DNA of 64,000 bases from Pedosphaera parvula Ellin514 (GCF_000172555.1 NZ_ABOX02000038.1:1-64000), one strand, 5' to 3'; shown: positions 1 to 64,000, counted from the first letter of the stretch. Program-made: numbers and translations. Notes: generated from the sequence alone by a model not told the origin.

Positions 1-57
1 ACCGGTATCACGCTCGTGCAGCTTAAAGTCTGCAATTGTCTTTGTCTTTAATTCCAT
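1..57 (-). CDS. rpsO: 30S ribosomal protein S15, N-terminal fragment
   Basis: Partial gene running off the left edge on the minus strand. The 19 visible codons read MELKTKTIADFKLHERDTG, which matches the start of bacterial S15: a basic N-terminal helix followed by the conserved H-x-x-DTGS segment. S15 is a primary 16S rRNA-binding protein of the small subunit platform. The ATG at 55-57 is the only plausible start; no strong Shine-Dalgarno precedes it. Identification rests on a short stretch, so the remainder of the gene would settle it. Confidence 0.7.
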   Translation of the reverse strand, partial: MELKTKTIADFKLHERDTG

Positions 58-103
58 AAATACTGTCAACTTTTCTTAAATTAATAGAGAGATAAGCTTA
101 GTT

Positions 104-286
104 TCAATAGAAAGGGCTGTAAAGGACTTTCAATCGCTTCTTTTTTACAATTTCTTTGGAATTCCACCTGGTTAAAAAAACAACCAGGCGTTTATCCTCT
201 CGGGAGATTACCCACGCAAGAGCCTGATAGTCAAAACATTCCACCAACACCCAACGCTCCTCAAACTCACACTCTCCACATAGCAT
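104..286 (-). CDS. small hypothetical protein upstream of rpsO
   Basis: A 60-residue ORF that I do not recognise. It starts MLCGECEFEERW and ends in a basic tail (KKKRLKVLYSPFY). An AGGAG sits 7 nt upstream of the ATG, a well-placed ribosome binding site that supports real translation. It lies 46 nt upstream of rpsO in the same direction, so the two may be cotranscribed. Two cysteines in CGEC could bind metal, but there is no second pair to complete a zinc site. No signal peptide or membrane segment. Function unknown. Confidence 0.45.
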   Translation of the reverse strand: MLCGECEFEERWVLVECFDYQALAWVISREDKRLVVFLTRWNSKEIVKKKRLKVLYSPFY

Positions 287-337
287 TGGATAACTCCTGA
301 GAGGATGGGCTCTTTATGCCTATTCTCGAACTCGATG

Positions 338-1147
338 TCACGGCTTCAGAGTGGCAGCATCCCAATTCATGGTAAGTGAGGTGGGGAGATCGTCCCGATC
401 CTGGTAGAAATAGCACTTCCGATCGGCTGACCAACTATGCAAAAATCGCAATTGATCTCCCTTGATCCACCTGGCCGATCCATCCGCGAATACCTCATTG
501 GCCCCTGCGGGCCGGGGCGAATTCCCATTACGATGAGGCGGGCAGCTTTTGAAAATATCAGAGTCGCGAGGATCACTGAACACGCCCCAGGCATCGGACC
601 CCGTTCTGATGACCAAGTCAGCAGCTAGCGCCCAATGTGGCTTGGCCGTGGTCAGCTTAATAGGACTAAAGCCCGGTCCGGTGTAGCCTGGACCTGACCA
701 GGTTGAAATGCCCCCGAAATATTGATAGCCAATCACCCATTGTGTAAAGCTTGCCTCGTAAATTGGAAAATTCGGGGGCCGGCCGGGACAGTTCCAAATA
801 GCCGTGGAATTCGTGTTCTCCACTGTCAAACCTACAAATTTGCCTGCTGCCGCATCCAGGTCCAACGCGACTTGCACATTGCTTCCGCGTGCGCGAATGA
901 CAAAGTCTGCGTTATCTCCAGCATATATCTGCATCCCAATCCCGATCTGCTTGAGATTGTTCATACACGAGGCTCGCTTGGCCTTTTCCTTCGCCTTGGC
1001 AAGCGCAGGTAAAAGCAACCCGGCCAGGATGGCAATAATGGCAATTACTACCAGCAGTTCAATCAAGGTAAAGGCGCGCCTGGCTCCAGCCCGCAGTGGA
1101 TGTGGCAACCCCCTCTTCGAAGGCGGATGATCAGTACTCTTTTTCAT
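338..1147 (-). CDS. type II secretion/type IV pilin-like pseudopilin
   Basis: 269-residue protein with a class III prepilin leader. About 25 mostly hydrophilic residues end at Ala25, followed by [20 protein letters not shown], the N-methylated hydrophobic helix, with the conserved Glu at mature position 5. After the helix comes [19 protein letters not shown], the linker typical of the large verrucomicrobial/planctomycetal pseudopilin family, then a variable C-terminal domain (here W- and G-rich, with a PHRNG/ADGSARW segment common in this family). The residue before the cleavage site is Ala instead of the usual Gly. The gene follows the LamG exoprotein gene by 34 nt in the same orientation, suggesting cotranscription. 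Likely membrane-anchored, role in secretion or surface display not determined. Confidence 0.88.
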
Positions 1148-1181
1148 ACACAGAAAACTTTGATTTCCCCGAAAGTCATCG

Positions 1182-3968
1182 CTATGGCGCTACAACACGG
1201 TAAAACATTTTGCTATCCGTGATGGGGAATTCCGCAATCGCAATGGGACCATGTTCCTCAATAATTCCACCGGTCGCAGTCGTGCCCCAACTCGCACCGG
1301 AAACCGCAGCGCTGTTTTCGAAGTGAACAGGCTGATAGGGGTATTGTCTCTCGACCGTCAACCGAATATTGCCATTATTATTAAGTTCCACCTTTGAAAT
1401 CTTGATTATCGGCTGCGCCACGAGCCGGATTGCATTCACGAAAACTCCCGGCTGACCTGCCGTTCCGCCATCCTTGCGCCCTTCAATTTGGAGCTTTCCA
1501 CTCGCAGACGCGGTTAATAGTCCTCCGAAGGTATAATCAAAATCGTGGCCTGGCGGATTGACACCTCCGTCAAATGTGTAACCGTTCGTGATGGCGATCG
1601 GCACCCCGGTGGCGGCTTCAACCCAATCAGAAATTCGCACTCCCGTACTCCCCTGATCCCAGGACCAGACGGTAAGCCCGTACTGAACATTAGGCGCAAG
1701 GCGCTCGATAAGGATACGAAGACCATTTGCATCCCCGCCGCTGTTTGCATAAATAAAATCCCTGTAGATTGGAATTTGCGTAATGCTTGCCGGAAGTCCT
1801 GCCAAAGCCCCGCGATCGCGATCCTGCAAAGAGGCTCCAATTCCCGTCACGGTTACATTCACCCCATTAAAATTGGTTCCATTTTTGGTCAAGGTCAGCG
1901 AATCAAATCCCGGGAAAGTAGTCGGTGCGCTTGCCAGATCAAAATCGACCTTCAACACCTCACCCGCAGTTGCAGGTGTGTATGGTATCATAGTCAAGTG
2001 AGCCACCACGCTCGTCACCGAGCCCGCCGAATTGGTAATCACGACATTATAATTTGCCGCATCGGCAGATTGCACGTTCACCAAATCCAGCACGTTGCTG
2101 GTTGCACCTGAAATGGCTGTCCCATTTTTATTCCACTGATAGCTGAGCGGACTGGTGCCGCTCGCTGCCACTCCAAACAAGACTGTGTCTCCTTGAAACA
2201 CCGCGTTGGTTCTGTCCACTGGTTGGATCGTGATGGCGGGAGGAATTGCCGTCACGGGTGCTGGTATGCCATTGGTGCGAATTGCCTGAATCTCCGTGTA
2301 GCTCAAACGGCGTCCCCAAACTGCGAGCTCGTCCATGGCACCGCTAAAGAAATTGGTGGCACTTGCCTGTGCCAATGCAGCCGCAGTGGTATTGCTGGCA
2401 CCAATGGAACTCCGCGTATAACCGAAATCCGTTTCGTCCAGCACGCCGTCAACATACAATCGGCCTTTGCCGTTTTCATCCACCCAGACTACATGATGCC
2501 AGGTGGCGTCAAACACTTGACGGGTTGAAATTTTATCCACGCCCGGTGCGATCTTTACGTGCATGGAACTTGAGCTGCTCGTATCAGTTCCCATCAAAAA
2601 GTAGGTGTTAATATTGGTTGGATTCGCTTCAGCAAAGACAACCTTGCTTTGTTGGGACAATCCCTGGGCATTGACCCAGAAGGAAACGGTATAATTCGTG
2701 TTGTTATAAATCGGAAATCCGCTGCTACGCACGGCATATTGCTGCAAATTGGCATCAAAATTCAGTGCACTGCCAAACTGGCCTGGCACCAGGCTGGAGC
2801 CATCCATTGCTATCAGCTGTAGGTCATTATGGCTATAAAGGTCCGGCGTGTTGAGGGTCGTGGAATTCGTTACGGAATCCAGCGGCCAGTACGACAGCAA
2901 ACCTGCTGTCACATTGGGCACAACATCGGGAACGATCACCACCGTCGCGGTATCGCTCTGGGTGCTTCCCGCCGGATTGGCAGCTACAACATAGTATGTG
3001 TTCGTCGCCGGCTCGGTCGTTGAAGTATCACTGTATGTTTTGTTGATGGCATTCGGAATGGATACTCCATTCTTATACCATTGGTACGAATAAGGATGTT
3101 GCCCGTAAACTTGCACCGAGAAGTTGAGCCGGTCACCCATGTTGTTGGTGCTGCTCAACGGCTGCTGAACAAATGTGGGGGGCGAATTCGTAACCGGCTG
3201 AGGCATCCCATTCGTGATCAGTGACTGCACCTCAGCCTGTGACAGTGCACGTTCCCAGACTGCCACCTCATCGATGGAACCATTAAAAAATCCACTTATG
3301 CCTGGCCTTACCAGTGCACCAATACTCGTGGTATTGAAAGTGTAAGGCTGAGTAACCGTGTAGTTGAAGTTCGTTTGATCCAGACTGCCGTCCACATAGA
3401 GTTTAACCGTTCCCCGATCATCGACCCAGGCGATATGGTGCCACGTATTGTCAAAAACCACCTGACTGGACTGACGGTGATTTAGCTGCGTGCCAGCCCC
3501 GCCACTATTATTTCGAATCAGCACGTCCAGCTTGTTGGAACTGGTCGTATTACCAATGGCACTATTTTTGGTCTGAAAGAGTACCAGGGGATTGTTATTG
3601 GTGGTATTGCTCATCGTGAAGAGCATCCTGTCGGTTTGGTTCGATGAACCTTTCACCCACATCGCAAGAGTAAAGGTGCCGGCGCTGAAAATGGTCAATC
3701 CCGTCGCTACGTTGTTCGTATCATGGACAATGTTCAAATATTGCGAAGTCCCATTAAATACAAACCCACTCCCAACCTTTCCGGCCCCTATCGTGGAACC
3801 ACCCACAACCGTCATGTTGTTTCCTGAAGACAGGTCCGGTGTGGTTCCTCCATTGTCTGCTTCCAACGGCCAATAAGAAATAAGCCCAAGTCGCAAATCA
3901 CTGGCGAAAGACGTGGTGACTGTGATTAGAATGGTGAGTGCCAGAGCAACTTTGCTGAAAGCTTTCAT
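1182..3968 (-). CDS. secreted protein with two LamG-like and two Ig-like domains
   Basis: Start placed at the ATG at 3968, because the protein then begins with a proper signal peptide ([20 protein letters not shown]) and is 928 residues long; upstream in-frame codons look non-coding. Order: LamG/concanavalin-like domain (about 25-215, starting [13 protein letters not shown]), Ig-like domain (about 265-345, with SYQWYKNG), second LamG (about 355-570), second Ig-like domain (about 580-660, with SYQWNKNG), then a beta-rich C-terminal region of about 260 residues ending FYRVVAP, a tail often seen in verrucomicrobial exoproteins. LamG domains usually bind glycans or proteins. No catalytic motif is seen. 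Probably a surface or secreted binding protein; the adjacent pseudopilin gene fits export. Confidence 0.85.
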
Positions 3969-4233
3969 GGTCTTTAGTTTGCTTAAACGGTTAACCTCGT
4001 ACATGCGACGACAACTTTGGCGTTGCAAATTAATGGGCTGATTCAAATACGTAAGCAGGCCATGTTGGAAAACGCAACAACAAAGAAGTATTGGCTGAGA
4101 ACTCAACTTCTCTGGTTTATCAGGAAATTGCCGAGGCAGGCGAAAAGAGCGGACTGATTAGCACGTAACCAAAGCCAACCACATTACCCACGTTTAAAAT
4201 ACAGGATAATGCGTCTTCGGCAAACTCTCCGTA

Positions 4234-4508
4234 AGAGCCTGTTTTAAAATTCTGGAGGGTGCTGTTTTCGCGCCAAAGGCTGTATGGCAAGGCGCGACGA
4301 AGGAGAATATCCCTGGTGGATCTTCGACTGAGGAGCAACGCCGCCAGACGGCCTTTGGCGCGAAAACCCTCCGGGCGGCAGTGCTTTTGGCCGCGGCCGG
4401 CGTTGGCTCGGCCCTCACAGCCCGCTGCGGGGATGCTCCGGCCTCGCCGCCTTGGCCACAGCCAAAATCTCCAACCGCAGCACCCTCCATAATTTTAAAA
4501 CAGGCTCT
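4234..4508. repeat. 275-bp element with 31-bp terminal inverted repeats
   Basis: The ends 4234-4264 and 4478-4508 are inverted copies matching at 30 of 31 positions (AGAGCCTGTTTTAAAATT followed by a C/A difference, then TGGAGGGTGCTG). Inside are two more inverted pairs: 4265-4280 with 4351-4366 (16/16) and 4385-4391 with 4461-4467 (7/7). The single strand could therefore fold as a long stem carrying two hairpins. The interior is much more GC-rich than the AT-rich arms. ORFs of 98 and 72 codons across it read as palindrome artefacts. It fills most of the 492-bp gap between the LamG exoprotein and mqnD genes. No transposase is present, so it resembles a MITE or a dispersed structured repeat; copy number cannot be seen here. 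Confidence 0.75.
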
Positions 4509-4622
4509 AAAAAAGTAACCGGCACTTCTCGAGCAAATTACATGTAATCACGCCATCCAAGGAACCGGATTAAATCCCGCTCGACAGGATCTAAAGGAAT
4601 AACCTTGTTTATTACTTCCGTC

Positions 4623-5474
4623 CTAAACCACAAACTCAAGTTCCTGCCTATGCGGAATGAGTCCCCGTTCGAACGCGCGGCCCAGGAAACGGCGAATGGA
4701 TTCCCTGCCCTTTTCACCGTAATCAAGCGTCCAGTGGTTCACATACATTCCGACAAATTTATCCGCGAGGTCGTGCCCCATGTCGCGGGCATACTGCAAA
4801 GCGTGCTGTACTGCCTCCGGGCGATGATCAAGGCTGTACTGAATGCTGTCGGTCAAAATCCCGGAAATTCTTTTCCGGACTGCCGGTTCGAATCGCTTGT
4901 GAATGACATTTCCTCCCAGCGGAAGAGGCAACCCCCCATTCTCGCGCCCCCACCAGACTCCGAGATCCTCAGAAACCAGCAATCCTTCGTTCTTATAAGT
5001 CAGCTGCCCTTCGTGAATAATTAATCCGATCTCCGCTGCTCCAGAGCGAACGGCGCTGAAAATCTGGTCGAATGGTACCACTACATAATCGAACTCTTTG
5101 GCGGATTTGCCCAACCAAAGCTGCAGCGCCAGAAAAGCACTGGTCATGGTGCCCGGCACGGCGATTTTCTTCCTGGCAATCTCATCCTTGCTGAATTTCT
5201 GTTTGGAAACGAGCATCGGCCCATATCCATCCCCCATGCTCGCGCCGCTGGGCAACAATGCGTATTTATCGCTCACATAGGCATAAGCATGAATGCTGAT
5301 GGCCGATATGTCTAACTCGCCTCGTGTGGCACGTTCGTTCAAGGTCTGGATATCCTGCAGAATATGTTCAAACCCAAAACCGTTCGTCGGAATAAGTTCT
5401 TTTGCCAATCCGTAAAACATAAAAGCATCATCCGGATCCGGCGAGTGTCCCAATGTCAGCATTCGTTTTTCCAT
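4623..5474 (-). CDS. mqnD: 1,4-dihydroxy-6-naphthoate synthase (futalosine menaquinone pathway)
   Basis: 283 residues from the ATG at 5474, chosen because a GAGGG lies just upstream and the protein then starts MEKRMLTLGHSPDPDDAFMF, the conserved opening of MqnD (GHSPDPDDAFMFYAL-like). Other family features are ISIHAYAYVSDKYALLPSGASMG, the GTMTSAFLAL segment and VPFDQIFSAVRSGAAEIGLIIHEGQ. MqnD converts cyclic de-hypoxanthine futalosine to 1,4-dihydroxy-6-naphthoate, so this organism probably makes menaquinone by the futalosine route. Length fits the family (about 270-290). No other mqn gene is in the window. It is divergent from the phosphoesterase gene. Confidence 0.9.
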   Translation of the reverse strand: MEKRMLTLGHSPDPDDAFMFYGLAKELIPTNGFGFEHILQDIQTLNERATRGELDISAISIHAYAYVSDKYALLPSGASMGDGYGPMLVSKQKFSKDEIARKKIAVPGTMTSAFLALQLWLGKSAKEFDYVVVPFDQIFSAVRSGAAEIGLIIHEGQLTYKNEGLLVSEDLGVWWGRENGGLPLPLGGNVIHKRFEPAVRKRISGILTDSIQYSLDHRPEAVQHALQYARDMGHDLADKFVGMYVNHWTLDYGEKGRESIRRFLGRAFERGLIPHRQELEFVV

Positions 5475-5679
5475 GCGGCCCTCATTTTGATTCTCCCTTC
5501 GCACATGTCGAACAAAATCACGCGGGTGGATTGAAAACATCACTGGCTCGAGGAATCAAATCACAAGCTTCGGTTTTGGGTAATTCACCCCATACCACAG
5601 AACGAAGCCTTCTATATGCTGAATTCAGTTCACATCGTTCTCACCAACAGTAGGATTACGTTTTTTTCAGTCAAATTCT

Positions 5680-7011
5680 ATGGCCCAGAACCGGTTAACG
5701 AATGGATGCCCCCATCCATCAGTCATTTCCCGGCGTCAGTTTCTCAAAACCTCTGCTCTCCTTGCCGCTGGTGCAACCGCCCTGCAAGGCCTTGCCTGCG
5801 CGGGCTCATCAGCGAGCCCTTTCCGATTGCCGCCGCCAGGATTTTCCGGCATCGAGCATATCGTGGTGGTTATGATGGAGAATCGTTCCTTTGATCATTA
5901 CCTTGGCTGGCTCCCAGATGCCGATGGACGACAGGCAGGTTTGTCTTATCCCGATCGGGATGGAAATTTGCAACCGACACACGCTCTGTCTCCGGACGAT
6001 CACGGATGCAACCATCCCACCCTGGACCAAAGCTATCGGGGCGGCCGCATCAAGCATGAACACGGCGCTTGCAACGGCTGGCTTCTTACGGGCAACAATG
6101 ATGCCTATGCTCTTGGCTACTACAGGCAGAGAGACCTGGCGTTTCTGGGCCAGGCGGCACCTGCCTGGACGGTTTGCGATCGTTATTTCGCTCCGATCAT
6201 GGCCGAGACTTATCCCAACCGTATTTATCAACACGCTGCGCAGACGGATCGGCTTTCAGACACCCCGGAGCCTTGTTCCCTGCCCACTATTTGGGACCGA
6301 CTCGCAGAGCACGATTTGAAGGGACGTTATTATTTCAGCGATGTGCCGTTTCTTGCGCTCTGGGGATCCAAATACCTTTCGATCACCCGGACGTTTAACC
6401 GGTTTCTCGAAGATTGTGCAGGGGGCGCACTGCCTCAGGTTTCCCTGGTTGACCCACGACTTCTGGGTGAGAGCCTTGATGTATCCGGTCGAGGCAATCC
6501 GCATACGGACGTCCACAGTGGCGAAGTTTTTTTGAATACAGTTTACAATGCAGTCACGACCAGTCCCAACTGGGCAAGTACAGTGCTCATCGTGAATTTT
6601 GACGAGGGCGGCGGATTTTTTGACCACGTCTCCCCTCCTCCCGCCCCGATTCCGGAAGCCGATAAAACGGCGGGCAATCAGGACGGACTAAGAGGCTTTC
6701 GCGTCCCCGCCCTGGTCATTGCGCCGTGGTCAAGACGGGGAGGGATTGCTCACGGTGTTTACGACCATACTTCAATTCTGAAAATGATTGAATGGCGATG
6801 GCATCTGGCCCCGCTCACGGCTCGAGATGCCACGGCAAACAACATAGCCGAGGTTCTTGATTTCAGCCGGGCAAGCATGATTGCCCCCCGTTTCAATGTT
6901 CCCAATGCCTCCTCCATCGCCTCAGGTTCAACACCTTCGGCAATCTCGAGCTCAAACCGGTGGCGACAACTGGCACTCTCCGCCAAACACTCCGGTTTTC
7001 CGAAATCTTAA
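5680..7011 (+). CDS. Tat-exported phosphoesterase (phospholipase C/acid phosphatase family)
   Basis: 443 residues. A twin-arginine signal (SRRQFLKTSALLAAGATA, residues 17-34) leads into the PF04185 phosphoesterase domain. Family hallmarks are IVVVMMENRSFDHYLG (about 62-76; Glu67-Asn68 near the metal/nucleophile site), the HEHGACNGW stretch, and NFDEGGGFFDHVSPP (about 308-322). The family includes phospholipases C and acid phosphatases that cleave phosphomonoesters or phosphodiesters in the periplasm. Cys40 in LACAG could allow lipidation, but Tat cleavage is the simpler reading. Substrate cannot be told from sequence; phosphate scavenging is likely. The start at 5680 keeps the n-region before the RR motif. 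Confidence 0.88.
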   Translation: MAQNRLTNGCPHPSVISRRQFLKTSALLAAGATALQGLACAGSSASPFRLPPPGFSGIEHIVVVMMENRSFDHYLGWLPDADGRQAGLSYPDRDGNLQPTHALSPDDHGCNHPTLDQSYRGGRIKHEHGACNGWLLTGNNDAYALGYYRQRDLAFLGQAAPAWTVCDRYFAPIMAETYPNRIYQHAAQTDRLSDTPEPCSLPTIWDRLAEHDLKGRYYFSDVPFLALWGSKYLSITRTFNRFLEDCAGGALPQVSLVDPRLLGESLDVSGRGNPHTDVHSGEVFLNTVYNAVTTSPNWASTVLIVNFDEGGGFFDHVSPPPAPIPEADKTAGNQDGLRGFRVPALVIAPWSRRGGIAHGVYDHTSILKMIEWRWHLAPLTARDATANNIAEVLDFSRASMIAPRFNVPNASSIASGSTPSAISSSNRWRQLALSAKHSGFPKS

Positions 7012-7153
7012 TTCCGTTGCCAGCGCTTGGTGGAGCGGGCAATAGGAATCATACTCTGCCTGAGGTTTTCGTCCCCTTCGTGGAGGTCTTTCCCCCATTT
7101 GTAAGCGGCCTCAAAATAGAGATAGTATTATAGGAAATTAAAAAACTGACGAA

Positions 7154-7411
7154 ATGAAAACTTCATTACTACTCGCCTGCCTGGCACTCGGCATTATCGG
7201 CTGCTCAACTTGCGATGACCGTGGTGGTCGTGGGGGTGTTGGTGAAGGGGCTGAAACCACTGTGGGCAGGAATTACGGGTGGGAAAACAGTGTGGAAACC
7301 CGGGATCCAAGAGGTCCCTGGGAAAATTGGCGTTATGGGGGAGATCCAGACCGTATCGCTCCGCGGGTTCCCGTTGATCCCGCTTTCCCTCCCGCTCCCG
7401 TTGATCACTGA
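7154..7411 (+). CDS. small lipoprotein
   Basis: 85 residues beginning MKTSLLLACLALGIIGCSTC: a short positive n-region, a hydrophobic stretch and the lipobox IIGC, with lipidation expected at Cys17. The mature part is short, Gly-, Asp- and Pro-rich (DDRGGRGGVG, then WENWRYGGDPDR), without a recognised domain. Low-complexity small lipoproteins like this recur in the next 5 kb (for example at 12464-12790). Function unknown; an envelope role is an inference from the signal alone. Confidence 0.65.
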   Translation: MKTSLLLACLALGIIGCSTCDDRGGRGGVGEGAETTVGRNYGWENSVETRDPRGPWENWRYGGDPDRIAPRVPVDPAFPPAPVDH

Positions 7412-7522
7412 CTTAACGGATGAAGCAGTTGGCAATGAGCATTAGATTTTTTTCTGTTCTGTGCGTTAACAGTTTCTTCAGTTGCCATTTGCTTCACCCA
7501 ATTTAGAAGTGTACTTTTATTC

Positions 7523-7915
7523 ATGAAACACGATCAACTCGAAGAAGGAAGGATCGCCAGCCACTCTCGCCCGCTCGGAACTGTCACACGTGAAATGGTT
7601 CTGGAAAGGGCCCGACAGCTGGCCGTAATCAATGGCCGCTCTCCGCATGAAGTCATCGAAGGAGATTTCGAACAGGCGCGGCGCGAGCTTTTGGGCGAAG
7701 ATGAAGCCTCTCCCAAGGAAAGCTTGTTGGAATCCGTACCGGAATCGGAACGCTGGGATCCAGTGCCTGGTTCCACCGGGAGCAAAGCCGAGCAGGTGCC
7801 TGCGCACGATGAACAAACAGACAATGAAAAACTGGTGCAAGAGGGAGTGGAGGACGCAGAGCATGACCAGATGTTAGAAGGTGCGAAGGAAGGTTTTCGG
7901 CGTGACCAGGCTTAA
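7523..7915 (+). CDS. hypothetical acidic protein
   Basis: 130 residues, cytoplasmic by appearance. The N-terminal half holds a helical segment, TREMVLERARQLAVINGRSP, followed by HEVIEGDFEQARRELLG. This loosely recalls the short helical modules of the DUF2934 type (RAxxLAxxxGRP...DWxxAExEL), but I would not assign it. The C-terminal half is rich in Glu, Asp and Gln and looks disordered. It lies between a small lipoprotein and a small zinc-binding protein on the same strand. Codon pattern and lack of a competing frame support it as a gene. Confidence 0.6.
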   Translation: MKHDQLEEGRIASHSRPLGTVTREMVLERARQLAVINGRSPHEVIEGDFEQARRELLGEDEASPKESLLESVPESERWDPVPGSTGSKAEQVPAHDEQTDNEKLVQEGVEDAEHDQMLEGAKEGFRRDQA

Positions 7916-8022
7916 TTTATCTGGCAGCAGGAATTGAAGTTCGGCATGGCCGTCTTTTGGAAACCTACTGGCGGAAAGATTTGTCCATGAATTCTGTACC
8001 AACATTCGACCAAAGGAACTTT

Positions 8023-8256
8023 ATGCCCCAGTGTGAAACTTGTGGAAATGAATATGACAAAAACCTCGAGATAGTGGTGAATGGCATTTCCCATTATTTT
8101 GATTGTTTTGAATGTGCGATACATGCTCTGGCCCCGCTCTGCGATCATTGCGGGTGCAAGATCATAGGCCATGGCATTGAGGCGGCAGGCATTTTCTTTT
8201 GTTGCGCTCATTGCGCAGCTGAGAAAGGGGTTGTCGGTGCGCATGATCACGTTTGA
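8023..8256 (+). CDS. small Cys-rich zinc-binding protein
   Basis: 77 residues when started at the ATG at 8023, which has an AAAGGA 5-6 nt upstream; the longer frame from 7957 lacks such a site. Cysteine pairs occur at CETC near the N-terminus, CFEC in the middle, CDHCGC, and CCAHC near the C-terminus, with several His residues (SHYF, GHGIEAAG, AHDHV). Eight or more metal ligands suggest two zinc sites, in the manner of treble-clef or LIM-like knuckles. The protein resembles small unnamed zinc-ribbon proteins found in many bacteria. It may bind nucleic acid or a partner protein; no direct evidence for function. Confidence 0.7.
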   Translation: MPQCETCGNEYDKNLEIVVNGISHYFDCFECAIHALAPLCDHCGCKIIGHGIEAAGIFFCCAHCAAEKGVVGAHDHV

Positions 8257-8326
8257 AAGAGGTTGACTCAGTTTAGCCCGGAGAAAATCAGCATAAAAGA
8301 ATGCTCAGGCTTGATTTACAGAACTT

Positions 8327-9193
8327 ATGGTGCGACCAAGATTTCGAAATCCACGTGCTCCCCGGCTTCAAGCAGAACGCCCCGGGCGGGAAAATAAAAT
8401 GAGCCCCAAACCTCGGGACGCATCTCCTGAATATCGAGGCAGCGGCAAATTACAAGGAAAGATAGCGCTTATCACGGGCGGAGACAGCGGAATCGGCCGG
8501 GCTACAGCAGTTCTTTTTGCCCGCGAAGGCGCCGACGTCGCAATTGCCTATCTCAACGAACATAAGGACGCCAGGGAAACCGTTCGATTGGTAGAGAAAG
8601 AAGGCCGAAAGTGCATTGCCATTGCGGATGATGTTGGAAATGAGAAGCATTGCCAGAAAGTCGTGCAAACCGCAGTCAAACAATTCGGAAAGCTGAATAT
8701 ATTGGTAAACAATGCAGCCGAGCAGCATCCACAACCCGACATCACTCGAATTTCCAGCAAACAGCTTGAGCGCACTTTCAGGACAAACATTTTCTCCCAC
8801 TTCTTCATGGTAAAAGCCACGCTCAAATATTTGAAGGAAGGTTCGGCGATCATCAACACCACGTCAGTTACAGCCTACCGGGGCAGTTCTCAATTGCTGG
8901 ACTACTCATCGACGAAAGGAGCGATAGTGGCTTTTACGCGTTCTCTTTCTGAGAATCTGGCGGCGAAGAAAATTCGAGTGAACGGGGTTGCCCCCGGCCC
9001 CATATGGACGCCGCTCATACCGTCAACCTTTCCTGCGGAAAAGGTGAAGAAATTTGGCACGGATGTTCCTTTGGGGCGGCCCGGACAGCCAATGGAAGTC
9101 GCTCCCAGTTATGTTTTCCTGGCCTCAGGTGATTCCTCCTACATGACGGGCCAGGTGCTTCATCCAAATGGAGGAGAGGTTGTGAATGCCTAG
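8327..9193 (+). CDS. SDR-family NAD(P)-dependent oxidoreductase (YdaD/YhxC-like)
   Basis: 288-residue classical short-chain dehydrogenase. Motifs are TGGDSGIGRATA for the Rossmann cofactor loop, NNAA, the catalytic Ser in INTTSVTAYRGS and the catalytic pair YSSTK. The N-terminal QAERPGRENKMSPKPRD followed by EYRGSGKLQGKIALITGGD matches the extended N-terminus of the general-stress SDR group (Bacillus YdaD/YhxC type), so I keep the upstream ATG at 8327 instead of the internal one at 8399. These enzymes reduce or oxidise hydroxyl/keto groups; substrates are mostly unknown. Neighbouring small stress-type genes fit a general-stress role. Confidence 0.9.
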   Translation: MVRPRFRNPRAPRLQAERPGRENKMSPKPRDASPEYRGSGKLQGKIALITGGDSGIGRATAVLFAREGADVAIAYLNEHKDARETVRLVEKEGRKCIAIADDVGNEKHCQKVVQTAVKQFGKLNILVNNAAEQHPQPDITRISSKQLERTFRTNIFSHFFMVKATLKYLKEGSAIINTTSVTAYRGSSQLLDYSSTKGAIVAFTRSLSENLAAKKIRVNGVAPGPIWTPLIPSTFPAEKVKKFGTDVPLGRPGQPMEVAPSYVFLASGDSSYMTGQVLHPNGGEVVNA

Positions 9194-9211
9194 CAAAAAG
9201 CTGTAACCGTT

Positions 9212-10075
9212 GTGAAGTCCGTAACCCTTAAATCGCGTCACCATATACCTAAAGAAGACAGATTGGAAGATGAAAGCCGCGGCGATTTTAAATCGAGAAG
9301 ACCGGGTTCAACCCAAGCCAAATCTGAATTACATACCAAGATCTTGCCCTGGCCCGACATCATTCCCATGGGCCAGTGGGCTAACTATCGAGCCGCAATC
9401 GAAGCCGCAAAAACTGCCGGACTGAATTTTCTGCTGGGTGGAGGGTTCGCACTGGCTACTTACACAGGTTATTGGCGGAACACCAAGGACATTGATTTCT
9501 ACATAGAGCCCAGAGATCGCGAAGCCATGATTACCGCGCTTAGCAGTGTCGGTTTCGTGGATTATTATGATATCCGTCCTTATGACCCGGGCTGGATTTA
9601 TCGAAGTACTCGTGAGGGAATCATTGTCGACATCATATGGTCCATGGCAAATCGCCGTGCTGAAGTGGACGAACAGTGGTTCACGAGGGCACATCCCATT
9701 GTCGTGCGAGAAGAAGCGTTATCTGTGGCGCCGGTCGAAGAACTGCTTTGGTGCAAACTGTATATCTTGCAAAGAGATCATTGTGACTGGACAGATATAT
9801 TCAACATTTTGTTCTGTTGTGGTCCAAAACTGGACTGGAACCACCTCGTCGAAAGAGTCGGAGCCGACATCCCCCTGCTCCGTTCAGTGCTGATGGTTTA
9901 TGATTGGCTCTGCCCCAACAAGGCAATTGAACTTCCTTTGAAATTGAGGAGGAGGTTGGAATTGCCCAAGCCTAAGAAACTTCCGGAAGCCGAACAGCAA
10001 CGTCGCATACGCTTGCTCGACAACCGCGCCTGGTTTTCAGGCATGCATCCCATAAGCCAACATTTGGAGGTCTAA
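9212..10075 (+). CDS. nucleotidyltransferase-like protein (MNT superfamily)
   Basis: 287 residues from a GTG, or 235 from the ATG at 9368; the N-terminal 50 residues are low in conservation signals, so the later start is possible. The segment FLLGGGFALATYTGYWRNTK followed by DIDFYI shows the G-G...D-x-D pattern of the minimal nucleotidyltransferase fold, as in aminoglycoside nucleotidyltransferase-like or AbiEii-like proteins. A third acidic position may be in IIVDIIW. The gene begins 18 nt after the SDR stop and may be cotranscribed. Without a recognised antitoxin partner, a toxin role is not supported. Substrate unknown. Confidence 0.65.
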   Translation: MKSVTLKSRHHIPKEDRLEDESRGDFKSRRPGSTQAKSELHTKILPWPDIIPMGQWANYRAAIEAAKTAGLNFLLGGGFALATYTGYWRNTKDIDFYIEPRDREAMITALSSVGFVDYYDIRPYDPGWIYRSTREGIIVDIIWSMANRRAEVDEQWFTRAHPIVVREEALSVAPVEELLWCKLYILQRDHCDWTDIFNILFCCGPKLDWNHLVERVGADIPLLRSVLMVYDWLCPNKAIELPLKLRRRLELPKPKKLPEAEQQRRIRLLDNRAWFSGMHPISQHLEV

Positions 10076-10117
10076 CCCAATTATTGTACTCACCGTAATT
10101 TACCAAAGGAGACCCTT

Positions 10118-10933
10118 ATGTTAATCGGCACCATGAACCATCCGGCGAAGGACGTCATCAAGGAGATAGAATGGATTGCCGGGATGGGACTCGAGTTCGT
10201 CGACCTGACTTTGGAGCCTCCTGCTGCCGCGCTCTGGAATGTAGACGTGGAGGAAACCCGGGCGGTCCTCAAAGCACATGCCCTTCCGGTGGTTGGACAT
10301 ACAGCCTACTATTTGCCAATAGCCAGTCCTTTTGAATCCGTTCGTCGTGCGGCAGTGGAAGAGTTAAAGCACTGTGCAGAAGCATTCGCAAAGATCGGAG
10401 CCAGTTGGATGAACATCCATCCTGATCGAAATGCGCCGATGCACGAGAAGGGTTTCATCATTGAGCGAAATCTGCAAAGTTTGCGGGAAATAAACCAGAC
10501 AGCACAGGATGTCGGAGTGGGCTTGATGATCGAAAATCTTCCCGGTTACTATAATACTGTCCAGCAACTTGCTCCGATGCTGGATGCTATGCCAGATCTG
10601 GGTTTTCATTTGGATCTTGGGCACGCCAATCTTCAGGTGCAGCACAATTCGGCAGACGAATTAATAGCCACCTATGGTTCGCGTCTGCGCCACGTACACT
10701 TTCATGACAACAAGGGAGATGAAAAGGATCTGCATCTGCCCCTGGGAACAGGCAACATTGATTTTCGACGCTATGTTCGAATGCTTCAGAAACACGGTTA
10801 TGATGGCACGATCACGCTGGAGGTCTTCACGCCGGATAAACATTATTTGAGTTACAGCCGGGATGTTCTACGCCGGCTGTGGAATGAGACTTCGGTCGGA
10901 AAAGTGAGCGCAGCGGCCATTGCTACTACTTAG
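10118..10933 (+). CDS. sugar phosphate isomerase/epimerase-like TIM barrel protein
   Basis: 271 residues with a well-placed AAGGAGA 6-7 nt before the ATG. The fold is the AP-endonuclease-2/xylose isomerase-like barrel: strand ends carry GLEFVDLTLEPP, VVGHTAYYLP, SWMNIHPDRN, GLMIENLPG (metal-binding Glu), LGFHLDLGHANL (Asp/His ligands), LRHVHFHDNKG (His ligands) and GTITLEVFTPD (last Glu). These are the divalent-metal sites expected of active members. Reactions in the family include ketose epimerisation and inosose dehydration; the substrate here is unknown. It stands alone, preceded by the nucleotidyltransferase-like gene and followed by a lipoprotein gene. Confidence 0.85.
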   Translation: MLIGTMNHPAKDVIKEIEWIAGMGLEFVDLTLEPPAAALWNVDVEETRAVLKAHALPVVGHTAYYLPIASPFESVRRAAVEELKHCAEAFAKIGASWMNIHPDRNAPMHEKGFIIERNLQSLREINQTAQDVGVGLMIENLPGYYNTVQQLAPMLDAMPDLGFHLDLGHANLQVQHNSADELIATYGSRLRHVHFHDNKGDEKDLHLPLGTGNIDFRRYVRMLQKHGYDGTITLEVFTPDKHYLSYSRDVLRRLWNETSVGKVSAAAIATT

Positions 10934-11038
10934 TACACCCCAATTTGAATATCCTTCTCGCGATTATATTTTAGCGATGCGTCTACCTGCGTGTCCGCAG
11001 AAAACATCGTACCAAATTAGAAGGAGTAACGAAACTTT

Positions 11039-11809
11039 ATGTGCAAAATGCTATGCGCCTCATTGGCGGTTGTTGCGCTTCTCAATTGCACCGGATGTCA
11101 CAATGTGCCAGCCACGAGCGGCAACCAGGGCACAATAGCTGGAGGATTGGGTGGGACTACATCAGGTGCTGCCATTGGAAGCGAACACAATCGAGGCGCG
11201 CACAATCGCGTGCTCGGAGTACTTCTGGGCGGTTCGCTGGGAGCGGGAGCGGGTTATGTTGTGGGAGCCAACAGTGATATGATTCTCGGTCGTGATCATG
11301 CGGCAGCAACTCAAGCCACACAAAAGGCCGAGACCAATCCGGCCACACCACAGGATGTTCGCAACAGCAACACTGCCGATTTGAATCACGATGGCTTCGT
11401 CACCATGGATGAAGTCGCGGCCATGAAAGCCGCCGGACTGTCAGACGACCAGATGTTGCAGAGATTGCGGGCGACCGATCAGGTATTTGAGTTAACCGCC
11501 CAACAGCAACAGTATCTGCGCGATCACGGAGTGGACCAAACCGTCATCAGCCAAATGGAAAACATCAACCTTGATAAGCGCCAGCAAATCCTCAGCAGCC
11601 AAAGCAACTTGGGCGCGGCTCCGGGTTACACCAATACGAATCCGGGCGCAACACACCCAATTTCGACTTATCCGACCGTGCCGCATCCTAACGCTGTTCC
11701 GCCGGGCCCAACGGCTCCCATCACCACCTCTCCTGACATGACGCCATCGACAACGATTTACACAAGTGGCCCTACTGGAGCTGTTATTGGCCAGCCCGCA
11801 CCCAGATGA
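11039..11809 (+). CDS. lipoprotein with glycine-zipper and EF-hand motifs
   Basis: 256 residues; AAGGAG lies about 11 nt before the ATG. The signal ends at LNCTGC, giving a lipidated Cys near residue 20. Residues about 30-80 are a glycine zipper (TIAGGLGGTTSGAAIG, then VLGVLLGGSLGAGAGYVVGA), a membrane-inserting or oligomerising motif. Around residues 115-127 a complete EF-hand loop, DLNHDGFVTMDE, has Asp/Asn/Asp at positions 1/3/5, Gly at 6 and Glu at 12, so it probably binds calcium. A helical section (ELTAQQQQYLRDHGV) and a Pro/Thr-rich tail follow. The combination suggests an envelope stress or structural protein. I do not know a characterised homologue. Confidence 0.75.
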   Translation: MCKMLCASLAVVALLNCTGCHNVPATSGNQGTIAGGLGGTTSGAAIGSEHNRGAHNRVLGVLLGGSLGAGAGYVVGANSDMILGRDHAAATQATQKAETNPATPQDVRNSNTADLNHDGFVTMDEVAAMKAAGLSDDQMLQRLRATDQVFELTAQQQQYLRDHGVDQTVISQMENINLDKRQQILSSQSNLGAAPGYTNTNPGATHPISTYPTVPHPNAVPPGPTAPITTSPDMTPSTTIYTSGPTGAVIGQPAPR

Positions 11810-11900
11810 CAACAACCAACACTCTCGCGGCGGGTGCCAGCAGTCTGGCACCCCTATATTCACAGGCTTATCCAACGTTAACCTGCATCCCCTTGTATAT

Positions 11901-12269
11901 ATGATTGAAGTGAGCAGTAAAAAATGGAAGGAATTCTGCCAACGGATTAATGATCAACTTGGCGGCGCCACCGTTACGATTGAAATAATTCAGTTGGATG
12001 GACGCCAAATCGAAGTTGGCCGGGATCTAACCTTTGATCGCGTGGAGTTTATTGGTGGTGTTGGTTGCAATGATACTATTAGTGTGCGCGCTAAAGGTAT
12101 TCGCGAGGTAAAACACGAAATCATCGAGCCCATCCATATCCGCCTCCGTCAAGTGGATGATAGCGGAACCTTCAATTCCATTGCCATCGAAGCTGAAAAT
12201 GGCACCTCGTTTCTCACCTTCCATCCCGCAATACACGCTCAGATGCTGGAGGGCTTGAATGTTACTTAA
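11901..12269 (+). CDS. DUF5335 family protein (copy 1)
   Basis: 122 residues from the ATG at 11901; the upstream extension of the open frame overlaps the previous gene and looks non-coding. The order of elements fits DUF5335: SSKKWKEFCQRIND at the N-terminus, a beta strand ATVTIEIIQLDG, the DRVEFIGGVGCNDTISVRA core, HEIIEPIHIRLRQVDDSG, and SIAIEAENGTSFLTFHP at the end. Family function is unknown; members are common in soil bacteria, often near stress genes. A paralogue lies at 54650-55141. No good ribosome binding site precedes the start, so coupling with the upstream lipoprotein gene (91 nt gap) is uncertain. Confidence 0.7.
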   Translation: MIEVSSKKWKEFCQRINDQLGGATVTIEIIQLDGRQIEVGRDLTFDRVEFIGGVGCNDTISVRAKGIREVKHEIIEPIHIRLRQVDDSGTFNSIAIEAENGTSFLTFHPAIHAQMLEGLNVT

Positions 12270-12463
12270 AGCGCCGGCGCGGTTCCTCGCGCTACAGCAG
12301 CAAGGCCTAATTAACAAACCTCCTCGCAGGGTATCTCCCGGAAGATGGGGAAATTACCCCGCTGAAATCAGGGTTTTACCGGGTTTGTGACCTGCGTCGC
12401 CGCGTATAAAGTATTTAGAGTTAGGGTAATCGGAGAAAACCAATCAACAAAAGGAAACGAAAA

Positions 12464-12790
12464 ATGAAAAAGCAAATACTTGTTATGTGTGCAGTGGCCA
12501 GTCTCGCCCTCGTGGGTTGTAACCGGGGTGGCGGCACGGGCGGCACAGGCACTGGCTCGGAAACGGACACTGGCTCATCCTCCTCAAGCTTACCCCATAG
12601 TGGGAATTACCGCGGCACTAACGCTATGAGTAGCACCAATACCGGTGCCGCAGGCAGCAGCTACAGCACCAATGCGGGCGCAGGGAGCAGTTCGGGCACC
12701 AACAGCAGTGGTGGTCTGGGCACTGATTCCAGTTCGAGCAGCGGGGCGGCCAGCAGCACCAATAGCAGCTCGGGTAACAATCCAAAATAA
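12464..12790 (+). CDS. low-complexity Ser/Gly/Thr/Asn-rich lipoprotein
   Basis: 108 residues, preceded by AAAGGAAACG. The signal MKKQILVMCAVASLALVGCN contains the lipobox LVGC, so lipidation is expected at Cys19. The rest is nearly all Gly, Ser, Thr, Asn and Ala (runs such as TGGTGTGSETDTGSS and SSGTNSSGGLGTDSS) with no hydrophobic core, so it should be disordered. The reading frame is clear from the signal peptide and codon use. It is followed by a hairpin at 12829-12857 that fits a terminator. Function unknown; it could act as an extended envelope tether or surface coat. Confidence 0.65.
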   Translation: MKKQILVMCAVASLALVGCNRGGGTGGTGTGSETDTGSSSSSLPHSGNYRGTNAMSSTNTGAAGSSYSTNAGAGSSSGTNSSGGLGTDSSSSSGAASSTNSSSGNNPK

Positions 12791-12828
12791 ATTGTCAGCT
12801 GCTTATCTGCGAATAGCTTAAAAAGGAC

Positions 12829-12857
12829 GAGGCCAGACACGGGTTGTGTCTGGCCTC
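12829..12857. terminator. hairpin between convergent genes, probably a bidirectional terminator
   Basis: A perfect 12-bp stem (GAGGCCAGACAC and its complement) with a 5-nt loop sits between the stop of the lipoprotein at 12790 and the stop of the M23 peptidase at 12879. On the minus strand a T5 run follows four bases after the stem; on the plus strand the T-tract is weaker. Confidence 0.65.
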
Positions 12858-12878
12858 ACGACTCTTTATAAACAGCAG

Positions 12879-13850
12879 TTAGCTACCGAGTTTCTTTTTA
12901 TCTTCGCCGCCGACAGGAATGTTTGCCTTAACTTCCTGGATTTCAGGAGCCGCAGCCTTGTAGCTTTGTCCGGCTGCCAGGGTTAATCCTGATTCCTTCG
13001 CAGTGCGAAAGCGCACTGGCAGACTCAAACGCTCCCGGCCGCTCCGGGTTTTGAATACGGAGAAATGAAGGTGTGGACCGCTGGTAAAACCAGTATTACC
13101 GGAATGGGCAATCAAATCACCGGCATTCACCTTGTCGCCAACGTTGACGGTAACTCCGCCCTTCATTAAGTGAGCATAGATGCCGATGGTGCCATCGGAG
13201 TGCTGGATCAGAACGCAATTCGCTGAATTCTCATATTTCCGATCAGGCCCACCAACATTGGAGTCGCCTCGTGCTTTGACTACAATTCCACCGCGCGCGG
13301 CGTGGATCGGCGTACCAATGGGCATTTTGAAATCGACAGCATATTCATCAGGACCGCTATGGCTGAAGCTGCCATGATACCCTTGAGAGACAGGGAATGA
13401 GCTGCCGGCAGCGTAAGGCAGAGTGTACATATAGGAGTCATCATGGACAGCAGTGGTGCTGCCGATGGTGAAGCAGTCTGAATAGCTATAGTTCCATGGC
13501 GCACCCTTCTCACCGGGAGTCATGGTAAAAGCCTCAACCGTTTGGTTTCCCGGAAAAACAGCAGTGAAGGGAAAATTCGTGCTCGCCTTCATATTCAGCA
13601 TTTTCATGTCGAACGTGGCCGTCACTTCCGCTGCTTCCAGATTTTGCACGTAGAAACGGGTCAAACCACCTTCTTCCTTAGTGAAAATCTTCAGCATCTT
13701 GCCAGGCATGGGTTCGGCATGGCTCACACCGCCGCCGAAGCTGCATAGCAATACCGTCAGGAGTGGTCCCCAAAAACTTCCAAGAAGAGTGATCCACCGG
13801 GTGGTCCGAACATTGCAGTTCCGTTGCTTGTTGATTAAATCGAATGTCAT
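12879..13850 (-). CDS. M23 family metallopeptidase, exported
   Basis: 323 residues with an N-terminal hydrophobic signal (ITLLGSFWGPLLTVLLCSF, about 21-39, then VSHAEP). The C-terminal half is a LytM-type M23 domain: HSGPDEYAVDFKMP contains the first His and the Asp of the zinc site, IGIYAHLMKG lies between, and GPHLHFSVF gives the H-x-H. The N-terminal half (about 45-140) is a beta-rich domain of unknown type. M23 enzymes cut peptide cross-links in peptidoglycan or bind LytM-type partners. All catalytic residues are visible, so it should be active. It converges on the low-complexity lipoprotein gene and is separated from GH43 by a hairpin. Confidence 0.85.
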   Translation of the reverse strand: MTFDLINKQRNCNVRTTRWITLLGSFWGPLLTVLLCSFGGGVSHAEPMPGKMLKIFTKEEGGLTRFYVQNLEAAEVTATFDMKMLNMKASTNFPFTAVFPGNQTVEAFTMTPGEKGAPWNYSYSDCFTIGSTTAVHDDSYMYTLPYAAGSSFPVSQGYHGSFSHSGPDEYAVDFKMPIGTPIHAARGGIVVKARGDSNVGGPDRKYENSANCVLIQHSDGTIGIYAHLMKGGVTVNVGDKVNAGDLIAHSGNTGFTSGPHLHFSVFKTRSGRERLSLPVRFRTAKESGLTLAAGQSYKAAAPEIQEVKANIPVGGEDKKKLGS

Positions 13851-13880
13851 TGTCTCGTTATTTTTTCTTTCTGTTTAACT

Positions 13881-13906
13881 CCCCACCGACCAGCAGGTCG
13901 GTGGGG
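13881..13906. terminator. GC-rich hairpin downstream of the GH43 gene
   Basis: CCCCACCGACC, a 4-nt loop AGCA, and GGTCGGTGGGG form a perfect 11-bp stem 12 bp after the GH43 stop codon (minus strand). Position suggests a transcription end for the GH43 gene. No T-run follows on either strand, so intrinsic termination is not certain. Confidence 0.45.
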
Positions 13907-13918
13907 CAAATTTGAATT

Positions 13919-14869
13919 CTAGGCCGCAATCGGCGCTGACGTGGTGACAGCCGCCGGGGTAAATACGGGCACCGATTGTGTTAGTGATTGGCTGCGAGGT
14001 GCTGGCTTGCCAAAGTCTGGCAATCCATTCGCGAACCAGGTGAATCGCTTCGCATGCACATCGCGATCATCCCAACCATGGGTTTTCGAGGACTTGGAAT
14101 GATAGAGAATCCAGTCTTCCGTTCCACAGAGGGATTTCACGAAGGAACAGTGTCCCACACCCCAGACCTCTTCGGTGCTTTCAAGCACCGGACCGTGCTT
14201 TGTCCAGGCAGAGGGGCTGAGCAGATCGTCACCTGAGTAACGCAGCAGGCCCAGGCAGTAGTGTTCTGTCCAACTGCCGCTTGCGGAATAAACGACAAAA
14301 ATTTCGTTATTGCGCTTGAGGACCTGCGGGCCTTCACAAATGGGCATTGCTTTCTGTTCCCATGGCTGGTCCGGCACGCAAATCACGCTGCGATGACCGG
14401 TCAGGGCCACCGGATTTTTCATCTGCGAGATGTAAAGGTTCTGTTGGCCATCCTTATGCCCTGGCCAACCGGACCAGATGAAATACATCCGCCCGTCGTC
14501 CAGGCTCAGGACAGTCCCGTCAATAGCCCAACCATCGGTCTTCAATTCGCCACAGCAGCGATATTTGCCCATCGGATCATCGCTTTCAGACTCGAGAACC
14601 CACATGCGATGGTTTTCATTCTTCCCATCGTCGGCCGCATAATAGATGAACCATTTATTGCCAAGCCGATGAAGTTCAGGCGCCCAAATTGCATGGCTGT
14701 TTCTGCCAGTCGCGGGAGCATTCCAAACACAAACCCCGGGATCCTGACCGATGCCGGCAAGGGTCCTCGACTTCCGAATTCGGATGCTTCGGTGGTGGTT
14801 CTTACTTTCGCAGTAGTAGTAAACACCTTCGTGTTGAATCATCCACGGGTCGGCTGAATGGGTCGGCAA
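13919..14869 (-). CDS. glycoside hydrolase family 43-like protein
   Basis: 316 residues. Three acidic residues of the GH43 five-bladed propeller are visible: HSADPWMIQ (base Asp), DGWAIDGTV (pKa-modulating Asp) and PICEGPQV (acid Glu). Substrates of the family are arabinans and xylans. The first available start is a TTG at 14869 that puts the catalytic Asp only seven residues from the N-terminus; similarity continues upstream in frame (GRSINPIL, the usual lead-in to ADP in GH43) with no ATG, GTG or TTG before the stop at 14993. Either an unusual start is used or the 5' end is damaged. No signal peptide is present, so it may be cytoplasmic. Confidence 0.8.
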   Translation of the reverse strand: MPTHSADPWMIQHEGVYYYCESKNHHRSIRIRKSRTLAGIGQDPGVCVWNAPATGRNSHAIWAPELHRLGNKWFIYYAADDGKNENHRMWVLESESDDPMGKYRCCGELKTDGWAIDGTVLSLDDGRMYFIWSGWPGHKDGQQNLYISQMKNPVALTGHRSVICVPDQPWEQKAMPICEGPQVLKRNNEIFVVYSASGSWTEHYCLGLLRYSGDDLLSPSAWTKHGPVLESTEEVWGVGHCSFVKSLCGTEDWILYHSKSSKTHGWDDRDVHAKRFTWFANGLPDFGKPAPRSQSLTQSVPVFTPAAVTTSAPIAA

Positions 14870-15106
14870 TATCGGGTTTATACTTCGGCCTTTCGGTCTT
14901 AAATTGTTCTTTCTGATTTGGCGCTTTTTCCGTGCTCCGCTCCGCCCGGAAAGCCAATCTTGTCCAGAGCCCTTGCTCTGATGCTGTGCAGATTAGACCG
15001 GATCGCTTAAACGTGTCTGTAGGAGCGCTCCGATAATTTTGTAGGTGTTTGTCCGAGGACTTTTGGACGGGAAAAACGGTCGAAGGGAATTGAAGAACAT
15101 GCTCTT

Positions 15107-16084
15107 ATGCGTTTAACTGGAAGGATGGCAGAACAGCAACTGCACTTGTTCGATCCGACCAAGCCGCTCCTCGAGCGCTTCGGGGTGGATTTCTTTCGTG
15201 CAGTCCCCAAAAAACCAGGAGTTTATATTATGAGCGGGGAAAAGGATCGGGTGCTGTATGTCGGTCAATCGAAGAATCTTCGTCAGCGCCTCTCTTCATA
15301 CAAGAATGCGAAGCCAGATCGTGTGCCCCGGAAAATTATTCGTTTGGTTCACTCGGTAAGAGCCATCACCTGGCAGGAATGTGACTCTCCGGAAGCCGCT
15401 CTCTTGAAGGAAAATGAACTCCTTCGCACGCTAAGGCCGAAGTTTAACAAGCTAAACACCTATCCAAAGGCATATGGATTTATCGGGTTGAAGCGAATCG
15501 GAAACCAGATGGATTTTTGGATTGGCTTTGAGCCGAGGCCTGAGGGAATGGTTTATGGTGCTTTTAAAACGGGCTGTATGCGTGGTTATGCAACGATGCT
15601 GCGATTGATCTGGTCTGCTCTGAAGCAACCACAATCTCCCCATGAACTCCCGGCACCATTAACCGCGCTGACACCGCCCCGCACTTATACTCTCCACATT
15701 GACCAAAATCCGGGATTGCTGGAGCCTGATGCCCTCGCCAAAGCCATTACAAACTACTTGGAAGGGGTATCTGACGAGTTAATTCCATTGCTCTCCAATG
15801 CCTTGCCACAAAATGAAACCCTCTGTTCATTCCAGCGGAATCTGCAGCTGAGTGATCTGGAGGTGCTGAGTGGCTTTTTCGAGCGAGGGACCAGACGCAA
15901 TTATTATCTGCGTCAAAAATATGGTGTTTCTGGTCCGATCATCCCGCAGGAAGAGCTCGATGACTTGCTGGTATTTAAGAAATACGAATTGGCTGGCAGC
16001 AACTCATTGGAAAATGAAGAGCAGCTTATCACTCCGATGTCGTCTGATTTTGCCAGTTGTCCTGCTCCATCCCCTGCCCCGTAG
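15107..16084 (+). CDS. GIY-YIG nuclease, UvrC N-terminal-like (Cho-type)
   Basis: 325 residues. The GIY-YIG domain spans about residues 30-115: KKPGVYIMSGEKDRVLYVGQ supplies the VYI...YVG core, then SKNLRQRLSSY with the conserved Arg, and ALLKENELLRTLRPKFN with the metal-binding Glu and the Asn. This arrangement is that of the UvrC N-terminal 3' incision domain and of Cho, which nicks the 3' side of DNA lesions. The C-terminal 200 residues do not look like UvrC endonuclease V or HhH modules. So it is probably a stand-alone excision-repair-type nuclease. The gene's 3' end overlaps the convergent GH1-like gene by 56 bp. Confidence 0.82.
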   Translation: MRLTGRMAEQQLHLFDPTKPLLERFGVDFFRAVPKKPGVYIMSGEKDRVLYVGQSKNLRQRLSSYKNAKPDRVPRKIIRLVHSVRAITWQECDSPEAALLKENELLRTLRPKFNKLNTYPKAYGFIGLKRIGNQMDFWIGFEPRPEGMVYGAFKTGCMRGYATMLRLIWSALKQPQSPHELPAPLTALTPPRTYTLHIDQNPGLLEPDALAKAITNYLEGVSDELIPLLSNALPQNETLCSFQRNLQLSDLEVLSGFFERGTRRNYYLRQKYGVSGPIIPQEELDDLLVFKKYELAGSNSLENEEQLITPMSSDFASCPAPSPAP

Positions 16085-17357
16085 CTTGATCTGCACGCCT
16101 GATCTCGTCGCGCAGTTTCTTTGATCGCAGTGAGGGTTGCTGGCTGGGTAGCTCCACGGGAACCTGCAAACAAAGACTTTGGGTAGGCAATACGGTACGC
16201 CAATCCTCTATTAATTGCTTATAAGCCCGGCCCACAGGACGAATCTTACGGTTGAGGTCATAGAGTCCGAGAGGATTCACATGATGATTCTCCTCCCGCA
16301 AAGCCGAGTCCCAGTCCATTTGATCCGTTAGGGAATACCACGTAAATCCCACGATGGGCACGCCGCTATTCCGAACCCGCAACACATTGGCCCATTCCTT
16401 CCAAAGCCAGTAAACCGCTTCATCACCCTTTGGCCCCTGGTTCAGGTTGGTTTCAGTATGCATCACCGGCAACTTGTAACGTTCGTGATACTGCCTGGTA
16501 ATTTCGTTATATCCAAATACTTCGCCTGAAGGATACGTTTTGCCATCAGCCGCCACACGATGCTCGTTCGTCACATAGTAATCATTCCCCATGATGCAAT
16601 GATGCTTGAGTTGATGATGCAGAAAAAAATGATACTCGTTACGGGTCATTCCGTTATCCAAAAGAAACTCATACATCTCTGAACTCACCCGCCGTCCATA
16701 ATTCAAGTCCAGCGATAAAAACCGCTTTGCGTTCATGATCTCGGCCGGCTTGATGGCCCTGGGATTCTCCGCGTGAAAATATTCGGAGGCTTCACTTTGG
16801 ATGAAAATGGCGTCCGGCCGGATCTTTAAAATTTCGTGCATGGCCAGCACATTGGCTTTAACGATGTGCTTCAATGCGGTGACGAAACTCCGCTCGCTTC
16901 GCAACCGTTCATTCCACCAGCCGTAGGCTGCTGAGAACTGGGCGCAGATATACATCTCATTCACCGGTGTGTAGAGCTGCACCCATGGATATCGATTGGC
17001 AAAGGCGAATGCGTATTTGGCGAACAACGCCGGAAATTCAGGATTTTGGAAATTCCCAATCCAGTCCGGCACACCGAAGTGGCATAAATCTGCAATGGGA
17101 ATGATATCTCGAGCCCGCAATTGTTCGAAGGTCACATCGGCAAATGACCAATCAAACTTTTCCGGTCCCGGAAAAGTACGATAGAGAGGAACCCCATAAC
17201 GAAGAAACGAGATGCCCAGTTCCTGCACCAGGTCGAAGTCCAAATGCCACTGGTCGTAATGCCCGCAACGCTCCATTTGATCCACTCGCACGCGACCGTT
17301 TTCGATTGTAGGAGAACTATTCTCAATCCCGGTGGCAAACATGAAAGCACCAACCAT
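16029..17357 (-). CDS. glycoside hydrolase family 1-like protein (beta-glycosidase)
   Basis: 442 residues with the TIM-barrel layout of GH1. It opens MFATGIENSSPTI, then LGISFLRYGVPLYRTFPGP, and has the acid/base motif TPVNEMY (GH1 usually T-[LF]-N-E-P) near residue 160 and the nucleophile segment VMHTETNLN (usually I-T-E-N-G) near residue 305. FTWYSLTDQMDWD, corresponding to the WSLLDNFEW region, also fits. Both motifs depart from the classical consensus, so this belongs to a divergent GH1-like group. No signal peptide. The C-terminal 60 residues are hydrophilic and may be extra. Next to GH43 and GIY-YIG genes; substrate unknown. Confidence 0.78.
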   Translation of the reverse strand: MVGAFMFATGIENSSPTIENGRVRVDQMERCGHYDQWHLDFDLVQELGISFLRYGVPLYRTFPGPEKFDWSFADVTFEQLRARDIIPIADLCHFGVPDWIGNFQNPEFPALFAKYAFAFANRYPWVQLYTPVNEMYICAQFSAAYGWWNERLRSERSFVTALKHIVKANVLAMHEILKIRPDAIFIQSEASEYFHAENPRAIKPAEIMNAKRFLSLDLNYGRRVSSEMYEFLLDNGMTRNEYHFFLHHQLKHHCIMGNDYYVTNEHRVAADGKTYPSGEVFGYNEITRQYHERYKLPVMHTETNLNQGPKGDEAVYWLWKEWANVLRVRNSGVPIVGFTWYSLTDQMDWDSALREENHHVNPLGLYDLNRKIRPVGRAYKQLIEDWRTVLPTQSLCLQVPVELPSQQPSLRSKKLRDEIRRADQATGQGMEQDNWQNQTTSE

Positions 17358-17406
17358 TTACCATTATAATCCTCTGGTCCTGAATACCCAAATTGTTTTT
17401 GGCGAA

Positions 17407-17997
17407 TCACTTAGTGATTAAATCAAAATCGGGGGTAACTTCGGGCTCTCCTCTTTGGCGCCACCATAGCCACACGACCCAGGTGCAGGGGATGATCATC
17501 CCAGTCCACCCCAATATTCTGACTGCTTGAGCGATTTGCGTATCGTGCGCGAGTATTCGCCATCGCCCGAAAATGTTTGCCCAATCATGGTCCCCGCCAC
17601 CGACCAAGGGCAATACTTGCTCACGAGCATCCGCCATGTAACGCGCGATGTTTAGCCAATTCTCAAAAAACCAAATTATAGCGCCTGCAAAAGAAAGCGT
17701 CTGACCTTTGCGCCAAAAGGAAACTGCCAGCGCTATTGGAAACACCAATTGTCCAATGGTTCCTCCATAAGTTTCCAACCGGGTGCTGAATATTCCTATG
17801 ATGGGATGACCGGCTTCATGAAACAGTAAATTGGCATGGTCGACAATGAAGACAAAGCCTGGTTCAGATAGGAACACCAAAAGCAAAAAAGCTCCCATCC
17901 CCATCGCGAATGCAGCCAGCATTGAGGTAGTGACTTTATTCCATCTCTGATCTTTCATATCGTCGTCGCGCTTTCTGCCCATACCCATCTCAAACAA
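17407..17997 (-). CDS. integral membrane protein with HEAGH motif (M50-like)
   Basis: 196 residues, about five membrane segments (the first at SMLAAFAMGMGAFLLLVFLS, the last at ILGWTGMIIPCTWVVWLWW). Inside the second segment lies NLLFHEAGHPIIGIF, an HExxH zinc-protease motif, placed as in site-2-protease-like M50 proteins; GGTIGQLVFPIALAVSF follows. The second M50 motif (N-x-x-P-D) is not evident, although the DHDWANIFGRW region might supply a ligand. Whether it is active is open. It lies 49 nt upstream of the GH1-like gene on the same strand. The start could be any of Met1, Met4, Met6 or Met14. Confidence 0.65.
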   Translation of the reverse strand: MFEMGMGRKRDDDMKDQRWNKVTTSMLAAFAMGMGAFLLLVFLSEPGFVFIVDHANLLFHEAGHPIIGIFSTRLETYGGTIGQLVFPIALAVSFWRKGQTLSFAGAIIWFFENWLNIARYMADAREQVLPLVGGGDHDWANIFGRWRILAHDTQIAQAVRILGWTGMIIPCTWVVWLWWRQRGEPEVTPDFDLITK

Positions 17998-18227
17998 AGG
18001 TCACAATTTGAACAGCCGCTTGCGGTGTTGCGAAGCAATAAGCCAGCGGTGGCCAGGCGCATTACGGTTTGTCGAGTTACAGCATGGACTGTTCCAAAAC
18101 CTTCGGATATCAGATGAAACCAGTTATTTTATCCGATAGCTTCCTCTCAATAACCCCAATGTCTCGCTGAACAGAAGAAAAGCTGTTGAGCGGACTTGCG
18201 AAAATCAATAGTTTGGGATTCAGATTG

Positions 18228-19148
18228 ATGATAAGCGTGAAAATCAGCATGTGGCTTGGATTGTGCCTGCTTCTGACCAGTTGCCGTGCTCCACAAGCCA
18301 CTCCTCAGATGGAGCCGTATGAGCCTTATCTGTTGATGAACCGGGAATCGGTCACGGTTCCACTGACCAATGGGAGCAACCTGCAGTGGCTGGTAAACGC
18401 AGTGGTGAACGGACAACCGGGAGTTTTCATCCTGGATACGGGAGCAGAGTTTACGAGCATCACACCGGAATTCGCCGGGAAATTAGGATTAAGCGAGCCC
18501 GATTCAAGCGCCCGGTTCACCAAAATTTCATCAACCGGGCAAAAAATCCAAAATGTTCCCATCAGTTCCTTCAGGCTTGGTGGTCTGGAGTATTTCAACT
18601 TTTATGCCGCGATTATAAACCTTAACCATATCAACCAGGCTCTCCACTCCCAAATCGCTGGCATCATTGGAAACAACCTGTTGAATCAAACAGCTTACAC
18701 GATTGACTGGAAAAGGAATGCGCTCACTCTCACGACCCGTCTCATCAAGCCGCCACCCAATGCCATTGCCATCTCGATCCGGACGAACCGTGTGTACTGT
18801 CCAGTCAGCGTAAATGGAAGGAAGCTGGAGTTTGCATTGGATACCGGCTCTTATCGCTGCCTCCTTTCACAAAAGGAAATGGCGCGATTGGCGATTGAAG
18901 CCGGGAAGCAGAGTGTGGTTGAGGCTCCTGAAATCGATATAGAAAAAGCTTTGAATCAAGAACACACAGTCGTGAGTTTGGACCAATTCAAATTTGGATT
19001 CATTGAGCGCAGGAATTTTCCCATAATGATTTGGGACCACAGCGTTCTGGGCATGGACCTGCTGCAATCGTACATTCTCACGGTGGATGCGCGCAGAAAT
19101 TGGCTTTTGTTGACCAAAGAACCGAGTCCCCTTGTTTTTGACAGATGA
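18228..19148 (+). CDS. retropepsin-like aspartyl protease lipoprotein
   Basis: 306 residues from the ATG at 18228 (a further ATG at 18249 also works); the open frame begins at a TTG further upstream. The signal ends in LCLLLTSC, a lipobox. Two aspartyl-protease signatures are present: GVFILDTGAEFTSITPEFA (about 85) and LEFALDTGSYRCLLSQKEM (about 220), each with D-T-G followed by Ser/Thr-containing turns. This is a tandem, single-chain arrangement of two retropepsin-like lobes, as in the bacterial periplasmic aspartyl protease family. It probably acts at the membrane surface. Its stop overlaps the start of the small GIY-YIG gene (ATGATGA), so the two are translationally coupled. Confidence 0.78.
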   Translation: MISVKISMWLGLCLLLTSCRAPQATPQMEPYEPYLLMNRESVTVPLTNGSNLQWLVNAVVNGQPGVFILDTGAEFTSITPEFAGKLGLSEPDSSARFTKISSTGQKIQNVPISSFRLGGLEYFNFYAAIINLNHINQALHSQIAGIIGNNLLNQTAYTIDWKRNALTLTTRLIKPPPNAIAISIRTNRVYCPVSVNGRKLEFALDTGSYRCLLSQKEMARLAIEAGKQSVVEAPEIDIEKALNQEHTVVSLDQFKFGFIERRNFPIMIWDHSVLGMDLLQSYILTVDARRNWLLLTKEPSPLVFDR

Positions 19149-19498
19149 TGAAAGCGCGCAGGTTTCCCAAGCCCAAGGAGCATCATCACAACGTTTACGT
19201 GATTTTACTCGACTCTAAAGCTGCCAAATATCTTGCGGTACGGAAGGCTAATCCGAACCGTGATCCAGCCAAGCCATGCATCTATGTCGGTATGACCGGG
19301 CTTGATCCCAAGGAGCGATTTGCGAATCACAAGAAAGGCTGCAAAGCTGCGTGGGTTGTGCGAAAACACGGAATCCGACTCTTACCTGAATTCTTCGAGT
19401 ATTTAAATCCGATGCCCTTCGAAGCCGCAGCAGAAATGGAAAAGGACCTGGCCGCGGACTTACGCAGGCAGGGTTATACGGTAACCGGCGGCACTTGA
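19145..19498 (+). CDS. small GIY-YIG domain protein
   Basis: 117 residues. HHNVYVILLDSKAAKYLAVR opens the domain, then PCIYVGMTGLDPKERFANHK gives the YVG...R signature of GIY-YIG nucleases, and AEMEKDLAADLRRQGY carries the Glu-containing helix. The spacing between the first strand and YVG is longer than in UvrC. The start is an ATG overlapping the upstream stop by 4 bp. Stand-alone GIY-YIG proteins of this size are often of unknown role (YhbQ/UPF0213-like group). An active nuclease is plausible because Arg and Glu are kept. Confidence 0.7.
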   Translation: MMKARRFPKPKEHHHNVYVILLDSKAAKYLAVRKANPNRDPAKPCIYVGMTGLDPKERFANHKKGCKAAWVVRKHGIRLLPEFFEYLNPMPFEAAAEMEKDLAADLRRQGYTVTGGT

Positions 19499-19563
19499 TT
19501 TGCATTTTTGCCCAGACAGGGGAAACTTCATCCTGCTTAAGATTTTTGTAGTGAGAAATACAT

Positions 19564-20538
19564 GTGCCAACCTCCATCATGAACTCAGACCATTTTGACG
19601 GTAAGAAATTTTTTAATCCTCGCGTTTCCGGGGACAAGACCTTGGGGGATCTGTTCAGGTGGATGACCTCCGGTCAGCGAAAAAAATGGCCGCTTCACAT
19701 CGAGAATACTTTTCAGCCCCGCTTGCCTGCGTCTTTGGCCCCGGATGAATCTGCCCTCACATTTATTAATCATTCCACTTTTCTTATTCAGTTTTCGGGT
19801 CTGAACATCCTTACTGACCCGATCTTTTCTGAGCGGGCAAGTCCTGTGCGTTGGGCGGGACCGAAGCGGGTTCGTGCGCCAGGGATAAACTTTCTCGCCC
19901 TCCCGCAGATTCACCTCGTCCTCGTAAGCCACAATCATTACGACCATATGGATGTTCTCACCCTGAGGAAGCTGGCCAAAACCTTTAACCCGATGTTTAT
20001 TACTCCACTGGGAAACGGCCGTATTCTCAAGAGAAATGGTATTCACAATTTTATCGAGCTGGATTGGTGGCAATCTCATCATTTTGGCAGTGCGGCCAGA
20101 ATTATTTCCACACCAACCCAACATTTTTCCAGTCGCACAGCTTTCGATCGCAACCGCGCGCTGTGGAGCGGATTTGCCATACAAAACCACAACATGACCG
20201 TCCATTTCGCCGGTGACAGTGGTTACGAGCGGCACTTCAAGGAGATCGCGGAAAGGCTCGGAAAAATCGATGTGGCACTGCTCCCCATCGGAGCTTATGA
20301 ACCGCGCTGGTTCATGCAAAGTGTCCATATGAATCCTGATGAGGCCGTCCAGGCTCATCTTGATTTAGGTGCGCGACAAAGTATCGGCATGCACTTCGGA
20401 ACCTTTCAACTCACGGATGAAGGCATTGACGAACCTTTGGTAGCTTTGAGAAGTGCATTGAAATCGAAAGCTGTTGATGCCGAAAAATTCAGAACCCTGG
20501 ATTTTGGCGAAACTATTCTGCTTTCCCCGGCAAGCTAG
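19564..20538 (+). CDS. MBL-fold metallo-hydrolase (UlaG/NAPE-PLD-like)
   Basis: 324 residues from a GTG, or from the ATG at 19579 (MNSDHFDGKKFFNP). The metal signature is VLVSHNHYDHMDVLTL (H-x-H-x-D-H), followed by ARIISTPTQHFSSRTAFDRN, MTVHFAGDSGYERHF (bridging Asp) and QSIGMHFGTFQLTDE (last His). NHSTFLIQFSGLNILTDPIF at the start of the domain and the W-x-G-F loop (LWSGFAIQN) are typical of the N-acyl-phosphatidylethanolamine phospholipase D-like subgroup. The product is probably a cytoplasmic phosphodiesterase or lactonase; the substrate is not fixed by sequence. Confidence 0.87.
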   Translation: MPTSIMNSDHFDGKKFFNPRVSGDKTLGDLFRWMTSGQRKKWPLHIENTFQPRLPASLAPDESALTFINHSTFLIQFSGLNILTDPIFSERASPVRWAGPKRVRAPGINFLALPQIHLVLVSHNHYDHMDVLTLRKLAKTFNPMFITPLGNGRILKRNGIHNFIELDWWQSHHFGSAARIISTPTQHFSSRTAFDRNRALWSGFAIQNHNMTVHFAGDSGYERHFKEIAERLGKIDVALLPIGAYEPRWFMQSVHMNPDEAVQAHLDLGARQSIGMHFGTFQLTDEGIDEPLVALRSALKSKAVDAEKFRTLDFGETILLSPAS

Positions 20539-20645
20539 GGAAACCTGTTAACCGGGCTCAGAAGCCTATTCTTTCAATTCCAAGCTTCCAGCCTGCATCA
20601 GTGAAGAACAAACAGGATTTTTACGGGCACCAATTTGCGCGTGGA

Positions 20646-21347
20646 TTATTTTTGAACAGAGCCATTGATCTGTTCGAGTTCGCCAAATGCCCCCTTTTCA
20701 CCAAACGCAACAAAGCGAACTTTTAAATCATGTAATCCATCCATGCGAATCGTTCCACCATTCTGGCCACTTAAACGTGAAACACCTGCGATGTTCGAAT
20801 CTCCTTTTGCTTTGGGATGAATGGTGCCCACCAAGCGACCGCCATCCATGTGGCGCAATCCGTTTGGAATCCGGAACAGCACCCAGTTCCATTTCTTGTT
20901 CACGAGTTCCTTCGTCACCGTTCCCCCATCGACCGCGATCGGTTCAGGGAGGGTGCCGGTCAGGAAATTAAAATAACGGGGCTTGCCATGCTCATCCACC
21001 AAGGCTTCATCTCCATACACCTGCATCAATATATCAATGGTGTGCTGACTGGCCCAAAGCTGGTACGAGTCATCGGCGGTGTTGAATTTGATGCCGTTGA
21101 CTTTGACCCCCGTGTGACCACCGATGGTAACAGGCTCAGTCGCATGATCTCCACCTGTTAAAATATGCAACGTTGGTTGCCAATTGGTATTTGCAGCTTT
21201 AAATGAACCATCAATGCTGATGAAATGAACTTTTGTGTCACTGCGAATCGTGGCAGGCAGCGTTTCAGGATCAAGCGATCCGACCTGGGCATGAAGTTGG
21301 GATAAAGTTAAGAATAAAAAAGCCGCCGTTTGAAGGGTTCGTGTCAT
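20646..21347 (-). CDS. secreted protein of unknown function
   Basis: 233 residues with a signal peptide, MTRTLQTAAFLFLTLSQLHA, cut before QVGSLD. The mature part is beta-rich and has few charged clusters: KVHFISIDGSFKAANTNWQP, YQLWASQHTIDILMQVYGDE, KWNWVLFRIPNGLRHMDGGR and IRMDGLHDLKVRFVAFGEKG. The pattern recalls carbohydrate-binding or LamG-like sandwiches, but I cannot place it in a family. It is alone on the minus strand between the MBL hydrolase and recJ. Secretion is the only firm prediction. Confidence 0.65.
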   Translation of the reverse strand: MTRTLQTAAFLFLTLSQLHAQVGSLDPETLPATIRSDTKVHFISIDGSFKAANTNWQPTLHILTGGDHATEPVTIGGHTGVKVNGIKFNTADDSYQLWASQHTIDILMQVYGDEALVDEHGKPRYFNFLTGTLPEPIAVDGGTVTKELVNKKWNWVLFRIPNGLRHMDGGRLVGTIHPKAKGDSNIAGVSRLSGQNGGTIRMDGLHDLKVRFVAFGEKGAFGELEQINGSVQK

Positions 21348-21498
21348 AGCAATTATTTCTGGTCTGAAGAAAAATCCTGTGGAACAGCAGAAGTAAAGTC
21401 AACTCCTGAGCGCTAATCTGCAGACTGAAGATTTTCAGCGCTGCCTCGGAATTGCGGATAGTAAAAACGATGGTGGTCCAATACTTCGCGTCAAGGAC

Positions 21499-23232
21499 TC
21501 ACATCATCGGCTTCCAATCGAGCACCTTTAACTGGACTGTTCGTCGTCCGGCAAATTCATTGATTTGCGGTGCAAAGGCCAGATCAAAGCGGCCAACCGG
21601 CAGAGCGGTATCCTTACCAGCTCCCCACCACACCGCCTCATGTGTGGCGGTGCCATCAGTAAGCCACAGTTTTACGTGTTGTTTCTCCGCACCCATGCGC
21701 TGCAGCGGACGCGCCTGAGTCACATTTCTGACCATGAACTGCACCACAGGATTGCCCTGGCCGGTCGGCTTCAGAAGGTCCAATTCAAACAGGCTGTCAA
21801 AATTAATCTCTTTGAGCGTCACTTCCGCATCGAGTCGCAAAAGAGGCTGTAACTCCTCCCGCTTTATAAGGCGTTGGGCCAACTCATTCATGCGCACACG
21901 CAATAAATCCAGTTTTCCGGCCTCAATTGTGAGTCCGGCAGCCATGGCGTGACCACCATGGCGCACCAGGAGGTCATCGCAGTCGCGCAAAGCGGCCGCG
22001 AGGTCGAAACCGGCGATGCTTCGTCCGGAGCCGCGCCATTCATCACCTTCTCCACCTACAATGATGGTGGGACGGTAAAACTGTTGCAGCACTCGCGAAG
22101 CTACAATGCCCACCACGCCGACGTGCCAAAGGAGTTGGCCTTCCACGATCACGTAGTCTCTTTCAGGATTAAATTTCGCGCGGACAGAGCCGATTACTTC
22201 TTCAACAATCCCCTTCTCGATTTTCTGCCTTTCGCGGTTGCGCAGATCCAGACTCTCCGCGATAGGCACGGCAGTCTGCATATCCGGGGCCATCAAAAGG
22301 TCCAGGGCTTCCGCGGCATTCTCCAATCGGCCGGCAGCATTTAATCGTGGCGCCAATTGAAAACCGACTTCGTACGCGCCCATCGAAGCCGTCACCTGCG
22401 CCACTTTCTTCAGTGCCACCAGACCCGGGCGCACCGTGGAGCTTAGCCGCTGCAGTCCCATATAAACTAAAATGCGATTTTCCCCCGTAAGCGGCACCAA
22501 ATCGGCAATAGTTCCCAATGCGACCAGATCCAGCAAAGGACGCAGATCATACTTTTCAGCTTCTGCCAGGCCAACCTCGCGGCCGCGCTTTACCAGAGCG
22601 TGCACAAGTTTGAATGCCAGCCCCACGGAGCATAGCTCGCGAAAGGAGGACTTGCCATCTTCCTCCCTTGTCGGTCCAAGTTGAGGATTGACCAAGGCAA
22701 TCGCAGCCGGTGCAGGTGATGAAACCTGATGATGGTCCAAAACCAGGACATCAATTCCCTTTTGACGCAGGTAATCGATCGTTGTCACCGCAGTCGATCC
22801 ACAATCGACCGCCAGCAGCAAGGTTGTGGGAAACTTGCGAAGGCAATTCTCCACGCCCTCCTGGCTGAGCCCATAGCCTTCTTCCATCCGATGGGGAAGA
22901 TAGAAATTTACCGTCCAACCCAGAGCACGCAGAGATTCAGCAAGCAGTGCTGTCGATGTGACTCCATCTACATCGTAATCGCCAAAAACGACCAGCGATT
23001 CCTTTCGCTGGCGTGCCTGGAAAAGGCGCTCGACGGCCGCGGCCATGTTGGGCAGCAGGAACGGATCGGCCAACTCCTTGAGCCGCGGCTGCAAAAACGT
23101 GGCCAGCGCTTCGGCATTGCTCATCCCACGATTGACCAGACACTGAGCCAGCAAGGGCGAGACCTTGAGCACTGAAGCCAGCTGCTTGATCAAAAGTGGT
23201 TGGGAAGGTGACAGAGACCAGCGGAATTTCAT
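21499..23232 (-). CDS. recJ: single-stranded-DNA-specific exonuclease RecJ
   Basis: 577 residues, the normal size. DHH-phosphoesterase motifs: VVFGDYDVDGVTSTALLAES (motif I, about 80-99), ACDCGST-like LAVDCGSTAVT, and LDHHQVSSPAP (the DHH motif, about 168). The DHHA1 region contains VRHGGHAMAAGLTIE (about 420), and an OB-like C-terminal domain follows. RecJ degrades single-stranded DNA 5' to 3' in recombination and mismatch repair. Its start codon overlaps the TerC stop by 4 bp, so it ends a minus-strand run yajC-secDF-terC-recJ. Confidence 0.93.
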   Translation of the reverse strand: MKFRWSLSPSQPLLIKQLASVLKVSPLLAQCLVNRGMSNAEALATFLQPRLKELADPFLLPNMAAAVERLFQARQRKESLVVFGDYDVDGVTSTALLAESLRALGWTVNFYLPHRMEEGYGLSQEGVENCLRKFPTTLLLAVDCGSTAVTTIDYLRQKGIDVLVLDHHQVSSPAPAAIALVNPQLGPTREEDGKSSFRELCSVGLAFKLVHALVKRGREVGLAEAEKYDLRPLLDLVALGTIADLVPLTGENRILVYMGLQRLSSTVRPGLVALKKVAQVTASMGAYEVGFQLAPRLNAAGRLENAAEALDLLMAPDMQTAVPIAESLDLRNRERQKIEKGIVEEVIGSVRAKFNPERDYVIVEGQLLWHVGVVGIVASRVLQQFYRPTIIVGGEGDEWRGSGRSIAGFDLAAALRDCDDLLVRHGGHAMAAGLTIEAGKLDLLRVRMNELAQRLIKREELQPLLRLDAEVTLKEINFDSLFELDLLKPTGQGNPVVQFMVRNVTQARPLQRMGAEKQHVKLWLTDGTATHEAVWWGAGKDTALPVGRFDLAFAPQINEFAGRRTVQLKVLDWKPMM

Positions 23233-24221
23233 GAGTGATCCTTGTTCCGCTGCGCTGCGTTGACCCGCTCTCTTTCCCGACGCGTGGCGATAATGGAAAA
23301 AAGGATCGAGATGATAATAATTGTAACCACCATGAGAAGTGAGGTGGAGTCGGGAATGTCAAATTGATACCAATGCGGCGGCTTATCGTGTGGGTCAATC
23401 AGCATCTTAACCCCGATAAAAACCAGGACCACTGACAGACCGACCTTCAGATATCGGAATAGTCCGATTGCTCCGGCGAGCACAAAATACATGGAACGCA
23501 GTCCAAGAATCGCAAACACATTCGAGGTGAATACGATGAACGGTTTTCGCGTGACGCCGAATATGGCCGGGATGGAATCCACAGCAAAAATCAGGTCCGT
23601 TGTCTCCACCATCAGCAGCACCAGGAATAATGGCGTCAGCATTCGTCTTCCATTCACCCGGGTTAGAAAATTTTGGCCGTCAAAGTCAGACGATACCGGG
23701 AGGAGTTTTTTGGCGCCACGCACAATCCAACTTTTTTCGGGGTGGACACTCTCCTCTTTGGAGAGGAGCATTTTGATGCCGGTCAAGACCAGGAAAGCGC
23801 CAAAGATATAGAGCAACCAGTCGAAACGGGTAATCAACTCCACTCCGGCCCAAATCATCAATCCACGCATGATCAATGCCCCGAGAATGCCCCAGAACAG
23901 AACGCGGTGCTGGAACTGCGGAGCAACTTTGAAGTAACCGAAAATCAGGGCAATGACGAAGACGTTGTCCATGGACAACGAGACTTCGATGAAGTAACCG
24001 GTAAAGAACTCCAATGCCTCCTTCCTACCCCTGAGGAAAATAAGCGAGAAGGCAAAAAGGAGCGCCAGAGTGACCCAAACAGCCGTCCAACCAAGGGCTT
24101 CCTTGACCGAGACGACGTGGGCTTGCTTATGAAACAAGCCCAGGTCAAGCGCCAGAAAAATCAGCACGCAGAGGATGAAACCAACCCAATACCATGGGGT
24201 GATTTCAACCAGGGCCAGCAT
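23229..24221 (-). CDS. TerC/Alx family integral membrane protein
   Basis: 330 residues with about nine hydrophobic helices. Hallmarks of the TerC family: LDLGLFHKQAHVVSVKEALG near the start, FIEVSLSMDNVFVIALIF (helix with SxDN), and VETTDLIFAVDSIPAIFGVT (helix with TTD and FAVDS). The intramembrane acidic residues are thought to move metal ions, mainly manganese in Alx and MeeY-type members. No manganese riboswitch is seen, since it starts 17 nt after secDF stops and is presumably transcribed with it. The stop overlaps recJ by 4 bp. Confidence 0.9.
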   Translation of the reverse strand: MLALVEITPWYWVGFILCVLIFLALDLGLFHKQAHVVSVKEALGWTAVWVTLALLFAFSLIFLRGRKEALEFFTGYFIEVSLSMDNVFVIALIFGYFKVAPQFQHRVLFWGILGALIMRGLMIWAGVELITRFDWLLYIFGAFLVLTGIKMLLSKEESVHPEKSWIVRGAKKLLPVSSDFDGQNFLTRVNGRRMLTPLFLVLLMVETTDLIFAVDSIPAIFGVTRKPFIVFTSNVFAILGLRSMYFVLAGAIGLFRYLKVGLSVVLVFIGVKMLIDPHDKPPHWYQFDIPDSTSLLMVVTIIIISILFSIIATRRERERVNAAQRNKDHS

Positions 24222-24238
24222 GATTCATTGAGGTTCTC

Positions 24239-26776
24239 TTAAGTCCGGGATGTGGCAGCGTTCTGCACAGTTACCTGGCTGCTGGTCTGGGGACGAGCAC
24301 CCTTGTGCCACTTCAAGACGAGATAGCTGGCAATGTAGATACTCGAGTAGGTTCCCGTGATAATACCCACCAGGAACGTAAAGGCGAAGTCATTGATCGC
24401 ACCTCCGCCGAACAGGTAGAGCGAGAGAGTTGCCAGAAACACTGTGCCGGAAGTGATGATGGTTCGGCTCAAAGTTTGATTCAGGGCCTGGTTAATCAGA
24501 TCCTTAAAGCTGCCACGAACGCCCAACTTCAGATCTTCGCGAATACGATCGAAGATCACGATGGTATCGTTGATGGAGAAGCCAATGATAGTTAGCACGG
24601 CAGCTACCATGGTGGCATTAAATTGCCGGCCAAAGAGACAGTAAATGCCTATGGTCATCAGCACATCATGAATGACGGCTGCGACAGCGCCGACAGCGAA
24701 TGAGAACTCATACCGGAAGGCGACGTAAACGAGAATGCCCAACAACGACAGCAAACTGGCCACAATCGCTGTTTGCTGGATTTCCTTGCCGATGATGGGG
24801 CCGACTTTTTCAGCTCCCTTTGATACGAACTGGGCCGCTGGAAAATCCTTCTGCAGAACCTGCAGAATCTTATCCGAGGTTCCATAAGGCGACTTGATGG
24901 ACAGCGTTTCTACAGAAGAACTGATATCTTTTTGATACTGAATGATTGCTTCCTTCTCACCTGCATCCCTGGCAACGGCTTCCCGAATCTTGTCGGCATC
25001 CACCTTTTGACTAAAGCCGACCATCAGATTATCGCCACCGGCAAAATCGACGCCGAACAAGTCGTGCTTAACCGTGCCGCGATAAACACCAAATCCCAAT
25101 CCAACAACGATCAACAGCCAGGTGCAGATAAAGGCCGGGGTCGCAACCTTCATGAAATCGATCTTCGTGACTCGAATGATATGAAGCATCGGAAGTGACT
25201 TCACGATTTCTCTGGAGATGAGGAAGTCGAAAATAATTCTGGTTACCACCAGCGCGGTGAACAAACTTGCAGCCACACCGATCGTTAGGGTGACACCGAA
25301 ACCTTTGATTGGACCACTGCCCATGAAAATCAGGATGATTGAGGAAATCAGGGTGGTAACGTGTGAGTCGAAAATCGTTCCGAAGGCACGGTCATAGCCC
25401 GCAGACAAAGCGCCACGCAATGACTTACCCTTGGCAGATTCTTCACGGATACGTTCGAAGATAAGGACGTTGGCATCCACCGCCATACCGATGGTGAGCA
25501 CGATACCCGCAATGCCAGGCAAGGTCAGGGTGGTGCCAATCGAGGCCATTACGCCAATGAGAATAATGATGTTGGAAATGAGCGCGACATCAGCAATGGC
25601 ACCCGCGAACATGTAATAGATCACCATGAAGCCAGCGACGGCGATCGTCCCGATAATGGCCGCCTTTACACCGCTTTTAACTGTGTCTTTACCCAACGTA
25701 GGATCGACACTGCTTTCAGACAAAATGTGAACCGGAACTTGCAGAGGATTTTCCAAAACATTGGCGATTTCCTGTGCTCGCTTATCTGTGTAAGTGCCAG
25801 TGATCTGGCCATGGCCACCAGGAATCTCACCGTGGATCACCGGTGCGGTTTGTAATTCACCATCCAAAACCACGGCCAGCTGACGCCCAACGTTTTCGCG
25901 CGTCACGGTGGCAAAGATATCAGCACCATCAGAGGTAAGGGTGAAATCAATTTCAGGCTGGCCAACATTGTTACGTCCGACCATCGCTCCGCTAATGTAT
26001 TTACCAGTGAGTTCAGGTTTCTTTTTCACCAAATAGGATCTGGTCTGAACTTTGCCATTGGCATCCTCATCTCTTTCAGTAAGGACCTCATATCCTGGCT
26101 CGGTTAAACCTTGTCGGATGAATTCGTCACTGTGTTCGTGAACCAACCGAAATTCGAGATAGGCCGGCTTGCTGAGCTGCCGGCGAGCATCTTCCTTGTC
26201 GGACTCAGAAAGACCAGGCAGTTGGATCAGGATGCGATCCTCACCTTCCGGTTGGATGACCGGCTCGGACACGCCAAATTTATCCACGCGCTTGCGCAGA
26301 ACCTCGACCGCCTGGGAGAGCATGCCAGCTTTCTGGGTATCCAAGGCAGCGTTGTTCGTGGCTGCCGCATTGGTTCCAGACAATGTCTTGCTGTAATCCA
26401 CCCCGACGAGGAATGAAGTGCCGCCTTGCAGGTCCAAACCAAGTCTGATTTTTCCAGCAGCATCGCGCTGCAGGCGATTCAGCACGGCGCGATTGGGATT
26501 AGCCTCGGCCTTTACATCGTACATTGGGAAATAACGAGCGATGTCGTTGGTGCCAATGGCGTCAATCAGATTGGCATAGGCGCGTTCGGGATTGGCCTGC
26601 TGAAGTTTCTGCAGGTGCGTTACGATGTTGGTAAATTCTGCATCACGCCTTTGAGCCACCGCCTTGGTTTCAAACTCAGTCGCAAGGTTGCGCGAGGTAG
26701 GCGGGTACATTTCATAAAATGCCCAGGCAATTACTAGAATGACGACGATGAACTTCCCTAGATTATTTCGATTCAT
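24239..26776 (-). CDS. secDF: protein translocase SecDF fusion
   Basis: 845 residues starting at the ATG at 26776 (MNRNNLGKFIVVILVIAWAF), the first transmembrane helix; the longer frame adds an unlikely basic leader. SecD half: RLGLDLQGGTSFLVGVDYS (D1 motif), the periplasmic P1 domain with GRNNVGQPEIDFTLTSDGAD, and AVDANVLIFERIREE (D5/D6). SecF half begins near FMKVATPAFICTWLL, with DLFGVDFAGGDNLMVGF and SINDTIVIFDRIREDLK. Twelve membrane helices are expected. SecDF uses the proton gradient to help complete export through SecYEG. It follows yajC by 13 nt, the standard order. Confidence 0.95.
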   Translation of the reverse strand: MNRNNLGKFIVVILVIAWAFYEMYPPTSRNLATEFETKAVAQRRDAEFTNIVTHLQKLQQANPERAYANLIDAIGTNDIARYFPMYDVKAEANPNRAVLNRLQRDAAGKIRLGLDLQGGTSFLVGVDYSKTLSGTNAAATNNAALDTQKAGMLSQAVEVLRKRVDKFGVSEPVIQPEGEDRILIQLPGLSESDKEDARRQLSKPAYLEFRLVHEHSDEFIRQGLTEPGYEVLTERDEDANGKVQTRSYLVKKKPELTGKYISGAMVGRNNVGQPEIDFTLTSDGADIFATVTRENVGRQLAVVLDGELQTAPVIHGEIPGGHGQITGTYTDKRAQEIANVLENPLQVPVHILSESSVDPTLGKDTVKSGVKAAIIGTIAVAGFMVIYYMFAGAIADVALISNIIILIGVMASIGTTLTLPGIAGIVLTIGMAVDANVLIFERIREESAKGKSLRGALSAGYDRAFGTIFDSHVTTLISSIILIFMGSGPIKGFGVTLTIGVAASLFTALVVTRIIFDFLISREIVKSLPMLHIIRVTKIDFMKVATPAFICTWLLIVVGLGFGVYRGTVKHDLFGVDFAGGDNLMVGFSQKVDADKIREAVARDAGEKEAIIQYQKDISSSVETLSIKSPYGTSDKILQVLQKDFPAAQFVSKGAEKVGPIIGKEIQQTAIVASLLSLLGILVYVAFRYEFSFAVGAVAAVIHDVLMTIGIYCLFGRQFNATMVAAVLTIIGFSINDTIVIFDRIREDLKLGVRGSFKDLINQALNQTLSRTIITSGTVFLATLSLYLFGGGAINDFAFTFLVGIITGTYSSIYIASYLVLKWHKGARPQTSSQVTVQNAATSRT

Positions 26777-26789
26777 GATGGCTAAACGC

Positions 26790-27137
26790 TTACGATTCTG
26801 TAGAATTTTTAGAGCGATCGACTGCCGAGACGGCTGATTTGAGAACCTCAATCTTGGTGTCCGTCGACCGGATTACGAGGGTATTTTCCTTGACAGTGAC
26901 CACCACTCCAACGATTCCACCGCTGGTCGTGACCTGGTCATTTTGTTTAACGGATTTCAGCATGGTCGCGTGCTCCTTGGCACGTTTCGATTGGGGCCGG
27001 ATCATGGCGAAATAGAACATGGCGCCCATGATCACAAACAACCCAATCGTCTGGACCATTTGTCCCGTCGGATTCGGTTGCGTCGCCGCCGGCGTGTCCG
27101 CCGCCCCTAACATGACCATAATGCTGTTGATATACAT
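26790..27137 (-). CDS. yajC: preprotein translocase subunit YajC
   Basis: 115 residues. One hydrophobic helix, MVQTIGLFVIMGAMFYFAMI, is followed at once by RPQSKRAKEHATMLKSVKQN and DQVTTSGGIVGVVVTV, the conserved YajC sequence. YajC forms a complex with SecDF and YidC next to the SecYEG channel. It is the first gene of the run yajC-secDF-terC-recJ. Length and position match the family. Confidence 0.95.
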   Translation of the reverse strand: MYINSIMVMLGAADTPAATQPNPTGQMVQTIGLFVIMGAMFYFAMIRPQSKRAKEHATMLKSVKQNDQVTTSGGIVGVVVTVKENTLVIRSTDTKIEVLKSAVSAVDRSKNSTES

Positions 27138-27443
27138 AACTTCTAATAAAGTGAGCCGTTAAATCTAAGGATGCGAACGTTTTTGGCAAGCGTTATAAGC
27201 GGCTTATTATATCCACGATGCTAATTTCCACCTCAAAACACAAGGAATCAAGCAATCTGCCTCATAAAACCATAAGAATTCGCCCTCAACTTGGATTGAT
27301 AACGACCGGGAAGGTTCAAAACAAAAGCGCTTTATTTTCCATTTAGCTGCATAATATAGAAAGTCTTTGCACCGTCGCCAGATAAATAGCTTTGCCTCAA
27401 TGGCCTCGACCCGCTAGCCTGCCCCCTGACTGATAGATATGGC
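27138..27443. other. divergent intergenic region between yajC and the histidine kinase
   Basis: 306 bp separate two genes read in opposite directions, so promoters for both should lie here. An AT-rich stretch with TTATTATATCC around 27205-27215 could be part of the yajC promoter and TAATATAG near 27352-27359 part of the kinase promoter. No ORF, tRNA, repeat or clear hairpin is visible. Confidence 0.4.
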
Positions 27444-29753
27444 ATGAAGCGACTCTCGAGCCTTAGAGTGCGTCTGGTAGGCATCGTTTTCCTGGCCGTA
27501 GCACCGGCTCTGGTGCTACTGCTGTGCACTGGTCTTTCCTCGATAGGTTTTATCGTCGGTCTGCTCGCTCTTGCTGCTGCCTGGGTCGGAGGTGAATTAT
27601 TTATCCTTCGCCAGATTAAGGCTCTTCGCGAAGCGATTAAGTCCCTGGCTTCAGGCAAACTAAACACACGCAGCGGGCTGGCAACAGAACCCACCGAACT
27701 GGGAGAACTGGCCCGCAACTTCAACCTGCTGGCGGAAAATCTGGAACAACAAACCGTTGACCGGGAGCGTAATGAAAAGTCTTTGCTAAGTCGCGCCCAC
27801 CAACAAACCGTCGTTGCGGCCCTCGGACAATTCGCCATCGTAGCCTCGGACCTGACCTCCCTGCTGAACCAGATTGTCCTCCTCATCAGCCAGACCTTGG
27901 AGATTGAATTTTGCAGCATTTTGGAATTGCGTCCGGAGAGCAATACCTTCCTTTTGCGGGCGGGTGGTGGTTGGAAGGAGGGTTATGTCAACGTAACGAC
28001 CGAGGACACCGGTCACGCCTCCCAATCCGGGTTCACGTTAATTTCCGGTGAACCAGTTGTGGTCCGCAATTTGAGCAGCGAAACGCGGTTCTACGCCCAC
28101 CAACATCTGCTGGACCATGGGGTTGTCAGCGGTGTAACCGTGGCGATTCAAGGCCATAGCAAGCCTTTCGGTGTTCTGGGAGTACATACCAGTTACGAAC
28201 GTGTTTTTGACGAGGATGAAGTGCATTTCCTTCTCTCGGTTGCAAACCTGCTCGGAATGGCCATTGAGCGGCAGAGGACTGAACCCGAGATTCAAAAACT
28301 GGCAGCTTTCGCCAAGCACAATCCCAACCCGGTGCTCGAGTTTTCCTCCGAGGGTATGCTGACCTTTCATAACAAGGCAGCTGAGAAGATCTCCAAGCTT
28401 CTTGGTCAAGAGCATCCTGAAACAATTCTGCCACCCAACGTGGCTGGCATTGTTCAAACCTGCCTGGCAACTGGCCAAGCCCGGCTCCAACTTGAAACCC
28501 GTCCAGCCAACCGTGTGCTATCCTGGTCATTCTATCCCATCATGCCCAGCCAGGTTGTCCATTGTTATGTAGAGGACATTACTGACCGGTTAACTCTTGA
28601 GGAACAATTCCGTCAGGCACAGAAGATGGAATCGGTGGGCCAACTTGCCGCGGGAGTAGCCCATGACTTCAATAATATTTTGACCATTATCCAGGGGCAT
28701 TCCGGGTTGCTCATGTCGCGCGCAAACCTTGCGCCAGCGATGATTACCTCCATTCAAGCCATTTCCTTCGCTTCGGAACGAGCCACCAGCTTGACGCGGC
28801 AATTGCTCATGTTTAGTCGTAAGGAGGTCATCCAACCCAAGCAGTTGGATTTGAAGAGCGTGGTCGATAACATGAGTAAGATGCTGCAACGTTTGCTCGG
28901 TGAAACGATCGCTTTTAAATGCACTTCATCCCCCAACCTGCCGACCGTGCTGGGAGACACAGGGATGATGGAACAGATTTTGATGAATCTGGCAGTGAAT
29001 GCCCGCGATGCCATGACCAAAGGCGGCACGTTGAGTGTCAGCACTGGTCCAATCTCCGTTTCCCTGGATTACGTGAAGGTACATCCTGATGCCCGGACAG
29101 GGTTATTCGTTTGCCTGCAGGTTCAAGACACCGGTTGCGGCATGGATGCCCCCACGATGAAAAGAATTTTTGAACCGTTCTTTACAACGAAGGAAGCGGG
29201 CAAAGGAACCGGGTTGGGTCTGGCGACAGTTTACGGGATTGTGAAGCAACACTCAGGCTGGATTGAGGTTAACAGCCATCTCGGCAAGGGCACTACATTT
29301 AAGATATTTTTTCCGGCCACCCAAAAAGTGGTCGAAACTCCTGCCGCAACCACGGTCGTCACCGATGGTGAATTAAGAGGCGGTTATGAGACAATCCTCG
29401 TGGTGGAAGATGAGCCAGTGCTGCGCGACCTGGCCCAATTGATTCTCCAGGATTGTGGCTATAAAGTCATCGAGGCATCCTCCGGAGTTGAAGCGCTCAC
29501 CATCTGGCAACAGCACCAGGGCAACATCGATCTCTTGCTCACGGACATGATCATGCCGGATGGCTTATCGGGCAAAGACCTCGCGAAATCCCTCCTATTA
29601 CACAAACCTCAGCTCAAGGTGATCTTTTCCAGTGGCTACAGCGTCGATGATATCGGCATCGAACCCAACCTGAAGGAAGGTCCGCGCTTTCTCCAAAAAC
29701 CCTACAGCCGCACTACGCTAGCCAAAGCCGTCCGCGAAAGCCTCGACTCCTGA
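27444..29753 (+). CDS. hybrid sensor histidine kinase/response regulator
   Basis: 769 residues. Order: two N-terminal membrane helices (LVGIVFLAVAPALVLLL and GFIVGLLALAAAWVGG), a HAMP-like linker (about 50-110), a GAF domain (about 130-275), a PAS domain (about 285-380), HisKA with VAHDFNNILTIIQGH (phospho-His near residue 410), HATPase with the N-box LMNLAVNARDAM, GCGMDA and GKGTGLGLATVYGIV, and a receiver domain (about 650-769) with LLLTDMIMPDGLSG as the phospho-acceptor Asp. The HDFNN type of kinase often signals through its own receiver. No separate regulator gene is adjacent, so the partner is unknown. Confidence 0.92.
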   Translation: MKRLSSLRVRLVGIVFLAVAPALVLLLCTGLSSIGFIVGLLALAAAWVGGELFILRQIKALREAIKSLASGKLNTRSGLATEPTELGELARNFNLLAENLEQQTVDRERNEKSLLSRAHQQTVVAALGQFAIVASDLTSLLNQIVLLISQTLEIEFCSILELRPESNTFLLRAGGGWKEGYVNVTTEDTGHASQSGFTLISGEPVVVRNLSSETRFYAHQHLLDHGVVSGVTVAIQGHSKPFGVLGVHTSYERVFDEDEVHFLLSVANLLGMAIERQRTEPEIQKLAAFAKHNPNPVLEFSSEGMLTFHNKAAEKISKLLGQEHPETILPPNVAGIVQTCLATGQARLQLETRPANRVLSWSFYPIMPSQVVHCYVEDITDRLTLEEQFRQAQKMESVGQLAAGVAHDFNNILTIIQGHSGLLMSRANLAPAMITSIQAISFASERATSLTRQLLMFSRKEVIQPKQLDLKSVVDNMSKMLQRLLGETIAFKCTSSPNLPTVLGDTGMMEQILMNLAVNARDAMTKGGTLSVSTGPISVSLDYVKVHPDARTGLFVCLQVQDTGCGMDAPTMKRIFEPFFTTKEAGKGTGLGLATVYGIVKQHSGWIEVNSHLGKGTTFKIFFPATQKVVETPAATTVVTDGELRGGYETILVVEDEPVLRDLAQLILQDCGYKVIEASSGVEALTIWQQHQGNIDLLLTDMIMPDGLSGKDLAKSLLLHKPQLKVIFSSGYSVDDIGIEPNLKEGPRFLQKPYSRTTLAKAVRESLDS

Positions 29754-29804
29754 CCCAGAAAGTACCGCACTGATTGAAGTGGGCACCTGTTCATAAATCA
29801 GCGC

Positions 29805-31535
29805 TTATCCCTTGATGGTTTCCAGAATTTTGGCCACCGCCTCCTCGGTTTTAACCGGTGTCAGCACGCCACCCCGAAGCTTCAGTTCGACTTCTCCCTT
29901 GGCAAGGGATTTTTCGCCGATGCCCAAGCGTATGGGAAAGCCAACCAGTTCAGAATCCTTGAATTTTACTCCCGGCCGCTCATCCCGGTCATCCAGAATG
30001 ACATCAATACCTTGGGCAACAAGCTCGCTGTAAATCTTTTCAGCAAGAACCATCGTAGCACTCCCAGCTGCCACACCCAAAGGGGTAATACATACGGTAT
30101 ACGGGGCCACACTAACGGGCCAGATGATGCCATCCTTGTCATTGGATTGCTCAATGATGGCTTGCAGCGTACGGGTGACGCCTATGCCGTAACAACCCAT
30201 CACCGCGGGTTTTTGCTTGCCGTCTTCATCCAGGAACAAGGCCCCCAGCTTCTCGCTATACTTGGTGCCGAGTTTAAACACATGGCCAACCTCGATGGCG
30301 CGCTGAATCTTCAGTGGTTTGCCACAGGACGAGCACGCCTCGGATACCTGCACGGAACGCAAATCCACCCAATGATTCACCTTGATATCACGTTCTACGG
30401 AAACATTTCGGTAATGGAATCCATCTTCATTCGCGCCAGTCGTCATCTCAGCAGCGTCGCGCAGTTGAGTATCCGCATAAACCGGAGCCTTCGTGAAATT
30501 CACCGCCCCCAAACTCCCCGGATGTGCTCCCATTGCCGCAAAAATTTCGTCGGCTGTGGCTGGGCGGAAATTGCCGGAACCAACCGCCGCAACCAATTTC
30601 GCTTCATTCAACTGATCGTCGCCGCGCATCAACAAAATCACCAGCTTGCTATCCACCATGTAAACCAGCGTCTTGATCTGGCGATGAGCAGGAACACTGT
30701 GCGGTGCCTTGGTCAGCGCTTCGATCGTGACCACCCCTGGTGTCGCAAACTTTTCCAGCGCATGCGGGGCGCTGTCAGGAGGAGAGAGCTTGTGAGTGTG
30801 AGTGGCCAGGCTTGGCCCCCCGCTTACGGCTTTTTCAATATTGGCTGAATAATTGCAAGCCTCGCAATAGACGACTTCATTTTCCCCGGTTTCAGCCGGC
30901 ACCATGAATTCGTGTGAAAACTTGCCGCCCATGACACCGGTGTCAGCCTCAACCGCAACAGCTTTCAGGCCGCAACGTTGAAAAATCCGCGTATATGCAT
31001 CATACATCTTCTGATAACTGATCTGCGCCAACTCATCAGTCACATCAAAGCTGTAGGCGTCCTTCATGATGAATTCCTTCGCCCGCATCAGGCCGAAGCG
31101 AGGACGGATTTCATCGCGAAACTTGGTTTGGATCTGGTAGAAATTTTTGGGTAGTTGGCGATAGGAACTGATTTCGCCAGCCACGAGAGTGGTGATCACT
31201 TCCTCGTGTGTTGGCCCGAGAATCCATTCCTTCTTGGCGCGGTCGCGCACCTTGAAAAACACTTCGCTGGCCGTGACATAGCGCCCGCTCTTTTCCCAAA
31301 TCTCGGGCGGTTGCATCGCGGGCATAAGCAGTTCGAGGGCGCCAGCGCGATTCATCTCTTCGCGGACAATCTGCTCCACCTTGCGTAATGCGCGCAATCC
31401 CAGCGGCATGAAGGTATAGAGACCGCCGCTCAACTTGCGGACCAGTCCGGCTCGGAGCAGCAATTTGTGCGACGTAATTTCCGCTTCCGCGGGTGTTTCT
31501 TTTAAAGTTGGGATGAGCGTTTGAGTCCAGCGCAT
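29805..31535 (-). CDS. proS: prolyl-tRNA synthetase, bacterial type with editing domain
   Basis: 576 residues. Class II motifs: GLYTFMPLGLRALRKVEQIVREEMNRAGA (motif 1 area), FRDEIRPRFGLMRAKEFIMKDAYSF (motif 2), and AVMGCYGIGVTRTLQAIIEQ (motif 3). The YbaK-like insertion for deacylating mischarged Ala-tRNA lies at about 230-390. An anticodon-binding domain follows (VAPYTVCITPLG, DERPGVKFKDSELVGFPIRL). The start codon lies 5 nt from an inverted-repeat arm of the four-helix-bundle cassette, so the upstream ribosome-binding region is made by that repeat; no Shine-Dalgarno is visible there. Confidence 0.95.
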   Translation of the reverse strand: MRWTQTLIPTLKETPAEAEITSHKLLLRAGLVRKLSGGLYTFMPLGLRALRKVEQIVREEMNRAGALELLMPAMQPPEIWEKSGRYVTASEVFFKVRDRAKKEWILGPTHEEVITTLVAGEISSYRQLPKNFYQIQTKFRDEIRPRFGLMRAKEFIMKDAYSFDVTDELAQISYQKMYDAYTRIFQRCGLKAVAVEADTGVMGGKFSHEFMVPAETGENEVVYCEACNYSANIEKAVSGGPSLATHTHKLSPPDSAPHALEKFATPGVVTIEALTKAPHSVPAHRQIKTLVYMVDSKLVILLMRGDDQLNEAKLVAAVGSGNFRPATADEIFAAMGAHPGSLGAVNFTKAPVYADTQLRDAAEMTTGANEDGFHYRNVSVERDIKVNHWVDLRSVQVSEACSSCGKPLKIQRAIEVGHVFKLGTKYSEKLGALFLDEDGKQKPAVMGCYGIGVTRTLQAIIEQSNDKDGIIWPVSVAPYTVCITPLGVAAGSATMVLAEKIYSELVAQGIDVILDDRDERPGVKFKDSELVGFPIRLGIGEKSLAKGEVELKLRGGVLTPVKTEEAVAKILETIKG

Positions 31536-31540
31536 ATTAC

Positions 31541-31572
31541 AAATTTCAAGTTTCGAATTTCGAATGACAAAT
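31541..31572. repeat. left inverted-repeat arm of the four-helix-bundle cassette
   Basis: AAATTTCAAGTTTCGAATTT and the following 12 bases, rich in TTCGAA units, pair with 31957-31988 in inverted orientation with five mismatches in 32. It occupies the region directly upstream of the proS start. Confidence 0.65.
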
Positions 31573-31573
31573 C

Positions 31574-31933
31574 CTAGGGTCTGCCTTTATCACCGCCTCG
31601 GGCGGTCTTCTTTGAACTTACCATGATTGCAACCAATTGTTGGGCTTCATTTTCCAATCGCCTCAGTTCTGGAATTGCTTTCTGACTGAGCTCAATCAAC
31701 ATCTCCAGCCAAAGCAGTGACTCATCAGCCTCTTCTTCAACAGTAGAAAGTTTGCTGATAAAATCCGCTTTGGATTTGCCTCGACACGCCGCCCGGTAAT
31801 TTGCAGCAACCGAAGTGGCTGAGCGCATCAACTGGCGGGTTATGATCTGAAACTCCGGCGACTTCGGAAACTGAGCACAAAGCCTGATAACATCAAGAGC
31901 GAATTTTTTTGTTCGATCTTTCAGATCGTTCAT
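31574..31933 (-). CDS. four helix bundle protein (23S rRNA intervening-sequence protein family)
   Basis: 119 residues of the S23/IVP-like four-helix-bundle family. Family features are KFALDVIRLCAQFPKSPEFQ in helix 1, the very conserved ITRQLMRSATSVAANYRAAC linking helices 1 and 2, KADFISKLSTVEEEADESLL in helix 3 and WLEMLIELSQKAIPELRRLE leading into helix 4. Relatives are encoded in intervening sequences of 23S rRNA, in diversity-generating retroelements (Avd) and as orphans. Here it is an orphan between inverted repeats. The final residues (KKTARGGDKGRP) are basic and may bind nucleic acid. Molecular role unknown. Confidence 0.88.
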   Translation of the reverse strand: MNDLKDRTKKFALDVIRLCAQFPKSPEFQIITRQLMRSATSVAANYRAACRGKSKADFISKLSTVEEEADESLLWLEMLIELSQKAIPELRRLENEAQQLVAIMVSSKKTARGGDKGRP

Positions 31934-31956
31934 GGCTTGAAATTACGCCCTTCTAA

Positions 31957-31988
31957 ATTTGCAATTCGAAACTCGAAATTCGAAATTT
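31957..31988. repeat. right inverted-repeat arm of the four-helix-bundle cassette
   Basis: ATTTGCAATTCGAAACTCGA and the next 12 bases form the partner of the arm at 31541-31572. Its last two bases belong to the TAA stop codon of the FAH-family gene. Confidence 0.65.
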
Positions 31989-32742
31989 ACTTGACTGTAT
32001 TAACGAGAGGCGCAAGTCCTTGAATGCGCACTTCCAGGCGGTCGCCTGATTCAATCGGCCCCACCCCGCTCGGAGTTCCGGTGAGAATAATATCGCCGGG
32101 CAGCAGTGTGATGTTCGTCGAAATGAAGCTGACGAGTTGGAAACAGTTAAAAATGAGCTGGCTCGTGTTCGAGTTTTGCCGCAACTGCCCGTTCTGGAAA
32201 AGCTGTATCGTCAAATCATGCGGGTCGATCTTGGTTTCCACATAAGGTCCAAGCGGGGTGAAGGTGTCGAAGGACTTGGCCCGAGCCCATTGGCTTTCCG
32301 CGTTCTGAATTGTGCGATCGCTGACATCCTGCGCGGACGTGTAGCCAAAAATGTAGCGTGCTGCAGCCGCTGGAGTGACGTTCCGGACGCGGCGACCAAT
32401 AACGATGGCCATTTCGGCTTCGAAATCGGTGCGATGATTGGGGAAAGGAATTTCAATTTTGGAACCGTCGGGGATCAATGAAGTCGTGGCTTTAAACCAA
32501 ATCAGCGGTTCCTTTGGCAGCGGCTTCCCGGTTTCACGGGCGTGGTCGGCATAATTGAGACCGACAGCAATGATTTTGGAAGGAACTACCGGGATCAAAG
32601 TCCTCAGCCCCTTAAAGGGAGTGGGCTTTTTATCAAAGGAAGGAGAACCGAATACATCACCGCGCAAACGGTAAAGTTCGCCATCCACAACTTTGGCGTA
32701 AAAAATATCTTCGCCTTTTTGAAACCGGCCGATAGCTGCCAT
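31987..32742 (-). CDS. fumarylacetoacetate hydrolase family protein
   Basis: 251 residues from the ATG at 32742 (MAAIGRFQKGEDIFYAKVVD); the longer frame adds an unlikely leader. FAH-fold motifs: SKIIAVGLNYADHARETGKP, RTDFEAEMAIVIGRRVRNVT (metal-binding Glu pair), IFGYTSAQDVSDRTIQ (metal Asp) and LLPGDIILTGTPSGVGPIESGD. The family covers acylpyruvases, oxaloacetate decarboxylases and 2-hydroxyhepta-2,4-diene-1,7-dioate isomerases; the close match to the short, single-domain group favours a broad acylpyruvase/isomerase role. The TAA stop overlaps the repeat arm of the downstream cassette. Confidence 0.9.
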   Translation of the reverse strand: MAAIGRFQKGEDIFYAKVVDGELYRLRGDVFGSPSFDKKPTPFKGLRTLIPVVPSKIIAVGLNYADHARETGKPLPKEPLIWFKATTSLIPDGSKIEIPFPNHRTDFEAEMAIVIGRRVRNVTPAAAARYIFGYTSAQDVSDRTIQNAESQWARAKSFDTFTPLGPYVETKIDPHDLTIQLFQNGQLRQNSNTSQLIFNCFQLVSFISTNITLLPGDIILTGTPSGVGPIESGDRLEVRIQGLAPLVNTVK

Positions 32743-33060
32743 AATTAGAGACAGTAATAACAAAGTGACAGCTGTATTCGCAAGCCGAAATTCCACAACC
32801 CAACTGACTTAGCGGGAATATGGCAAAGCCGGAACACCTGAAAAGCCGCCCTCCATCGCCCCGCCCATCAAGGAGAATCCGATTTAATTGGCACTTGAAA
32901 TGACAGGCGATTTTAATCGTATAAGCCCATAAAGGATAGCTAGTTACAAATATTGTGCATCACCTCGAATAACTGGTGGAAAGTAAGTTCGTGGCTGTCT
33001 AAATCCTGAAACTAATGTAGAATCTGGTTTGTTGTAACAATTTGATCGATTCAAGGTCAT

Positions 33061-34488
33061 ATGCTGAGTAACTTTATGGCGGGTATGAGAATAAATTTTC
33101 CGAGCTGGCTGATGTTGGTGTTCACCAGCATAACTCTTTTGATCGGACCTTCATTGAGCGCGGCGTCCCACGAGACTCTTGTCTGGAACCAGAAGGAAAA
33201 CAAAGTCGATGCCGATATCACTTCATGGGATTTGTCTCAGCTCTTGCAAAACGTAGCCAACGCCACCGGCTGGAAAGTTTACCTGGAACCGGATGTTACG
33301 AGGACTGTGTCTGCCAAGTTCGAGAAACTTCCTGCTGGGGAAGCACTTCGCGCCATGCTCGGAAACCTGAATTTTGTTGTCATGCCAGCTTCCAACGGAG
33401 TTTCGCGGCTGTACGTGTTTCGCACCTCGCAACAATCTGCCACTCGGCTCATCCGTGCCGTGGCTAAAAAAGCGCCTGCCAAGCCCATCCCCAACGAATT
33501 TGTTGTGATGCTCAAGCCTGGAAGCAAAACGAAAATCGAAGATCTTGCCAAAGCCTTAGGCGCAAAAATTGTTGGCCGAATGGATGGGCAGAATGCCTAT
33601 CGGCTTCAATTTGATAGCGCAGCCTCTGCCGATGCGGCGCGCTTGCAACTGGCCGATAATCAGGATGTGGAAGGAATCGACTCCAATTTTTACGTGCAAC
33701 GTCCGCCGGATGTGAACATGAGTGTGTCCACCCTGGCAAATGATCCAGACCTCCAATTGCAACCAAGGACAAACAGCCCGGGCGATTGTCAGTTAATGAT
33801 TGCGGCCATCGACACTCCCAATCAATCCCTTGGAAAAAACCTGGACCAATTTATAAATCCCACGATTCATGTAGCCGGGGATGTTTCGGTTGATCCGAAT
33901 ACCGTCACGCACAGCACCGCAATGATCTCTACGATGTTAGGTAACCTCAGCAAAATCGATAAGGGAGGCACGTCGGTAAGGATCCAGCCAGTGGATGTTT
34001 ATGGAAATTCAGAACAAGCCACCACATACGATGTCGCCAAGGGAATCGTTAGTGCAGCAAACAGCGGAGCCAACCTCATCAATCTAAGCCTCGGAAGTTC
34101 CGGCGATAGCATCCTGCTTCACAAGGTCATTACCCAAGTTTCCAATCAAGGCATACCCATTTTTGCAGCGGCGGGCAATGAACCGGTCACGACTCCCACC
34201 TACCCTGCCGCCTACCCGGAGGTTGTGGCAGTTACTGCGAGTGACAGTTCCGGAAAACTTGCTGATTATGCCAATCGCGGCAGTTTTGTGGATATGATTG
34301 CCCCCGGAGACAGCGTTGTCAGGTACAATGGACAATCCTACATGGTGGAAGGCACCTCATCGGCAACTGCCTATGCGACCAGCATGGCGGCCGCGCTGGC
34401 AGACCGCTCACATGCCTGTGCGGATCAGGCCCTCTCCCTGCTAAAGAGTTCTGCCAGCGGCACTGCCTCCATCAGCACCAGCAAATAA
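33061..34488 (+). CDS. secreted S8 (subtilisin-like) protease with STN-like and propeptide domains
   Basis: 475 residues with a signal peptide (LMLVFTSITLLIGPSLSAAS). About residues 45-120 resemble the STN/secretin N-terminal fold: SWDLSQLLQNVANATGWKVY and VSAKFEKLPAGEALRAMLGN. About 145-215 look like an inhibitor I9-type propeptide (FVVMLKPGSKTKIEDLAKAL). The S8 domain shows Asp in MIAAIDTPNQ, His in VTHSTAMISTM, the oxyanion Asn in FAAAGNEPVT, and Ser in VEGTSSATAYATSMAAAL. His-Ser-Thr replaces the usual His-Gly-Thr, and D-T-P replaces D-T/S-G, so activity should be tested. An STN-like domain ahead of S8 is uncommon to my knowledge. Confidence 0.8.
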   Translation: MLSNFMAGMRINFPSWLMLVFTSITLLIGPSLSAASHETLVWNQKENKVDADITSWDLSQLLQNVANATGWKVYLEPDVTRTVSAKFEKLPAGEALRAMLGNLNFVVMPASNGVSRLYVFRTSQQSATRLIRAVAKKAPAKPIPNEFVVMLKPGSKTKIEDLAKALGAKIVGRMDGQNAYRLQFDSAASADAARLQLADNQDVEGIDSNFYVQRPPDVNMSVSTLANDPDLQLQPRTNSPGDCQLMIAAIDTPNQSLGKNLDQFINPTIHVAGDVSVDPNTVTHSTAMISTMLGNLSKIDKGGTSVRIQPVDVYGNSEQATTYDVAKGIVSAANSGANLINLSLGSSGDSILLHKVITQVSNQGIPIFAAAGNEPVTTPTYPAAYPEVVAVTASDSSGKLADYANRGSFVDMIAPGDSVVRYNGQSYMVEGTSSATAYATSMAAALADRSHACADQALSLLKSSASGTASISTSK

Positions 34489-34680
34489 CCGCGCCGAAAG
34501 CCACTCCTTTATTCCGCCTGGGCAATGCTGATGCCTGTGCCAACAGCAATCACCTCGATCGCAACACCCTGTTGCCTCAAGGATAAATGACACCGGGGAT
34601 TGGACCGGATTTGGGTATTCGTTGCCTCACATTAAATGACACCGACGTGTTTATTGTTTTTCCCTCCGTCAGGAGGGTCC

Positions 34681-34714
34681 TTTTGCCCCTGCTGCTGCAG
34701 CAGCAGGGGCAAAA
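34681..34714. repeat. 34-bp perfect palindrome inside the insertion sequence
   Basis: TTTTGCCCCTGCTGCTG is followed directly by its reverse complement, with no spacer. It lies 26 bp downstream of the transposase stop. Another small hairpin (34662-34677, CCCTCC-GTCA-GGAGGG followed by TCCTTTT) is next to it and could end plus-strand transcription entering the element. Confidence 0.8.
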
Positions 34715-34740
34715 AAATTTCTCATTCTTCCATCCCGTCC

Positions 34741-35880
34741 TCATTTTAAGATCGGTCTGAGTTGTTTATCCGTTTGCCTGGCCAGTTCAAAGGGATCGAC
34801 GGCGTAATACCAGTCGCGCAACCGTTGCGCCTGTTTCCTACCCAGTTGTCCGCTGCTCACCAGCCGCTGGTAGGCCGTCTGCGGACGGTCGTGACGGCGA
34901 ACCCAGCGGCTGCCTTCCCGATGCTTGGCCACCAGCTTGGCTGAGGGCAGAAAAAAGTTCTGCAATGGCCCCCAGGTTTCCTTGTAAAGCTGGTTGATCA
35001 AGGGCACCGCTGCCGGAGATTCCAACCGGGCATAGCCCAGAACCTGCCGCGGCCACATCCAGTTCTTCTGCTCCACATGCGCATTGTCATCTTTATGATA
35101 AGGGCGTGAGCGGGTGAGTTTTACGGGCACCACGCGCTCCTGCAGGTAACGCACCAGATGCCAGTTCAGCCATTCGCTCCCATTGTCAAAATCCATCCCC
35201 AGCAAAGGAAATGGCAGGTTTTTTTCCACGTCCCGGGTTTGCTCCAACACCCCTTGGGCACCCTTGTTCCACACGGCCCGACCTTCCGTCCACCCACTCC
35301 CCAAACACGTGTAGGTCAGGCTCCAAATGAAATCACCCGCCAGGCTGGAACCGCAATGCGCCACGCTGTCCGCCTCCAAAAATCCCGGACGTTGCTCATC
35401 CCACACTTCCCCCTGAATGGGAATCTGGGTCCGCAACAGCGTGCCGGGCCGGGTGCCACATAACCGGCGAGGGACTTCCGCTTTGAGCGGCGCCAGCAGC
35501 CGGTCCAGGGTCGCGGCACTGACCTTTCCCAAGAGCTTCTTCTGTGCTGGCAAAAGACTGCCGTAGTGCTTGCCATAATGCGGCAACCACAGGGCCAGCG
35601 CCGGTTCCAGCCGCTTGCCACAAAGCTGTTCACTGGCTTTCCAGATCCGCTCGACCACCTCACGCACCGGCTCATAGACCGGTTCGGCCCCGGGGCGCAC
35701 TCCGCCCTTGGGCTTGGGCAATTGATCCCCCAACAACTTGATCGCATGCTTGCGATCATAGCCATGATGTTCACAAAACTCATCGAGCATCCGCGTTTTT
35801 CCTTCCCGCCCTCGACCGGCATACCGCCTCCGCAAACGTTCCAACTCTTCCGTCCGACAACTGCTCTTTGGCATCTTCAT
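34741..35880 (-). CDS. DDE-type transposase with integrase catalytic core
   Basis: 379 residues. N-terminal helix-turn-helix region: KTRMLDEFCEHHGYDRKHAI. The integrase core shows the three acidic residues in order: FLEADSVAHCG (Asp), LLGMDFDNGSEWLN (Asp) and DNAHVEQKNW (Glu), with spacing suited to the rve fold. It resembles the unassigned (ISNCY/IS481-like) transposases frequent in Verrucomicrobiota and Acidobacteria; I do not assign a family. The frame is intact, with no stop or frameshift, so it may be functional. It fills most of the insertion sequence. Confidence 0.9.
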   Translation of the reverse strand: MKMPKSSCRTEELERLRRRYAGRGREGKTRMLDEFCEHHGYDRKHAIKLLGDQLPKPKGGVRPGAEPVYEPVREVVERIWKASEQLCGKRLEPALALWLPHYGKHYGSLLPAQKKLLGKVSAATLDRLLAPLKAEVPRRLCGTRPGTLLRTQIPIQGEVWDEQRPGFLEADSVAHCGSSLAGDFIWSLTYTCLGSGWTEGRAVWNKGAQGVLEQTRDVEKNLPFPLLGMDFDNGSEWLNWHLVRYLQERVVPVKLTRSRPYHKDDNAHVEQKNWMWPRQVLGYARLESPAAVPLINQLYKETWGPLQNFFLPSAKLVAKHREGSRWVRRHDRPQTAYQRLVSSGQLGRKQAQRLRDWYYAVDPFELARQTDKQLRPILK

Positions 35881-36038
35881 TCTCCAAGTTTGTCGGTGTC
35901 ATTTTCCCGTGAGGCAACGTATTCCTTCAGTCCGGCTTCCCAACCTCTCTCCGGTGTCATTAATTATGAGTCAACTCGACACTTTCCCATCCACGAATTG
36001 CGGCTTGCAGCCGCGCCACCCTGCATTAATCTACCCTC

Positions 36039-36866
36039 GTGGCAGCTTGGTTCACCGATAGGCACTTTTTTCTGCTCGCCGTGGTTTTATACGGTTTGAG
36101 CATGATGTATTCGGTTTTCCTGTGGCGAAAAGGTTTTCGCGAGGACAACCGGGTGAACTATTTTTTATTGCTCGCAGCCTTTGCGTTCCATACCACCGCG
36201 ATGGCGAAACGCGGTTTTTCCTTCCAGCGTTGTCCCGTGGGCAATCTCTACGAGGCCACCATCTTCATAGCCTGGACGATTGTCGCCACCTACCTGTTGG
36301 TCGGAACCTGGTCGCGACTGCGATTCCTTGGGGCATTCGCCTCCCCGATCCTGTTCGGATTGGGAGTCTTTGCCCTGATGCCGCCTTTGGACCCACTGCA
36401 CGGCGACAAGCCGCTCTTTATAAACGGCTGGATCAGCTTGCATGCCGCTCTAATCCTCCTCTCCTTTGGGGCCTTCGGTTTGGGTTCAGTGGCCGCGTTG
36501 ATGTATTTAACTCAGGAACACGATTTGAAGTTTCATAAGCTGCGAGCCATTCTCTCGCTGATCCCACCCATACAGCGATTGGAACGCGTGGCTGGGGGAC
36601 TCGTAATGAGCGGCTTTTGCCTGCTTACCGCCGGATTATCCATCTATCCGTTTCTGGTTCACGAGAATCACGGAGTGGATCTTAGGAGCGATCCCGTCAT
36701 TTTGCTTTGGTCCATTTTTATCTGGGTGGTTTACTTCAGTTTACTCGTGATGCGCTGGCGCGGACAGGGAGGACGTCGCTTTGCCTGGGGTGCATTGGGA
36801 AGTTTCGTATTCATCATGTTAACGTTTTGGGGAGTAATGCTCCTCTCCTCCTCGCATCACTCCTAA
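36039..36866 (+). CDS. hemX: HemX/CcsA-like cytochrome c assembly membrane protein
   Basis: 275 residues from a GTG, with about eight membrane helices. The CcsA/HemX features are FLLLAAFAFHTTAMAKRGFS (conserved His), CPVGNLYEATIFIAWTIV and WISLHAALILLSFGAFGLGS (conserved His), and LERVAGGLVMSGFCLL. A complete WWD haem-handling loop as in CcsA is not seen, which favours the HemX type. In many bacteria hemX precedes hemA and affects HemA levels. The hemA ATG is 5 nt after the stop, so they form one operon. The insertion sequence ends only about 63 bp upstream, which must affect the promoter region. Confidence 0.8.
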   Translation: MAAWFTDRHFFLLAVVLYGLSMMYSVFLWRKGFREDNRVNYFLLLAAFAFHTTAMAKRGFSFQRCPVGNLYEATIFIAWTIVATYLLVGTWSRLRFLGAFASPILFGLGVFALMPPLDPLHGDKPLFINGWISLHAALILLSFGAFGLGSVAALMYLTQEHDLKFHKLRAILSLIPPIQRLERVAGGLVMSGFCLLTAGLSIYPFLVHENHGVDLRSDPVILLWSIFIWVVYFSLLVMRWRGQGGRRFAWGALGSFVFIMLTFWGVMLLSSSHHS

Positions 36867-36871
36867 AGCGC

Positions 36872-37930
36872 ATGTCAATCGTTGTAATCGGTTTAAGCCA
36901 TCATTCCGCGCCGGTAACCGTGCGCGAACGGTTCGCTTTTACCGAAGCCCGCATTCCCGCCACCTTGCAATTGCTGCGCGATTCCAACCTGGTGAGTGAG
37001 GCGGTCATCCTATCCACCTGTAATCGCGTCGAATTATATGCGGTCACCCCAATGGAACCCCGCAATGCGTTTCAGGCGTTGAAGGACTTCCTAACGAACT
37101 GTCACGACTACAAAGATCCTCTAACCGACGAGTTATACACGCTGGGTGAACCGCATAGCGTGGAACATCTCTTCAAGGTTGCCTGTGGGTTGGATTCCAT
37201 GGTGCTTGGTGAAACCGAAATTCTGGGACAACTCAAAAGGGCGTACGATCTCGCGCTGCAACACCGGCACTCGGGCAGCCGGTTGAACAAGGCTTTTCAG
37301 AAGGCGTTCAACGTGGCGAAGCATATTCGCACCGAAACGAACATTCAACGCGGCAGCGTTTCAGTCGGGTCAGTTGCAGTGGAACTCGCTGAAAAGATTT
37401 TCACCAAACTCAGCGATCGTCATGTCATGGTCATCGGTGCTGGCGATACCAGCGAGAAGACAGCCCGCGCCCTGCTGAGCCGGGGCGCCCAAAGCATCAT
37501 GGTTTCCAATCGCTCCTATGATCGAGCCGTTGAATTGGCAAACCAACTTGGCGGTCGGGCGATCAACTTTGATCATTGGGCCACCGAGTTCGCCAACATC
37601 GACATCGTCATCAGCAGCACATCCGCGCCACACTATATTTTGGATCGTGTAAAGTTGGAACCGCTGATGAAAATGCGCAAAAATCGGCCGTTGCTGCTGA
37701 TCGACATTGCCGTTCCGCGTGACATCGAACCCGAGGTAAACTTTCTCGAGAACGTGTATCTTTACAACATTGATGATCTCCAGGCCATAGCCGAGGATTA
37801 TTTGAAGCAGCGCAAGGACGAGATTGCACGTTGTGAACACATTATCCGTGAGCGGGCGAAACAGTTATTGAGCGCAGGTCGGCCGGACACAATACCTTCT
37901 TCAATATCTCGTCCGGCGTTTGGGTCTTGA
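36872..37930 (+). CDS. hemA: glutamyl-tRNA reductase, short C-terminus
   Basis: 352 residues from the ATG at 36872 (MSIVVIGLSHHSAPVTVRER, the standard opening). Catalytic Cys in EAVILSTCNRVELYAV, the VACGLDSMVLGETEILGQLK substrate-binding stretch, and the NADPH domain with VMVIGAGDTSEKTARALLS are all present. HemA makes glutamate-1-semialdehyde from charged tRNA-Glu, the first step of C5 haem synthesis. The protein ends soon after LYNIDDLQAIAEDYLKQR, leaving roughly 40 residues of the C-terminal part, where typical enzymes (about 400-430 residues) have around 100 for dimerisation. The next gene follows at once, so no lost tail is hidden downstream. Confidence 0.92.
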   Translation: MSIVVIGLSHHSAPVTVRERFAFTEARIPATLQLLRDSNLVSEAVILSTCNRVELYAVTPMEPRNAFQALKDFLTNCHDYKDPLTDELYTLGEPHSVEHLFKVACGLDSMVLGETEILGQLKRAYDLALQHRHSGSRLNKAFQKAFNVAKHIRTETNIQRGSVSVGSVAVELAEKIFTKLSDRHVMVIGAGDTSEKTARALLSRGAQSIMVSNRSYDRAVELANQLGGRAINFDHWATEFANIDIVISSTSAPHYILDRVKLEPLMKMRKNRPLLLIDIAVPRDIEPEVNFLENVYLYNIDDLQAIAEDYLKQRKDEIARCEHIIRERAKQLLSAGRPDTIPSSISRPAFGS

Positions 37931-37944
37931 ACGCCCTTCGAATT

Positions 37945-38943
37945 ATGTCTTCTGAAAATAATAAACCGATTTTTATCGCCACGCGCGGCAGTGCACTTGC
38001 CCTCGCACAAGCCAATGCCGTGTTGAGTCAATGTCGCAGTGCGTTTCCGAAGCTCGACATTGAGTTAAAAATCATCAAGACCACGGGCGACAAGTTGCAG
38101 AAGGCTTCGCTCGCAAAGGAAGGCGAGAGCCTGCCGAAAGGGCTTTTCACAAAGGAGCTGGAAGTGGCCTTGCTGAATGGTGATGCGGACATCGCTGTAC
38201 ATAGTTTGAAGGATTTGCCAACTGAACTGCCGACTGGATTAATTTTGGGGGCGGTGAGCAAACGGGCCGATGTCAGGGATGTATTGGTTTATCGCGATGC
38301 TGAGTATCTTCGCTCTCAACCTGGAAAATCGAACCGGCGCGGATTTACGCCCAAACTTGCCATCAAGGATTTTCCTCCGGGCGCGACCGTGGCGACGAGC
38401 AGCACGCGACGCAAAGCGCAATTGTTAGCGCAGCGTGGAGATTTGAATGTGGTTGAGATTCGGGGAAATGTGGCGACGCGACTGGAGAAACTTGCCAATC
38501 AACCGGAGTTGGATGCCACAGTGCTGGCGGCTGCTGGCTTGGAGCGACTCAATTTTAAAATAACGGCCGAAGGGAAATTGGCTGGTGAAGGTATTCCGGA
38601 GGGTTTACTGGCGACAATTCTGGATTTCGATGTGATGCTTCCCTGTGTGGGACAGGCGGCGCTGGGAATGGAGATTCGCGAGAACGATGCGCGCATCCAG
38701 GAAATTTGCGACCGCTTGAACCATCCGGAAACGCATGCGTGCGTTCTGGCGGAACGTTCATTTTTATCGGGAATGGGCGGTGGCTGTCAGAGTCCAGTTG
38801 CGGCTTACGCAGAAATCGCCGGCGACCAGTTGCAGATGCGTGCGGCCTCTTTTCGGGAAACCTCCGCTCGTCGTGCGGTAGGCGGGAAATCGATCAACGA
38901 AGCAGTTGCACTCGGACAGGAACTTGCGGCAAAGCTAAAATAA
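37945..38943 (+). CDS. hemC: porphobilinogen deaminase (hydroxymethylbilane synthase)
   Basis: 332 residues from the ATG at 37945, which removes a short leader overlapping the hemA stop. Motifs: FIATRGSALALAQANAV at the start, AVHSLKDLPTELPTGL, ATSSTRRKAQLLAQRGDLNV with the conserved Arg pair, and FLSGMGGGCQSPVAAYAEI, whose Cys carries the dipyrromethane cofactor. The enzyme condenses four porphobilinogens into hydroxymethylbilane. It is the third gene of the hemX-hemA-hemC-cobA/hemD operon. Confidence 0.95.
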   Translation: MSSENNKPIFIATRGSALALAQANAVLSQCRSAFPKLDIELKIIKTTGDKLQKASLAKEGESLPKGLFTKELEVALLNGDADIAVHSLKDLPTELPTGLILGAVSKRADVRDVLVYRDAEYLRSQPGKSNRRGFTPKLAIKDFPPGATVATSSTRRKAQLLAQRGDLNVVEIRGNVATRLEKLANQPELDATVLAAAGLERLNFKITAEGKLAGEGIPEGLLATILDFDVMLPCVGQAALGMEIRENDARIQEICDRLNHPETHACVLAERSFLSGMGGGCQSPVAAYAEIAGDQLQMRAASFRETSARRAVGGKSINEAVALGQELAAKLK

Positions 38944-38959
38944 TAAGATATAATTTGGG

Positions 38960-40501
38960 ATGAAATCAAAAGGGACAGTTTATCTGGTAGGGGCAGGTCC
39001 GGGAGATGTCGGTTTGCTCACCATGCGCGGCGCAGAGTTGATCGGGCGCGCGGACGTACTGGTGTATGACGCCTTGGTAAATAAGGATTTGCTGCGCATG
39101 GCACCCAAAAGCGCGGAAGTGATTTATGCCGGCAAGCGTGCGAAAAACCACGCCATTCCTCAGGAGGAGTTGAACGCGTTGCTCGTCGCCAAAGCCAAGG
39201 AAGGCAAAACCGTCGTGCGCCTCAAGGGCGGCGATCCCTATGTTTTCGGACGGGGCGGTGAGGAGGCGGAAGAATTGGCCGCGGCGAAGATTCCATTTGA
39301 AGTTGTGCCGGGCATCTCCTCCACTGTTGCAGCCCCGAACTACGCCGGGATTCCGGTGACACATCGAGACCATTGTTCCAGCTACACTGTCATCACCGGT
39401 CATGAAGATCCGACGAAGGAAGAGTCGAACATTGATTGGGCTCAGGTGGCGAAAGCACCCGGCACCAAGGTTGTACTGATGGGCGTGGAACGCATCGGCG
39501 AGATTACCAAACAACTGGTTGCCAATGGCATGCCTGCCACCACACCCATCGCCATGGTGCGCTGGGGCACCACCGGCCAGCAAAAGTCAATTGAAGGAAC
39601 ATTGGCCAACATTGCCGATGTGGTTGCAAGAAATCAATTCACCGCGCCGGCGGTCACCGTAATTGGCGATGTGGTAAAACTGAGAAAGAAACTGAACTGG
39701 TACGAAAACCGCCCACTTTTCGGACAGCGCATCGTGGTAACCCGCACCCGCGATCAGGCCAGCCAACTGTCACAGCAGCTCAAGGATTTAAGTGCAGAGG
39801 TGCTGGAGATTCCGACCATTAAGATTGTTCCAACCGATCACAAAGCCGAGCTTGCAGATGCACTGCTGGAACTGAACGCGTACGACTGGATTGTATTTAC
39901 GAGTCCTAATGGGGTGACCATGTTCTTTGAAAGCTTTTTCAAAGCTTTTGAGGATATGCGCGACTTTGGCGGCATGCGTATCGCAGCAGTGGGGCCGGCG
40001 ACAGCAGCGAAGCTGAAGGAACTTCATTTAAAGGTGGAGTTGATGCCGGAGGAGTATGTCACCGCCAAAATTGCGAGGGCATTTCAGGATTTTGAAAGCA
40101 TCGAGAATTTGAAGATTCTATTGATGCGTGCTGAGGCGGCCAATCCGGAATTGCCCAAGGAACTGGAAGGCATGGGGGCGATTGTGGATGACATTGCCTG
40201 CTATAAGACGGTTCCTGAAACCGAGGATGCGAATGGAGCAGCGGCTAAATTGCTGGAAAGTGGGGCTGATTGGATCACTTTTACGAGCAGCTCAACAGTG
40301 GAAAACTTTCATACCCGATTTGACCTGCCTGCATTATTGCAAAAATACCCGCAAATAAAGTTGGCATCCATCGGACCTGAAACCAGCAAGGCTTTGGAGA
40401 TCCTGGGACTTACTCCCACTGTGGAAGCCAAGCCGCATACCATTGATGGACTGGTAAAGGCTCTGGAGAAGCATCAGGCTGCCAAACGCAAGGAAGCGTG
40501 A
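38960..40501 (+). CDS. cobA/hemD: fused uroporphyrinogen-III C-methyltransferase / uroporphyrinogen-III synthase
   Basis: 513 residues, two domains. Residues about 1-245 are SUMT (CobA): VYLVGAGPGDVGLLTMRGAE, VRLKGGDPYVFGRGGEEAEE, and VVPGISSTVAAPNYAGIPVT. Residues about 255-505 are HemD: RIVVTRTRDQASQLSQQLKD, DWIVFTSPNGVTMFFESFF, RIAAVGPATAAKLKE and DWITFTSSSTVENF. HemD cyclises hydroxymethylbilane to uroporphyrinogen III; SUMT methylates it toward sirohaem and cobalamin. Such fusions are common in Firmicutes and Verrucomicrobiota. It ends the operon; its stop is 5 nt from that of the convergent gene. Confidence 0.94.
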   Translation: MKSKGTVYLVGAGPGDVGLLTMRGAELIGRADVLVYDALVNKDLLRMAPKSAEVIYAGKRAKNHAIPQEELNALLVAKAKEGKTVVRLKGGDPYVFGRGGEEAEELAAAKIPFEVVPGISSTVAAPNYAGIPVTHRDHCSSYTVITGHEDPTKEESNIDWAQVAKAPGTKVVLMGVERIGEITKQLVANGMPATTPIAMVRWGTTGQQKSIEGTLANIADVVARNQFTAPAVTVIGDVVKLRKKLNWYENRPLFGQRIVVTRTRDQASQLSQQLKDLSAEVLEIPTIKIVPTDHKAELADALLELNAYDWIVFTSPNGVTMFFESFFKAFEDMRDFGGMRIAAVGPATAAKLKELHLKVELMPEEYVTAKIARAFQDFESIENLKILLMRAEAANPELPKELEGMGAIVDDIACYKTVPETEDANGAAAKLLESGADWITFTSSSTVENFHTRFDLPALLQKYPQIKLASIGPETSKALEILGLTPTVEAKPHTIDGLVKALEKHQAAKRKEA

Positions 40502-40506
40502 TGAGC

Positions 40507-41064
40507 TCAAGAAGTGAACAGGTGTTGTAACAACACTTCGGATTCCAAGCCTTGAATCTCCCGAAGCAACATAACTTCGGGATCGGCGGGCGGACGCGTG
40601 GAAACTTTCTGACAACGGTCTACGAAGGCGAGACTGTCCCATTTGCCATCGACGACCAGCTCCGTTTTCAGAGTCGAAGCACCTTTTGAGTCAAGCAACG
40701 CTCCGATGCGATGGGCAAGATTCGGAAAGAAGTCAGGTTCACCAACCCGTCGGAACCAATATCTGGCATTTCCATAATCAGGTTCGCGGCGATGCACGAT
40801 CCCGTGAATGAAACTGCCATCGGCATCTTCAATCCCCTGCGCAATGCCATGCGCGGCATCCAGGCGGTCATGCCAAAGCAAAACCACAGCCCTAATCAAA
40901 TCGCTTTTAAGGCTATCCAGTTCTGACTGGGACAGTATCTCAGCCAGACTTTTCTCAAGTTCCTGGTGTGGCAGCACATTCTTGCGCGGTCCAGGCCCCA
41001 GCTCTGGTATCCCACTGTTGGCGAGTAACGTCATGATCTGCTCCAAACCCTTTTCCTTTACCAT
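40507..41064 (-). CDS. conserved hypothetical protein
   Basis: 185 residues, cytoplasmic, no signal peptide. The middle has DLIRAVVLLWHDRLDAAHGI and QGIEDADGSFIHGIVHRREP, then DYGNARYWFRRVG, a pattern I know from uncharacterised proteins of Planctomycetota and Verrucomicrobiota (a WHD..HxxAQ...DGSxxHGIxHRREPDYxNAxYWFRRVG signature). The conserved His, Arg, Glu and Asp could form an active site, but no function is established. The gene converges with cobA/hemD with only 5 nt between their stop codons. Confidence 0.7.
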   Translation of the reverse strand: MVKEKGLEQIMTLLANSGIPELGPGPRKNVLPHQELEKSLAEILSQSELDSLKSDLIRAVVLLWHDRLDAAHGIAQGIEDADGSFIHGIVHRREPDYGNARYWFRRVGEPDFFPNLAHRIGALLDSKGASTLKTELVVDGKWDSLAFVDRCQKVSTRPPADPEVMLLREIQGLESEVLLQHLFTS

Positions 41065-41381
41065 GACCAGAAGTTACGATGCTTCACCTGCCCGTTCAAC
41101 CAGTTTGGCCGAACATTTTTTGACTTTACCTGTCCATAAACCGTGGAATTGAGTGCCAGTAACCCGTCCTGAAACCTGGTCGGGCCTAAGTGGATGCTTG
41201 CGAAGATCTGTTCGGGCAGGCAAAACTCTAGAAATACGAAGCGCATGCAGACATCGTTAAGCCAATCAAAAATGCAAAGACCTGGTGCTTTCCGCTTTTA
41301 TCGGAGATACCGGCGTGGGTCATTTTTGCATTTCTCTGCCTCCTTCCCATACTGGCCGAGGCCGCAAATTTTACCGCCTCA

Positions 41382-43040
41382 TTGGATCGGGAGACAATCA
41401 CACTTGGCGAAAGCGTTACCTTGACGTTGACCTGCGAAGATGGCAATCCTGCGACACCTCCCAGTCCACCACCCTTGCCGAACAGCCGCGTTTCCGGCCA
41501 AGGTACCTCGACGCAGTTTTCGCTAACGAACGGCAAATCCAGCAGTTCCACCGCTTATACTTTCTTAATTACCCCTACTCAGGCCGGTGAAATTATAATT
41601 CCTGCAATTCCAGTTCAAATCGATGGACAGACTTTAAGCAGCGAACCATTGAAATTGACCGTTATGAAAGCGGGCACTTCGTCAGCCAACACGAATGCAG
41701 CGACCGCCAGGATTGGATTTGTGAAATTGGTGGTCCCCAAATCACAGGTCTATCTTGGTGAAATGCTCCCGTTGGAAATTCAAGTCTATTTGCAGCAGCA
41801 GGCTCGTTTTACCGAAATGCCGCACTTTAAGGAGGAGGGCTTCACGTTGGGCAAGATGCAGCAACCGACACAAGCACCGACTGTTTTCAATAACCGGCGT
41901 TACGAGGTAATCACTTTCAAGAATTTTGTGGTTCCTGCCAAGGCGGGTAAAATCGATATCGGCCCTGCATCCGTGATTCTCAATGTGCCGCGCCCAGACT
42001 CGAGACGAACCATTTTCGGTGAGTTCGTGGATTGGGAGCCTGCCACCCTTGAAAGCGACCCTCAGATGTTGGAGGTTCTCCCCTTGCCCAAGGAAAATGT
42101 GCCACCGGGTTTCAGCGGTGCGGTGGGAAACTATTCCATGGCTGTAAATGTCAGCCCCACCAATGTGGCCACTGGCGATCCAATAACTGTCAAGGCGCAG
42201 ATTTCGGGACGAGGCTCGCTGGATTCCCTGACGCTGCCGCAGCAGGCGGATTGGAATCAATTCAAGGTGTATCCACCCACGAGCGATGTTCAGTTCGCGG
42301 ACCAACTCGGTATGAGTGGAATTAAAACCTTCGCACTTACTGTGGTGCCCGAGAGCATGGCCATCAAGGAATTGCCGCCGTTTTCATTCAGCTATTTTGA
42401 TCCCGACCAAAAACAATATCGCACGCTTACACAACCGGCAGTGCCTCTGACAGTTCGCCCGAGTGCCGCCTCACTGCCACCGCCAAACCTCGCCAACACA
42501 GGAACAGAGAGTAATCAACCACCAGCCAAAGATATCCTGCACATCAAGCCGCGCCTGGGTGTGCTCAGCCAAATTCAACCGCCATTGATTCAACGATCAT
42601 GGTTTATAGGACTTCAAGGTGTCCCTGTGCTGGCCTGGATTTCACTCCTTGTTGTTAGAAAGCAAAAGGAAAAGCTGGCCAACAATCCGCGTCTGCGACG
42701 CCAGCGGCAGGTGGAAAAGATAGTCAACATAGGCTTGGGAGAGTTACGTCAGTCCGCTCAGGCAAACGAGGCCGAAGCTTTTTACGCCACGGTGTTTCGT
42801 CTGTTGCAGGAGCAGATTGGCGAACGTCTGGACGTTCCCGCCTCAGCGATTACCGAATCGGTCGTGGAAGAACGTCTGCGTCCCAGGAATGTGCCGGAGG
42901 AAACGTTAATTTCGGTGCACGATTTATTTCAAGCCTGCAACCAGGCCCGTTATTCCCGGCATAGTTCGAATGAGCAATTGATTTCGCTGATTCCCACAGT
43001 CGAAACAACTTTGAATCAGCTCAGGAACATTCCTGCATGA
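41382..43040 (+). CDS. batD: BatD-like protein, 5' end irregular
   Basis: 552 residues from the only start-like codon, a TTG at 41382. BatD family order is seen: DRETITLGESVTLTLTCEDG at the start, repeated Ig-like modules, FEVAALDP-like strands, and a single membrane helix near residue 405 (GLQGVPVLAWISLLVVRK), then a cytoplasmic helical tail. Coding continues upstream in frame to 41232 and encodes a clear signal peptide (WVIFAFLCLLPILAEAANF) but contains no ATG, GTG or TTG. So a rare start, or a one-base deletion in the T run at 41296-41299, is likely. BatD works with vWA proteins in the Bat system, which is otherwise absent here except for the downstream BatE-like gene. Confidence 0.75.
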   Translation: MDRETITLGESVTLTLTCEDGNPATPPSPPPLPNSRVSGQGTSTQFSLTNGKSSSSTAYTFLITPTQAGEIIIPAIPVQIDGQTLSSEPLKLTVMKAGTSSANTNAATARIGFVKLVVPKSQVYLGEMLPLEIQVYLQQQARFTEMPHFKEEGFTLGKMQQPTQAPTVFNNRRYEVITFKNFVVPAKAGKIDIGPASVILNVPRPDSRRTIFGEFVDWEPATLESDPQMLEVLPLPKENVPPGFSGAVGNYSMAVNVSPTNVATGDPITVKAQISGRGSLDSLTLPQQADWNQFKVYPPTSDVQFADQLGMSGIKTFALTVVPESMAIKELPPFSFSYFDPDQKQYRTLTQPAVPLTVRPSAASLPPPNLANTGTESNQPPAKDILHIKPRLGVLSQIQPPLIQRSWFIGLQGVPVLAWISLLVVRKQKEKLANNPRLRRQRQVEKIVNIGLGELRQSAQANEAEAFYATVFRLLQEQIGERLDVPASAITESVVEERLRPRNVPEETLISVHDLFQACNQARYSRHSSNEQLISLIPTVETTLNQLRNIPA

Positions 43041-43879
43041 GAACCTTGTTTAACCATCAAAGATCTGCAATGAATGTAAAAACAACCTTCCGATCTTTCC
43101 AATATGCGGTGCTGTTGCTGAGCCTGGGGTTGGTGTTTCTTTTCTCCAGCAACTCATCTCAGGCTGCCGATACATCTTCCGCTGATTTCGAGCAGGCGAA
43201 CAAGTGTTACGAACAGGGAAAATATGGAGAAGCAGTCTCACACTATGACAAACTGCTGCAGCGCGGCGAGGCTTCGGAAGCCATTTATTTCAACCTTGGC
43301 AATGCCTACTTCAAGCTCAACCAGTTCGGACATGCCATTGCTTCCTATCGTCAGGCCGAACAACTTGCGCCTCGCGATCCCGAACTTCGCGCCAATCTCC
43401 AATTCGCCCGCGCCCAGGCCCGCGGTGGTTCGCCTCAATCCGGCGAACGGCGACATCTGTTCCTCAATTATTTGACGCTGAATGAATGGACCTGGCTCAC
43501 CGTAATCGCCCTCTGGTTTTTGTTCCTGTTGCTTGCCTGGATGCAATGGCGGCCGGACATCCGGCCCAAACTTCGCAACCCGGCGCTCGTTTCGGGTCTG
43601 GCTTTTGTTTTGCTTGGAATCTGTCTGGCCGTGGCCTTCAATGAAGATTACCTCACCAAAACAGCCATCGTAATTACCGGTGAAGCAGACGTGCATAACG
43701 GCCCGCTGGATGAATCTCAGGCGGCCTACAAGGTAAGGGATGGCGCGGAACTAATAGTTTTGGATCAAAAGGATGGCTGGTATCAGGTCAGTGACCAGTC
43801 ACAACGTGTTGGCTGGCTCCGACAGGATCAAGTTCTGATTTTCAGTCCACGAGCCCAGCAAAAGTCAAAGGTTGTTTAA
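43037..43879 (+). CDS. TPR and SH3-domain membrane protein (BatE-like)
   Basis: 280 residues; the ATG overlaps the batD stop (ATGA), so translation is coupled. A signal anchor (VLLLSLGLVFLFSSNSS) is followed by TPR units at about 50-120 (EQANKCYEQGKYGEAVSHYD, EAIYFNLGNAYFKLNQFGHA), a membrane helix pair at about 145-210 (WTWLTVIALWFLFLLLAWMQ; ALVSGLAFVLLGICLAVAF), and a bacterial SH3 domain at about 215-270 (AYKVRDGAELIVLDQKDGWY). This matches the BatE/BatB-C-associated layout. The pair batD-batE without batABC suggests the partner genes are elsewhere. Confidence 0.82.
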   Translation: MRTLFNHQRSAMNVKTTFRSFQYAVLLLSLGLVFLFSSNSSQAADTSSADFEQANKCYEQGKYGEAVSHYDKLLQRGEASEAIYFNLGNAYFKLNQFGHAIASYRQAEQLAPRDPELRANLQFARAQARGGSPQSGERRHLFLNYLTLNEWTWLTVIALWFLFLLLAWMQWRPDIRPKLRNPALVSGLAFVLLGICLAVAFNEDYLTKTAIVITGEADVHNGPLDESQAAYKVRDGAELIVLDQKDGWYQVSDQSQRVGWLRQDQVLIFSPRAQQKSKVV

Positions 43880-43950
43880 TTAGCTCTTTGCGGCATCCAT
43901 TCAGTTCCGCTTGTAAAAATTCGTTTCGCAGTGTTCAGTTCAAGACACTT

Positions 43951-44610
43951 ATGCGTACTCGATTCTTCTTTTATGTGCGTTCCCTCGCTTTCCTTACTCT
44001 ATCCACTCTTCTGCTCATGGCCTTCGGTTGCCAGACCTGCCAAGCGCAAAGTGCGGAGCTCAAGCCAATATTTGACGGTCGCACCTTTAACGGCTGGACC
44101 AATCGTGGGCAGGCTAACTTCGCCATCGAGGACGGCGTGATCATCGGCAAAACCGGCAAAGGTGGACATGGCTGGCTGTGCACGACCAAAACCCATGGTG
44201 ATTTCATTCTGGAATTGGAAGTGAACATCAAGACAGGCAATTCCGGCGTGCAAATTCGCAGTCACATTGATGACAAGGATAAGATGGTTGGCTACCAGAT
44301 CGAAGTGGATCCTTCAGCGCGTGCCTGGTCCGGAGGGTTGTACGAACAAGGGCGGCGAGGCTGGCTTCAGAATTTGAAGGATAACGAGCCCGCACGGAAG
44401 GCCTTCAAAGTCGGCGAATGGAACAAGTATCGGATTGTTTGCCAGGGTGATTCCATCAAATCATGGGTCAACAATGTTCCCTGCACGGATTACCATGATT
44501 CCATCGACAAGACCGGGCTCATCGCCTTGCAGGTGCATGCGGGCAAAAATATTGAAGTTCGCTTTCGGAACATTCGCCTGCAGGAACTGGATAACCCGGC
44601 CCAGAAGTGA
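43951..44610 (+). CDS. DUF1080 (3-keto-disaccharide hydrolase-like) secreted protein
   Basis: 219 residues from the ATG at 43951, giving a signal peptide (SLAFLTLSTLLLMAFGCQTC). DUF1080 fold features: PIFDGRTFNGWTNRGQANFA, IEDGVIIGKTGKGGHGWLCT, FILELEVNIKTGNSGVQIRS and the C-terminal GLIALQVHAGKNIEVRFRNI. These concanavalin-like proteins bind or cleave sugars, with some shown to act on 3-keto-disaccharides. It heads the four-gene run with DUF6807, a Gfo/Idh oxidoreductase and another secreted protein, which together suggest a sugar oxidation route. Cys before the mature part (FGCQ) might be a lipobox. Confidence 0.9.
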   Translation: MRTRFFFYVRSLAFLTLSTLLLMAFGCQTCQAQSAELKPIFDGRTFNGWTNRGQANFAIEDGVIIGKTGKGGHGWLCTTKTHGDFILELEVNIKTGNSGVQIRSHIDDKDKMVGYQIEVDPSARAWSGGLYEQGRRGWLQNLKDNEPARKAFKVGEWNKYRIVCQGDSIKSWVNNVPCTDYHDSIDKTGLIALQVHAGKNIEVRFRNIRLQELDNPAQK

Positions 44611-44701
44611 TTTGAGTTGGGGACACGGAATCCGCAGTTCGCCCAGGGCAGCTCAATAAAGATTATTGACCTGCTTTATTTCCAACCGATAAGGTTTTCA
44701 A

Positions 44702-45697
44702 ATGTTCTCCTGCATTTTAAGTCCTGCGCGGGCGATGGTCGGTATTCTTGGGCTTGCGCTTGGTCTGGTCTGTCCAGCTGTTGCGGAGGATGCCGGAGTA
44801 CAAATCAAGGAGGATGGCAACGTTCTGCACGTCTCGATCAACGGCGAACCGTTTACGGATTACCATTTCAAGGATGTTCCCCGTCCTTATTACTATCCCC
44901 TGCTCGGCCCCGGTGAAGTCCCCATGACCCGGAACTTCCCGATGCAACAGGACTCCACGAACGAAGAGCACGATCATCCCCATCACCGTTCCCTTTGGTA
45001 TGCGCACGGCGCTGTAAACGGCAATGACTTCTGGAGCGAGCAAAAAAACTTTGGAACGATAGTTCACACCAAATTCGATGAGATCAAATCCGGCAAGGAC
45101 GTGGGCGTAATCAAGTCCGAGAACAAATGGGTGGATCATGACGGCAAGGTGGTTTGCACCGATGAACGCGTAATGCGCATCTATAACGAACCGAAAGCGA
45201 GATTATTCGATTTCGACATTACCATCCATGCTTCCAACGGAGAGGTCACGTTCGGCGACACCAAAGAAGGCTCCATGGCTTTGCGCCTTGCTGAAACGAT
45301 GCGTTTGAAGCAGCCCAAAGGCAAACCAGGCCAGGGCCACATCGTAAACAGCGAAGGTGTGCGGGATGATCAGACCTGGGGCAAGAGCGCCAACTGGGTG
45401 GACTATTACGGTCCGGTGGATGGCAAGACTTTGGGGATAGCCATTTTCGACCACCCAGAGAATCCCCGTCACCCGACCACGTGGCATGTGCGGGACTACG
45501 GATTGTTCGCCGCAAATCCATTTGGCCTTCATGATTTTGAGAAAAAGCCTGAAGGGATCGGCAATTTAGTGATTCCAGCGGGCAAAAGTGTAACCTTCCG
45601 CTACCGGTTTTACGTCCACGAAGGAAACGAACGACAGGCCAAGGTCGCAGAAAAATACGAGGCCTATGCACAGTCATCCATTCACAAGTCTAAATAA
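44702..45697 (+). CDS. DUF6807 (PmoA-like) secreted protein
   Basis: 331 residues with a signal (MVGILGLALGLVCPAVAED, cut near residue 29). Family marks: RPYYYPLLGPGEVPMTRNFP, EEHDHPHHRSLWYAHGAVNG with the conserved HDHPHHRSLW motif, NWVDYYGPVDGKTLGIAIFD and HVRDYGLFAANPFG. The family is named PmoA-like in databases but has no methane oxidation role proven; it is common in carbohydrate loci of Verrucomicrobiota and Planctomycetota next to Gfo/Idh/MocA oxidoreductases, as here. The His cluster may bind metal. Likely a sugar-active enzyme or binding protein, not certain. Confidence 0.88.
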   Translation: MFSCILSPARAMVGILGLALGLVCPAVAEDAGVQIKEDGNVLHVSINGEPFTDYHFKDVPRPYYYPLLGPGEVPMTRNFPMQQDSTNEEHDHPHHRSLWYAHGAVNGNDFWSEQKNFGTIVHTKFDEIKSGKDVGVIKSENKWVDHDGKVVCTDERVMRIYNEPKARLFDFDITIHASNGEVTFGDTKEGSMALRLAETMRLKQPKGKPGQGHIVNSEGVRDDQTWGKSANWVDYYGPVDGKTLGIAIFDHPENPRHPTTWHVRDYGLFAANPFGLHDFEKKPEGIGNLVIPAGKSVTFRYRFYVHEGNERQAKVAEKYEAYAQSSIHKSK

Positions 45698-45744
45698 ACC
45701 CATGACTTCAGACGTCTCTCTTTAGGACCACAAACTTAACATTT

Positions 45745-47238
45745 ATGAAAGAAATGGATCGTCGCAGTTTTATCAAGGCCTCCGCCATCTTTGCTTCATC
45801 GCTCGGAATGCTGCCTGCCTTGACCGGTTGCCAAAGCACCAAAAGTAACAGCGCAAGTCGGCCGCTGCCCGTCACCGCCCGGGTTAGAGGTGCCAATGAA
45901 GATATCCGGATTGCCGTCGTTGGCTTCAACGGTCGTGGTCAGGAACATCTTGCGGGCTTTAGCAAGGTACCCGGAGTTCGCCTCGTGGCTCTATGCGACG
46001 TCGATTCAAATGTGCTTGGTAAAGAAGTGCAAAAACGCAAAGACAAAGGCGAGAGTGTTGTCGGATATACAGACATCCGCAAGCTGCTGGAAAATCCAGA
46101 CATTGATGCCATCAGCATTGCCACACCGAATCATTGGCATTCGCTGGCCGCCATTTGGGGCATCCAGGCTGGCAAGGACGTTTACGTGGAGAAACCCGTT
46201 TCGCACAACGTCTGGGAAGGTCGCCAGGTTGTAAAGGCTGCACGCCATTACAACCAGATCGTTCAGACAGGAACACAGTGCCGCTCCAGCTCAGGCCTGA
46301 AGGAAGGCATTGAATGGGTGCAGGCTGGCAATCTTGGAAAAATGCTGGTGGCACGCGGCCTCTGTTACAAACGCCGCGGCAGCATCGGCAAGACAACCGG
46401 AGACCAGCCGCTTCCCAAGGGCATCGATTATGATCTCTGGACGGGGCCAGCGGCGATGGAACCTCTGCATCGCAAACGTCTGCACTATGACTGGCACTGG
46501 GTTTGGAACACTGGCAATGGCGACCTGGGAAACCAGGGCATTCACCAGATGGACATCGCCCGCTGGGCGCTGGGCCAGAATGAACTTTCACCGCACATAC
46601 TCACCGTTGGCGGCCGCCTCGGTTATGAAGATGATGGGCAGACACCCAATACATTGATCGTTTACCATGATTACAAGCCAGTGCCGCTGATTTTTGAAGT
46701 TCGCGGGCTGCCGAGCAAAGCGGGCACAGAACAGATGGATGAGTATCGAAAAGCCCGCATCGGGGTTGTTCTACATTGTGAGAACGGTTATCTCGTGATG
46801 CCCAGCTATACGAAGGCAATCGCTTACGACAAGAACGACCAAAAAATCAAGGAGTTCGATGGCAGTGAGAGTCACTTTGCAAATTTCATCAAGGCGGTGC
46901 GCAGCCGGAAGTCGTCCGACCTAAATGCCGATATTTTGGAAGGCCATCTTTCCAGTGCGCTGTGTCATACCGGAAACATTTCGTACAGGATGGGCAAGCA
47001 GATGCAACCGGAAGCGATCAAGGAAGCAGTTGAGGACAACAAGGAAATGTGCGAAACGCTGAATCGCATGCAGGAACATTTGAAAGTGAATGCGGTGGAT
47101 TTGACGAAGACTCCCGCAACGCTTGGGGCATTTTTAAAGTTCGATCCGAAGAAGGAGCAATTTGTTGGAAATCGCGCCGCAAATAAATATCTCAAACGCG
47201 AATATCGCAAACCCTTTGTTGTGCCCGAAAACGTTTAG
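45745..47238 (+). CDS. Tat-exported Gfo/Idh/MocA family oxidoreductase
   Basis: 497 residues. Tat signal MDRRSFIKASAIFASSLGML with a possible lipobox LTGC. Rossmann fold: IRIAVVGFNGRGQEHLAGF and CDVDSNVLGKEVQ; then AISIATPNHWHSLAAIWGIQ, and DVYVEKPVSHNVWEGRQVV with the EKP catalytic Lys. The central GNGDLGNQGIHQMDIARWAL is the substrate-binding H-x-x-D segment. This export-type Gfo/Idh group is paired with DUF1080/PmoA genes and oxidises sugars or inositols in the periplasm with a tightly bound cofactor. It is directly upstream of the last gene of the run. Confidence 0.92.
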   Translation: MKEMDRRSFIKASAIFASSLGMLPALTGCQSTKSNSASRPLPVTARVRGANEDIRIAVVGFNGRGQEHLAGFSKVPGVRLVALCDVDSNVLGKEVQKRKDKGESVVGYTDIRKLLENPDIDAISIATPNHWHSLAAIWGIQAGKDVYVEKPVSHNVWEGRQVVKAARHYNQIVQTGTQCRSSSGLKEGIEWVQAGNLGKMLVARGLCYKRRGSIGKTTGDQPLPKGIDYDLWTGPAAMEPLHRKRLHYDWHWVWNTGNGDLGNQGIHQMDIARWALGQNELSPHILTVGGRLGYEDDGQTPNTLIVYHDYKPVPLIFEVRGLPSKAGTEQMDEYRKARIGVVLHCENGYLVMPSYTKAIAYDKNDQKIKEFDGSESHFANFIKAVRSRKSSDLNADILEGHLSSALCHTGNISYRMGKQMQPEAIKEAVEDNKEMCETLNRMQEHLKVNAVDLTKTPATLGAFLKFDPKKEQFVGNRAANKYLKREYRKPFVVPENV

Positions 47239-47254
47239 CAACGCGCATCCCAAA

Positions 47255-47992
47255 ATGAAATCATTACTAACAGTCGGGCTCACTACAATCGGACTCTTCT
47301 TTGCCGGTGGATTGTTCCAGGCGCATGCTGCGGATGCGGCAAATGAAATTCCCAAAGGTTATAAGCTGCAATACCAACAGGACTTCTCGAAGAAGGATGC
47401 GCTCAAGGATTTTGTCATGGCAGATCCAAATGCATGGCAGATCACGCAGGTGAATGGTGACTCGTGCCTGGAGTTGGTGAAACAGAGCAAATACCAACCG
47501 GAAGTGCGATCCCCTGTCAACCTGGCGGTGATTGGGGATCGGGCGTTTGGAGATTTCATTTTGGAGGTGAACCTGCTTTCAACCTCGCGTGAATATCCTC
47601 ACCGGGATATGTGCATTTCCTTTGGAATGAAAAGCCCGAAGGAATTCTATTACACGCACATGGCGACGGCGGCCGATCCGCACGCCCATAATATTTTCAT
47701 CGTGAACAACAAGGAACGCCAGAATATCGCGACTGAGACCACGAAGGGAGTCAACTGGGGCACCACGAATGATTGGCACAAAATTCGTATCGAACGAAAG
47801 GTCGCAGATGGCACCATCAAGGTTTACTACGACGATCTGACCAAGCCGGTGCAGGTCGCAGAAGACAAGGCATTCGCTTTCGGCTATATCGGCTTTGGGT
47901 CATTTGATGACACTGGCAAGATTAATAATATCAAAGTCTATGCTCCGAAGATGGAGAAGAAGAAGACAGAATTTTATAAACGCTCGGAGTAG
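47255..47992 (+). CDS. secreted concanavalin-like protein of unknown function
   Basis: 245 residues from the ATG at 47255, with signal KSLLTVGLTTIGLFFAGGLF, cut near AHAADAA. The mature part is all-beta: KLQYQQDFSKKDALKDFVMA, DFILEVNLLSTSREYPHRDM, YTHMATAADPHAHNIFIVNN, NDWHKIRIERKVADGTIKVY and FAFGYIGFGSFDDTGKINNI. The order and motifs are those of a LamG/DUF1080-like jelly-roll, though I cannot name the family with certainty. It ends the cluster and is followed by a strong hairpin. Its position suggests carbohydrate binding or degradation together with its neighbours. Confidence 0.8.
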   Translation: MKSLLTVGLTTIGLFFAGGLFQAHAADAANEIPKGYKLQYQQDFSKKDALKDFVMADPNAWQITQVNGDSCLELVKQSKYQPEVRSPVNLAVIGDRAFGDFILEVNLLSTSREYPHRDMCISFGMKSPKEFYYTHMATAADPHAHNIFIVNNKERQNIATETTKGVNWGTTNDWHKIRIERKVADGTIKVYYDDLTKPVQVAEDKAFAFGYIGFGSFDDTGKINNIKVYAPKMEKKKTEFYKRSE

Positions 47993-48008
47993 TTATTGTT
48001 TTCGTTTG

Positions 48009-48050
48009 CCAAAGCAAAAGCCGCACTTTTCAGTGCGGCTTTTGCTTTGG
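48009..48050. terminator. strong bidirectional terminator hairpin
   Basis: A perfect 19-bp stem (48009-48027 with 48032-48050) and a 4-nt loop lie between converging genes. The stem contains AAAAG/CTTTT segments beside GCCGCACT, so each direction ends in an A/T-rich leg. Placement 17 bp after one stop and 13 bp before the other supports shared termination. Confidence 0.85.
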
Positions 48051-48062
48051 GATTAGCATTGC

Positions 48063-48485
48063 TTAAATCCGCTTTTCGTCGGCGTCAATATAATCGACGA
48101 ACGTGGTGATGTCGTTGCGGTGTTCGAGGCCGGATTCCTTTTTGCGCATATTTAACCGCTCGGTGATCTCGCCCCCTTCGGTGCCGCGCTTCAACACGAA
48201 ATCGCGGAAGGCTGTCTTCTCAGCGTCCGATTTCTTTATGTTCTTCGCAACCCAATCAGCGACCTGACCATCCGTAACGGAGTTCTTGACGACTTCGATC
48301 ATTTGTTCGGCAGTCACTCCAGCAGCCTGAAGCCAGGAACCATCAAAGCCCTTGGTAAAATTGTGTTGATAGTCGGGAGGCAACTTGCCTGCAAGATGCA
48401 AGCGAATCTTGTCAACAAACCGTGGCAGGTAGACCCAGCCAGACATTGTTTCCCGTGGACTACGTGGATAAATAATTTCACTCAT
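48063..48485 (-). CDS. DUF5069 family protein
   Basis: 140 residues from the ATG at 48485; the frame extends upstream but the added residues look non-coding and the family starts at this Met. Family features: YPRSPRETMSGWVYLPRFVD then KIRLHLAGKLPPDYQ, and FVLKRGTEGGEITERLNMRK. DUF5069 proteins are cytoplasmic, about 140-150 residues, and common in Verrucomicrobiota and Planctomycetota; no function is known. The gene follows glk at a gap of 76 bp on the same strand. Confidence 0.82.
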   Translation of the reverse strand: MSEIIYPRSPRETMSGWVYLPRFVDKIRLHLAGKLPPDYQHNFTKGFDGSWLQAAGVTAEQMIEVVKNSVTDGQVADWVAKNIKKSDAEKTAFRDFVLKRGTEGGEITERLNMRKKESGLEHRNDITTFVDYIDADEKRI

Positions 48486-48561
48486 GTACTTATAATTGAA
48501 ACCGGGAAGGAATTCTGTCAATGCAACTTGCAGCCAACACTGAACTCTCGGAACGAGTGCT

Positions 48562-49563
48562 TCAACCCTGCACCAAGAACCCTTGCTTCCCAAATGCCGC
48601 ATAATGTGCCGCTCCCAGCAACGCCGTCTTCGAATTCAAAATCACTTTCACCGGCATGGCTTCCAGCAACGATTTCATTCGCCCTTTACCGAACAACGCT
48701 TCAAGAAAATGTCCCCGTTGCAGACTCGGCAGAATTTTGGGCGCAATTCCACCCCCAATGTAAATTCCTCCCGTCGACATTAACTTGAGCGCCAGGTTTC
48801 CCGCTTCCGCTCCGTAGTAGGTCACAAACAAATTCAAGGCGTGGGTGCACATATCATTTTCGTTTGCCATTGCCACCCGTGAAATGACTGCTGCCGGATC
48901 TCCCTTGCTCAGCTCTGCCGCCAACCAGGCTGGCTCGCTTGCACCTGGCCGATTCTTTAAAAACTCGTAAATGTTAACCTGCCCAGTGCCCGAGAGCACT
49001 TTCTCCCAACTCACATGACCAAACCGGTCGTGCAGAAAAGCAAACAACTCCCCATCCAAGGTATTTTGCGGTGCAAAGTCGCAATGACCACCCTCACAGG
49101 CAAAAGGATGATGTTGGCTGCCGTCCCAAAATAATCCTGCTTCCCCCAATCCCGTCCCGGCAGAAATCAGTGCCACATTCCCATTGGTTCCGGGTTCACC
49201 TTTGTTCAAAACATCGAAATCGTCCGGGTCCAGCTGCGCCAATCCATAGGCATTTGCTTCCAGATCATTGATGAGCGATACTGAGCCGAACTTTAATTCC
49301 ATCGCCATCCCGACTGCTTCGATGCGCCATGGCAGGTTTGTTAATTGAGCACGTCCGTGCCTCACCGGTCCTGCCACCCCAAAACAGGATTGATGGATTC
49401 TTGGCGTTCCTCCTGTCGCGAGGAATTCCCGGATAATATCCTCCAGATGCAGATACTTTTGGCTCGGAAACGTCCCGTCTTGAACAAGCCTCACACGCCG
49501 CTCCTCAATCTCGAACAAACCGAGATTTACCTTAGTACCACCAATATCGCCCGCCAGAATCAT
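48562..49563 (-). CDS. glk: glucokinase (ROK-unrelated, bacterial Glk type)
   Basis: 333 residues starting MILAGDIGGTKVNLGLFEIE, which contains the phosphate-binding DIGGTK motif. Others are SCFGVAGPVRHGRAQLTNLP, LINDLEANAYGLA with the catalytic Asp, ALISAGTGLGEAGLFW, and a GEFGH-type EGGHCDFAP segment (Glu binds glucose). GGIYIGGGIAPKI near the end completes the ASKHA fold. It phosphorylates glucose with ATP at the start of glycolysis, matching the carbohydrate genes nearby. The start at 49563 is preferred over the ATG six codons upstream because it is where the family begins. Confidence 0.92.
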   Translation of the reverse strand: MILAGDIGGTKVNLGLFEIEERRVRLVQDGTFPSQKYLHLEDIIREFLATGGTPRIHQSCFGVAGPVRHGRAQLTNLPWRIEAVGMAMELKFGSVSLINDLEANAYGLAQLDPDDFDVLNKGEPGTNGNVALISAGTGLGEAGLFWDGSQHHPFACEGGHCDFAPQNTLDGELFAFLHDRFGHVSWEKVLSGTGQVNIYEFLKNRPGASEPAWLAAELSKGDPAAVISRVAMANENDMCTHALNLFVTYYGAEAGNLALKLMSTGGIYIGGGIAPKILPSLQRGHFLEALFGKGRMKSLLEAMPVKVILNSKTALLGAAHYAAFGKQGFLVQG

Positions 49564-49689
49564 ATGCAGCATTGAACCCAATTCATTACTAAAGTTCCAT
49601 TTCTATCCTTGGCTGGAGTGAAAGTATTTTAACTAATCATTTAAGCTATAAGTTTCTAATGGAAAACAGCTTATATTCTAAAGACCGCC

Positions 49690-49721
49690 ATAGTTGACTG
49701 CTTAGTCAACTATGCTATGTT
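49690..49721 (+). promoter_or_regulatory. palindromic operator overlapping the thioredoxin promoter
   Basis: ATAGTTGACT, a 4-nt spacer GCTT, and AGTCAACTAT form a perfect inverted repeat with 10-bp arms (49690-49713). TTGACT at 49694-49699 works as a -35 box, and TATGTT at 49716-49721 as a -10 box with a 16-bp spacer, so bound repressor would cover the promoter. The TetR gene just downstream of trxA is the obvious candidate repressor. Inference; binding has not been shown. Confidence 0.65.
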
Positions 49722-49724
49722 GCG

Positions 49725-49780
49725 TTGGATGAACATTCGGCTGCTAGCTGTTAACTTCTTGGAGAGGAATGTTCATTCAA
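49725..49780 (+). promoter_or_regulatory. long inverted repeat in the thioredoxin leader
   Basis: TTGGATGAACATTC (49725-49738) and GAATGTTCATTCAA (49767-49780) pair at 13 of 14 positions, leaving a 28-nt loop that carries GGAGAGG. It lies between the -10 box and the trxA start, so the transcript could form a stable stem. It may be a second regulator site or an RNA control element. Confidence 0.5.
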
Positions 49781-49820
49781 GTGGTAGAATACAAAGTCTG
49801 CCGGGAAGAAAGCTAAACAC

Positions 49821-50165
49821 ATGAATAATACTACTGTCGCTGACAAAAAATACGTGGATGTAACTGATGGCTCGTTTACTCAAGAGGTCCTCGAATCCAA
49901 TGTTCCCGTGCTGGTCGATTTCTGGGCAAGCTGGTGCGGGCCATGCCGCATGATCAGTCCGCTGGTTGAAAGCCTGGCGGTTGATTTCGCCGGCAAGGCC
50001 AAGATTGCCAAAGTCAACGTGGACGAAAATCCCGGACTCTGTTCTCAGTTCAGCATCCGAAGCATTCCCACCCTGCTCATATTCAAAAATGGAAAGCTCG
50101 TGGATACTTCGATCGGTGCGTCTTCCAAAACCAGCCTTACCGAAAAGCTGAGTAAATATCTGTAA
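49821..50165 (+). CDS. trxA: thioredoxin
   Basis: 114 residues. The active site is in [20 protein letters not shown] (WCGPC, redox-active cysteines), followed by [20 protein letters not shown] and [20 protein letters not shown], with the cis-Pro at IPT. It reduces protein disulphides in the cytoplasm. The gene sits just after a palindromic operator and just before a TetR regulator, so it looks like part of a repressed redox-stress operon. Confidence 0.95.
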
Positions 50166-50231
50166 CCTCATCTAACACTTGACGCTCTAGGCTCGGGTGT
50201 TAGCGTAATCAAGAATCCACCTTTATGATTT

Positions 50232-50834
50232 ATGGGACGAACTAGCGATGCGAAAGGCAAGCTGCTTGATGTAGCCTTTGATTTAATTTGGCAACAGAGC
50301 TACGGAGCAGTGAGCGTGGATGATATCTGCGATCGCGCTCAGGTGAAAAAAGGCAGCTTTTATCATTTCTTTCCCTCCAAATCAGATCTGGCTGTGGCTG
50401 CCTATGAAGAGCATTGGCAGCAAAGCCGGCCCAGGTATGATTCGTTGTTCTCCCCTCAGACGCCCCCGCTGGAACGGCTGGAGAATTATTGCAAACGTGT
50501 TTACGCAGGCCAGAAGGAGAAACTGGAAAAGACCGGGCGTGTGCTTGGGTGTCCGTTTGCCTGTGCGGGCTCGGAGTTAAGCACTCAGGACGAAAAAATC
50601 CGCGTCAAATCCAAGGAGATGTTTGATCGAATGTGCAAATATATCGAGAGCACTCTGGTGGATGCGCACAAGGCCGGTCTGATCGAATCCCAGGATTTTC
50701 CAGCCAAATCTCAGGCCATTTTCTGCTTTGTCCTCGGCCGCCTGTTGCAGGCGCGCGTCAGTAATGATGTGGAAGTTTTGCGTGACCTCGCCCCCACCGT
50801 CATGCAAATGATCGGCGCGCAGGTCCCGGCTTAA
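50232..50834 (+). CDS. TetR/AcrR family transcriptional regulator
   Basis: 200 residues. N-terminal helix-turn-helix at about 10-55: LLDVAFDLIWQQSYGAVSVD, DICDRAQVKKGSFYHFFPSK. The C-terminal ligand domain has YCKRVYAGQKEKLEKTGR and GCPFACAGSELSTQ, a motif of the TetR group with LGCPFAxxGSE. Two cysteines there could sense redox state, suiting the adjacent thioredoxin. It is 66 bp after trxA and probably controls the operon through the upstream palindrome. Confidence 0.9.
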   Translation: MGRTSDAKGKLLDVAFDLIWQQSYGAVSVDDICDRAQVKKGSFYHFFPSKSDLAVAAYEEHWQQSRPRYDSLFSPQTPPLERLENYCKRVYAGQKEKLEKTGRVLGCPFACAGSELSTQDEKIRVKSKEMFDRMCKYIESTLVDAHKAGLIESQDFPAKSQAIFCFVLGRLLQARVSNDVEVLRDLAPTVMQMIGAQVPA

Positions 50835-50842
50835 GTGTTTTT

Positions 50843-51133
50843 TTACTCCTGCACGATGTGACTGAAAACCAGTTTTGACATTTCCAGCATCGTCACCTGC
50901 TGCTTCCCGTTGAACACTGGTTTCAAGTTCTCGTCCGCATTGATGAGGGTTTTCTTCTTCGGATCCTGCAGCCCATGTTTTCGGATATAACTCCAGAGCC
51001 GTTTGGTAAGCTCACTGCGCGGCAGGGGCTTGCTGCCAATGATGGCGGATAATTTTGCATCCGGTTGTACGGGTGTCATGAAGGCCAACTGAGTTTTACC
51101 CTTTCCTCGAATTCCCACATTTGTTCCAAGCAT
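50843..51133 (-). CDS. SWIB/MDM2 domain protein
   Basis: 96 residues. AFMTPVQPDAKLSAIIGSKP, LPRSELTKRLWSYIRKHGLQ, DPKKKTLINADENLKPVFNG and MLEMSKLVFSHIVQE make up an almost entire SWIB domain, with the short basic N-terminus usual for bacterial stand-alone forms (also known from Chlamydiota). SWIB domains bind chromatin or transcription factors in eukaryotes; bacterial roles are poorly known but a nucleoid-associated role is often suggested. The gene converges with the TetR gene at a gap of 8 bp. Confidence 0.88.
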   Translation of the reverse strand: MLGTNVGIRGKGKTQLAFMTPVQPDAKLSAIIGSKPLPRSELTKRLWSYIRKHGLQDPKKKTLINADENLKPVFNGKQQVTMLEMSKLVFSHIVQE

Positions 51134-51516
51134 ATAGTTAGTGAACTTTTATGTTATCGTTTCATACCATTGCGAAAAATGGGGTTTACTCCTAGTTGTC
51201 ATAAACCTCCCAAAACCGGATTCTGTCGCCGAGCAGCATATTATTTAGACTGGAAAAGAGGGAATGCATTCATTGCATAGGTAAGATTATGGCGATCCTC
51301 AATTTGAAACCGGTTACGGTGACTTTACAGGGCACCTGGAGAAGCAAGTTTCCTTCGCCCACACCCTGTATCTGGATGAAGTCCGCGCGCTCATGGTTCG
51401 GTGCGGACAAGTTGAGCTGAGTGCTGGCGGGTTGTCGGCTGCAGGATCGGAAGTCCAATCATTCCGCTCCGAATTTTTTTAGCGGGCAAAGAGAAGAGGG
51501 ACAGATCGAAACCAAA
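51134..51516. other. intergenic region with no convincing gene
   Basis: 383 bp between two minus-strand genes. A 62-codon open frame on the minus strand (51270-51458) has no ribosome binding site or recognised motif. No repeat, hairpin or RNA gene is visible. The SWIB promoter should lie near its left end. Confidence 0.35.
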
Positions 51517-52101
51517 CTACCGGTTCATGCAGAGAATCTTTGGAGCCGTATCATCCAGCGTGAGGATACTCACAGCAGCCGGACTCAATTCAATCCTTTG
51601 AAACAGATCCAGCGGAACTCCTAAGTAATAGGCCAGGACGGAGCGAATTGGATCGCCATGGCCGAACAGGGCGATCGTGCCGTTTGGATATTCGGCGTGC
51701 AGTAGTTGAACTGCTCCCACCATTCTGGCCTGCACTTCAATCATCATTTCCCCGTTGGGAACGCGTTGTCCGCTGCGAAAGGAATTCCAAAGTCCCCATT
51801 TTGGCACGGTATTCAATTGCTCCAATGTTTGCCGGCTCCAATCGCCAAAATCCACTTCCAAAAGCGCGTCGGAAATTTCCACGTCGAGATTCAGCTTTCG
51901 GGCCAGGGGCATCGCGGTCTCAACAGATCGCTCCAGCGGACTGCTGATGATCAGTTGAATCGGTTCTTTAGCCAGGTGTGTGGCCAAAGATTCCGCCTGC
52001 CTGCGCCCTTCCGCATTTAAACCGATGCCTGGTGTTCGTCCCGGAATCGAAACACCAATGGTGTCATTAGCTGCGTGACGAATCAGGTACAGCGTTGTCA
52101 T
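51517..52101 (-). CDS. histidine phosphatase family protein (phosphoglycerate mutase-like)
   Basis: 194 residues. The catalytic LYLIRHAANDTIG contains the R-H-A motif in place of R-H-G; LIISSPLERSVETAMPLARK has the conserved Arg, LLEVDFGDWSRQTLEQLNTV carries the acid Glu, and ALFGHGDPIRSVLAYYLGVP supplies the second His (GHGDPIR). The family includes alpha-ribazole phosphatase and broad phosphatases acting on sugar phosphates or nucleotides. R-H-A is common in active members. Substrate unknown. No operon partners. Confidence 0.87.
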   Translation of the reverse strand: MTTLYLIRHAANDTIGVSIPGRTPGIGLNAEGRRQAESLATHLAKEPIQLIISSPLERSVETAMPLARKLNLDVEISDALLEVDFGDWSRQTLEQLNTVPKWGLWNSFRSGQRVPNGEMMIEVQARMVGAVQLLHAEYPNGTIALFGHGDPIRSVLAYYLGVPLDLFQRIELSPAAVSILTLDDTAPKILCMNR

Positions 52102-52590
52102 CGACCAAGGATGAACCGGAAGTCAGTTTTGTGCAACGATGAGGAACCTGGCTTTTGAACCACGCTGTCCCCCGCTTGCGCTGCCGGTTGCGTAAGAGCT
52201 CACAGCATTTTGTATTCTTAATCATACTGTCATCTCCGATCCTAAACCGTCCATACCAACCGACTGTAGCAGCACTGAAACATCTTTACGTAGCCAGCCA
52301 CCCGGTTGATTCAATCAACGCGGAGCTGGCTTTCCCCTCTCGGGCATCTTTAATGAGTTCCACTCCAACAAACCGGGACAAATCACGATTCATGGTTCCA
52401 ACGATTGTGACCAAAGTCTTCTGCTTGCGATTTCAATAAATCTTCGCATCCACAAGGCTTCAAATATAATTACACATAGCCCCCGCTCCAGTGGGGTAAT
52501 TACATGCTTTTCCCATTTGTGAAACCTTACCATCGTCAATATCGCTTAACAGATTCGTTCATCATATAAGTCGCTTACTCCCTGATCAAC
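52102..52590. other. intergenic region with no convincing gene
   Basis: 489 bp between the divergent phosphatase and ABC transporter genes. An open frame of 94 codons at 52155-52439 lacks family resemblance, a good ribosome binding site and a plausible signal or domain. The AT-rich tail near 52440-52590 may hold the transporter promoter. No repeat, hairpin or RNA gene is recognised. Confidence 0.35.
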
Positions 52591-54570
52591 ATGAGCATCA
52601 TCATGGGGTTCTCAAATGAATTGGTTATTCAAAAGAAATGTACCCGGTTGCTTTTTGATATTTATCGGAAGAGTTTACAGAATCTGCGACGGCAAATCGC
52701 CGAGGCTGGTTCCAGCCTTACCTTCGCAGCAGGCACACCGCTTCCAAAATGGATCGAGTGCGGAGTATCGAATTGTTGCTCATTTGTGAATACCGAAGAA
52801 CAAAAACCCAAACAGCCCAGAAAACGCGGCCGGATGCGCCGAGCGCTGAAGCTGGCATTTCCTTATCGCAGGACAATTGTTGGCATTTTTCTGCTGACCT
52901 TGCTGCTCGCGGCCATAAACGCCATCGAGCCGCTCATTTTGAAGTACGTGTTTGACGACCTTGCCACACATCGGGTCATGCGCACGTTAATGGTTGGCAT
53001 AGCCCTGTTAATCGGTTTGGGAATCGTCCGTGAGGTGGCGAATGGCATTTCAAATTGGCTGACGTGGCATGCCCGGCTGGGAGTTCATTACACCTTGTTG
53101 GAGTCCACTGTCGAGCGTTTGCACCGGATGCCTCTCAGCTTTCATCGGCAGGAGGGTGTGGGCGCCATCATGACCAAACTCGATCGCAGCATCCAGGGAT
53201 TGATCGGCGCCATAAGCCAGATTCTTTTCAATGTATTTCCGGCCATACTCTACATGATTATTGCCATCACCATCATGTTTTTTCTGAACTGGAAGCTGAC
53301 CATTTTAGTGATTGCCTTCCTGCCCCTGCCCGCTGCCATCGCAGCCCTGGCCGGCCCGGAACAAAATCGACGGGAACGAACGCTCCTGGATAAATGGTCG
53401 CAAATTTATTCCCGTTTCAATGAAGTTCTATCGGGAATCATCACCGTGCGCAGTTTTTCGATGGAGGATGCCGAAAAGAAACGCTTTCTATCAAATGTTC
53501 AGGAAGCCAACCAGGTGGTGATCCGGGGCGTGGGTATCGATTCCGGGGTTGGAGCTGCCACCAATCTGGTCGTCGCGGCCGCGCGCATTGCTGCCATCGC
53601 CTTTGGGGGAGTGCTCATCGTTCAAGGCAAATTAAGCCTGGGCACGTTGGTTGCTTTTTTGGGATACGTGGGCGGGCTCTTCGGTCCGGTACAAGGCCTG
53701 ACGAACATTTATCAAACCATCCAAAAGGCCTACGTGTCGATCGACGAAATCTTCTCCATCCTTGACGAACAGGAACATTTGGGCGATGCCCCGGATGCCC
53801 ATGAAATCCGACAGGTGGACGGAGAAGTCATATTCAAGGATCTGACGTTTCGTTATGAAGAAGCGAACACACCCCTTTTGCGGGGAATTGATCTTCGGGT
53901 CAATCCAGGAGAAACGCTCGCAATTGTCGGCCCAAGTGGCTCCGGCAAGACCACTTTAATGGCCTTGTTGATGCGATTCTATGATCCCGATGAAGGTGGC
54001 ATTTACCTGGACGGCAAAGATTTGCGGCAACTCAAGCAACGATCCCTCCGCAGAAACATTGGCACGGTATTGCAGGATCCACTCCTTTTTAACGACACGG
54101 TTCGAAACAACATCGCCTATGGCCGGCCGGAGGCTACAGTGGCGGAAATTGAAGCCGCTGCCCGCGCAGCCAACGCGCACGACTTTGTCTCACACCTGCC
54201 GGAAGGCTATGAAACCATGGCTGGAGAGCGCGGCAGTCGATTCTCCGTAGGCGAGCGACAAAGAATCACCATTGCGCGCGCGCTGCTGAAGAACCCGCCG
54301 ATTTTGGTACTGGATGAAGCAACGGCTTCACTGGATGCGGAATCCGAAGCCCTGGTTCAAGAGGCATTGGAAAAGCTGATGAAAAACCGCACCACCTTTG
54401 TGATCGCCCATCGCCTTTCAACGGTTGTAAATGCCCATCGCATTATCGTTCTTAAAAATGGATCGGTTGCAGAATTGGGAACCCATCCTGAATTGATGCG
54501 CCTTGGCGGCTATTATGCGAAGCTGGTGGAACGGCAGACCAGCGGCCTCATTCGCAATGAAGGTGAATAG
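52591..54570 (+). CDS. ABC transporter, fused permease and ATPase (MsbA-like exporter)
   Basis: 659 residues from the first ATG; the first 65 or so look non-family, so the GTG at 52786 is an equally likely start. Six membrane helices span about 95-375 (RTIVGIFLLTLLLAAINAIE and following). The ATPase domain has Walker A IVGPSGSGKTTLM, Q-loop LQDPLLFNDTV, signature FSVGERQRITIARALLK (S-x-G-E-R-Q in place of LSGGQ), Walker B ILVLDEATASLD and the H-loop VIAHRLSTV. It works as a homodimer and exports lipids or drugs; the substrate cannot be named. It stands alone. Confidence 0.9.
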   Translation: MSIIMGFSNELVIQKKCTRLLFDIYRKSLQNLRRQIAEAGSSLTFAAGTPLPKWIECGVSNCCSFVNTEEQKPKQPRKRGRMRRALKLAFPYRRTIVGIFLLTLLLAAINAIEPLILKYVFDDLATHRVMRTLMVGIALLIGLGIVREVANGISNWLTWHARLGVHYTLLESTVERLHRMPLSFHRQEGVGAIMTKLDRSIQGLIGAISQILFNVFPAILYMIIAITIMFFLNWKLTILVIAFLPLPAAIAALAGPEQNRRERTLLDKWSQIYSRFNEVLSGIITVRSFSMEDAEKKRFLSNVQEANQVVIRGVGIDSGVGAATNLVVAAARIAAIAFGGVLIVQGKLSLGTLVAFLGYVGGLFGPVQGLTNIYQTIQKAYVSIDEIFSILDEQEHLGDAPDAHEIRQVDGEVIFKDLTFRYEEANTPLLRGIDLRVNPGETLAIVGPSGSGKTTLMALLMRFYDPDEGGIYLDGKDLRQLKQRSLRRNIGTVLQDPLLFNDTVRNNIAYGRPEATVAEIEAAARAANAHDFVSHLPEGYETMAGERGSRFSVGERQRITIARALLKNPPILVLDEATASLDAESEALVQEALEKLMKNRTTFVIAHRLSTVVNAHRIIVLKNGSVAELGTHPELMRLGGYYAKLVERQTSGLIRNEGE

Positions 54571-54649
54571 CGCGCAACCATTGATAAGGGAAATCCCCCA
54601 TTGCCTTTCCCGGCTGGCAATAGACGGTTGCATTAGGAGACTAATTTAA

Positions 54650-55141
54650 ATGAAAAGATTAACCAAGACTCGTTCGCGCAGCACAGGCACCGAACTAAAA
54701 AGCCCTCGCTCGAAGCGACAGGGCATTGCGTCTGTGCGTGGTGGTGCTTCCCGTCGCTCACCGGCAACCGCGAAACGTGGAAGCGAACAAGGCTCTGAGG
54801 AAGCCCGGGAAATCCCACGCGCGCAGTGGAGTCGTTTTTTCGATACCTTCAGCAAAAATCACGATGGCTGGATGACCAGGGTGGAAGTGGTATCGAAAGG
54901 GAGAAGAGGAGCCCTGGAAGCCCGGGATTTGCCTTTGCAGGGAATTGCCGTCGACCTAAAGGGCAGCAGTCCGGATACCACCTTCATCATCCTGGATATG
55001 CGTCCCAACGTACACCTGACTCATAGCGTTCCACGAACCAAACAAGTCACTTTCAACGAGAGAAAGCAGCAATTGCAGATTTCCGCAGCCAATGGCGACA
55101 AGGCGATTGCGAATTTTAAAGCGCCCAGGAAAAAACGTTAA
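54650..55141 (+). CDS. DUF5335 family protein (copy 2)
   Basis: 163 residues; TAGGAG lies 9 nt upstream of the ATG. A basic, disordered N-terminus of about 55 residues (KRLTKTRSRSTGTELKSPRS) precedes the DUF5335 domain: RAQWSRFFDTFSKNHDGWMT, VEVVSKGRRGALEARDLPLQ, GIAVDLKGSSPDTTFIILDM and LQISAANGDKAIANFKAP. This matches the family better than copy 1 at 11901-12269, with the WxxFFxxFSxxxxGWxxxVEV start. The extra basic tail is unusual. Function unknown. Confidence 0.75.
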   Translation: MKRLTKTRSRSTGTELKSPRSKRQGIASVRGGASRRSPATAKRGSEQGSEEAREIPRAQWSRFFDTFSKNHDGWMTRVEVVSKGRRGALEARDLPLQGIAVDLKGSSPDTTFIILDMRPNVHLTHSVPRTKQVTFNERKQQLQISAANGDKAIANFKAPRKKR

Positions 55142-55280
55142 ATCTATTTCCAAAAAGGCAAAGCAGATTTGACAGTTTCCGCTTCACTGTTTCCGGGTGA
55201 TTTTCCCTCCTCCTTTGGAGACTTGAGCGGGTCAGGTTCGGGTTTGGGTGTAGCAGGTGAATCAACCTCAAGGTGATACC

Positions 55281-56777
55281 TTATAAATTCCTTTTAAGGT
55301 TCTCCAACACCTTGGCCAATCGTGTCACAGCAGCTTTAGTGGCGGCTGGATTTACCGTGGCAAACCCCAGCATCAGGCCATTGGGAACGCGCCTGCCGAC
55401 TCCGAAGCTTGATAATGACATTACTTCGATCTCCGCAGCCGAGGCAGCAGCCGTTGCCTGACGATCCGAAATCCCGCACTCAAACCAGCCATTGGTATGC
55501 AATCCCGCCGGCAGATCATCCACACGCAGGAGTCCTTGAAGTTCAGACCTTGCTGCATCGATCAGGGCGAGTCGACGTTCAGCGTAAATTTCGCGCATGC
55601 GGCGGATGTGTTGTCCAAAATATCCTTCCACCATGAAATCACAAACGACCGCCTGATCGAGCACAGGAGGATAACGATCCACAATCGACCTGGCCGCAAC
55701 AAATGGTTCCACCAAACGGGGAGGCAAAACCAGGTATCCAAGCCTAAGCGAAGGAAAAAGCATTTTGTTAAAGCTGCCGGCGTAAATCACTGAACCACTC
55801 TGGTCCAATCCTTGCAGCGCCGGAAAAGGCCGCCCGGAATACCGGTATTCACTGTCGTAATCATCTTCGAATATCCAGGCTCGAGCCTCATTGGCCCAAT
55901 TCAGCAAGGCCAACCGCCGTTCCAGAGACAGGACCACGCCCAGAGGAAATTGATGTGCTGGTGTTACATAAGCCAGCCGTGCCTGGGGGCATGAGTTTAC
56001 CCCTGTTCTTACGTTTAAACCATTTTTGTCTACCGGTATTGGTACCATTTCGCCGCCTGCAGCCCGGAGTGCAGCACTCGCACCAATGTAGCCAGGATTT
56101 TCCATCCAGACTGCATCTCCCGGGTCCAGAACCAGCCGCGCAACGATATCAAGAGCTTGTTGAATCCCGGAAACAATCACCACTTGTTCTTGCGAACATT
56201 TTACGCCCCGCATCGAGCCGAGATAACCAGCCAGTGCCTCACGAAGAGGCCGATAGCCTGCCGGTTCACCGCCGGCCAGCAGAATGCGGGAGGATTGCCG
56301 GCTTCTGCGCGCCACCATCCGGCTCCAGAGATGAAGCGGAAAAACATCGAGAGCGGGATGATAGGCGCGAAATGCCCGACCGGCGTGGGTGACGGGTTTA
56401 ATGGCAAGTGACGTTGAACTTATGCGCTCACCCCGGCTGGACAACGTGGCGCGGGAATGCGCGGTGCGTTTGGAAATGCCTGCCATCCCCCGCGCCTGGA
56501 GCAGGCCGTCCGGAATATCCTTGGCCACGTAGGTGCCGGAACCGATTTGTCCCTCCAAATATCCCTCGTCGCGCAATTGCTCAAACGCGGTGGTTACAGT
56601 GCCGCGAGAAATTTGATACTGCCGTGCAAGCTGGCGGGTAGAAGGCAGTCGCGCGCCAGGTTTCAGCCGGCGATCCAGGATGGCAGCGCGCAGTTCCCGA
56701 TGCAGCCATTGATTCAATTCAAGGTCTGCGGGCGGTGAAGCGAGTAATAATCCAACGGATGATTCATTTTTAGCCAT
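55281..56777 (-). CDS. MocR/PdxR family regulator (GntR HTH plus aminotransferase-like domain)
   Basis: 498 residues. A GntR winged helix at about 20-90 (RELRAAILDRRLKPGARLPS, TRQLARQYQISRGTVTTAFE) is joined to a class I aminotransferase domain: HQFPLGVVLSLERRLALLNW, ARAWIFEDDYDSEYRYSGRP with the PLP-stacking and cofactor Asp/Tyr pair, and SVIYAGSFNKMLFPSLRLGY with the cofactor-binding Lys. MocR regulators sense amino acids or PLP compounds. It is divergent from the AhpD-cupin-DoxX operon, with 116 bp between start codons, which suggests it controls them. Confidence 0.93.
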   Translation of the reverse strand: MAKNESSVGLLLASPPADLELNQWLHRELRAAILDRRLKPGARLPSTRQLARQYQISRGTVTTAFEQLRDEGYLEGQIGSGTYVAKDIPDGLLQARGMAGISKRTAHSRATLSSRGERISSTSLAIKPVTHAGRAFRAYHPALDVFPLHLWSRMVARRSRQSSRILLAGGEPAGYRPLREALAGYLGSMRGVKCSQEQVVIVSGIQQALDIVARLVLDPGDAVWMENPGYIGASAALRAAGGEMVPIPVDKNGLNVRTGVNSCPQARLAYVTPAHQFPLGVVLSLERRLALLNWANEARAWIFEDDYDSEYRYSGRPFPALQGLDQSGSVIYAGSFNKMLFPSLRLGYLVLPPRLVEPFVAARSIVDRYPPVLDQAVVCDFMVEGYFGQHIRRMREIYAERRLALIDAARSELQGLLRVDDLPAGLHTNGWFECGISDRQATAAASAAEIEVMSLSSFGVGRRVPNGLMLGFATVNPAATKAAVTRLAKVLENLKRNL

Positions 56778-56893
56778 GCGAATCGTTGCTTAAAGTGGTC
56801 CAGTGTATATCTTGTAAATGGCTCTTCCAGTTAAGCCACATTAATCTACTTTTATGCTGTCGAACAATTAAATTACAAGCTGACTAATATCAA
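56778..56893. promoter_or_regulatory. divergent control region of the MocR gene and the AhpD-cupin-DoxX operon
   Basis: 116 bp. Direct repeat-like units AAGTGGTCCAGT (56793-56804) and AATGGCTCTTCCAGT (56817-56831) lie about 24 bp apart, which resembles the spaced half-sites described for MocR regulators. TGGCT and AGCCA (56819-56823 and 56834-56838) also pair. The AT-rich stretch 56839-56893 may hold the operon promoter. Inference only. Confidence 0.4.
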
Positions 56894-57370
56894 ATGAAAC
56901 CCAGACTTGATTATACCAAAGCCTCTCCAGGTGCTTACAAGGCCATGGCGGGGCTGGAACATTATGTACGCCATTCTGGTTTGGAACCTTCGCTGCTGGA
57001 ATTAATCAAATTGAGGGCTTCCCAGATTAATGGCTGCGCTTTTTGCATCGATATGCATACCAAGGACGCACGAGCACACGGAGAGACCGAGCAACGACTT
57101 TATCTCCTGGATGCCTGGCGGGAAGCCCCGTTCTATTCCGAACGTGAGCGCGCCGCCCTAGCTTGGACTGAAGCCGTGACGCTCGTCAGCGAATCGCACG
57201 TGCCAGACTCAATTTATGAGCAAGCGCGTGCACAGTTCAGCGAGGAGGAAATGATAAATCTGACCATGGCCGTTGTCGCCATCAACGGATGGAATCGTAT
57301 ATCCATAGCTTTCCGCGCAGTTCCCGGCGCTTATCAACCCGCCGCAGCATCCAAAACACCTAATTCATGA
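56894..57370 (+). CDS. carboxymuconolactone decarboxylase/AhpD family protein
   Basis: 158 residues. The AhpD-like motif is INGCAFCIDMHTKDARAHGE: C-x-x-C spaced by AF, with His two residues beyond Asp-Met. LLELIKLRASQ precedes it and MAVVAINGWNRISIAF follows. The CxxC-H set gives a peroxidase/disulphide-reductase site in AhpD; many relatives are of unknown substrate. Start of a three-gene operon with cupin and DoxX; its stop overlaps the cupin start by 4 bp. Likely role in oxidative or organic peroxide stress, controlled by the divergent MocR gene. Confidence 0.9.
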   Translation: MKPRLDYTKASPGAYKAMAGLEHYVRHSGLEPSLLELIKLRASQINGCAFCIDMHTKDARAHGETEQRLYLLDAWREAPFYSERERAALAWTEAVTLVSESHVPDSIYEQARAQFSEEEMINLTMAVVAINGWNRISIAFRAVPGAYQPAAASKTPNS

Positions 57371-57825
57371 AATCCAGAAGAGACAGCTTGAAGGCTATTA
57401 CGTGCATCATCGGAGCATCAGCACTGATTCCAAACCGGTTATTGGCTCATGAAGAAATCATTACGAAGCCAGCTGCTGGTGATCACGCGACGCCTGCCAT
57501 AAAAAAACTGATGCAGCAAACGATAGGAAATCTTGAGGCAGCGGAAGTAACTATTGTCACTGTGAATTATCCGCCCGGCGGAAGCTCCAGTCCTCACCGG
57601 CATTCCGGTCCGGTGTTTGGCTACATTCTTGAAGGCGCGGTGATTTCGCAGTTGAAGGGAACCCCGGAGAAGACCTACACCAAGGGAGAGATGTTTTATG
57701 AGCCGGCCGGAGCGGTGCATTTGGTTTCACGGAATGCCAGCGATTCGAAGCCGGCAAGCCTGCTGGCTTTCTTGGTTGCCAAACAAGGAGCGCCGGTCAA
57801 ATTACCCGCCGAAGAGGAGAAATGA
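57367..57825 (+). CDS. cupin domain protein, exported
   Basis: 152 residues. An N-terminal RRDSLKAITCIIGASALIPN could act as a Tat or Sec signal, followed by a linker. The cupin barrel carries PPGGSSSPHRHSGPVFGYILEG (first motif with two His and the Glu at the end) and EMFYEPAGAVHLVSRNAS (second motif with the last His). It starts inside the AhpD stop and overlaps the DoxX start by 4 bp. Cupins of this type often bind iron or manganese and degrade or sense small molecules. Substrate unknown; operon position suggests a link to redox stress. Confidence 0.85.
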   Translation: MKSRRDSLKAITCIIGASALIPNRLLAHEEIITKPAAGDHATPAIKKLMQQTIGNLEAAEVTIVTVNYPPGGSSSPHRHSGPVFGYILEGAVISQLKGTPEKTYTKGEMFYEPAGAVHLVSRNASDSKPASLLAFLVAKQGAPVKLPAEEEK

Positions 57826-58331
57826 AGATGAAGCCCGGCATTACCAAAGACCTCAGCAGTCTATTTTTGCGCCTTGCACTGGGCATGGCATTCTTAAGCG
57901 CAGTGGCAGACCGTTTTGGAATGTGGGGGTCATTTAGTCAGCCAAATGTCGGTTGGGGTGACTGGGAACATTTTGTAAAATACACGGAAAAATTGAATTG
58001 GTTTGCTCCTCACAGCCTGATTTCCATTCTGGCCTGGGTGGCGACCATCCTGGAAATCGTGCTGGGGATCACCTTGATTTTGGGATTGTTTACACGAACG
58101 TCAGCCATTGCGAGCGGAGCACTCCTGACACTCTTCGCGGTAACGATTACCATCGCGCTCGGAATCAAGGCCCCGTTCAACTATTCAGTATTCACGGCAG
58201 CGGCGGGCTCATTTCTACTGGCGACGATCGATCGCTACCGTTGGAGTTTGGAGGGGGCGCTTCGTACTGGATTGAAGTCGAATGCGGTCGCAACCATTGA
58301 AGTGTCCGCGCCAGATTGCTCCAAGCGTTGA
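57822..58331 (+). CDS. DoxX family membrane protein
   Basis: 169 residues with four hydrophobic helices: LFLRLALGMAFLSAVADRFG, SLISILAWVATILEIVLGIT, AIASGALLTLFAVTITIALG and VFTAAAGSFLLATIDRY. Family features include the first-helix R/G pattern and E-I-V-L-G in helix 2 (LEIVLGITLILGLFTRTSA). DoxX relatives are linked to oxidoreductase complexes and redox homeostasis. Third gene of the operon after AhpD and cupin, overlapping the cupin stop by 4 bp. Confidence 0.87.
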   Translation: MKMKPGITKDLSSLFLRLALGMAFLSAVADRFGMWGSFSQPNVGWGDWEHFVKYTEKLNWFAPHSLISILAWVATILEIVLGITLILGLFTRTSAIASGALLTLFAVTITIALGIKAPFNYSVFTAAAGSFLLATIDRYRWSLEGALRTGLKSNAVATIEVSAPDCSKR

Positions 58332-58403
58332 GAAGCTGGACGAGTCTGCCTTGAATGAATTCCTCTATTCACTTCGCGGGCATTGCGTTAAGTTCGTGGC
58401 AGC

Positions 58404-59936
58404 ATGGCAGACATTGTTTTAGCCACACTTAACGCGAAATATATCCACGCCGCCTTCGGCTTGCGATACCTGATGGCCAATCTGGGTGAACTTCAGAGTC
58501 GCGCTGCTTTGCTCGAGTTCGACATCAATCAGCGTCCCATTGAAATCGTGGAAGCTCTGCTCGCCGAAAACCCGAAAATTATCGGGCTTGGAGTTTACAT
58601 TTGGAATGTAGTTCCCACCACGGAAGTTGTTTCCGCGTTGAAACGCATTCGTCCTGATATCACCATTGTTCTTGGTGGACCAGAGGTGAGTTTCGAAGTC
58701 GATCGCCAGCAAATCATTAATCAGGCGGACTTTGTTATTACCGGCGAAGCCGATCTGAAATTTGCCGAGCTCTGCCGGACTTTGATTTCTGGTGGCAAGC
58801 CCGCTGGCAAAATTATTCCTGCCGAGCTTCCAGCACTCGAGCAACTCGCCCTGCCGTATCATTTATACAACGAACGCGACGTCGCCCACCGCATCATCTA
58901 TGTGGAAGCCTCGCGCGGGTGCCCGTTCACTTGCGAGTTCTGCCTTTCGTCTTTGGATGTGCCCGTACGGCAATTCCCTCTACCAGTGCTGCTGCAAAAC
59001 CTGGAGGAATTGCTCAGTCGCGGAGTGCAACAATTCAAGTTTGTGGATCGCACTTTCAACCTGAACCTGAATACGAGCAAGGCGCTGCTGCAATTTTTCC
59101 TCGACCGCTTTCGACCGGGATTATTCGTTCATTTTGAAATGATTCCTGACCGACTGCCCGAGGCCTTGCGTGAGGTCATCGCCAAGTTTCCTCCGGGTGC
59201 GCTTCAATTCGAAGTCGGCATTCAGACTTTCAATCCTGAAGTATCGAAGTTGATCAGCCGTCGGCAGGATTATGAACGGCTCGCTGACAATTTTCGTTTT
59301 TTACGGGAGCACACTGGCGTTCACATTCACGCGGATCTGATTGTTGGTTTGCCCGGCGAAACCGTGGAAAGCTTTGGTGAAGGTTTTGATCGCTTGGTTG
59401 CTTTGAAACCGCAGGAGATCCAGGTTGGCATCCTCAAGCGGCTGCGCGGCACACCGATTGTCAGGCACGATGCTGAATGGAGCATGACCTATGGCGAACA
59501 TCCGCCTTATGAGATTTTGCAAACGAAGCTCATCGACTTTGCAGCGATGCAAAAGATGCGCCGGTTTGCGCGGTTTTGGGATTTGATTGGCAATAGCGGC
59601 AACTTCATCGCAACCACACCGCTTATCTGGTGGGAAGGCTCCCCCTTCAAAGAGTTCATGCGCCTTTGCGACTGGATTTATGAACACCTGGGTCGCAAGC
59701 ATAGCATCCCGTTGGCCGATTTAGGGGAGCAAATCTTCAGCTTTCTGACGGAGCAAAAGGCTCTTCCGGCAAGCACTGTCTCCGAAGCGCTTTTGGCGGA
59801 CTACCAGCGAGGCGGACGCAGTGATATTCCTATTTTCCTACGCACACACTTTCCCGAAACTAGTCCTTCGCGGCGTGACCGGTTGCGATCGCTGGCCCCG
59901 AAGCGGCAAGGTCGTCATTTGCAACAGACTAATTAA
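58404..59936 (+). CDS. B12-binding domain radical SAM protein (DUF4080 type)
   Basis: 510 residues. N-terminal cobalamin-binding-like Rossmann domain (about 1-135: [61 protein letters not shown]). The radical SAM core starts with [18 protein letters not shown], giving the C-x3-C-x2-C cluster ligands. [20 protein letters not shown] and [16 protein letters not shown] follow, and the C-terminal 130 residues match the DUF4080-type tail. No function is established for this group. No operon partner; it is 72 bp after DoxX. Confidence 0.9.
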
Positions 59937-59977
59937 ACCAAGACTCAATTAAGGACTCGATGAACCTTGTCTGACGA

Positions 59978-60487
59978 ATGAGACCGGAAATTCGATTAAA
60001 GTTTGAGAGTATCCTGAGCTATCCATTTTTTCAAGCTGTTGGAAAGCCATTGCCGCCCTCGATTACGAGTGTGAAGAGCTGGCCAGTGGCTGTAAAAGAA
60101 GGCAATTCACGAAAATGGGAGAATTGTCGCTTGGCTGCAAGAAATGCTCTTCAAGAAGCTGTCCAGCGCAAATCGTGGGAGAGATTACAGGATTGGAACC
60201 CTCTTGCAGATGAGCTTCGGCCACTGATTTTGTCTTTTGTCGACACCATGCTGACTACCGCACCGGTTCCAGAATCATATAGAGAAAAGCTGAGACATGA
60301 GCTTACTTGGGATATTATGTTCATTTGCCTCGAAGAGGAATATAAGGACTTGGTAGAGCCGCTCTTGCACATCCCCCAATTGGATGGATGGTATGCAGCT
60401 GGCCATTTTCCCTGTGGCTGGGATGAAGCTGAATTCCCGGATCATTGGGATGGAATAATCCGTAGCGGGCGGGTGATGGTGTTTTGA
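59978..60487 (+). CDS. hypothetical protein, possible immunity or stress protein
   Basis: 169 residues, mostly helical, cytoplasmic. I do not recognise a domain. It has LILSFVDTMLTTAPVPESYR, KLRHELTWDIMFICLEEEYK and a closing segment IPQLDGWYAAGHFPCGWDEA with the aromatic/Gly cluster LDGWYAAGHFPCGWD, which I have seen in uncharacterised small proteins. It lies 41 bp after the radical SAM gene and 59 bp before the MoxR-type cluster on the same strand. It could belong to that cluster, though there is no evidence beyond position. Confidence 0.6.
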   Translation: MRPEIRLKFESILSYPFFQAVGKPLPPSITSVKSWPVAVKEGNSRKWENCRLAARNALQEAVQRKSWERLQDWNPLADELRPLILSFVDTMLTTAPVPESYREKLRHELTWDIMFICLEEEYKDLVEPLLHIPQLDGWYAAGHFPCGWDEAEFPDHWDGIIRSGRVMVF

Positions 60488-60546
60488 TACAATTTTGGCC
60501 ATTTTCTCACTGACTTTCCGAAAGGAGTGGCATTAAATATCCAGCG

Positions 60547-61188
60547 ATGGGTTTATTCCAGTTTTTGAATGCGCTGGCCGAATCCGGCAGCGTCATTGTG
60601 ACACAGGATTTCCGTGAGGAGGTCGAGCCTGAAGCTGAGGAAGTTTTGAAAGAAATGGATCGGCTTTACCGTTCACACCTTCCCGGAAAGGCCCCTGACT
60701 TTGTCCCGGAGGCAGCGTTGTGGGGGGCGAAGATGCTGTATCGGGGATGCCAATTCCTCGTCTGCCGGGATATCGATGGTGACATTGTGAGCAAGGCGAT
60801 GCAGGAAGCTTGTCCTTTGCCTCATTCTCCAGCGACTGATTACTCGGTGGACTTAACCTTCCGCTTTTTACCCGATTTGATAGGCATGACCCGCGGTGTG
60901 TCATCGGGAGATCCGTTGCTCCAGGCTCTTTTGAAAATCGCCACGGAATGGCCGTTGTCTTCCGTGGGCGTTACCGGCGTGGAAGGGGTGAACGTTTCGC
61001 ATTTCATTTCTGACCGTTGCTTGCGCCAACTCTACATCGACCGCATCCTGGAAAGAAATGATCTCACGCGCCTTGGCAGTCTGGAAGTAAACCAGGCGAT
61101 TAAAGAATCTTTGGGCGCTCACGTTGAGCTTTGCCCAACCGTTGCGGAGAAAATGCAATCGGCCATGACAGCAACCAGTCCTGATTAA
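60547..61188 (+). CDS. predicted component of a MoxR-vWA-type ternary system
   Basis: 213 residues, no signal or membrane helix. The C-terminal half carries VGVTGVEGVNVSHFISDRCL, RQLYIDRILERNDLTRLG and SLEVNQAIKESLGAHVELCP, a string characteristic of the accessory domains that travel with MoxR and vWA proteins in this kind of locus (bpX-type domains in current family nomenclature). I assign it by this resemblance and its place 21 bp before the MoxR gene. Biochemical role unknown. It starts a tight plus-strand run that continues past the right edge. Confidence 0.7.
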   Translation: MGLFQFLNALAESGSVIVTQDFREEVEPEAEEVLKEMDRLYRSHLPGKAPDFVPEAALWGAKMLYRGCQFLVCRDIDGDIVSKAMQEACPLPHSPATDYSVDLTFRFLPDLIGMTRGVSSGDPLLQALLKIATEWPLSSVGVTGVEGVNVSHFISDRCLRQLYIDRILERNDLTRLGSLEVNQAIKESLGAHVELCPTVAEKMQSAMTATSPD

Positions 61189-61209
61189 ATTAATATTTTC
61201 AAACCTGAT

Positions 61210-62364
61210 ATGACCAGCAACTCAATATTAGATATTGGCCGGCGGCTCGGCGAAGAAGTCCTTCAGCCGATGAAGCAAGCCTTCGTAGGGAAGGATGAAG
61301 TGATCGACCTCCTGGGTGTTTGCCTGGTGGGCGGCGAAAATCTTTTCATTTTGGGGCCGCCGGGAACGGCGAAAAGCGCCTTGGTGCACAATCTCGCTGC
61401 CCGACTCGAAGGTCAAACCTTTGACTATCTGTTGACCCGATTCACGGAACCGAACGAATTATTTGGTCCTTTCGACATCCGAAAACTTCGCGAGGGCGAG
61501 CTGATCACCAACACCGAAGGCATGTTGCCCGAGGCTTCCCTGGTGTTTTTGGACGAATTGCTCAATGCGAACAGCGCCATTCTAAACAGCCTGCTTACCG
61601 CGCTGAACGAACGTATGTTTCGTCGCGGAAAGGAATCACGGCCATTGAAGGCGCTGCTTTTTGTCGGTGCCAGCAATCACCTGCCTGAGGACGATGCGCT
61701 TAAGGCTCTGTTTGACCGTTTTCTGCTACGAGTCCATTGCGATAATGTGGGTGCTGAACAACTGGCGGACGTGCTGGCTGCAGGGTGGAAATTAAATCAG
61801 AACCGAATTACCACTTCATCGCTTCACTTTGATGAAATACAGAAGCTCCAAGGTTTGCTCACGGGAGTGGACCTGACTCCGGTGCGCGACGCCTATGCTG
61901 AACTGGTGCACCGCATCCGGCATGCAGGGATTCCGGTGTCTGATCGTCGGGCGGTGAAGCTGCAAAAGCTCATCGCGGCAAGTGCGCTACTCTGTGGTAG
62001 GTTGGTCGCTCGAAATTCCGATCTTTGGGTGTTGAAATACATCTGGGATACGGACGATCAACAGGAAGTCTTGCAGGCACTTGTGGACAAGGTGGTTTCC
62101 AAATCCGAGAGCGAAGTTGCTGATCACGTCCGCGCCCGTCCCCCTGAAGGGCCTGATCCGGAAAGTCTCGCCCGTGATCTGGATTTCATCACCGAACGTT
62201 TGAAATCTGAAACCAATGGCGAACAAGCCTATTTGCAAGATCGTCTGGGTTTGTTGGAAGGACGATGCCAATGGGTTAAAGATTCGCAAAAACGCGACTT
62301 CCTGACCAAACGCATTGCGGAGTTGTGGCCGCAACTAAAATCTGGAGCGGTCAAAGCAGTATAG
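61210..62364 (+). CDS. MoxR family AAA+ ATPase
   Basis: 384 residues. Walker A: FILGPPGTAKSALVHNLAAR (about 47-66); FTEPNELFGPFDIRKLREGE is the MoxR helix-2 insert region; Walker B: SLVFLDELLNANSAILNSLL (about 114-133); sensor 1: LLFVGASNHLPEDDALKALF with the arginine finger in DRFLLRVH. After residue 215 the lid domain is all-helical. MoxR ATPases act as chaperones that load or remodel vWA partner proteins, here very likely the product of 63086-64000. The RavA-like Walker motifs are complete, so it should hydrolyse ATP. Confidence 0.93.
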   Translation: MTSNSILDIGRRLGEEVLQPMKQAFVGKDEVIDLLGVCLVGGENLFILGPPGTAKSALVHNLAARLEGQTFDYLLTRFTEPNELFGPFDIRKLREGELITNTEGMLPEASLVFLDELLNANSAILNSLLTALNERMFRRGKESRPLKALLFVGASNHLPEDDALKALFDRFLLRVHCDNVGAEQLADVLAAGWKLNQNRITTSSLHFDEIQKLQGLLTGVDLTPVRDAYAELVHRIRHAGIPVSDRRAVKLQKLIAASALLCGRLVARNSDLWVLKYIWDTDDQQEVLQALVDKVVSKSESEVADHVRARPPEGPDPESLARDLDFITERLKSETNGEQAYLQDRLGLLEGRCQWVKDSQKRDFLTKRIAELWPQLKSGAVKAV

Positions 62365-62373
62365 CGATCAGCC

Positions 62374-63093
62374 ATGAATTCCTGGGCAGCTTGCATACCA
62401 TTTTCCGAAGCCGCAGAACTCGCGGTCATCCGTTTGTTTCCGGGGATAGAATGCGCCAAGGTCGCCGGGACACTATGGCTTCGCGGAAACAATGGCAGCG
62501 AAGAGCTTGAGCAGGCGCTGAGAGGTATTTCGGATTTGGAACGCTTCGAACTGCTGGAGTCGGGCTGGTTGAAGTCTGCTGAATCGCGCATTCCGGAACG
62601 AATCCTTCCCCGGGTGGAATGGCAACCACTTAAGGGAGCGATGTTGCCAGGCTTGCCAACCGCAGCGCTGCCCGGAGAAACCCGGCAAAAACTCCCGCTA
62701 ACATTGGTAAGAACTCACACCGAAGCAACACCTGGAGCCATACTGGCGGATTTTGATGCCTGGTATGAATTTGCGATTCAAGCGCCTGAAATTCGGTTGA
62801 AGGGTTTGCGTTTTGCCGTCAATGAAGAACGACGTGTTTCGGTGATTGGCCATCCCGTGCCGCCCATCAAAGGTCTGCAGCTCGTCGATTATTCCGGCAT
62901 CCTGATTCCGTGCGGATTCACCTGGTTTCCGGCTGTGGAGGCAATGGTGTTAAGTGAGCTTTTTAATCGAGGAGCCGAGGACTTTGTCATTTTCTTTGAA
63001 GATCATACTCACCAGATCATCAAGCCGGAACAACTCCTGACTGCCAGCCGAAGCGCCGTTCGGGAAACTTACTCCAAATTACTGCATGCCTGA
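62374..63093 (+). CDS. predicted accessory component of a MoxR-vWA-type ternary system
   Basis: 239 residues, cytoplasmic. LKGLRFAVNEERRVSVIGHP followed by VPPIKGLQLVDYSGILIPCG and FTWFPAVEAMVLSELFNRGA form a conserved region typical of proteins between MoxR and vWA genes in these loci; the assignment is from this resemblance and position. The first 130 residues are less distinctive. Its stop overlaps the next gene's ATG by 8 bp (ATGCCTGA), so both are probably translated together. No catalytic motif seen. Confidence 0.7.
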   Translation: MNSWAACIPFSEAAELAVIRLFPGIECAKVAGTLWLRGNNGSEELEQALRGISDLERFELLESGWLKSAESRIPERILPRVEWQPLKGAMLPGLPTAALPGETRQKLPLTLVRTHTEATPGAILADFDAWYEFAIQAPEIRLKGLRFAVNEERRVSVIGHPVPPIKGLQLVDYSGILIPCGFTWFPAVEAMVLSELFNRGAEDFVIFFEDHTHQIIKPEQLLTASRSAVRETYSKLLHA

Positions 63094-64000
63094 CAGCCAT
63101 CAACAAGCCTTAGCCTACTTCAGCACAGCACACGATGAACCGTGGCGTTGGGCGGAGTCGGGGCGGGTTATTGTGTGGTCGGATGGCACCACGATTGCAT
63201 TTCGGGAGGAATTGGAGGAAATCCTGGGATTAATGGCTGTGAAGGGTTTGCCTCCTTTTCATGCCATAGTGCTGCTGCTGGCCGCCTGCCGTGGCAAACT
63301 TCCTGCGGCATCTATTTTCAGTCATCCCATCGCGGAGACAGTTCCGGTCATATCCGACTCTGGCAAGCCACCGATTTCACCGGCCACGGGTAATCAATTA
63401 CTTCTCCGGGCCTGGAACGATCCGGCGAACCAGGAATTTTCGGAATTTATTGCCAGACTGAAATCGTTGCAACAATTGCCGGTGGAACTGAGGAACAGTC
63501 CGCGAGCAAAGGCTGTACTGCTGGAAATGATTCTCGAGCAGGTTCGATTTGAGCGCGTTCAGCCTGCCCGCGAGATCGTTCAAGTCCTCGCGGATGGTTC
63601 CCTGACTGATGACCTGCTTAATAACAAAAAACCGTCCGCCAGCAATACTGTTTCGTTATATCGCCAGATTCATCAGAGTTTAAAACACTTTTCTCCCGAA
63701 GCTCTGGCAGCGCGCATCCAGACGGGTCTTGATGAATTGCCTGAGGCGGCGGAGATCACGCTGGAACCTGCGGCTCGTGTCCGGCAATTGCTCAGCCGAC
63801 TGCAGGACGACCCTGATTATCAGGGTCTGGCGAAAGTGACGCGCGACATCATGGCCGCGCTTTACCTGCCCCGCTCTCTTTCCGAAATGGAGGAACTCGC
63901 GTTGGGCGGATTTTCGGATATTTCCAATCGCGGCAATCTTGATCGCCTGTTGCCGAGTGAATTGGCCAATGATGACCTGACACTCGCGGCGCGCGTTGCC
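63086..64000 (+). CDS. predicted vWA-associated component, 5' part, runs off the window
   Basis: Open frame from the ATG at 63086 to the last base, 305 codons without a stop. It starts MPDSHQQALAYFSTAHDEPW, followed by RWAESGRVIVWSDGTTIAFR and GLPPFHAIVLLLAACRGKLP; near the right edge it has LGGFSDISNRGNLDRLLPSE then LANDDLTLAARVA. This is the sort of N-terminal extension that precedes a vWA domain in the ternary-system vWA proteins (GG-x-D-I-x-N-R-G...L-x-S-E-L-A-x-D-D-L). The vWA domain itself would lie beyond the edge. No signal peptide; a helical region at about 120-260. Confidence 0.72.
   Translation, partial: MPDSHQQALAYFSTAHDEPWRWAESGRVIVWSDGTTIAFREELEEILGLMAVKGLPPFHAIVLLLAACRGKLPAASIFSHPIAETVPVISDSGKPPISPATGNQLLLRAWNDPANQEFSEFIARLKSLQQLPVELRNSPRAKAVLLEMILEQVRFERVQPAREIVQVLADGSLTDDLLNNKKPSASNTVSLYRQIHQSLKHFSPEALAARIQTGLDELPEAAEITLEPAARVRQLLSRLQDDPDYQGLAKVTRDIMAALYLPRSLSEMEELALGGFSDISNRGNLDRLLPSELANDDLTLAARVA

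Follow-up and report, generated by a model that had tools for sequence, protein, structure and literature searches.

Gene content and layout of the operon

The window analysed here is a stretch of 64,000 nucleotides of Pedosphaera parvula Ellin514 (NZ_ABOX02000038.1:1-64000), taken from contig C38 of a draft genome with 102 contigs; the contig extends past the window to position 69966. Positions 60547-64000 hold four frames on the plus strand, which are spaced by 21 bp, 9 bp and finally an 8-bp overlap. A first-pass annotation of the sequence had described the same four genes, and the ORF listing matches it exactly in strand and spacing. The first gene, which is preceded by the ribosome-binding-like motif AAAGGAG, encodes the 213-amino-acid protein bpX4 (60547-61188, +; Pfam PF19920, E 5.1e-67) and is followed by the genes for the AAA+ ATPase bpMoxR (384 amino acids; 61210-62364, +; PF20030, E 6.7e-100) and bpX2 (239 amino acids; 62374-63093, +; PF19918, E 3e-70). 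The fourth frame (63086-64000, +) encodes the N-terminal 305 amino acids of a bpX0-vWA-like-propeller protein (PF19915 bpX0, E 2.8e-36) and is still open at the end of the window. The annotation had also stated that the window cuts the system early, and the missing parts lie further along the contig: the whole bpX0 protein frame (799 amino acids, +) runs from 63086 to contig position 65485, a bpX1 sequence in another frame ends at contig position 65831 (PF19917, E 5e-16), and a gene for a 916-amino-acid bpX3-TPR-propeller protein occupies contig positions 65828-68578 (bpX3, E 3e-53, with a weak TPR match). The gene order MoxR-bpX2-bpX0-bpX3 is seen again in Verrucomicrobial relatives and on a plasmid of the Bacteroidota. 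Upstream of bpX4 lies a gene of 169 amino acids (59978-60487), which has no Pfam, NCBIfam or PADLOC match; it was rejected as a component of the system, as it belongs to no family and relatives have no equivalent gene next to their operons. Elsewhere in the window, an ORF of 379 amino acids (34741-35880) looks by eye like a transposase or integrase.

Assignment to the MoxR-vWA-beta-propeller ternary systems

Kaur et al. 2020 (PMC7159879) described the MoxR-vWA-beta-propeller ternary systems, the class that the first-pass annotation had proposed for the locus. A Pfam domain search identified the four proteins as bpX4, bpMoxR, bpX2 and bpX0 (E 7e-100 to 3e-36), and the operon that begins at 60547-64000 is, judging from its protein families, almost certainly a member of the class. 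The predicted gene content is complete and consists of bpX4, bpMoxR, bpX2, bpX0-vWA-propeller(-bpX1) and bpX3-TPR-propeller. It resembles the published systems in all families (Pfam bpX0-bpX4 and bpMoxR), in the TAKS-type P-loop, in the propellers of both large proteins, in the TPR region of the third component and in the phyla concerned, Verrucomicrobia and Bacteroidetes. The VMAP and FtsH ternary systems share the MoxR-vWA core; a family search of the operon proteins found neither a VMAP nor a double FtsH component. The genome contains ten further MoxR-like matches elsewhere, and one might suppose that an ordinary housekeeping MoxR has merely come to lie beside unrelated genes. However, the gene set is not a product of chance, because every frame scores far above the cut-off for a particular curated family, its own within the ternary systems; gene order and co-occurrence are moreover conserved across relatives, which leaves chance proximity with a negligible probability. 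The class itself is already known; new here are the signature that stands in place of the MIDAS motif, the displaced frame of bpX1 and the finding that bpX2 and bpX4 co-occur with the core, also where bpX4 is unlinked.

The bpMoxR ATPase

The annotation's complete MoxR AAA+ ATPase is borne out by the sequence of bpMoxR, which contains the P-loop GPPGTAKS at residue 49 and the Walker B motif VFLDEL at residue 112. A TAKS-type P-loop (GxxxTAKS) is a peculiarity of the class (Kaur et al. 2020, PMC7159879). The nearest solved relative of bpMoxR in the PDB is RavA (E 2e-41), and the operon shares the logic of an ATPase and a vWA partner with the RavA-ViaA system of Escherichia coli. However, the ATPase is shorter than RavA (384 versus about 498 amino acids) and scores 172 bits against the RavA equivalog model, far under its cut-off of 681. 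The operon further differs from RavA-ViaA in having two propeller proteins and a degraded MIDAS.

The vWA-like domain and propeller of the bpX0 protein

The first-pass annotation had regarded the fourth protein as the N-terminal part of a vWA partner and had expected a MIDAS motif (DxSxS) and a beta-propeller downstream. Membership in the bpX0 family and continuation of the frame (63086-65485) agree with this reading; however, no significant vWA match was obtained and DxSxS is absent. A vWA-like region with a Rossmann-like pattern and a conserved first aspartate starts around residue 312-320, immediately outside the window, and carries D-x-G-x-R-x-W-G in place of the MIDAS motif. This signature is common to the relatives: all 16 aligned sequences have the first aspartate (D330, 16/16), other residues take the place of the two MIDAS serines, and the Thr-Asp of strand 4 usually reads T-N/Q/H, an aspartate being found in Hymenobacter only. 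According to Kaur et al. 2020 (PMC7159879), some vWA domains of the class lack one or both MIDAS aspartates; here, in contrast to the published description, both serines and mostly also the second aspartate are lost. Neither Pfam nor a profile search against the PDB gave a significant match for the vWA fold, and hhalign comparisons with canonical vWA domains taken from this genome gave no significant alignment either (best P 0.15, in register at the first aspartate and at 'VLVTN'). An AlphaFold model of the region, built from one sequence only, reached a pLDDT of 38 and was discarded. The expected propeller is present in both large proteins: in the bpX0 protein, it follows the vWA-like region and matches 1l0q (E 1.8e-12) and TolB (E 3e-4) when a profile of the relatives is compared with the PDB, and the bpX3 protein contains a second one.

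The NorQ-NorD system, in which a MoxR ring and a vWA adaptor remodel a client, is similar to the machine proposed below. The MIDAS of NorD is required for acting on the client and dispensable for binding of the ATPase (PMC9976466). NorD thus needs an intact MIDAS for its client, whereas the site is degraded here, and no client enzyme recurs next to the operon. By analogy, the degraded metal site of the vWA-like domain suggests that clients may be recognised by the propellers instead of a metal-bridged contact.

A frame change in front of bpX1

According to Kaur et al. 2020 (PMC7159879), about 62% of the systems have a vWA protein with an N-terminal helical bpX0 and a C-terminal beta-rich bpX1 domain. 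In 14 relatives, bpX1 continues the frame of the vWA-propeller part, and it was not recognised in two distant relatives (L028 and L037). In P. parvula Ellin514, unlike in the published systems, bpX1 is out of frame: homology switches frame within about 20 bases near contig positions 65437-65457, the first frame stops at 65485, and bpX1 has no start of its own at the expected place. A programmed frameshift was rejected as the cause of the split, since all relatives with a recognisable bpX1 have a single frame. The bpX1 frame is free of stops and still overlaps the bpX3 gene by 4 bp (ATGA), and the other genes are intact; the frame change therefore either happened very recently or is an error in the draft assembly of 102 contigs. 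A decaying copy, partly or wholly inactive because the vWA protein has lost its bpX1 end, would account for the displaced frame, which sets this genome apart from the 14 relatives, and for a sister species that lacks the system entirely. The stop-free bpX1 frame, the intact ATGA overlap and the integrity of all other system genes speak against decay, which we regard as possible but rather unlikely. The predicted system is, on balance, probably fully functional in this particular genome.

The bpX3 protein and the small proteins bpX2 and bpX4

Profiles of the relatives predict that the bpX3 protein combines a TPR solenoid with a propeller; there are weak matches to WDR24 (6e-5) and IFT144/IFT122 (about 1e-3), and the propeller matches that of PkwA (E 0.0035). 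A highly variable N-terminus with a membrane-spanning segment is a common trait of the third component (Kaur et al. 2020, PMC7159879). In contrast, the third component described here has neither a membrane segment nor a hypervariable N-terminus, two features that do not enter the definition of the bpX Pfam families. None of the Verrucomicrobial proteins contains a 19-residue stretch with a KD value above 1.8, and such a stretch is found in Hymenobacter only (2.92). Conservation is highest in the TPR region and lowest in the propeller, the N-terminus being less variable than the propeller.

For bpX4, an all-alpha fold was predicted by AlphaFold2 (pLDDT 84, pTM 0.81), which has no match among solved structures (Foldseek against the PDB, best E 0.72) or viral structures. 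bpX2 has no evident catalytic motif. Both proteins have few invariant polar residues (for bpX2, in an alignment of 16 relatives), and adaptor roles are therefore more likely than catalysis for the two of them.

Distribution, co-occurrence and transfer

The system is rare. Among 320 genomes of the order, 14 (about 4%) have bpX3, which exceeds the cut-off in 3 of 388 genomes sampled across the phylum, among them the genome of the window; a sister species of the same genus (G001) lacks the system. In a set of 58 genomes, 7 have bpX0, and exactly these also have bpX3 (p 3e-9). bpX4 occurs in 14 of the 320 genomes, 13 of them shared with bpX3 (p 4e-21), and bpX2 in 13, all 13 shared with bpX3 (p 3e-22); these p-values assume independent genomes and overstate the strength of the association, because related genomes are not independent. 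The exceptions to co-occurrence are contig ends, which cut G007 inside bpX0 and G023 just inside MoxR. In G002, G054, G585, G037, G584 and G586, bpX4 lies on a contig other than that of the core, although the contigs of G584 and G586 are small, so that the distance there may be short or long. The genome G002 carries a bpX4-MoxR pair apart from bpX2-bpX0-bpX3. The separate contigs of bpX4 mean that co-occurrence reflects more than linkage, and we infer that bpX4 is an obligatory component able to act in trans. Judged by co-occurrence, the minimal set of this order includes bpX2 and bpX4, which seem obligatory there and not optional, a difference from the systems of Kaur et al. 2020. A solitary bpX4 lies beside gatB in two genomes (L084, G585:C53, 8195-10318; L085, G586:C516, 675-2740), and the related genome G587 has the whole operon at that site.

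Phylogenetic trees indicate transfer. In the bpX3 tree, a genome of the window's own family (G006) groups with a genome from a different family (support 0.99); in the MoxR tree, too, it is apart from the copy of the window, its precise position being less well supported. Another Verrucomicrobial copy (G037) pairs with the plasmid copy of Hymenobacter yonginensis (Bacteroidota) in both trees (support 0.89 for bpX3 and 0.94 for MoxR). The operon of P. parvula is slightly richer in GC (54.4%) than 8-kb windows (51.5 +/- 0.9%). A phage origin was rejected, as the system was absent from the virus contigs and phage records searched: neither bpX0 nor bpX3 was found in IMG/VR, and bpX4 was not found in phage records.

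Genomic surroundings of related operons

In one genome, a complete BilABCD, a CapP/CapH-like pair and a fragment of a type III restriction enzyme adjoin the bpX operon (L029, G537:C77, 7160-11992); BilABCD is a ubiquitin-like anti-phage system. Among 79 flanking proteins that were scanned, there were no clear defence genes besides those of this genome, and a general reading of the operon's surroundings as a defence island was rejected, since it is true of this genome and not of the others. Several copies sit among housekeeping genes, namely rpsB-tsf-pyrH, hflX, thrS and gatB. PADLOC has no model for the system, and the best hit among the system's proteins, an AAA match to mad8 (E 0.002), is not convincing. 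Two further arrangements were observed. The bpX4-MoxR pair of G002 is preceded by three mutually related genes, at least one of which encodes an ADP-ribosylglycohydrolase, a macro-domain gene and a KptA/Tpt1 gene (L019, 3336-9323), which run co-directionally into bpX4-MoxR with a gap of 43 bp between KptA and bpX4. In a distant relative, a second MoxR and what appears by eye to be a short DtxR/MntR-like regulator lie directly upstream of the operon (L037, G247:C98, 5065-6488).

Proposed function

The RavA-like ATPase and its partners are predicted, with good confidence, to form an ATP-driven remodelling complex. bpMoxR would assemble into a hexameric ring, on which the vWA-like protein would dock and couple ATP hydrolysis to a conformational change; the fused propeller and the TPR-propeller partner would recognise clients, and bpX2 and bpX4 would serve as structural adaptors without catalytic motifs. 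Such a soluble complex would most likely act in biological conflict, in the response to phages or rivals, with ATP-driven remodelling as the switch. Taken as a whole, a ternary machine acting in biological conflict is the best explanation of the operon and a moderately probable one.

The conflict role itself, which Kaur et al. 2020 (PMC7159879) predicted for the class, is about evenly balanced. It is favoured because of the patchy distribution, the transfer and the one copy that lies beside the BilABCD defence genes. Counting against it are the housekeeping surroundings, the fact that this copy is the sole one with clear defence neighbours, and the lack of an effector domain: none was seen in the system, just as the first-pass annotation had noted no effector motifs. 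No experiment on the beta-propeller class was found in the literature searched. The same machine could instead be a maturation chaperone of an accessory cellular complex, as RavA-ViaA, NorQ-NorD and CbbQ-CbbO serve an enzyme. The nearest solved ATPase is RavA, the MoxR-vWA pairs characterised by experiment help a client to assemble or to regain activity, no effector domain is seen, and housekeeping neighbours in several genomes together with dispersed yet retained genes suggest an integrated cellular role. However, a very patchy distribution, transfer between families and phyla and a plasmid copy in H. yonginensis speak against it, as does the absence of a client enzyme that recurs next to the operon; a chaperone role therefore appears rather unlikely, if conceivable.

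The machine acting in conflict, to return to the preferred explanation, can be drawn more specifically, if only as a speculative proposal that is more probably wrong than right: a five-part, effector-free immune or stress machine, in which the vWA-like adaptor would dispense with metal-dependent client capture, the two propeller proteins would recognise clients, and all parts would be required in each cell, even when encoded at separate loci. Among the predicted MoxR-vWA ternary systems, none is more enigmatic than the beta-propeller class, which has no effector; with the MIDAS lost, its recognition of clients must differ from that of RavA-ViaA and NorQ-NorD. Given the presence of bpX2 and bpX4 in the minimal set and the loss of the MIDAS, the class can be tested directly with a defined set of five genes. 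As the parts are kept together across genomes even where the genes lie far apart, the system is a good test object for the function of the class.
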